Positions 1-23,109 of a stretch of DNA of 23,109 nucleotides are shown in pieces. Within the stretch, counting starts at the first letter, position 1, and each line of letters begins with the position of its first letter. This DNA comes from a virus: the IMG/VR virus record IMGVR_UViG_3300042516_001035, positions 1-23,109 of that record; one strand, given 5' to 3'. The notes under the pieces are model-generated. The model had not been told where the DNA came from, searched no databases, and saw nothing but the letters and a program-made list of their open reading frames with translations. Made by a program: the position numbers and the translations under genes.

Positions 1-212
1 ACCTACAGATCAAAGAGTTCAAGGCCGACATCGAGCTGTACAACGCCGAAACCAAGCGGATTGCGGCTGTTCAGGCCGGCATGACCGAGCAGCAGATTCA
101 AGATATCGCTATGGGCGTTGTGGCTGCGGCGATGGAGAGTAACGCTACGATGGGCATGCCTGAAGTTCAGCCGGAGATGGTTGAAGTGCCGCCCGAAGGA
201 GCAATGCAATGA
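1..212 (+). CDS. Probable portal protein, C-terminal end (5' truncated by window)
   Basis: An open frame enters from the left edge (codons begin at base 3) and ends at TGA 210-212, giving the last 69 residues of a protein. It is alanine-, glutamate- and glutamine-rich, starting with a charged helix (LQIKEFKADIELYNAETKR) and ending in a methionine/proline-rich tail (MPEVQPEMVEVPPEGAMQ). Helical, disordered-ended C-termini of this kind are usual for P22-type portal proteins, the dodecameric ring through which DNA enters and leaves the head. The portal gene is also expected just upstream of scaffold and coat genes in this phage type. The stop overlaps the next start by ATGA. The call rests mostly on position, because the diagnostic portal core lies outside the window. 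Confidence 0.55.
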   Translation, partial: LQIKEFKADIELYNAETKRIAAVQAGMTEQQIQDIAMGVVAAAMESNATMGMPEVQPEMVEVPPEGAMQ

Positions 213-574
213 GTACCGCCGCTGATTTCATGGGCGTTTTGTTCTTGGCCCGCGACGTGGCCCATTCGGTGCATCTGAACACACGCAGCTTCTCCAAGCA
301 CATGGCGCTCAACACGTTCTATGACACCATCATCGACCACGCTGATGCGTTTGCTGAAGCCTATCAAGGACGGCACGGATTAATTGGCCCGATCACCTTG
401 CATTCGGCTAAGAAGACGGCCAACATCATCGAGTTCCTTGAATCGTCGATGGCGGATGTTGAGGAAATGCGCTACAAGGTGGCGAAAAAAGAAGACACTT
501 CGCTTCAGCAGTTGATTGATAATATCGTTGAGCTGTACTTGACCACGCTCTACAAACTGAAGTTCCTAGCATGA
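209..574 (+). CDS. Small all-helical phage protein, possibly ferritin-like (DUF5856-like)
   Basis: This 121-aa protein has no signal peptide or membrane segment and is predicted to be almost wholly helical. The first half is histidine- and acid-rich: D16, H19, H22, H31, D39, D43, H44, D46 and E50, spaced as on helix faces, followed by the motif EAYQGRHGLIGP (50-61). This reminds me of the phage DUF5856 family, small proteins compared with Dps/ferritin-like bundles; I cannot confirm this without a profile search. It is translationally coupled on both sides (ATGA overlaps with the portal gene and the next gene), so it is probably made with the head proteins. A role as a minor virion or DNA-associated protein is inference. 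It could equally be a non-structural passenger gene. Confidence 0.6.
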   Translation: MSTAADFMGVLFLARDVAHSVHLNTRSFSKHMALNTFYDTIIDHADAFAEAYQGRHGLIGPITLHSAKKTANIIEFLESSMADVEEMRYKVAKKEDTSLQQLIDNIVELYLTTLYKLKFLA

Positions 575-1356
575 CCACACCTTACGTTTCGCAGACGCAG
601 TACGGCAAGAACGAGCTGTTTGAGCTGCAAGTTGCCCGTGGTCAAATTCAAGGGCACCGAAACGTCACAGTGTTTGGCTTTAACCCGGACGTAGATACGG
701 CCCAGGTTAGCGTGTGGCCGCTGCCTAGCCTGATTACTTTTCCTGCTGCTGCTTTGCAGATGACCGTCAGCTCGACCAGCGCGGACGATACGGCGGCTGG
801 CACTGGCGCTCGTACAGTCGTTGTGCAGGGGCTGGACGCCAATTACAACGAAGTCACTGAGACGGTCACAATGAACGGCCAGACGGCCGTGACCATGAGC
901 GCGTCGTTGCTTCGCGTCAACTACGCCTACGTAGCCACCGCAGGGTCGGGCAACAGCGCCGCTGGCGACATCTACATCGGCACGGGCACCGTGACCGCTG
1001 GCGTTCCTGCAACGACCTACGACATCATTAAGTTTGACTACAACAACACAACGACGGGCAGCTATACGGTGCCGGCAAGCTACACCGCGTATGTGTCTCA
1101 AGGTTTGTTTTCGGCAGGGCAAACTGGTGGCTCTAACCAAGTTCAGGGTCGGCTGTTAACCCGAGGCACCAACAACATTCGCATGACTGCGGCAATCACG
1201 TCGCTTAATAACGGGGTGGCAGACTATGTGTTTGAGTACCCTTTGGCGGTCCCTGAAAAAACCACTATTGAAGCAACGGCAATTGGAAGTTCCACCAATA
1301 ACGCCGTATCCTCGATGTTCATATTGCTTTTAGTTAAAAATTCTACGGGGTATTGA
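571..1356 (+). CDS. Putative virion structural protein, beta-rich
   Basis: This 261-aa protein is rich in Thr, Ser, Ala, Gly and Val, with short alternating strands and almost no charged helices. It looks like a beta-sandwich structural or decoration protein. The middle (about residues 65-165) reads like a domain common in uncharacterised phage virion proteins, with motifs such as TVVVQGLDANYNEVTETVT and RVNYAYVATAGSGN. The end is hydrophobic (MFILLLVKNSTGY) but too short to be a clear membrane anchor. The ATG overlaps the previous stop (ATGA at 571-574), so coupled translation is likely. It lies between portal and scaffold, where P22 has no equivalent, so an accessory head or neck component is plausible. 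Function is not identified. Confidence 0.75.
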   Translation: MTTPYVSQTQYGKNELFELQVARGQIQGHRNVTVFGFNPDVDTAQVSVWPLPSLITFPAAALQMTVSSTSADDTAAGTGARTVVVQGLDANYNEVTETVTMNGQTAVTMSASLLRVNYAYVATAGSGNSAAGDIYIGTGTVTAGVPATTYDIIKFDYNNTTTGSYTVPASYTAYVSQGLFSAGQTGGSNQVQGRLLTRGTNNIRMTAAITSLNNGVADYVFEYPLAVPEKTTIEATAIGSSTNNAVSSMFILLLVKNSTGY

Positions 1357-1357
1357 C

Positions 1358-1624
1358 ATGGCACTCTACAAACAGGGCAACGCTGACGCCCAGATCAAAA
1401 TCGGCGGGGGCAAGCTTTTTGGCGTGTTCATCTCCAGCACCTCTAGCGGGACGTTTGCGCTGTACGACAGCGCCACGGCCAGCACCAGCGACCCCAAGAT
1501 TGCAAACACGGTGACGGTGACTGCCGGTACTCAGTACATCAGTTTCCCGCCAGGCATTTGGTTTAGCAACGGTCTGTATATCGACATTGCGAACACCATC
1601 GAATACACTGTCGTCTACGAATAA
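1358..1624 (+). CDS. Small putative structural protein, beta-rich
   Basis: This 88-aa protein starts one base after the preceding stop. It has predicted beta-strand character throughout, with no cysteines, no membrane segment and few charges beyond a short charged start (MALYKQGNADAQIKIGGGKL). The pattern (SGTFALYDSATAS, then TVTVTAGTQYISFPPGIWFSNGLYI cut into short strands) resembles small decoration or fibre-base domains repeated in phage structural genes. A GGGG run about 8 bases before the ATG is the only ribosome-binding candidate, so expression may depend on translation of the upstream gene. It belongs to the head operon by position. No named family is recognised. Confidence 0.7.
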   Translation: MALYKQGNADAQIKIGGGKLFGVFISSTSSGTFALYDSATASTSDPKIANTVTVTAGTQYISFPPGIWFSNGLYIDIANTIEYTVVYE

Positions 1625-1636
1625 CCCAAAACTGTA

Positions 1637-1667
1637 CTGGCCCAGTTGACCAGGGTTCCTACGGAAC
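1637..1667 (+). promoter_or_regulatory. Two small hairpins in the scaffold leader; one holds the ribosome-binding site
   Basis: The 47-base gap before the scaffold gene contains CTGG(1637-1640)/CCAG(1650-1653) and GTTCC(1655-1659)-TAC-GGAAC(1663-1667). The GGA at 1663-1665 is the only Shine-Dalgarno-like element before ATG 1672, at about 6 bases spacing, and it lies in the second stem. Pairing would hide it. Control of translation here is inference from the sequence only. Confidence 0.35.
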
Positions 1668-1671
1668 AAAA

Positions 1672-2463
1672 ATGACTGAACAAGTCCAAGAAGCCTTAGC
1701 GGAAGTTGAATCCGCGCCAGCACCCGAGGCGACGGCCGCCCCGGAAGTTGCACAAAACGCGCCGGAAGTAGCTGAGAATCAACCCGAACAGACGCCCGAG
1801 GAGAAGAAATTCACCCAGGCTGAAATCGACGCGATGATCAGCAAGCGCCTTGCTAGGGAGCAGCGCAAATGGGAACGTGAGCAGCAGGCCAAACTTGCAC
1901 AACCGCAAGCGCCCAAGGAAGTTCCGCCGATTGAGCATTTTGAAACCCCTGACGCCTACGCGGAAGCGCTGGCAGTTAGAAAGGCCGAAGAACTGCTCGC
2001 ACAGCGTGAGTTCCAAAAGCAGCAGGCTGCGATTGAAGACGCTTATCACGAGCGTGAGGAAGAGGCTAGGTCTAAGTACGACGACTTTGAACAAGTCGCC
2101 TACAACCCGCAGCTTCGCGTCACCGATGTGATGGCCGAAACAATCAGGGCGTCCGAGATGGGGCCAGACCTTGCCTATTGGCTTGGAACGAACCCGAAGG
2201 AAGCTGATCGCATTTCCCGTCTGTCACCTCTTTTGCAGGCTCGTGAAATTGGAAAGATTGAGGCCAAACTTGGCACCAATCCTTTCGTGAAACCAACTAC
2301 GTCTGCACCTGCACCGATTTCGCCTGTGACTGCACGCACCAGTGGAAGCCCGTCTTACGACACGACTGATCCTCGCTCGACGAAGACCATGAGTACGTCA
2401 GATTGGATTGAAGCTGAACGCGCAAGGCAGATGAAAAAGTTGCAAGCGCAAATGAACCGCTAA
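1672..2463 (+). CDS. Scaffolding protein
   Basis: This 263-aa, highly charged, helical protein sits directly before the coat gene. The first 45 residues are acidic and Ala/Pro/Glu-rich, probably disordered. Next is EEKKFTQAEIDAMISKRLAR, a start typical of phage scaffolds, then a long coiled-coil-like stretch to about residue 150 (KWEREQQAKLAQ ... REFQKQQAAIEDAYHEREEE). A Pro/Ser/Thr linker follows, and the last 25 residues form a basic helix (SDWIEAERARQMKK). In P22-type phages a basic C-terminal helix-turn-helix of the scaffold binds the coat protein during procapsid assembly; here the resemblance is in charge and position, not proven homology. Scaffolds leave the finished head, so this is an assembly factor. 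The leader hairpin may modulate its translation. Confidence 0.88.
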   Translation: MTEQVQEALAEVESAPAPEATAAPEVAQNAPEVAENQPEQTPEEKKFTQAEIDAMISKRLAREQRKWEREQQAKLAQPQAPKEVPPIEHFETPDAYAEALAVRKAEELLAQREFQKQQAAIEDAYHEREEEARSKYDDFEQVAYNPQLRVTDVMAETIRASEMGPDLAYWLGTNPKEADRISRLSPLLQAREIGKIEAKLGTNPFVKPTTSAPAPISPVTARTSGSPSYDTTDPRSTKTMSTSDWIEAERARQMKKLQAQMNR

Positions 2464-2482
2464 CTTTAAAAGGACTGCCGAA

Positions 2483-3682
2483 ATGTCTAACAGCATTCTT
2501 ACCATTGACATGATCACGCGGAAGGCTCTGGAAATTCTGGAGAACAACCTCGTGCTCACCCGTAACGTGAACCGCCAGTACGACGACAGCTTCGCTGTTG
2601 AAGGTGCCAAGATTGGTTCTACCCTGCGTATCCGTCTGCCTGACCGCGCTCTGGTCACCGACGGCGCCGCCCTGCAAGTTCAGGACGATAACGAGCAGTT
2701 CACCACCCTGACTGTTGCTTCCCAGAAGCACATCGGTGTGAACTTCACCTCTGCCGAACTGACCATGCAGTTGGACGACTTCGCAGAGCGTGTTCTCAAA
2801 CCTCGTATCAGCCAGTTGGCTTCGTCCATCGACGCTGATGTGGCAAACGCGTACAAGACCATCGGTAACTCCGTTGGTACCCCCGGCACCACCCCCAGCA
2901 CCTCGCTGGTTCTGCTGCAAGCCCAGCAGAAACTCAACGAGAACGCTGCTGTGATGTCGCCGCGTTACGCCACCGTCAACCCTGCCGCTAACGCTGGCCT
3001 GGTTGAAGGCATGAAAGGTCTGTTCAACCCGACCGACACCATCAGCAAGCAGTTCAAGAACGGCATGATGGGCACCGGCGTGCTGGGCTTCGACGAAGTC
3101 AACATGTCTCAGTCGATCAAACAGCACACCACCGGCACCCGCGCTGCCACCGGCGCTACCACCGGCGCTGCTGTGACTGCTGAAGGCGCTACCACGCTGA
3201 CGCTGACTGTTGGCTCTGGCGAAACCATCGCTGTTGGTGACGTGTTTACCATTGCCGATGTCTACGCTGTGAACCCGCAGACTCGTGAGTCCACCGGCTC
3301 GCTGTTCCAGTTTGTGGCTCTGGCCTCTTCGACCAGCACCACCACTGCTACCGTGACCGTGGCTCCGATGTACTCGGCCAGCCATGCTCTGGCGACCATG
3401 ACCGCTCTGCCTGGCAACAGCAAAGCTGTGGTGTTCGTGGGTGCGGCCTCCAGCCAGTACGCCCAGAACCTGGTGTACCACAAGGATGCGATCACCTTCG
3501 CTACCGCCGACCTGCTCCTGCCGCAAGGTGTGGACATGGCCGCCCGCGCTGTCCATAACGGCATCAGCCTGCGCGTTGTTCGTCAGTACGACATCAACAA
3601 CGACCGTATGCCCTGCCGTATCGACGTTCTGTACGGCTACAGCACGATTCGTCCTCAGATGGGCGTTCGCCTCTGGGGCTAA
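2483..3682 (+). CDS. Major capsid (coat) protein, P22 gp5-like
   Basis: This 399-aa protein resembles the P22 coat family (PF11651, HK97 fold with an inserted domain). Recognisable segments are the N-terminal helix with ITRKALEILENNLVLTRNVN, the strand GSTLRIRLPDRALV, and FTSAELTMQLDDFAERVLKP, which matches the family pattern in my memory. Residues about 210-300 are a Thr/Ala/Gly-rich beta region (TTGTRAATGATTGAAV onward) that fits the inserted I-domain. The C-terminus returns to a core-like strand pattern ending VLYGYSTIRPQMGVRLWG. Length is close to P22 coat (430 aa). Codon choice is visibly more biased than in neighbours (many CGT, ACC, CTG, GGT), as expected for the most abundant protein. 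AAGGA precedes the ATG, and a hairpin terminator follows 6 bases after the stop. Confidence 0.95.
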   Translation: MSNSILTIDMITRKALEILENNLVLTRNVNRQYDDSFAVEGAKIGSTLRIRLPDRALVTDGAALQVQDDNEQFTTLTVASQKHIGVNFTSAELTMQLDDFAERVLKPRISQLASSIDADVANAYKTIGNSVGTPGTTPSTSLVLLQAQQKLNENAAVMSPRYATVNPAANAGLVEGMKGLFNPTDTISKQFKNGMMGTGVLGFDEVNMSQSIKQHTTGTRAATGATTGAAVTAEGATTLTLTVGSGETIAVGDVFTIADVYAVNPQTRESTGSLFQFVALASSTSTTTATVTVAPMYSASHALATMTALPGNSKAVVFVGAASSQYAQNLVYHKDAITFATADLLLPQGVDMAARAVHNGISLRVVRQYDINNDRMPCRIDVLYGYSTIRPQMGVRLWG

Positions 3683-3688
3683 TCAAAT

Positions 3689-3718
3689 GGGGCTTCGGCC
3701 CCGTTTCTGTAACTTTTT
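3689..3718 (+). terminator. Hairpin terminator after coat gene
   Basis: GGGGC(3689-3693)-TTCG-GCCCC(3698-3702) forms a 5-bp stem closed by a very stable UUCG tetraloop. It is followed by an interrupted T-rich tract that ends in TTTTTT at 3714-3719. Because the T run is displaced from the stem, termination is likely partial. Confidence 0.65.
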
Positions 3719-3733
3719 TGAAAGGATTTCATC

Positions 3734-4132
3734 ATGGCTCTTCCTAATGGCGCTGGTGGTTACCAGATTGGCGACGGCAACGTCGGCGAAGCTCAACTGT
3801 TTGTTCAAGGTGCCCCGACTGCACTGACTGCCGCAGCTACCGCTACGGCTGCTCAACTGGCAAACGGCCTGTTCACCTTCAATGGCACCGCCGGCAACTT
3901 GACGCTGCCGACCGTTGCTGATCTGGAGGCAAGCATCTCTAGCGCAGCTAAAGTGAACGCCGCGTTCGACTTCTACGTCATCAACATCGATGCCGGTACT
4001 GACGACGTGACCGTGGCTACCGCTACGGGCTGGACGCTGGTTGGCAACATGGTCGTGACTGAGGCCACCTCGGGCCACTTCCGCGCGCGCAAGACCGGCG
4101 ACGGCTCTTGGACGCTGTATCGCATCTCGTGA
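3734..4132 (+). CDS. Putative head decoration protein
   Basis: This 132-aa beta-rich protein has a low-charge N-terminal half full of Ala and Thr, followed by a mixed alpha/beta segment (LTLPTVADLEASISSA) and strands ending HFRARKTGDGSWTLYRIS. The layout (a stretch of 'LTLP' before a helix, then 'DDVTVATATGWTLVGN', ending in a Trp-containing strand) matches small phage proteins that follow coat genes. It also parallels the next gene, which ends GAWAMLVCDGTDWVVMAS, so the two may be diverged relatives. A strong ribosome-binding site (AAAGGA) precedes the ATG. Terminators stand on both sides, making it nearly its own transcription unit within read-through from the coat gene. Decoration of the capsid surface is an inference from position and composition. 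Confidence 0.7.
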   Translation: MALPNGAGGYQIGDGNVGEAQLFVQGAPTALTAAATATAAQLANGLFTFNGTAGNLTLPTVADLEASISSAAKVNAAFDFYVINIDAGTDDVTVATATGWTLVGNMVVTEATSGHFRARKTGDGSWTLYRIS

Positions 4133-4136
4133 TAGC

Positions 4137-4161
4137 CAGGGGGCTTCGGCCCCCTGTTTTT
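4137..4161 (+). terminator. Strong Rho-independent terminator
   Basis: CAGGGGGC(4137-4144)-TTCG-GCCCCCTG(4149-4156) is a perfect 8-bp GC-rich stem with a UUCG loop. It is followed directly by TTTTT and starts 5 bases after the stop of the 132-aa gene. Confidence 0.88.
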
Positions 4162-4174
4162 AAAAGGACATACC

Positions 4175-4594
4175 ATGCCAAATACCAAGGCTGTCGGTGT
4201 TGCGTTTAGCGATCCCGAATTTGAAAGCGTCACCGTTACCGGCGCCATTTCCGGCGCTTCGGTTGCGGTTACGGGTGCTTTGAACGGAACGCAACTTGAC
4301 TTGAACGCGCCCGTCTCCAAGACGGCTTCGTTCACTCTGGGCGCAACCGAAAACTTCGTTATTTGTAACGGTGCTTCGGCTAACGTCACTGTCACTTTCC
4401 CCACTGCTTCGGCCAACACTGGCCGCGTGGTGTGGATTAAAAACCTGTCGGCCACCTACACGGTGATCTCGGCGTCGTCTAACGTCAAGCCAATTAACTC
4501 TGGCACCGCAGGCACGGCAATTCTTGCCGCCACTGCTGGCGCTTGGGCCATGTTGGTGTGCGACGGCACCGACTGGGTTGTGATGGCTTCGTAA
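4175..4594 (+). CDS. Putative head decoration/fibre protein, possible relative of the preceding gene
   Basis: This 139-aa protein is beta-rich and almost uncharged. It contains a repetitive N-terminal part (TVTGAISGASVAVTGALNGT) of the kind found in phage fibres and decoration proteins, then ENFVICNGASANVTVTFPTA and a C-terminal Trp-containing strand (DGTDWVVMAS). The second half reads like the domain seen in many phage structural proteins in which 'VTFP...A..GR...IKN' is followed by strands. There is one internal Cys pair (about residues 62 and 128). AAAGGA stands before the ATG. It is flanked by strong terminators at 4137-4161 and 4602-4628, so its messenger probably arises by read-through. 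A virion surface role is inferred. Confidence 0.7.
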   Translation: MPNTKAVGVAFSDPEFESVTVTGAISGASVAVTGALNGTQLDLNAPVSKTASFTLGATENFVICNGASANVTVTFPTASANTGRVVWIKNLSATYTVISASSNVKPINSGTAGTAILAATAGAWAMLVCDGTDWVVMAS

Positions 4595-4601
4595 ACTAAA
4601 G

Positions 4602-4628
4602 GGCGGGGGCTTCAACCCCCGCCTTTTT
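4602..4628 (+). terminator. Strong Rho-independent terminator
   Basis: GGCGGGGG(4602-4609), a six-base loop and CCCCCGCC(4616-4623) form a perfect 8-bp stem. TTTTT follows at 4624-4628, with A bases on the 5' side able to extend the helix. This is the third such element in less than 1 kb. Confidence 0.9.
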
Positions 4629-4632
4629 ACTC

Positions 4633-4830
4633 ATGGCAGTAATTTACCTTACACACCCTATTCACGGCGCCAAGGTGGCTACGCTGGATATAGAAGCCGA
4701 TTTGGATATCCAAAACGGTTGGTCGCGCTACAATTCTGATCCATCGGTTGAAGAAGAAGTCAGCCCCGAACCAGTAGTGCGCCGTGGGCGACGCAAGAAA
4801 ACCGAAGAATTGACCGACCAAGGAGAGTGA
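4633..4830 (+). CDS. Conserved small phage protein of unknown function
   Basis: This 65-aa protein begins with MAVIYLTHPIHGAKVATLD, then a short acidic helix with NGWSRY, and a very charged tail (RRGRRKKTEELTDQ). Small proteins with an 'IYL.HP.HG.KVA' start and 'NGW.RY' are, to my memory, frequent just before gp4-like neck genes in podophages; the function is unknown. The N-terminus fits that pattern, so the ATG at 4633 is preferred. It is only 4 bases after the T run of a strong terminator, and no Shine-Dalgarno sequence is visible: the preceding bases are the terminator itself. It ends one base before the next gene's ATG, with the next ribosome-binding site (AGGAGAG) inside its last codons. 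Confidence 0.78.
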   Translation: MAVIYLTHPIHGAKVATLDIEADLDIQNGWSRYNSDPSVEEEVSPEPVVRRGRRKKTEELTDQGE

Positions 4831-4831
4831 C

Positions 4832-5563
4832 ATGGCGACCTACACCGCAGGCGAACAAATTAACCGGGCGTTGCGGCTACTAGGTGTACTGGCCGAAGGC
4901 GAAACGCCGTCGGCTGCTATGTCTCAAGACTCCCTGATGGCGCTCAATCAGATGATTGAGTCGTGGAACACCGAGCGCCTATCGGTTTTTGCTACCATTG
5001 ATCAGATTGTTGAATGGCCCACCGGCTCCATCAACGAAACCCTTGGCCCCAGCGGCTCGCTGGTGCGTCTCAACGGCACTGCTGTTCGCCCGATTCTGGT
5101 GGACGACGCCACGTATTTCAAAGACCCCGGCACGGGCGTGTCCTACGGCATCAAGCTGATCAACCAGCAGCAGTACGACGGCATCGCGGTCAAGACCGTG
5201 ACCTCGACTTTCCCGCAGGTGATGTTCGTCAACAACACCTACCCGGACTTCGACCTCTACATCTACCCGCGCCCGACGCGGCTGTTGGAGTGGCACTTCA
5301 TCAGTGTCGAAGAGTTGACGCAGCCTGCGGAGTTGGTCACGGAAATTTTGTTTCCTCCAGGCTATCTGCGGGCCTTCACGTACAACTTGGCCTGCGAGAT
5401 CGCGCCGGAGTTTGGCGTTGAGCCTTCGCCCCAAGTGCAGCGTATTGCCATGACCAGCAAGCGCAACTTGAAGCGGATCAATAACCCGGATGATGTGATG
5501 TCGATGCCGTACTCGCTGATCGCTACGCGCCAGCGGTTCAACATCTACGCCGGTAACTATTGA
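4832..5563 (+). CDS. Head-to-tail adaptor, P22 gp4-like
   Basis: This 243-aa protein matches the P22 tail accessory factor gp4 type (PF11650). The start, TYTAGEQINRALRLLGVLAE, is followed by DSLMALNQMIESWNTERLSV, the two-helix segment that defines this adaptor family. Mixed strands and the segment TYPDFDLYIYPRPTRLLEWH come next, then a helical C-terminus with FPPGYLRAFTYNLACEIAPE. In P22, gp4 binds beneath the portal ring as a dodecamer, closes the packaged head and receives gp10. The usual length (P22 gp4 is 166 aa) is exceeded here, as in many environmental relatives. AGGAGAG precedes the ATG, and the stop overlaps the gp10-like start (TGATG). Confidence 0.88.
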   Translation: MATYTAGEQINRALRLLGVLAEGETPSAAMSQDSLMALNQMIESWNTERLSVFATIDQIVEWPTGSINETLGPSGSLVRLNGTAVRPILVDDATYFKDPGTGVSYGIKLINQQQYDGIAVKTVTSTFPQVMFVNNTYPDFDLYIYPRPTRLLEWHFISVEELTQPAELVTEILFPPGYLRAFTYNLACEIAPEFGVEPSPQVQRIAMTSKRNLKRINNPDDVMSMPYSLIATRQRFNIYAGNY

Positions 5564-7008
5564 TGAAAACGCCGATTCTAGGTTCCAGCTATGTGGCCCG
5601 CAGCGTCAACGCTGCGGACAACCGCATGGTCAACATGTACCCGGAAATCATCCCCGAGGGCGGCAAAACCTCCGCCTTTTTGTCGCGTTGCCCAGGTCTA
5701 AAGCGGTTGGTTGCGGCTGGCAGCGGGCCTATTCGCGGGCTGTGGGTGCTCAAAGAGTACCTGTATGCCGTCTCGGGCGACACCTTCTATCGGCTTAACG
5801 TCATCGGCAACTCGACCCGCTGGAAGATCAAGCCCCTAGGCACTGTGACCGGCACCGGCCCTGTGTCCATATCGGACAACGGCATTCAGATTTTCATCGC
5901 TTGCAATCCTGACGGATTCATCTACAACGCCGATACAGAAGTGTTTGCTCAAATCACCGACCCGGACTTCCCCGGCGCGGTGAAGGTGGGCTACCTTGAC
6001 GGTTACTTTGTGTTCAACGAACCCAATAGCTCGCGCGTGTGGGTGACATCGCTGCTGGACGGCCTGTCGGTTGACCCGCTTGATTTCGCCAGCGCAGAAG
6101 GCGATCCAGACGGTTTGGTGTCCCTAATCGTTGACCACCGCGAAGCGTGGCTGTTTGGCACCAACTCGATTGAAGTTTGGTACGACGCGGGGCTGCCGGA
6201 CTTCCCGCTGCAACGCATCCAAGGCGCGTTTAACGAGATTGGTTGCGCGGCGCCATACTCGGTTGCCAAACTTGACAACGGCCTGTTCTGGCTGGGTTCT
6301 GACGCCCGTGGCCGGGGTATCGTCTACCGGGCCAACGGCTACACCGGCACACGCATCTCGACCCACGCGGTTGAGTGGCAGATTCAGCAGTACGGCAACC
6401 TGTCGGATGCCATCGGATACACCTATCAGCAAGACGGCCACGCCTTCTATGTGCTGATCTTTCCGAGCGCCCAAACCACTTGGGTCTACGATGTATCAAC
6501 CCAGGCTTGGCATGAGCGGGCGGGCTGGTCTAACGGCAACTTTGTGCGCCATCGGTCCAACTGCCAAGCGGTCTACGACGACCAAGTTGTCGTCGGCGAT
6601 TTTGAGAACGGCAACATCTACGCTTTTGATCTGAACGAGTACGCCGACAACGGCGATATTCAAAAGTGGCTGCGTAGCTGGCGCGCGTTGCCGCCCAACA
6701 CAAACACCCTCAAGCGAACCGCGCAGCACAGCCTGCAAGTCGATTGCGAATCGGGTGTGGGCACCAACACGGGCCAAGGCAGCGACCCTCAGATGATGCT
6801 GCGCTGGTCGGACGACGGCGGTCATACGTGGTCCAACGAACATTGGGTTTCCGTGGGCAAGATCGGCGAATACTATCGCCGTGTCATTTGGCGGCGCCTG
6901 GGCATGACGCTCAAACTGCGTGACCGCGTGTATGAGATTTCGGGCACTGACCCTGTCAAGCTGGCTATCATGGACGCCGAATTGATCGTGTCGCCGACCA
7001 ATGCCTGA
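5563..7008 (+). CDS. Tail hub / packaged DNA stabilisation protein, P22 gp10-like
   Basis: This 481-aa protein resembles the Phage_stabilise family (PF11134). The opening (MKTPILGSSYVARSVNAADN, then MVNMYPEI) and the following LSRCPGLKRLV are characteristic. The body is a series of WD/propeller-like beta repeats with motifs such as RGLWVLKEYLYAVSGDTFYR, ISDNGIQIFIACNPDGFIYN and VGYLDGYFVFNEPNSSRVW. In P22, gp10 forms the hexameric hub below gp4 on which the needle and spikes assemble. The length agrees with P22 gp10 (472 aa). I chose ATG 5563, which shares bases with the previous stop (TGATG), over the in-frame TTG at 5560. The next gene's ATG lies 8 bases before this stop, so translation is coupled on both sides. 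Confidence 0.9.
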   Translation: MKTPILGSSYVARSVNAADNRMVNMYPEIIPEGGKTSAFLSRCPGLKRLVAAGSGPIRGLWVLKEYLYAVSGDTFYRLNVIGNSTRWKIKPLGTVTGTGPVSISDNGIQIFIACNPDGFIYNADTEVFAQITDPDFPGAVKVGYLDGYFVFNEPNSSRVWVTSLLDGLSVDPLDFASAEGDPDGLVSLIVDHREAWLFGTNSIEVWYDAGLPDFPLQRIQGAFNEIGCAAPYSVAKLDNGLFWLGSDARGRGIVYRANGYTGTRISTHAVEWQIQQYGNLSDAIGYTYQQDGHAFYVLIFPSAQTTWVYDVSTQAWHERAGWSNGNFVRHRSNCQAVYDDQVVVGDFENGNIYAFDLNEYADNGDIQKWLRSWRALPPNTNTLKRTAQHSLQVDCESGVGTNTGQGSDPQMMLRWSDDGGHTWSNEHWVSVGKIGEYYRRVIWRRLGMTLKLRDRVYEISGTDPVKLAIMDAELIVSPTNA

Positions 7009-8608
7009 ACAGCAAAATATCACAAACATACCGTCTAACCGTGTCGAGATCATTGATCCGCGCACGGGGATGGTGTCGCGTGAGTGGTATCGGTTCTTTC
7101 TGAACCTGTTCAACCTTGCAGGTAACGGCGGCAACCAGACCTCGCTAGACGACCTGCAAATCGGCCCCCCGCCCCAACCAGATTCTGGCAGCGGTGGCGG
7201 CGGCGGGGGTACGGGCACGGTAACCTCCGTGAATATGACGGTGCCCACCGGCTTGTCGGTGTCAGGCAACCCGGTTACTACTGCGGGCACATTGGCGGTC
7301 ACTTACACCGCCGGGTACGCTATCCCCACTACCGCAAGCCAAACAAACTGGGACACCGCTTATTCTGAGCGTTTGCAGTGGGACGGCGGGTCTACAAACT
7401 TGGTGGCTGCTACGGGCCGCACGTCTCTTGGTGCGACTACGGTAGGCAGCAATTTTTTAACGCTAACTAACCCTAGCGCGATCACGTTTGTCCAGATCAA
7501 CGCGGACAACACAATCACCACGATGGACGCGCCGACCTTTCGCACGGCTATCGGTGCGGGTACTGGCGCGGGGTCAGTAACTTCCGTTAGCGGCGCGGGC
7601 ACGGTCAGCGGACTGACGTTGACCGGCACAGTGACCACGTCGGGCAGTTTGACGTTGGGCGGCACCTTGGCCGTGACGCCGTCAGACTTTTCCAGCCAAG
7701 CAGCCAACACGTTTTTGGCAGCGCCAAACGGTTCTGCGGGCGTGCCGACGTTCCGGGCGATTGTTGCGGCAGATGTACCGACTCTGAACCAGAACACCAC
7801 AGGTTCTGCCGCCACGTTGACTACGGGCAGAACCATCTCTATTTCGGGTGATTTAACTTACACCAGCCCAAGTTTTGACGGTTCGGCCAACGTAACTGCG
7901 GCGGGCACGCTGGCCACTGTTAATGCTAACGTAGGCAGCTTTACAAACGCTTCAATTACTGTTAACGGTAAAGGTTTAATTACTGCGGCTTCTAGCGGTA
8001 CTGCGCCGGTAACCAGCGTCACGGGCACGTCGCCTGTTGTGTCCTCTGGCGGCGCAACCCCTGCGATCAGTCTTGACTCTGGCTACGGCGACACGCAGAA
8101 CCCCTACGCCAGCAAGACGGCAAACTACGTACTGGCCGCACCTAACGGTTCTGCGGGCGTGCCGACTTTCCGGGCCATCGTGGCTGCGGACATCCCGACC
8201 CTGAACCAAAACACCACCGGCACGGCCTCCAACGTGACAGGCACGGTGGCTATCGCTAACGGCGGTACGGGCCAGACAACGGCGGTGGCGGCGTTTGACG
8301 CGCTGTCCCCCGCGACTACCAAAGGCGATCTGATTGTCAGTAACGGCACAGACAACGTCCGGCTGGCTGTTGGCACTGATGCCTATGTGCTAACCGCCGA
8401 TTCGACGACCGCCTCTGGCATTAAATGGGCCGCTGCAAGCGGCGGCGGCAGCAACATCACGTCTTTGGGGATGTGGGAGAATAACGCCACTATCTCGGCC
8501 AACTATTCGATCACTGCGGGCAACAACGCAATGTCCGCCGGACGAATCACCGTCAACAGCGGCGTCACGGTTACGGTGCCGACAGGCTCGTCGTGGGTTG
8601 TCGTTTAA
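7001..8608 (+). CDS. Tail fibre-like protein with internal duplication
   Basis: This 535-aa, Thr/Ser/Ala/Gly-rich, low-charge protein has fibre architecture. Residues 1-45 (NRVEIIDPRTGMVSREWYRF) resemble the virion-attachment start of many podophage fibres. A polyglycine hinge follows at about 64-72. The shaft has repeats of the 'GTVTSV', 'GTL.V' and 'TTG.A' kind, including a 30-residue unit present twice (239-268 and 378-407). The last 47 residues (SITAGNNAMSAGRITVNSGV, then TVTVPTGSSWVVV) form a short beta cap that recurs in the gene at 13810. The gene overlaps the gp10-like gene by 8 bases and takes the place that the needle gene (26) holds in P22. It may therefore be a central fibre rather than a side fibre. 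Receptor contact is inference. Confidence 0.82.
   Translation: MPEQQNITNIPSNRVEIIDPRTGMVSREWYRFFLNLFNLAGNGGNQTSLDDLQIGPPPQPDSGSGGGGGGTGTVTSVNMTVPTGLSVSGNPVTTAGTLAVTYTAGYAIPTTASQTNWDTAYSERLQWDGGSTNLVAATGRTSLGATTVGSNFLTLTNPSAITFVQINADNTITTMDAPTFRTAIGAGTGAGSVTSVSGAGTVSGLTLTGTVTTSGSLTLGGTLAVTPSDFSSQAANTFLAAPNGSAGVPTFRAIVAADVPTLNQNTTGSAATLTTGRTISISGDLTYTSPSFDGSANVTAAGTLATVNANVGSFTNASITVNGKGLITAASSGTAPVTSVTGTSPVVSSGGATPAISLDSGYGDTQNPYASKTANYVLAAPNGSAGVPTFRAIVAADIPTLNQNTTGTASNVTGTVAIANGGTGQTTAVAAFDALSPATTKGDLIVSNGTDNVRLAVGTDAYVLTADSTTASGIKWAAASGGGSNITSLGMWENNATISANYSITAGNNAMSAGRITVNSGVTVTVPTGSSWVVV
7715..7804 (+). repeat. 90-bp intragenic direct repeat, copy A
   Basis: Thirty codons (residues 239-268 of the fibre protein) starting LAAPNGSAGVPTFRAIVAAD. 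They recur 417 bases downstream with a single amino-acid change (V to I). By eye the DNA copies differ at about 17 of 90 positions, nearly all synonymous. Confidence 0.9.
8132..8221 (+). repeat. 90-bp intragenic direct repeat, copy B
   Basis: Second copy of the 30-codon unit (residues 378-407), in the same reading frame as copy A. A looser third trace of the surrounding 'NTTG.A' pattern is present in the linker sequence between copies. Confidence 0.9.
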
Positions 8609-8617
8609 GGAATTGAT

Positions 8618-8959
8618 ATGACCGTCACAGCGCGCAACCTAGTGCCTGCCAAGCTGGTGGAAGACGCCCAAACCACTCAGTACATTGTGCCGACCAACGC
8701 CACGGCCACGATTATTGACAAGTTCACAGCTACGAACATCAGCGGCAGCCCGGCCACTATCAGCGTAAACTTGGTCACAGGTTCGGACACGGCGGGTAAC
8801 CAAAACTTGATTACTAAAACTAAAAGTCTAGCGGCAGCCGAGGTCTACACGTTCCCTGAACTGGTCGGGCAGATTTTGCCCACCGCAGCGTTTATCTCAA
8901 CCATCGCCAGCGCGGCAAGCGCCATCAACATGCGCGTCAGCGGGCGGGAGATCACCTGA
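8618..8959 (+). CDS. Small beta-rich virion-associated protein, unknown
   Basis: This 113-aa protein lacks cysteines and membrane segments. It starts MTVTARNLVPAKLVEDAQTT and continues with strands such as ATATIIDKFTATNISGSPAT and TISVNLVTGSDTAGNQN, ending NMRVSGREIT. The layout of conserved 'Y.VP...ATIIDKFT.TN' followed by 'LV...DTAG' resembles an Ig-like or jelly-roll small domain often placed next to fibre genes in phages. AAGGA precedes the ATG. The stop overlaps the next start (TGATG), so it is coupled to the cupin-like gene. In the P22 order this is roughly the place of gene 14, but no sequence similarity to gp14 is evident to me. Function unknown. Confidence 0.7.
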   Translation: MTVTARNLVPAKLVEDAQTTQYIVPTNATATIIDKFTATNISGSPATISVNLVTGSDTAGNQNLITKTKSLAAAEVYTFPELVGQILPTAAFISTIASAASAINMRVSGREIT

Positions 8960-9516
8960 TGGAGTTGGTTTGCGAAAAACCGTTTGATCTTGCGGTTGTC
9001 ACGCCTGGCAAGGTGTTGGCATTGCAAGACGAATTGTTTAAAATGCCGCAAGCCGACATCGTGACAGAGCACATATTTTTGCCGGGTGTGTACGAGCGAA
9101 AAATCACCGTTCCTGCGTGGACTGTATTGACGGGCGCGGAACACAAAGTACCATACCGAGTAAGGCTAGAAAAAGGGACGATTGCGGTCACGACTGAAGA
9201 CGGCGTAAAGACCTTGACCGGGCCGTGTGAATTCGATGCGCCTGCTGGCACTCAAAGAGCAGGGCGGGTGTTTGACGAAGAAGTGATTTGGGTAGATGTC
9301 TACGACAATCCAGACGATTGCCAAGACATCCGCACACTTGAGAGCAAATTGTATGTTGTACCTGAATGGGGTCTTGGCGACAGCCGCACGGAAGTACAAA
9401 AAGCAATGATTGCGTATCGAGCAATGCTTTTGAATTTTGGTGTTGAAAAGACCGTAGCCACGGACGCGGCCATAAGTGCGTTTGAGCACAAACCGCTTAT
9501 GCTAGAAATCGGATAA
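8959..9516 (+). CDS. Cupin-like phage protein, unknown function
   Basis: This 185-aa protein appears to have two parts. Residues about 15-110 read as a double-stranded beta-helix (cupin-like) domain. It starts with DIVTEHIFLPGVYERKITVP, where a strand enters the barrel, then AWTVLTGAEHKVPYRVRLEK and TIAVTTEDGVKTLTGPCEFD, and ends with TQRAGRVFDEEVIWVDVYDN. The PG and 'G.I.V...G' spacing is cupin-like, but only two histidines (H35 and H58) lie near possible metal positions, so catalysis is not supported. The last 60 residues are helical (EVQKAMIAYRAMLLNFG). It sits in the tail block between a fibre gene and the ejection proteins, with a TGATG overlap upstream. Fibre chaperone or minor virion component are both possible. 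Confidence 0.65.
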   Translation: MELVCEKPFDLAVVTPGKVLALQDELFKMPQADIVTEHIFLPGVYERKITVPAWTVLTGAEHKVPYRVRLEKGTIAVTTEDGVKTLTGPCEFDAPAGTQRAGRVFDEEVIWVDVYDNPDDCQDIRTLESKLYVVPEWGLGDSRTEVQKAMIAYRAMLLNFGVEKTVATDAAISAFEHKPLMLEIG

Positions 9517-9527
9517 GGAGAATTATT

Positions 9528-10256
9528 ATGGCTGGATGGGTAGCCGCCGCTGTTGTCGGCAGTTCTCTTATAAGCAGCAGCGCGGCTAAAAGCGCAGCTA
9601 AAACGCAAGCTGCGGCGGCTGACCGCGCCAGCGACGCGCAAGAGCGGATGTTTGAGCGCCAAGTAGAACTTAGCACGCCTTACCGTGAGGCTGGCGAACT
9701 AGCGCTTAACAAGCTGGTCCCCTTGGCGACCGAGTACACGCCGTTTGGGATGGATCAGTTTCAGGCCGACCCAGGTTACGCATTCCGTTTGTCTGAAGGG
9801 CAAAAAGCGTTGGAGCGCTCCGCTGCTGCGCGCGGTGGTTTGTTGTCTGGCGCTACCGGCAAAGCGCTGACGCGGTTTGGCCAAGAGATGGGTTCGCAAG
9901 AATACACGAACGCTTTTAACCGTTACCAAGCCGAGCGCCAAGCGCGGCTGAACCCGTTGCAGTCTCTTACGGGAATGGGCCAAACAACCGCGCAGCAAAT
10001 TGGTCAAGCAGGCATGCAAGCCGCGCAAGGTATTGGCCAAACGCAAATGGCCGGTGCTGCTGCGCGCGCGTCGGGCTATGTGGGCGGCGCCAACGCGCTG
10101 AACCAAGGGTTGAGCACGTATCTGAATTACTCGCAAGGTCAGAATATGCTGGGCGCGCTTCGTACCCCGTCGGGATTTAATTACGCGCCAGGGACAGGTG
10201 GGTACAACTACACTTATCAAGATCCGTTGGCAGTCGGCCCGTTTCCGCAAGGGTAA
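9528..10256 (+). CDS. Putative DNA ejection/internal virion protein 1 (P22 gp7 position)
   Basis: This 242-aa protein begins with a hydrophobic, Ala-rich segment (GWVAAAVVGSSLISSSAAK) that could insert in a membrane. An amphipathic helix (AAADRASDAQERMFERQVEL) and 'STPYREAGELALNKL' follow. Next is a conserved-looking core (DPGYAFRLSEGQKALERSAA, then ARGGLLSGATGKALTRFGQE) that I associate with many podophage DNA-transfer proteins. The second half is Gln/Ala/Gly-rich, and the end is Tyr/Gly-rich. Length is near P22 gp7 (229 aa). It opens a trio with the next two genes, matching the P22 order 7-20-16 upstream of the tailspike. Such proteins leave the head before the DNA and form a conduit through the cell envelope. 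AAGGAG precedes the ATG. Confidence 0.75.
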   Translation: MAGWVAAAVVGSSLISSSAAKSAAKTQAAAADRASDAQERMFERQVELSTPYREAGELALNKLVPLATEYTPFGMDQFQADPGYAFRLSEGQKALERSAAARGGLLSGATGKALTRFGQEMGSQEYTNAFNRYQAERQARLNPLQSLTGMGQTTAQQIGQAGMQAAQGIGQTQMAGAAARASGYVGGANALNQGLSTYLNYSQGQNMLGALRTPSGFNYAPGTGGYNYTYQDPLAVGPFPQG

Positions 10257-10265
10257 GGAATTCTC

Positions 10266-11642
10266 ATGGCCATCAATCCCGCAATTGCAATGGGAGTTCG
10301 CGGCATCGAACTCCAAGACCCGTTGGCGCAGTATGGCCGCGTGGCCGCAATCCAAAGCGCGCAGCAACAAAACCAGTTGGCCCAGTTGCAGATGCAACAG
10401 GCGCAGCGCGCGCAAGAATCGACTAACGCATTCAACCGCGCGTATGCAGCAGCTTACAACCCTGCGACGGGCGACATTGACATCAACAAGCTGCGCCAGT
10501 CCGCCATCTCAAGTGGTTTCGCTTCCATGCTGCCCGACGCTGAGAAAAAACTGGGTGAAGTGCAGTCGCAACGGCTGACGCAGGAAGAACTTAGGGGCAG
10601 GATTGCAACCAATCAGGTAAATCTGGTTGACTCAAAGCTAAAACAGGCTCGCTCGTTTCTGGACACGATTGACCCGGCTGACCCTGCCGCGCCGCAAAGA
10701 TACATTGCTTGGCAACAAGCCAACTACAACGACCCCGTGCTCGGCCCGGTGCTTAAAAACCGAGGCGTGTCCGAAGAGGACTTCCGCTCCCAAGTCGCAC
10801 AGGCTGTTCAACAAGGCCCGCAAGCCTTTGCCGCGCTGCTTAACAGGTCCAAGCTGGGCACTGAAAAGTTCATAGAGTTGAACAAGCCCACGACACAGGT
10901 GGTTGACCGAAGCGGGACAAAGGTTGTTCTTCAGTCGCCGGGCTTGGGCGGCGCGCCTGTTACCGTCGGCACCTACTCCGATGTACCGCTGCCCGCCGAT
11001 GTGGAAGCGCAGAAGGCGCGTATCGCTGCGGCTGGCCGCGCGCCTGCACAGCCTGTTGCGCCTACGATTACAACGGTTGAAGACCCGACCGCTCCGGGTA
11101 AATTCTTGCAAGTTGACGCCCGCACGTACCGAGGCGGTGGTGCAGGCTCGCCCGGCGTGATTGGCGGTGCAAGACCGTCTGCCGCCACTGAAAAAGCCAA
11201 TAGACAACAGGCGCAGTTGGGCAAAGACCTTGATTTTGCAATTCGAGAGTTGGCAAACATCACAGCAGATGGCGGTCTGATTGACCAGTCTACTGGCAGC
11301 GGCGCAGGGCGTTTAGTGGACGTTGGCGCGCGGTTTCTTGGCAAAGCAATGCCCGGTGATATTGCCATCGGAAAGATTGCGCCTGTTGCTGACTTGGCGC
11401 TTAAAATGGTGCCGCGTTTTGAAGGCCCGCAATCTAACGCAGATACGGCTTCCTATAAAGAAGCCGCCGGTCAGTTGGCGGATGCTACGCTGCCCACAGA
11501 AGTGCGAAAACAAGCAGGCCAAACTGTTCTTCGTTTGATGCGCGAACGCAAAAACCAATTTGTGAGCGCTGACATGGCTGCGGAAGGCGCTGCGCCGGGC
11601 GGTGCTGGTGGCGTGGACACGAGCAACCCGCTGCTCAAGTAA
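10266..11642 (+). CDS. Putative DNA ejection/internal virion protein 2 (P22 gp20 position)
   Basis: This 458-aa protein starts with MAINPAIAMGVRGIELQDPL and a Gln-rich helix (AAIQSAQQQNQLAQLQMQQA, about residues 28-50). A helical region to about 200 carries DINKLRQSAISSGFASMLPD. A Pro/Ala/Gly-rich linker (about 255-315) precedes a helical C-terminal domain (about 315-440) with GRLVDVGARFLGKAMPGDIA and ADATLPTEVRKQAGQTVLRL. There are no cysteines and no clear membrane span. Length is close to P22 gp20 (471 aa), and it is the middle member of the three-gene ejection block. Similarity to gp20 is by position, size and composition, not by a motif I can point to. A ribosome-binding site AAGGA is 6 bases before the ATG. 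Confidence 0.72.
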   Translation: MAINPAIAMGVRGIELQDPLAQYGRVAAIQSAQQQNQLAQLQMQQAQRAQESTNAFNRAYAAAYNPATGDIDINKLRQSAISSGFASMLPDAEKKLGEVQSQRLTQEELRGRIATNQVNLVDSKLKQARSFLDTIDPADPAAPQRYIAWQQANYNDPVLGPVLKNRGVSEEDFRSQVAQAVQQGPQAFAALLNRSKLGTEKFIELNKPTTQVVDRSGTKVVLQSPGLGGAPVTVGTYSDVPLPADVEAQKARIAAAGRAPAQPVAPTITTVEDPTAPGKFLQVDARTYRGGGAGSPGVIGGARPSAATEKANRQQAQLGKDLDFAIRELANITADGGLIDQSTGSGAGRLVDVGARFLGKAMPGDIAIGKIAPVADLALKMVPRFEGPQSNADTASYKEAAGQLADATLPTEVRKQAGQTVLRLMRERKNQFVSADMAAEGAAPGGAGGVDTSNPLLK

Positions 11643-11651
11643 GGAACCGAC

Positions 11652-13775
11652 ATGTCGAATTTGGCGGCCATTCTTACCGACCCAAACTACGTCAACGCCA
11701 ACGAGGCGACCAAGCGCGCCATCTTCGATAAGTTCTCGGCGCAAGACACCAACTTCACCAACGCCAACCCTGCCACGCAGGAAGCTATTCGCGTGAAGTT
11801 TGGTGTGGCCGCCGCGCCTGCGCCAGTGCAGCCGGATGCCATCCCCGCCGCGCGGCAAGAACTGACTCAAGGCCAGCGCGTTTATCAGGCCGTGCGCCCT
11901 TACGTTGCACCTCTGGTTGAAGCTGGCGGTGCAATTGTTGGCGGCATAGTTGGCACGCCTATGGGCCCCGCAGGTACGGTGGGTGGTGCTGGTTTGGGCT
12001 ACGGTATCGCCAAAGAAGGCTTGGAAATAGCCGATGTGGCGATGGGCATGAAGCCCGCTCGTCAGGGCGCCGCCCAAGTTGCCCAACCTGTGCGTAACGT
12101 GCTTGAAGGCGCAACCTTTGAAGCCGGTGGCCGGGTGCTCGGCCCGCTGGTTGGCAAAGCTATTGGCAAGGTGATGGACTTTCGCAGCATGCCGGCCAAC
12201 AAGGCGGCGAATATTGCTCGTGACGCTCTTGGCCCAGACCTGCCCGAAGTGCTCAACGCGCTCAAGGCTGCACAAGGCACGGGCGCAAGCGCCGCCCAAG
12301 CTGCGGCGGGCATTAACAGCCCGACATTCCAAGCCCTGATCGAACGCGCTACCGCTCGTGACCCGCGCTTTTTGCAAGCGCTTGAAAAGTCACAAGGCGA
12401 AGTGTCGCTAAACGCGCTGTCTAAACTTGCTGGCGGCACTACGGCAGCAGAGACGCGCGCGACGACCGAAGCGGCTAAAGCCGCCCTTAACGTCACCCAA
12501 GGGCCAGTGCGTGAAGCAGCCCTTAACCGCGCCAACTTGGGCAAAGCCGTGGCTGACTATGAGGCGCAAGCCGGTAAGTTGAGCGCGCAAGCCGCCGCTG
12601 AAGTGCAGCGCGTGCGTGAGTTGATCAACGCGGGCAATCTGGCCGAAGCCGCCGGTCGTCTGGAGTTGATCAAAAAGGGCCTCCCGGTTGGCCTTACCAA
12701 GTACACCTATAAGGGCGATCTGGCCCGCATGGCCGACGATTGGGCGTCCAAGGCGGCAGACGCCTCGCTTGAGTTGGGCGAAGGCGCTCGCTTTGCCCAA
12801 GGCGCGGCGGATGCCATGCGCGCTGCGGGCATCAAGCCGCTCAAAGGCGATCAGGTCATCGGCAGCGTCCGTGCGATTGCCAACAACCCCGAGTTCGCGG
12901 GCAACGACCTGCTGCTGGGTGCAGTCAAAAACGTGGCGGACGACATCGCCAAGTGGACCAGCAGCGGCGGCGTGATCGACGCCGTAGCGCTGGATGCCAT
13001 TCGCAAGAACTCCATTAACGCCGCAATTCAGCAGCTTCGCCAAGGCACGGACGCTACGACGCAGCGCGCCCTTGCCGCCGAAGTGATGACCAAGCTCAAG
13101 CCCAAGATTGTCCAAGCAATCGAGGCGGCGGGCGGTACGGGCTACGGCAAATATCTGGAAGACTACACCAAAGGTATGCAGCAAATCGCCGAGCGCAAGC
13201 TGACCGGCGAAGCTCTGCGGCTGTGGAAGACGGACAAGGATGCGTTCGTCCGCTTGGTCCAAAACGAGTCGCCGGAAGTTGTCGAGAAGTTTCTTGGCCC
13301 TGGCAACTACAACATCGCCACGGAACTGAGCGAGAACGCGCTGTCGGTGCTGCGCGAGCAGGCCCAGAAACGTCTGACTGAATTGAGCATCAAAACGCAA
13401 GTATTCGGTAAAGAAGGTGTTCCGGGCGGTCAGGAAGCCCTTAAGCAGTTGCTGCTGGACTATACGTCCAAGATACGCTTGCCCTCGTACCTGAGCGCAA
13501 CGGCTGCAACGACCAACAAGGCGTTGGGCATCTTGGAAAACAAGATCGGCACCAAGACGATGGCGACGCTGACCGAATCGCTTAAGACGCCCGAAGGCGC
13601 GGCCAAGCTGCTGGAGTCGTTGCCCGCGCAAGAGCGCAACCGGGTCTTGAAGCTGATCTCCGACCCGTCGCAGTGGAGCGAGGGCGGTAAGGCTGTGGTG
13701 CGCGGCGCCGCTACTGCTGCTGGCTCCAACATGCTGGCGCCCGAGTCCCGGACAGAGAACGCGCTTGCGCGCTGA
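11652..13775 (+). CDS. Putative DNA ejection/internal virion protein 3 (P22 gp16 position)
   Basis: This 707-aa, alanine-rich, mainly helical protein is the largest of the ejection trio. Residues 10-53 hold two tandem 22-residue helical units (DPNYVNANEATKRAIFDKF and DTNFTNANPATQEAIRVKFG). Residues about 84-120 are a Gly-rich hydrophobic stretch (GGAIVGGIVGTPMGPAG, then TVGGAGLGYGIAKEG) that could cross or disturb a membrane. The rest is long alternating helices with many Ala, Lys and Glu, ending in a soluble tail. No lytic transglycosylase catalytic motif is evident. P22 gp16 (609 aa) enters the host envelope and is needed for DNA delivery; a similar role is inferred. AAGGA precedes the ATG, and a candidate promoter for the fibre genes overlaps the last codons. 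Confidence 0.72.
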   Translation: MSNLAAILTDPNYVNANEATKRAIFDKFSAQDTNFTNANPATQEAIRVKFGVAAAPAPVQPDAIPAARQELTQGQRVYQAVRPYVAPLVEAGGAIVGGIVGTPMGPAGTVGGAGLGYGIAKEGLEIADVAMGMKPARQGAAQVAQPVRNVLEGATFEAGGRVLGPLVGKAIGKVMDFRSMPANKAANIARDALGPDLPEVLNALKAAQGTGASAAQAAAGINSPTFQALIERATARDPRFLQALEKSQGEVSLNALSKLAGGTTAAETRATTEAAKAALNVTQGPVREAALNRANLGKAVADYEAQAGKLSAQAAAEVQRVRELINAGNLAEAAGRLELIKKGLPVGLTKYTYKGDLARMADDWASKAADASLELGEGARFAQGAADAMRAAGIKPLKGDQVIGSVRAIANNPEFAGNDLLLGAVKNVADDIAKWTSSGGVIDAVALDAIRKNSINAAIQQLRQGTDATTQRALAAEVMTKLKPKIVQAIEAAGGTGYGKYLEDYTKGMQQIAERKLTGEALRLWKTDKDAFVRLVQNESPEVVEKFLGPGNYNIATELSENALSVLREQAQKRLTELSIKTQVFGKEGVPGGQEALKQLLLDYTSKIRLPSYLSATAATTNKALGILENKIGTKTMATLTESLKTPEGAAKLLESLPAQERNRVLKLISDPSQWSEGGKAVVRGAATAAGSNMLAPESRTENALAR

Positions 13776-13792
13776 CCGCAATTAGCTAGAAT
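13765..13792 (+). promoter_or_regulatory. Candidate promoter for the fibre cluster
   Basis: TTGCGC (13765-13770), a 16-base spacer and TAGAAT (13787-13792) resemble a sigma-70 promoter: three of six and five of six consensus positions. It overlaps the end of the ejection gene and ends 17 bases before the fibre ATG, so the leader would be short. Confidence 0.35.
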
Positions 13793-13809
13793 CCATCAAG
13801 GACTAAGAC

Positions 13810-14487
13810 ATGGCTTCACTATCTCCGCCCCCAAAACTCCAGTTCTTCGGGACCGATGGGTTGCCTCTTGTCGGTGGAAAGCTGTACACCTACGCGGCGG
13901 GCACCACGACCCCGCTGGCTACGTACACCGACTACACCCAAGCCACCCAGAACACCAACCCGATTATCTTGGACTCGGCTGGGCAGGCCAATGTATGGTT
14001 GGCCGATACGACCACGTACAAGTACATTCTTAGAGACCCCGACGACGTGCTGCTGTTCACGGTCGATTACGTCTCGGTGCCGGTAACGTCTACTTCGTTT
14101 GCTTCGCCCCCGCCGATTGGCAGCAGCGTGCCCAACGAGGGCACCTTCACCAACTTGAACGTGGTGGACCTGATGACCTTGGAGGGCACGGGCGCTGCGA
14201 TCTTGAACGTCGGCACCACCGGCGAGCGCCCGGTAACGGCTGAAGAAGGCATGGTTCGCTACAATAGCACCACGACCAAGTTCGAGGGCTACAACGGCGC
14301 TTGGGGCGCTCTGGGCGGTGGCGCAACGGGGGGCGGCGCGGATACGGTGTTCTTTGAGAACAGCCTGATCGTGACGCAAAACTACACCATCCCCGCTGAC
14401 AAGAACGCTGGCACCTTCGGCCCCATCTCGGTTGCTGACAGCATCACCGTGACCGTGCCGTCCACCAGCGTCTGGTCAATCGTTTAA
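13810..14487 (+). CDS. Tail fibre/spike protein with head-binding-like N-domain
   Basis: This is a 225-aa protein. Residues 1-95 resemble the head-binding domain family of P22-type tailspikes and related fibres. Visible motifs are FFGTDGLPLVGGKLYTYAAG, TTTPLATYTDYTQATQNTNP and IILDSAGQANVWLADTTTYK, then YILRDPDDVLLFTVDYVSV. Residues 100-160 form a linker with a 'GTFTNLNVVDLMTLEG' strand, the 'ERPVTAEEGMVRYNSTTTKF' unit common in phage fibres, and EGYNGAWGALGG. The last 47 residues are a beta cap shared with the fibre at 7001. There is no enzymatic beta-helix domain, so this is much shorter than P22 gp9 (667 aa). It probably acts as a docking fibre to which the products of the next genes may bind. 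It follows the ejection genes exactly where P22 has its spike gene. Confidence 0.82.
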   Translation: MASLSPPPKLQFFGTDGLPLVGGKLYTYAAGTTTPLATYTDYTQATQNTNPIILDSAGQANVWLADTTTYKYILRDPDDVLLFTVDYVSVPVTSTSFASPPPIGSSVPNEGTFTNLNVVDLMTLEGTGAAILNVGTTGERPVTAEEGMVRYNSTTTKFEGYNGAWGALGGGATGGGADTVFFENSLIVTQNYTIPADKNAGTFGPISVADSITVTVPSTSVWSIV

Positions 14488-14496
14488 GGAACCGTC

Positions 14497-14985
14497 ATGG
14501 GCGTTAAATTAGTATCGGCAAGCGGCGGCTCGGTTGAGATCAACCCGCCAACTACCGCCAGCAACTTCACGGCCACGATGCCTGCGGCTACGGGCAACGT
14601 GGTGTTGGACTCGGCTACGCAATCGTTTACCAATAAATCTTTTGACTCTGCTCTTGTAGCCACTGTTTCCGGGACTGCGCCGATATACATGTGCCGCGCT
14701 TGGGTCAACTTTAACGGCACCGGCACCGTAGCGATTCGGGCCAGCGGAAACGTCAGCAGTATCACGGATAACGGTACGGGCAACTACACCGTAAACTTTA
14801 CGACTGCGCTGGCTGATGCGAACTATTCTGTCACTGCGCTGTCGTCTAGAGACGCAAGCACCTCAAACATAATTACGCAGATTGATGGAACGACTTTTAC
14901 AAGTTCCGCGTGCCGCATCCGAACTTTTGACTTGGCCAACGGCGGTCAAGATGCACTGAATGCTTGCGTTTCCATCTTCCGTTAA
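14497..14985 (+). CDS. Short fibre protein with 54-residue module (copy 1)
   Basis: This 162-aa protein has three parts. Residues 1-58 are an adaptor-like start (LVSASGGSVEINPPTTASNF, then TATMPAATGNVV), which I associate with phage fibre bases, and a heptad-poor linker (QSFTNKSFDSALVATVS). Residues 59-112 are a module beginning GTAPIYMCRAWVNFNGTGTV that recurs in the next two genes. Residues 113-162 are a variable beta region ending CVSIFR. The module's 'RAWVNFNGTGTV.IR.SGNVSSITD' pattern is common in phage fibre tips from aquatic samples. AAGGA precedes the ATG, and 9 bases separate it from the previous gene. A distal fibre segment or receptor-binding tip is inferred. Confidence 0.8.
   Translation: MGVKLVSASGGSVEINPPTTASNFTATMPAATGNVVLDSATQSFTNKSFDSALVATVSGTAPIYMCRAWVNFNGTGTVAIRASGNVSSITDNGTGNYTVNFTTALADANYSVTALSSRDASTSNIITQIDGTTFTSSACRIRTFDLANGGQDALNACVSIFR
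14671..14832 (+). repeat. 162-bp fibre module, copy 1
   Basis: Codons 59-112 of the gene at 14497, from GTAPIYMCRAW to DANYSV. The encoded 54 residues match copy 2 at 47 positions and copy 3 at 47 positions. Confidence 0.9.
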
Positions 14986-14994
14986 GGACTAACC

Positions 14995-15657
14995 ATGCCA
15001 ACAAAAATTGATGGAAACAACGGTGTCTTGCAGTCGTATGACTTCCAAGCTCTGACGACTGGTTTTTCGTACACCTTCGCCACTGGCACGACGACGCTGA
15101 TCGCGCAGCCCGCTGGTACGCTGGCGACGGGTACGATCACGATGCCTGGGTCGCCGGCTGACGGCATGGTCGTGACGTTTATGACCACGCAGCAGATTAC
15201 GGCGCTGACGATTGCTGGCAATACGGGTCAAAGCATCGGCGGCAGCCAAGTGTCTTTGATGGCGGCCAACAGCTCTTTGAGCTTCATCTACCGCCTGTCC
15301 AACACCACTTGGTACAACAACAGCGGACCTGCGCTGGGTAACGTAGGAACCGCACCCGTGTACGCGGCCCGCGCTTGGGTCAACTTTAACGGCACAAGCA
15401 CCGTCGCTATCCGCGCGTCGTCTAACGTGTCCAGCATTACGGATAACGGTACGGGCGACTACACGGTCAACTTTACGACTGCTTTGGCGGACGCAGACTA
15501 TTCTGTGGCGTTGGGCGGATCAAGAAACGGATCGTCAACCGACAATTTTGGCATGCAATTTTATTCACAGACAGCCAGCACTGTGCGAGTAAACACTTTT
15601 GCATCAACGGTGTCGCTCATAGACGCTACTTCGGCTACTGTTTCCATCTTCCGCTAA
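14995..15657 (+). CDS. Short fibre protein with 54-residue module (copy 2)
   Basis: This 220-aa protein is the longest of the three module-bearing fibres. Residues 1-117 are unlike those in the flanking copies: MPTKIDGNNGVLQSYDFQAL, strands with FATGTTTLIAQPAGTLATGT, and a domain in which 'GDPADGMVV.F' style strands (here GSPADGMVVTFMTTQQITAL) are followed by SLSFIYRLSNTTWYN. That pattern resembles a small jelly-roll domain of phage structural proteins. Residues 118-171 are the shared module (RAWVNFNGTSTVAIRASSNV), and the variable end closes with ATVSIFR. AAGGA precedes the ATG. Variable N-domains attached to one module suggest separate attachment or spacer parts on a common tip fold. Confidence 0.8.
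   Translation: MPTKIDGNNGVLQSYDFQALTTGFSYTFATGTTTLIAQPAGTLATGTITMPGSPADGMVVTFMTTQQITALTIAGNTGQSIGGSQVSLMAANSSLSFIYRLSNTTWYNNSGPALGNVGTAPVYAARAWVNFNGTSTVAIRASSNVSSITDNGTGDYTVNFTTALADADYSVALGGSRNGSSTDNFGMQFYSQTASTVRVNTFASTVSLIDATSATVSIFR
15346..15507 (+). repeat. 162-bp fibre module, copy 2
   Basis: Codons 118-171 of the gene at 14995, from GTAPVYAARAW to DADYSV. It has the same length as copies 1 and 3 with no gaps, and 43 of 54 residues agree with copy 3. Confidence 0.9.
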
Positions 15658-15669
15658 AAGGGACACATC

Positions 15670-16110
15670 ATGCCAATTACCATAGACGGAAGCGGCACCA
15701 TCACCGGCGCAGCAACGCTGGCGACGACGGTTGCCAGCCCCACGTTCACGACGCCCAACATCAACTCGGCGCAGTTTGCTACCGTGTCGGGCACCGCGCC
15801 CATCTACCCCTGCCGCGCATGGGTGAATTTCAACGGTACGGGTACGGTGGCGATTCGCGCCTCGGGAAACGTCAGTTCGATCACGGATAACGGCGCAGGC
15901 GACTACACAGTGAATTTGACAACTGCGATGCCCGACGCGAACTATTCTTTTTCGGCTCTGTGCGGCTATAACACGGGCGTAAGCGAAAGCACATTTGTTA
16001 CGATTAATACGACCGTTGTCCCCACAACTTCTGCATATCGATTTAAAACAAGAGACACTGCTGGCAACATTTTTGACAGCACCTATGTTTTGAGTTCTGT
16101 CTTCCGCTAA
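15670..16110 (+). CDS. Short fibre protein with 54-residue module (copy 3)
   Basis: This 146-aa protein has the shortest N-domain of the three (residues 1-40). It begins MPITIDGSGTITGAATLATT with the 'SPTFTTPNINSAQFATVSG' strand typical of fibre shafts. Residues 41-94 are the shared module (PCRAWVNFNGTGTVAIRASG), ending DANYSF. Residues 95-146 are a variable tip (SALCGYNTGVSESTFVTINT) ending SSVFR, like the SIFR ends of the other two. The start MP.(K/T)ID. is shared with the gene at 14995, suggesting a related assembly site. AAAGGG precedes the ATG. A receptor-contacting role is inferred from its position after the spike-like gene. Confidence 0.8.
   Translation: MPITIDGSGTITGAATLATTVASPTFTTPNINSAQFATVSGTAPIYPCRAWVNFNGTGTVAIRASGNVSSITDNGAGDYTVNLTTAMPDANYSFSALCGYNTGVSESTFVTINTTVVPTTSAYRFKTRDTAGNIFDSTYVLSSVFR
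15790..15951 (+). repeat. 162-bp fibre module, copy 3
   Basis: Codons 41-94 of the gene at 15670, from GTAPIYPCRAW to DANYSF. The three copies are in frame, ungapped and lie in separate consecutive genes. Confidence 0.9.
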
Positions 16111-16125
16111 CCCAAAGGACCAACC

Positions 16126-16314
16126 ATGAACCAACGCATCATCTATCCCACTGACGACGGCGGCGTGGCTGTCATCGTTCCCGCTGACGAATGCGGCCTG
16201 ACGATTGAACAGATCGCAGCCAAAGACGTGCCTGCGGGTAAACCCTACCAGATCGTGGATGTCGCCGACATCCCGTCTGACCGCACTTTCCGTGGAGCCT
16301 GGGAGTACGCATGA
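16126..16314 (+). CDS. Small phage protein, possibly fibre assembly-related
   Basis: This 62-aa acidic protein starts MNQRIIYPTDDGGVAVIVPA and continues CGLTIEQIAAKDVPAGKPYQ, ending DRTFRGAWEYA. To my memory this is a common small phage protein placed after fibre genes and before a partner like the next gene. Its 'P.D.TFR.AWE' ending also occurs in the middle of longer tail fibre assembly or tail-chaperone proteins. It overlaps the next gene by ATGA, so the two are made together and might represent one such protein divided in two. AAAGGA precedes the ATG. A chaperone role is inference. Confidence 0.72.
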   Translation: MNQRIIYPTDDGGVAVIVPADECGLTIEQIAAKDVPAGKPYQIVDVADIPSDRTFRGAWEYA

Positions 16315-16541
16315 TCGCCATCAACATCACCAAAGCCAAAGCAATTGTCCACGACAAGCGCCGCGCCGCTCGTGCGGCCGAGTTCGCGCCTCTGGACATC
16401 AAGGCCACCATCCCGTCTGAGGCCGCCGCCGCTGAAGCTGCACGCCAAGCCGTTCGCGACAAGTACGCCACCATGCAGACTGAGATCGACGCAGCACCTG
16501 GCGTGCCCGAACTCAAACTGATCGCCGATTCGCTGGTGTGA
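16311..16541 (+). CDS. Small helical phage protein, partner of the preceding gene
   Basis: This 76-aa protein is basic at the N-terminus (KAKAIVHDKRRAARAAEF) and helical after residue 40, with PSEAAAAEAARQAVRDKYAT and 'MQTEIDAAPGVPELKLIADSL'. The C-terminal pattern 'A...RQ.VRDKY..MQ..ID.A....LK.I' is typical of the C-terminal helical domain of phage tail fibre assembly and tail-assembly chaperone proteins. It is translated from an ATGA overlap with the 62-aa gene. The lysis genes begin one base after its stop. The pair could serve the three small fibres upstream. No enzymatic motif is seen. Confidence 0.72.
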   Translation: MIAINITKAKAIVHDKRRAARAAEFAPLDIKATIPSEAAAAEAARQAVRDKYATMQTEIDAAPGVPELKLIADSLV

Positions 16542-16542
16542 C

Positions 16543-16749
16543 ATGAGCGTCCCGGAGATTGACCCCGTCAAGTACGGCGTCTTGTGGGAGCGCGTCCAGT
16601 CGATGGACCGCAAAGTTGACAAGATGGAACGCCAGCTTGAAGAGTTGATCGCGCTTGCCAATAAAGGCAAGGGCGGCTTCTGGATGGGCATGGCCATCGC
16701 ATCCACGCTCGGCGCGGTAGTCTCTTGGGTGACCAGCCATTGGAAGTAA
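16543..16749 (+). CDS. XhlA-like small membrane protein, possible lysis accessory
   Basis: This 68-aa protein has an N-terminal coiled coil (GVLWERVQSMDRKVDKMERQ, then LEELIALANKGKGG). A single predicted membrane span follows (about residues 47-65, FWMGMAIASTLGAVVSWVT) and a short tail HWK. Helix-then-span layout and the heptad 'V..MDRKVDKMERQLEEL' resemble the XhlA/haemolysin family and other small holin accessories. It is first in a run of membrane proteins that ends with holin and lysozyme. A role in membrane disruption, or as a holin partner, is inferred from these facts. It starts one base after the previous stop. Confidence 0.72.
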   Translation: MSVPEIDPVKYGVLWERVQSMDRKVDKMERQLEELIALANKGKGGFWMGMAIASTLGAVVSWVTSHWK

Positions 16750-16752
16750 ATC

Positions 16753-17214
16753 TTGGACCCGATCACAGCATTTGCCGCCGCGCAAGCTGCTGTGGCGGGT
16801 ATCCAAAAGGCCATCAAACTTGGCAAGGACATCAACGGCCTGGTCGGCGAGTTCGGCAAGTTCTTCGACGCCCGCGACGTAGTCCAGAAAGCCGCCAACG
16901 ACGCCGGCAAGAAGGGCCAGTCAGACACCGGGAGGGCTATGGAAATCGTCATGCAGGCCAACGCCCTGCGCGAGTCCGAAGAGGCGCTTAAACATCAGCT
17001 CGTCTACGGCGGCTACCCAGAACTTTGGGAGATGATGCTCAAGGAGCGGATGAAGATCAAGCAGGCCCGTGAAAAAGCCGAGCGTATCGCGGCGGCCGAG
17101 CGCAAGAAGGTATCGGCCCAACGGATACTCATGGCGCAGATCATCGGTGGGGCGATCTGTATCGTCACCATCGGCGTCGTCATCATCTTCATCGTCAAGC
17201 AGGCGCTGTCGTGA
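16753..17214 (+). CDS. C-terminally anchored phage membrane protein, unknown function
   Basis: This 153-aa protein uses TTG 16753, because no ATG precedes the conserved-looking start DPITAFAAAQAAVAGIQKAI. The N-terminal half is amphipathic helix (KLGKDINGLVGEFGKFFDAR). The middle has YGGYPELWEMMLKERMKIKQ, a pattern I have seen in unnamed phage proteins, then a highly basic coiled coil (about 100-122). One strong membrane span lies at about 126-149 (MAQIIGGAICIVTIGVVIIF). Its N-domain is probably cytoplasmic. It overlaps the next gene by GTGA and sits between the XhlA-like gene and the holin. A lysis-timing or membrane-remodelling role is possible; there is no named family and no spanin lipobox. 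Confidence 0.72.
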   Translation: MDPITAFAAAQAAVAGIQKAIKLGKDINGLVGEFGKFFDARDVVQKAANDAGKKGQSDTGRAMEIVMQANALRESEEALKHQLVYGGYPELWEMMLKERMKIKQAREKAERIAAAERKKVSAQRILMAQIIGGAICIVTIGVVIIFIVKQALS

Positions 17215-17819
17215 GCGACGAGAAGATCACGATCCTAGACAGAGTTCTCGGGTACGTCGATTCGCCGTTCAAACTGTTCGCCATTCTGCTGATGGCCGTT
17301 TTCACCTTCGTCGGCTACTTCGTTTGGCAAAACCAGGCGTTCCTGCTTGGCGCGTACAAAGAACAAAAGAAGTTGCCGACCATTGCCGAAGACCGGGTCG
17401 AAGACGCGGCGGCGCACCTGTTTAAAAACACCGAGGCACAAGTTGTCGCCATCTTCAAGGTGAACCCCATGTTTGGCACTCGCGTGCTGTACCGGGCCTA
17501 CACCAAAGAAGGACGCGACAAGACCCACGAGGGGTTGGATGTGGGCCTCTTCACCGCCAACGTCGCCAACAATCGGGATGTCGTGGCGCTCATGGCAAGC
17601 GAAGTGCCCTGCGGCCCCTACAAGACCGCGCAGTCCGAGATCGGGCTGTGGTATATCCAAAAGGGTGTGACCTACGGCTGTCGCATCAGCGTCCCGCCAG
17701 AGCAGGGCAAGTTCGTCGGGCAGATCACCGTGGGGTGGAAAGAAGAACCGCCGGATGTGGACCAGTACCGCGTCCTCTTGCAGATTGCAGCAACCATGTT
17801 ATCGAGGAGTAAACAGTAA
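17211..17819 (+). CDS. N-terminally anchored phage membrane protein, unknown function
   Basis: This 202-aa protein starts with GTG at the GTGA overlap with the upstream stop. Residues about 17-38 are a membrane span (FKLFAILLMAVFTFVGYFVW), followed by a soluble domain of 160 residues that is probably periplasmic. That domain begins as helix (RVEDAAAHLFKNTEAQVVAI) and then has mixed strands (NPMFGTRVLYRAYTKEGRDK; SEVPCGPYKTAQSEIGLWYI), with two cysteines (C130 and C153) that could pair outside the cytoplasm. The stop overlaps the holin ATG (TAATG), with GAGGAG inside its last codons. It resembles no spanin or antiholin that I can name. Company with holin genes suggests an envelope function in lysis or exclusion. 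Confidence 0.72.
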   Translation: MSDEKITILDRVLGYVDSPFKLFAILLMAVFTFVGYFVWQNQAFLLGAYKEQKKLPTIAEDRVEDAAAHLFKNTEAQVVAIFKVNPMFGTRVLYRAYTKEGRDKTHEGLDVGLFTANVANNRDVVALMASEVPCGPYKTAQSEIGLWYIQKGVTYGCRISVPPEQGKFVGQITVGWKEEPPDVDQYRVLLQIAATMLSRSKQ

Positions 17820-18307
17820 TGGAATGGCTTAAACAAATCGCCCCTACGATCGCTACTGCGATGGGCGGACCCTTGGCCGGTATGGCTGTCTCTGCTATCT
17901 CCAAGGCTATCGGAGTGGAACCGGAGAAGGTCGGTGACCTCATCTCCAACAACAAGCTCACTGCCGAACAAATCGCGCAAGTCAAGATTGCCGAGATTGA
18001 ACTCCAGAAACAGGCCAACGAGCTGGGCTTAAACTTTGAGAAGCTGGCGGTGGACGACCGCAAAAGCGCCCGCGACATGCAGGTGGCGACCCGCTCTTGG
18101 ATTCCGCCTCTGCTGGCGGCGGCGGTAACGGCGGGCTTCTTCGCCATTCTTGGCGGCATGATGTTTGGCAAGATGTCGGTGGCGGACAACACCGCGCTCA
18201 CGATGATGCTTGGCTCGCTCGGCACTGCATGGACTGGCATCATTGCGTATTATTTTGGTTCTAGCGCCGGCTCTCAAGCCAAAACTGAAATGTTAGGAAA
18301 GAAATGA
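17819..18307 (+). CDS. Holin, GTA-type three-span family
   Basis: This 162-aa protein resembles the GTA_holin_3TM family (PF11351). It has a hydrophobic N-terminal helix (about 8-31, APTIATAMGGPLAGMAVSAI) and a charged middle (EQIAQVKIAEIELQKQANEL). Next is the characteristic DDRKSARDMQVATRSWIPPL (79-98), then two membrane spans at about 94-116 and 125-147, and a short soluble tail ending in lysines. Holins of this kind open the inner membrane for the muralytic enzyme, here encoded next by a 4-base ATGA overlap. The strong ribosome-binding site GAGGAG lies in the previous gene. The neighbouring lysozyme supports the call. Confidence 0.88.
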   Translation: MEWLKQIAPTIATAMGGPLAGMAVSAISKAIGVEPEKVGDLISNNKLTAEQIAQVKIAEIELQKQANELGLNFEKLAVDDRKSARDMQVATRSWIPPLLAAAVTAGFFAILGGMMFGKMSVADNTALTMMLGSLGTAWTGIIAYYFGSSAGSQAKTEMLGKK

Positions 18308-18813
18308 AAGACAACTTTGACGACGCCCTGAAGGCCATCCTCCACCACGAGGGTGGCTTCGTTAACCACCCCAAAGACCCTGGCGGCATGACCAACCTGG
18401 GCGTGACTAAGCGCGTCTGGGAAGAGTGGGTCGGCCACGAGGTGGACGAAAAGGCCATGCGCGCGCTGACGCCTGAGATCGTTGGCCCCATGTACAAGAC
18501 CAAATATTGGGACAAGATCAAGGGCGACGAGCTGCCCACTGGCGTGGACTACGCCGTGTTCGACGCCGCGATCAACAGCGGCCCAGGTCGTGCGGCCAAG
18601 TGGCTGCAACAGGCCGTGGGCGCTGTGCCCGATGGGGCGATTGGCGCTGGCACGCTTGCCAAGGTGGCTGCGATGGACGCCAAAGAGATCGTCGAGAAGT
18701 ATCAGGAGACGCGTCTGGCGTTCATGCAATCCCTACCGACGTGGGACACCTTCGGTAAGGGTTGGGGCAGGCGCGTCGCTGAAGTGCGAGATGCCGCCTT
18801 GCATATGGCGTAA
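18304..18813 (+). CDS. Endolysin, GH108-type N-acetylmuramidase
   Basis: This 169-aa protein belongs to the glycosyl hydrolase 108 type. The N-terminal ILHHEGGFVNHPKDPGGMTN carries the catalytic glutamate (E16 in EGGF) and the conserved D-P-G-G-x-T-N stretch. Helices with MYKTKYWDKIKGDELPTGVD follow. From about residue 80 there is a C-terminal domain of the PG_binding_3 type (YAVFDAAINSGPGRAAKWLQ; VGAVPDGAIGAGTLAKVAAM). The enzyme cleaves between N-acetylmuramic acid and N-acetylglucosamine in peptidoglycan. It lacks a signal peptide, so release through the upstream holin is expected. Length is typical for the family. The last 81 bases overlap, on the opposite strand, the final gene of the leftward operon. 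Confidence 0.93.
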   Translation: MKDNFDDALKAILHHEGGFVNHPKDPGGMTNLGVTKRVWEEWVGHEVDEKAMRALTPEIVGPMYKTKYWDKIKGDELPTGVDYAVFDAAINSGPGRAAKWLQQAVGAVPDGAIGAGTLAKVAAMDAKEIVEKYQETRLAFMQSLPTWDTFGKGWGRRVAEVRDAALHMA

Positions 18814-18954
18814 CGCTTGGTAGGTCAGGCGCGTCTCGGCCATCGCCACCAAGGCGTGCTCTAGGGCGTCGTCCATGCGCCCTTCAATGGCGGCGTTGTG
18901 AAGGTCTTTGAGGGCGCGCTCGGCCATTATGCAGGGGTAAGAGTAGTCGATCAT
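18733..18954 (-). CDS. Small helical phage protein, last gene of leftward operon
   Basis: This is a 73-aa protein. Residues 1-52 are helical and look conserved-protein-like (MIDYSYPCIMAERALKDLHN; DDALEHALVAMAETRLTYQA). The last 21 residues (GGISHFSDAPAPTLTEGVPR) are Pro/Gly-rich and encoded antisense to the lysozyme gene. The ATG shares an ATGA overlap with the helix-turn-helix gene upstream. Resemblance to short unnamed phage proteins starting MIDYSYP is a memory impression. The tail over the lysozyme gene may be an extension gained because no stop occurs earlier. Function unknown. Confidence 0.65.
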   Translation of the reverse strand: MIDYSYPCIMAERALKDLHNAAIEGRMDDALEHALVAMAETRLTYQALRHMQGGISHFSDAPAPTLTEGVPRR

Positions 18955-19187
18955 TTCTTTTTTTCAGGTTTGGGGCAGTGCGGGGGCGGGACGACCACGC
19001 ACCAGACGGCCGCGAAGCGCTTGCCGGTTTTGAGCCAGCGGTCGATGTAGGCGTCGGGCAATTTATTGACGATCCTGTGAGCGTGCGTCGGGTCGGTGCC
19101 TGCAAGCTCTGCAACCTGCGCCACGGTCAGCCCCTCTGACGCCCGTAGAACTTCTCGCACCCTGTTGATGCGTACGTTACTGCCCAT
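18951..19187 (-). CDS. Helix-turn-helix DNA-binding protein, small
   Basis: This 78-aa protein has a predicted winged-helix type DNA-binding fold. Helix one is INRVREVLRASEGL, then the helix-turn-helix TVAQVAELAGTDPTHAHRIV (residues 20-39). A wing-like segment YIDRWLKTGKRFAAVWCVVV and a basic, proline-rich tail ending PKPEKKK follow. I chose ATG 19187 (MGSNVRINRV), because the only earlier start is a TTG 39 bases upstream that would add a low-complexity leader. The start overlaps the end of the membrane peptide gene by 11 bases. Two cysteines and a histidine (C67 and C74 with H73) are near the end but do not make a recognisable metal site. It may regulate phage genes; the target is unknown. 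Confidence 0.72.
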   Translation of the reverse strand: MGSNVRINRVREVLRASEGLTVAQVAELAGTDPTHAHRIVNKLPDAYIDRWLKTGKRFAAVWCVVVPPPHCPKPEKKK

Positions 19188-19356
19188 AGCTGACCGCGAA
19201 CCAGACGATTGCCCACGCAGCGACAACCACCGCCCAGAACTTGATGTTCGTCCACAGTTCGTCTCGGGTCTCCACCATAAGCATCACGAACGGAATCGTC
19301 ACCAGCAGCAGGACTGCGGTGGCCAGCAGGAAGATGATGATCGGTAACAGGGTCAT
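19177..19356 (-). CDS. Two-span membrane peptide (59 aa)
   Basis: This small gene has ATG at 19356 and TAA at 19177-19179. The product begins MTLLPIIIFLLATAVLLLVT, a first membrane span (about 3-26). A charged loop follows (MVETRDELWTNIKF), then a second span (about 38-56, FWAVVVAAWAIVWFAVSYG). The start forms an ATGA overlap with the upstream gene, and the best ribosome-binding site of this operon, GAGGAGAG, lies about 7 bases before it. Those two facts and the clean two-span layout support a real gene. It could be a small holin-like, antiholin or exclusion protein; nothing distinguishes these. The stop overlaps the next start by 11 bases. Confidence 0.75.
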   Translation of the reverse strand: MTLLPIIIFLLATAVLLLVTIPFVMLMVETRDELWTNIKFWAVVVAAWAIVWFAVSYGQ

Positions 19357-19595
19357 GTCTTCTCTCCTCTTGCGCGGATGGCGGCGGCGTAAATGCCATG
19401 CAGTTTCTCAATTTCCTTCTCGGCGTCCTTAATGATGGAGCCGTAAAAATTGCTGACCTTAACTGCCGCCATACGTCGTGACAGTTCAATGTTGACGCCG
19501 ATGTTTTCACACACCTTCGCACACGCCTCGCGCTCGGCTGCAACAGCGGCTTCCAATTCGGACCGGTACACCTGCGTGTCGTCGTCATCAGTCAA
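19353..19595 (-). CDS. Small acidic helical phage protein
   Basis: This 80-aa protein starts TDDDDTQVYRSELEAAVAAE, then helix with REACAKVCENIGVNIELSRR, and a second helix (FYGSIIKDAEKEIEKLHGIY) ending AAAIRARGEKT. The 'ERE.CAK.CE' and 'AAAIRARG' pieces are, from memory, typical of small unnamed phage proteins, including those sometimes labelled as putative head-tail or regulatory proteins; no function is known. No membrane segment is present. Both ends are 4-base ATGA overlaps with its neighbours, so it is made in step with them. The two cysteines (C26 and C30) are close together in helix one. Confidence 0.72.
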   Translation of the reverse strand: MTDDDDTQVYRSELEAAVAAEREACAKVCENIGVNIELSRRMAAVKVSNFYGSIIKDAEKEIEKLHGIYAAAIRARGEKT

Positions 19596-19774
19596 AATGG
19601 CGCCTCCGGCATATCATCTGGGTAGTTGCCGCGCCTGGGGAACGGCCACGGATTCTTCTCGCGCAGCCGCAGCTCGTGCAACTCCTGCTCCTGCTTTTGC
19701 AGTTTAAGGTACGCCTCGTTGGCGAACTTGGCGAGGCTCTCGTGCGACCACGTCTCAAAGTATGGGCCGCTCAT
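19592..19774 (-). CDS. Small hypothetical phage protein (60 aa)
   Basis: The product begins MSGPYFETWSHESLAKFANE, contains a Gln/Glu/Leu helix (KLQKQEQELHELRLREKN) and a Pro-rich end (PWPFPRRGNYPDDMPEAPF). I chose ATG 19774, which shares ATGA with the upstream stop. The in-frame start at 19825 lies inside the upstream gene and would add an unrelated leader. The stop overlaps the next ATG by four bases. The pattern, soluble and mostly one helix with a proline-rich tail, gives no hint of enzymatic activity. No family recognised. Confidence 0.72.
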   Translation of the reverse strand: MSGPYFETWSHESLAKFANEAYLKLQKQEQELHELRLREKNPWPFPRRGNYPDDMPEAPF

Positions 19775-19941
19775 ATCCACCCCTTGACGATTGCAATGAA
19801 CAGGCCAAACAAAATCACGCCGCACACGCCAGTGATGATTTTGTCAACCAAGCCAAATTCCGAAGGCGCCTCATAGATGCCGCCTCGATGGCCAGGCCCA
19901 AATGCTTCTTCCAAGGTGCGGGCAAATCGTTTCGTGGTCAT
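19771..19941 (-). CDS. Small single-span membrane protein (56 aa)
   Basis: ATG at 19941 and TGA at 19771-19773 give a product starting MTTKRFARTLEEAFGPGHRG. One hydrophobic span at about 36-53 (TGVCGVILFGLFIAIVKG) ends close to the C-terminus. The 'R(T)LEEAFGP' start is common in small phage membrane proteins, as I recall. The N-terminus is basic and probably cytoplasmic. Start and stop both overlap neighbours by four bases (ATGA). It is the second membrane peptide in the operon. Possible roles are membrane anchoring or exclusion; neither is shown. Confidence 0.72.
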   Translation of the reverse strand: MTTKRFARTLEEAFGPGHRGGIYEAPSEFGLVDKIITGVCGVILFGLFIAIVKGWI

Positions 19942-20129
19942 AGTCGTTTAGCTTCCTTTAGTAGTTCAATACGCTCTCGGCTTGCCCGCAGCATGGTGTA
20001 CCGCTGGTGTAGCCGCTCCAAAACCGTCGCGCGACGGTGTGTTATGCGTTCGTCTTCAAGCATGCGCAGCACCTGCTCTTCAGACAAGCCCGCAAGAACC
20101 TCGTTAAGTTTTCGCCAGGACAGCGCCAA
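19938..20129 (-). CDS. Small helical phage protein (63 aa)
   Basis: The product starts with TTG at 20129, the only usual start in frame (a stop lies 21 bases upstream). It is basic and fully helical, reading ALSWRKLNEVLAGLSEEQVL, then RMLEDERITHRRATVLERLH and QRYTMLRASRERIELLKEAK. The 'L.EEQV..MLE.E...RRR..VL.RLH.RY..LR...ER' arrangement is familiar from small proteins in phage early regions; the function is unknown. It overlaps the upstream 53-aa gene by 26 bases and the 56-aa membrane gene by ATGA. The charge pattern fits nucleic-acid or protein binding, but nothing is diagnostic. Confidence 0.75.
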   Translation of the reverse strand: MALSWRKLNEVLAGLSEEQVLRMLEDERITHRRATVLERLHQRYTMLRASRERIELLKEAKRL

Positions 20130-20265
20130 TTTTCGTCTCCATATCGTTGATCAACTTCTCCAGCGCAGCACGGCGTTTGGCCATCGAGTTGGCCTGCCGC
20201 ATCACGATCTTCATCTCCGCCTGCGCTGCTTTCAGTTTGGCGCGCCACAAATCTACACGTTTCAC
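20104..20265 (-). CDS. Small basic coiled-coil protein (53 aa)
   Basis: A GTG start at 20265 makes a GTGA overlap with the helicase stop; TAA is at 20104-20106. The product starts VKRVDLWRAKLKAAQAEMKI and continues as one long basic helix (AKRRAALEKLINDMETKIGA) ending LAKT. Leucine, alanine and methionine fill every third or fourth position, which suggests a coiled coil or a dimer. It lacks a ribosome-binding site of its own, so translation depends on the helicase gene. It may be a partner of the helicase, but only its position says so. Confidence 0.68.
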   Translation of the reverse strand: MKRVDLWRAKLKAAQAEMKIVMRQANSMAKRRAALEKLINDMETKIGAVLAKT

Positions 20266-21596
20266 TTCAATTCCTCCATTGCAATATCCGACAGCGTGCG
20301 CTTGTCATGCAGCGCCGCCCAAATTTTTTCGTCTACCGTTTTGTTGGTGAGCATGACGTAGCACCAGACGTCGTGGCGCTGTCCTGATCGGTGTAGACGC
20401 CCGATGGTTTGCTCGTACAGTTCCAGCGACCAAGGCAGGGACAGGAAAACGATTTTCGATCCTCCAAACTGCAAGTTAAGCCCGTGCCCGGCTGATTTCG
20501 GATGCACCAGTAGCAGCTCGATTTGCCCTGCGTTCCACCGTTCCACGGCGCGGTCATCATCGAGCGTTTGAGCCTGCGGATAACGCCGGCGAAGTTCCGC
20601 AAGCTCTTCTTGATACGTGTACGCAATGAGAGTGTTGGCATGTTGGTTTTCTTCGATCAGTTCGTCAAGGCGGTCAAACTTGTGTGTGCTAAACCACACA
20701 GATTTTTGTGTAACAATGAACTTACCGGGTGTGATGGAGGGCAAACTATTTGTCTCATAGACAAACCCCGAGGCCATCTGTTGCAGCTTTCCTGTTACAA
20801 CGCCGGCGTTCACCGCAATCGCTTTCGCGTCGGGGAACTCGACGACGAAGTCCTTCTTCATCTCGTTATATTTGGTCAGGTCCATGTCGCAGCGCACCTC
20901 GACCGTGTGCAGCGGCGGCAGCTTGTCCTTGTACTCGCCCGGCTCCAGCACGAACGTGGCGGGCTTGATCTTCTCCATCACTTTCGCCAGTGCGCCTGGG
21001 CGCGGCGCCCAATCGCCGAATTCACGGTTGAGTAAAACAAAGTACTGTTGCATGAACGCGCCCTTGGAGCGGCCCAGCAGCGTCTGATCGACGATCTTGC
21101 ACTGGCCGAACACGTCCTCTAGGCCGTTGCTGGTAAAGCTGCCAGTCAGCCCCCAGCGAATCGGGCAGTCGAGCACCTTGGCAAGCGCCTTGAACCTGGC
21201 GCCAGACGGGTTCTTCAGGCGCGTCAGTTCGTCGAACACCACGCCATCGAACGAGAGCTGCTGCTCGGCCAGCCACTGGATGTTGTCGTAGTTGATCACG
21301 ACGACTTGGGCGCCCAGCGCCGCCTTGCGTTGGGCTGGCGTGCCTACAGCGACGGCCAGTTCCAGACCCGGCGCCCACTTCGGGGCCTCGACAGGCCACA
21401 CGTCAGTGCAAACGCGCTTAGGGGCGAGCACTAGCCAACGCTTGACCACGCCGTCGCCCAGCATCGCCTTCATGGCCGTGAGCGTGATCGCCGTCTTGCC
21501 TGCGCCCACTGGCGCGAGGATCATCGCCCTGTCGTGTTCGTACAGGAAGTCGGCGGCTGTCTCTTGATAATCACGCAGCTTCACGCGCCCATCCAT
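20262..21596 (-). CDS. SNF2-type DNA helicase/translocase
   Basis: This 444-aa protein has the SNF2-like superfamily 2 core. Motifs in order are the Q-type LRDYQ (7-11), Walker A APVGAGKT (28-35), motif Ia LVLAPKRV (55-62), Walker B-like VVFDELTRLKN (119-129; D122 and E123 the catalytic pair), GLTGSF (motif III), and in the second lobe the SNF2 signature QTIGRLHRSGQ (396-406) with its arginine fingers. Reaction: ATP-driven movement on double-stranded DNA. Small helicases of this kind sit with VRR-NUC nucleases in many phage replication regions. ATG 21596 lies 26 bases inside the VRR-NUC gene; a GTG at 21584 is an alternative start. The motif II is DELT rather than the usual DEAH, as in other phage members I recall. 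Confidence 0.92.
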   Translation of the reverse strand: MDGRVKLRDYQETAADFLYEHDRAMILAPVGAGKTAITLTAMKAMLGDGVVKRWLVLAPKRVCTDVWPVEAPKWAPGLELAVAVGTPAQRKAALGAQVVVINYDNIQWLAEQQLSFDGVVFDELTRLKNPSGARFKALAKVLDCPIRWGLTGSFTSNGLEDVFGQCKIVDQTLLGRSKGAFMQQYFVLLNREFGDWAPRPGALAKVMEKIKPATFVLEPGEYKDKLPPLHTVEVRCDMDLTKYNEMKKDFVVEFPDAKAIAVNAGVVTGKLQQMASGFVYETNSLPSITPGKFIVTQKSVWFSTHKFDRLDELIEENQHANTLIAYTYQEELAELRRRYPQAQTLDDDRAVERWNAGQIELLLVHPKSAGHGLNLQFGGSKIVFLSLPWSLELYEQTIGRLHRSGQRHDVWCYVMLTNKTVDEKIWAALHDKRTLSDIAMEELK

Positions 21597-21846
21597 CCAC
21601 TTGTTCTTTCGTCCACAGACACGCGTACTTCTGTTTCAGACGCGCCATGTCGGCGCAGAAGATCTTCTGCAACTCCGACAGCCGCCCGCCTTTGGTCTTG
21701 AGTTCGACGAACCATGTTGTGCCGTCGGGCATGCATGCGATACGATCCGCGACCCCACGTTGGTTGGGCGATGTGAACTTGTACGTCTTGCCGCCCATGC
21801 GCTGGACAGTCCAGTCGAAGTGCTTTTCGATCTCGGCTTCTTTCAT
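21571..21846 (-). CDS. VRR-NUC domain nuclease
   Basis: This 91-aa protein is a stand-alone VRR-NUC domain (PF08774) of the PD-(D/E)XK superfamily. Residues that can be seen are E5 at the start (KEAEIEKHF), the PNQRGVADRI loop (27-36) with the metal-binding D34, the E-x-K core in FVELKTKGG (E48, K50), and Q60. The family includes FAN1-type nucleases; stand-alone phage forms are thought to cut branched DNA such as Holliday junctions. I chose ATG 21846; an in-frame GTG at 21855 is possible but lies upstream of the likely transcription start. It is the first gene of the leftward ten-gene chain and overlaps the helicase gene by 26 bases, which supports a joint task in DNA replication or recombination. 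Confidence 0.9.
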   Translation of the reverse strand: MKEAEIEKHFDWTVQRMGGKTYKFTSPNQRGVADRIACMPDGTTWFVELKTKGGRLSELQKIFCADMARLKQKYACLWTKEQVDGWAREAA

Positions 21847-21855
21847 GGCCCGCAC

Positions 21856-21883
21856 TTTATCACACTAAAAAACTTTTGCACAA
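21856..21883 (-). promoter_or_regulatory. Candidate promoter of the leftward operon
   Basis: On the minus strand TTGTGC (21883-21878), a 16-base spacer and GATAAA (21861-21856) preceded by TGT give a weak extended -10 promoter. Transcription would start near 21849, so the messenger would have only a few bases before ATG 21846. The match is modest. Confidence 0.35.
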
Positions 21884-21904
21884 GATATTTTTCTGTGCTA
21901 CATT
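21876..21904 (+). promoter_or_regulatory. Candidate promoter of the Fe-S nuclease gene
   Basis: TTGCAC (21876-21881), a 17-base spacer and TACATT (21899-21904) with an upstream TGC extended -10 element fit a sigma-70 promoter of moderate strength. Its predicted start (about 21911) leaves about 20 bases before GTG 21930 and argues against a translational start at TTG 21876. Confidence 0.4.
21878..21898. promoter_or_regulatory. Inverted repeat between divergent promoters, possible operator
   Basis: GCACA (21878-21882) and TGTGC (21894-21898) are perfect inverted arms around an AT-rich 11-base centre. The left arm coincides with both opposed -35 boxes, so a bound protein could affect both directions. 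It is only a five-base palindrome, so chance is possible. Confidence 0.3.
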
Positions 21905-21929
21905 TGAGCCTCAACAACGGGAAACTACA

Positions 21930-23054
21930 GTGCAACACTCAAAGATCGTCGGCGGCTCTACCGCCAAGCGCGTGATCAATTGCCCAGGCAGCGTGGCCCT
22001 GGTGCAGCAAATGCCCCCACAGCCCAGCAACAAATACGCCGATGAAGGCACGCTGCTGCACAACGTGATCAGCGAACTACTCGACAGCGACACCGCAGTG
22101 CCCGAGGACTTCTTGGGCGCCAAGTACAACGAGCAGGAACTCACGCAAGAACTCATCGATGAGAAGCTGCTGCCCGCACTGGCGGCACTCGATGAGATCG
22201 ATCCCGACGACCGGATGCAGTACGCCGTCGAGACGCTGGTGAACTTTGGCGATCTGCTGCCCGGCGTGTTTGGCTCGACCGACTTTCTGGGCCGCATCGA
22301 TGACAAGGCCATCGTGCTCGATTGGAAGTTCGGCTCTGGCGTGGCGGTGCCAGCCGAAGAGAACCCGCAGCTCATGTTCTACGCCGCAGCGGCTATGCGT
22401 ACCGAGAAGGCGCAGTGGGTGTTCGATGGCGCAACCGAGATTGAACTCATCATCGTGCAGCCGCCCGTGATCAAGCGCTGGACGACAACGCCCGAGCGCA
22501 TTCAACGCTTTGAGCGCGAGCTGGTCGCGGCGGTCAAGGAGGCGCAGCGCCCTGATGCGCGTATCGTCACGGGCGATCACTGCCGCTGGTGCGCGGCCAA
22601 GCCGATCTGCCCGCAGATGAACGGCGCAGTCGAGCGCGCGATCAAGCAGCAGATCATCAATTTGGATGTTGACACGCTGGGCCGCGCCCTGCAAAATGCC
22701 GACCTCTTGGAAGACTGGATCAAAGACCTGCGCGCGCTGGCGTTTGGCATGCTTGAGAAGGGCGCTGAAGTGCCCGGCTACAAGATCGTGCAAAAGCAAG
22801 CGCGTCGTCAGTGGGTTGATGAGGCCAAGGCGGCGCAGGCGCTGTTGGTGATGAACGTGCCTCGGTCCGAAATCTACAAGGAAGAATTACTCAGCCCGGC
22901 GCAGGCCGAGAAGGTGCTGAAAAAGAGCAAGATGGCGCTACCAGACGATCTCGTCGTGGCAGTGTCATCGGGCACGACGCTCGCCCCGGTGGATGACCCC
23001 CGGCCAGCGGTGCAGTCGTTCATCGGGCTGTCAAAGGCCCTCTCTAAACTGTAA
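21930..23054 (+). CDS. RecB/Cas4-like Fe-S nuclease (DUF2800-like)
   Basis: Numbered from GTG 21930 this is a 374-aa protein of the PD-(D/E)XK, RecB-family exonuclease kind, resembling phage DUF2800 proteins. Visible motifs are G40-x3-H44 (GTLLH), D118 in GSTDFLGRIDD, D131-x-K133 in VLDWKFG, and Q147-x3-Y151. An iron-sulphur pattern is formed by C18 (NCPGS) plus C218-x2-C221-x5-C227 (HCRWCAAKPIC), as in Cas4 and AddB. The C-terminal part (about 240-374) is helical and includes KQARRQWVDEAKAAQALLVM. The likely reaction is metal-dependent DNA end degradation, perhaps for recombination. The in-frame TTG at 21876 would add 18 residues but overlaps the promoter. The next gene follows in 10 bases. 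Confidence 0.88.
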   Translation: MQHSKIVGGSTAKRVINCPGSVALVQQMPPQPSNKYADEGTLLHNVISELLDSDTAVPEDFLGAKYNEQELTQELIDEKLLPALAALDEIDPDDRMQYAVETLVNFGDLLPGVFGSTDFLGRIDDKAIVLDWKFGSGVAVPAEENPQLMFYAAAAMRTEKAQWVFDGATEIELIIVQPPVIKRWTTTPERIQRFERELVAAVKEAQRPDARIVTGDHCRWCAAKPICPQMNGAVERAIKQQIINLDVDTLGRALQNADLLEDWIKDLRALAFGMLEKGAEVPGYKIVQKQARRQWVDEAKAAQALLVMNVPRSEIYKEELLSPAQAEKVLKKSKMALPDDLVVAVSSGTTLAPVDDPRPAVQSFIGLSKALSKL

Positions 23055-23064
23055 TGGAGTTTGT

Positions 23065-23109
23065 ATGTCGTATCTCGTAAAGTTCTCTGGCGCTAACCTG
23101 CCTTCCGTC
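23065..23109 (+). CDS. Start of an unidentified gene (3' truncated by window)
   Basis: ATG 23065 opens a frame that stays open to the window end, encoding MSYLVKFSGANLPSV. GGAG lies 7 bases before it, and it starts 10 bases after the Fe-S nuclease stop. It is therefore the next gene of the same operon. In comparable phages a single-strand binding or DUF2815-type gene often follows, but 15 residues are too few to say. Confidence 0.6.
   Translation, partial: MSYLVKFSGANLPSV

Follow-up and report, generated by a model that had tools for sequence, protein, structure and literature searches.

Organization of the fibre cassette

The window, i.e., the whole stretch of DNA analyzed here, comprises 23,109 nucleotides (positions 1 to 23,109 of the IMG/VR virus record IMGVR_UViG_3300042516_001035). 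Its capsid protein matches the Pfam family P22_CoatProtein, and the source is a P22-type, short-tailed phage of freshwater type. The nearest named phage at the DNA level is the lake phage DSL-LC05 (78% identity over 12% of the window), in which the head module and the two small genes d1 and d2 described below are all absent.

The fibre cassette starts 3' of a gene on the plus strand (13810–14487) that encodes a fibre/tail protein of 225 aa. This gene was used as synteny anchor and retrieved more than 50 relatives with 58–91% amino acid identity over 225 aa, all of them metagenomic viral contigs, of which some are fragments, and which are not independent of each other. The anchor protein and the protein encoded at 7001–8608 have a C-terminal piece of ~44 residues in common (14353–14484 and 8474–8605, respectively), with the pattern.EN.....NY.I..........VTVTVP..S.W..V, which represents another reused fibre part. 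Downstream of the anchor, and on the same strand as all features that follow, lie three small fibre genes, each with an N-domain of its own followed by a head of the module type: slot 1 (14497–14985, 162 aa, N-domain starting with MGVKLVSASGGSVEINPP), slot 2 (14995–15657, 220 aa, MPTKIDGNNGVLQSYDFQ) and slot 3 (15670–16110, 146 aa, MPITIDGSGTITGA). Each of the three ORFs starts at an ATG of its own, preceded by a purine-rich stretch (AGGA/AGGG), and the slots were assigned by comparison of the N-domains. They are followed by d1 (16126–16314, 62 aa), a near-obligate companion of this head type for which the role of a beta-rich N-part in a fibre-assembly chaperone is predicted, and by d2 (16311–16541, 76 aa), which overlaps d1 in an ATGA, matches phrog_20196 and is the predicted helical C-part of that chaperone, being fused to d1 in other phages.

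A preliminary description of this DNA had reported that the three genes are built on one 54-residue module, and the re-alignment reproduced its measurements. The modules at 14671–14832, 15346–15507 and 15790–15951 are each 162 bp long, in frame and ungapped, with 47 (copies 1 and 2), 47 (copies 1 and 3) and 43 (copies 2 and 3) identical residues of 54, and the ORFs end in SIFR, SIFR and SVFR, respectively. An automatic repeat search found the same family as a 198-nt direct repeat in three copies. At the DNA level, the window copies are identical at 124, 123 and 114 of 162 positions, which is close to the family background for random pairs of modules (0.758 ± 0.043); the longest uninterrupted matches span 27, 14 and 11 nt. 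The similarity of the modules is far beyond chance; a profile of the three copies retrieves hundreds of homologues, and all three genes match phrog_11355 "tail fiber protein" (E values of 1.1e-15, 4.1e-16 and 7.8e-17). The description of fibre genes with differing N-domains and diversified tips also agrees with our comparisons, in which the N-domains are slot-specific and the tips strongly diverged.

A head domain with a conserved and a hypervariable half

The same description had separated a module from the tip behind it. The module holds, but what had been taken for a tip behind it belongs to the same domain of ~106 residues, of which it makes up the variable half. The homology between the copies does not end at residue 54 and reaches the C-terminus (60–63% over ~106 residues), so that module and tip form one domain, consisting of a conserved half-head (14671–14832 in copy 1, 15346–15507 in copy 2 and 15790–15951 in copy 3) and a hypervariable half-head (14833–14982, 15508–15654 and 15952–16107). 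The halves were delimited by alignment, in copy 1 also by entropy and the structural model, and the variable half of copy 3 has a near-identical counterpart in one relative (L092). Across 150 distinct members of the family, hardly any variation occurs in the first half; the second one is hypervariable but retains the skeleton T-T-S...R...T...D...V..FR with D96 invariant. Given that the loci of these 150 members had partly been fetched by module patterns, the entropy analysis was redone on 51 genes retrieved via the upstream neighbour. In this set, the entropy per column is 0.57 bits in the conserved versus 2.71 bits in the variable half, and none of the circular shifts of the half boundary outperformed the split at residue 54.

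The AlphaFold monomer of the head is a single all-beta domain with eight predicted strands (pLDDT 84), four in the conserved half (residues 12–17, 23–28, 30–35 and 40–45) and four in the variable half (55–60, 69–72, 82–88 and 100–105). The best alignment to a solved structure was obtained with the C-terminal domain of the Pam1 tailspike (Z 7.5, 1.8 Å over 69 residues). The phiAB6 tailspike (Z 7.3) and the AP22 fibre gp53 (Z 6.0) were also aligned, all of them with Z below 8, as were H-type lectins (Z ~5; Helix agglutinin, HPA, Z 5.2), and these head-fold scores of 5.2–7.5 fall inside the usual background range. A Foldseek search of the head model against the PDB gave no match below an E value of 0.001. 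These alignments, the best of which are mostly to fibre and spike tips, are suggestive, and no proof, of phage tailspike/fibre tips and H-type lectins as the closest solved folds. Pfam searches of the window heads with E values up to 0.1 returned no lectin or gp53-like family, and no curated family was found in Pfam and NCBIfam together. Weak matches of the head profile to a scaffoldin and an interleukin receptor, obtained in a PDB sequence search, were judged to be due to chance.

The head domain is also found in other genomic settings. In the Acinetobacter phage HFM1, it is the C-terminus of a collar fibre encoded after P2-type baseplate genes. The Puniceispirillum phage HMO-2011 (L249) has four divergent module-type heads in adjacent small genes together with a d2-like gene, its head genes being annotated as putative tail fibre, tail-related or hypothetical.

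Slot-specific N-domains and replacement of heads

Slots with their own N-domains fill the interval between the anchor gene and the genes at 16126 and 16311. Among the syntenic relatives, the number of modules ranges from 0 to 3, and phages that are 94–97% identical on the flanking gene can have unrelated tips; this variation, which the preliminary description had proposed to look for, is the opposite of three constant genes with uniform tips. The first 120 nt of the slot-1 N-domain are 66–90% identical in 19 relatives, 18 of which are without a module head in this slot, the only exception being L091. Instead, 15 have a head of an INILYE-ending family, one has another head (L111) and two encode a short protein only (L097 and L103). 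Because the module head is absent from slot 1 in 18 of the 19 relatives, the third copy in the window points to a head swap, and the "three in a row" is best read, from these alignments, as a replacement of the slot-1 head. The slot-2 N-domain is 79–84% identical to those of relatives in nucleotides, with the tip at 57–63%, the random level; likewise, the slot-3 N-domain is mostly 81–93% identical to slot 3 in relatives, with tips at the random level. Other relatives have S74-like fibres in the same place, or a series of two to three INILYE heads.

Several further arrangements were observed at this position. Four syntenic contigs (L137, L138, L125 and L118) have two or three consecutive genes with the head GTLDRVRITT.NGTDTFDAGSINILYE and are without d1/d2; this head, too, differs strongly between otherwise close phages (0.66–0.73 in nucleotides). 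Slot 1 of L086, L089, L114 and L136 encodes fibres that resemble, by motif only, those with the S74 self-cleaving intramolecular chaperone, and L089 has two such S74-like fibres, no module head and neither d1 nor d2. In L100 (7287–8348), an in-frame fusion joins the slot-2 and slot-3 genes to one ORF of 353 aa with a truncated slot-2 tip that resembles the slot-3 tip of L084; this may reflect either a true deletion or an error of assembly.

Exchange of tips between phages

The distribution of tip identity among 151 genes is bimodal, with 12 pairs at 0.55 or above and almost all of the others between 0.1 and 0.5, and tip length ranges from 43 to 64 residues, a spread of up to 21. Tips that are 73–93% alike in nucleotides are found behind unrelated N-domains (L081/L096, L066/L109, L006/L061, L004/L019 and L023/L049). 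In such pairs, the DNA of the tip can be more similar than that of the module (0.84 versus 0.78 in L081/L096, 0.90 versus 0.80 in L004/L019 and 0.89 versus 0.81 in L030/L032), L066/L109 being an exception (0.73 versus 0.81), and the upstream and often also the downstream DNA of pairs that share a tip is unrelated (0.58–0.64, the level that the aligner gives for unrelated sequence). For window gene 3 and L092, the tip is 93% identical in nucleotides and the module 78%. At slot 3 of close relatives (L092, L101, L104 and L139), the N-domain is 86–100% and the module 81–100% identical until its last 22 nt, at which point identity falls to 68–90% and then to 13–45% (ungapped) in the tip. In L084/L096, the drop at slot 3 begins already in the middle of the module, and over all these slot-3 comparisons the module is mostly 81–100% and the tip 13–54% identical; in L101/L104 the slot-2 heads are identical and the tips of slots 1 and 3 unrelated. 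At the level of sequence, these cases show that complete heads, and also variable halves by themselves, have been exchanged between phages, slots and N-domains, with crossovers within the conserved half or at its border. From ~10 independent coincidences in ~11,000 tip pairs, a crude count on biased sampling, a tip pool in the order of a thousand types is suggested.

The preliminary description had explained the three copies by duplication followed by diversification, with recombination between them. A recent tandem duplication of one fibre gene in this genome would account for three adjacent copies that all end in -FR and have 43–47 of 54 residues identical. However, module DNA is no more alike within a locus (0.748, 55 pairs) than between loci (0.749, p = 0.47), and closer relatives of the modules exist in other phages: window module 1 is 0.841 identical to L006 versus 0.795 and 0.773 to its own neighbours. 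Where residues are shared, codons agree only slightly more often within loci (0.474) than between them (0.439), in both cases alike a little above the expectation from codon usage, which indicates that the modules are anciently related and kept similar by constraint at the protein level. Moreover, the N-domains are unrelated and slot-specific, and the slot-1 orthologues bear another head, in agreement with slot 1 having received its module by head replacement. We therefore consider duplication with subsequent tip divergence very improbable as the origin of this array, and found no sign of recombination between the window copies; their 70–77% DNA identity corresponds to the family background. 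In-genome gene conversion was rejected on the same comparison of within- and between-locus identity.

As to the tips themselves, fast point evolution under selection, with exchange being rare and unimportant, would be in line with most tip pairs being 10–50% identical and with the few shared tips found, but it fits poorly with the sharp junctions, with unrelated tips in phages so close on the flanking gene, and with the DNA of most shared tips being more alike than the adjoining modules, and it is considered very improbable. A diversity-generating retroelement, or other targeted mutation, would fit the confinement of the variation to one half of a fibre head. Yet no reverse transcriptase was identified in any of 18 records (the window and 17 relatives, which may be fragments; controls were detected), near-identical tips are found in unrelated backgrounds, and length differences of up to 21 residues are unlike the substitution-only variation of such elements, so we give this explanation almost no weight.

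Linkage of d1 and d2 to the head type

All 80 loci fetched with the module contain d1. In the syntenic set, d1 is present in 27 of 27 loci with the module versus 0 of 16 without it (Fisher p 4e-12), a test that considered the 43 syntenic loci extending 3.5 kb or more in the downstream direction (22 and 13 clusters, respectively, at 95% anchor identity), which are not phylogenetically independent. In the reverse search, starting from d1, a module gene was directly upstream in 76 of 78 loci; in the other two, the module gene was elsewhere in the locus, one d1 being at a contig edge. The d1 frame mostly starts a few nt past the module stop. Every isolate phage examined with a d1 match, in several phage groups, has a module gene just upstream, at times a very divergent one, and among bacterial contigs that extend far enough past the module, 25 of 29 had a match to d1 or d2. 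Some module phages had no detectable d1 (Rhizobium PPF1, I1_18 and Acinetobacter HFM1), and the syntenic phages with other heads (S74-like or INILYE) are without it. In 10 loci, d1 and d2 are fused. Judged by gene order, these searches show that a module-type head nearly always precedes d1, usually together with d2 or as a fused d1-d2. In one relative (L139, 6962–7192), d1 has an insertion of ~14 residues and is 0.77–0.79 identical in nucleotides to close relatives, with the adjoining d2 at 0.99; d1 itself may have been exchanged in this case.

The model of a fused d1-d2 homologue (L030) has a small beta domain followed by a long helical hairpin (pLDDT 96). Among profiles, the window d2 matches phrog_20196 only and the window d1 none; Pfam and NCBIfam searches of both gave no curated chaperone, and PDB sequence searches with d1 and with the d1-d2 profile gave no match. 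Members of the d2 family have weak matches to phrog_4912 "tail fiber assembly" (15 of 74, best E value 2.6e-4) and to the Phage_tail_APC profile PF16778 (12 of 74, best 1e-3). In other lineages, a curated Phage_tail_APC protein (a Rhodobacteraceae contig, E value of 1.2e-17) or DUF4376 (a Nitrincola phage) takes the place of d2. The Pam3 fibre chaperone gp25 has a beta sandwich at residues 1–55 and a helical part at 64–162 (PMC9608196), and V22 gp27, which carries the DUF4376 annotation, is a chaperone essential for active V22 fibres (PMC10579305). The likeness of the helical part of d1-d2 to Pam3 gp25 was discarded (Z 4.5, against 9.3 for the best-scoring entry, many unrelated hairpins matching better); since this match is not above background, the case for a chaperone rests on gene position, linkage and profiles. 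On these, d1 and d2 are probably the two parts of a split, Tfa-like fibre-assembly chaperone. As d1 is common to phages with wholly different tips, it would, if it binds the head, most likely do so on the conserved half.

The strict linkage would fit any direct partner of the head, including a virion part (tip cap, adaptor or linker) that stays on the fibre. Adhesins of the T-even gp38 type occupy the same gene position, which also speaks for such a role. On the other hand, the d2 family matches fibre-assembly profiles weakly but repeatedly, curated Phage_tail_APC and DUF4376 proteins take its position elsewhere, and the domain order of d1-d2 is that of Pam3 gp25, so that a virion part, although a serious contender, is the less likely role.

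Proposed mechanism

The explanation that best joins these observations, and which we regard as likely, is that the region is a host-recognition cassette in which swappable variable half-heads are carried on fixed N-domains and d1-d2 acts as a Tfa-like chaperone. In each small fibre protein, the slot-specific N-domain would attach it to the virion or to another fibre. The C-terminal beta-sandwich head of ~106 residues would provide a conserved scaffold with its first half and variable loops, likely in contact with the receptor, with its second, which may bind a surface polysaccharide or protein. The Tfa-like d1-d2 would assist folding and trimerisation of the head and, by recognising the conserved half, could serve any variable tip. 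Replacing the variable half could then provide a new receptor and leave folding, assembly and attachment intact. A more specific version, in which strands 1–4 are a fixed scaffold for the head-specific split chaperone d1-d2 and strands 5–8 (~43–64 residues) a cassette for receptor binding that is exchanged freely and comes from a very large common pool, is put forward tentatively, at somewhat less than an even chance; if true, the same helper folds and mounts any tip.

Comparison with known systems

By profile, the same head is found in the tail fibre families PHROG 11355, 27810 and 3484 (HMO-2011, Vibrio 1.009 and cyanophage 9515-10a), whose proteins are recorded as hypothetical, predicted or putative tail fibre. 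Homologues of d1 and d2 lie directly 3' of the head in cyanophage 9515-10a and in Vibrio phages, as in the window. Members of the head family occur in hundreds of contigs of aquatic phages as well as in contigs of various bacteria, and d1 as a marker of the head type would aid the annotation of many "hypothetical" fibre heads. With its naturally occurring variety of tips on a single scaffold, the family also lends itself to the study of phage binding targets.

The predicted C-terminal beta-sandwich tip resembles, with structural scores that are moderate and inside the background range, those of AP22 gp53, the phiAB6 and Pam1 tailspikes, R-pyocin fibres and H-type lectins. The window heads have no Pfam match to a lectin or gp53-like family, and the split into a conserved and a variable half is seen only in the window family. 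With chaperones of the Tfa type (Mu Tfa, Pam3 gp25 and Alteromonas V22 gp27; PF16778 and DUF4376), d1-d2 has in common a position directly after the fibre gene and, in the model of the fused homologue, a beta N-part followed by a helical C-part, but in the window it consists of two overlapping genes. In addition, the N-part d1 is conserved and specific to the head type, whereas the N-domain of Pam3 gp25 was called non-conserved (PMC9608196).

Variable fibre C-termini, the exchange of fibre genes and downstream chaperones are already established. In the literature searched, there was no description of a mid-domain junction or a half-domain exchange in this fibre-head family, nor of its slot-specific N-domains with exchangeable heads or of the head-specific split partner d1-d2. 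In the metaviromic islands at host-recognition genes, it is in the C-terminal regions of fibres that concurrent phages differ most from each other (Mizuno et al. 2014, PMC3909814). The present case differs from these in that the junction is inside one domain, so that the unit exchanged in phage host-range genes can be located to a single residue position within it, and in that this unit comes with its slots and a partner gene.
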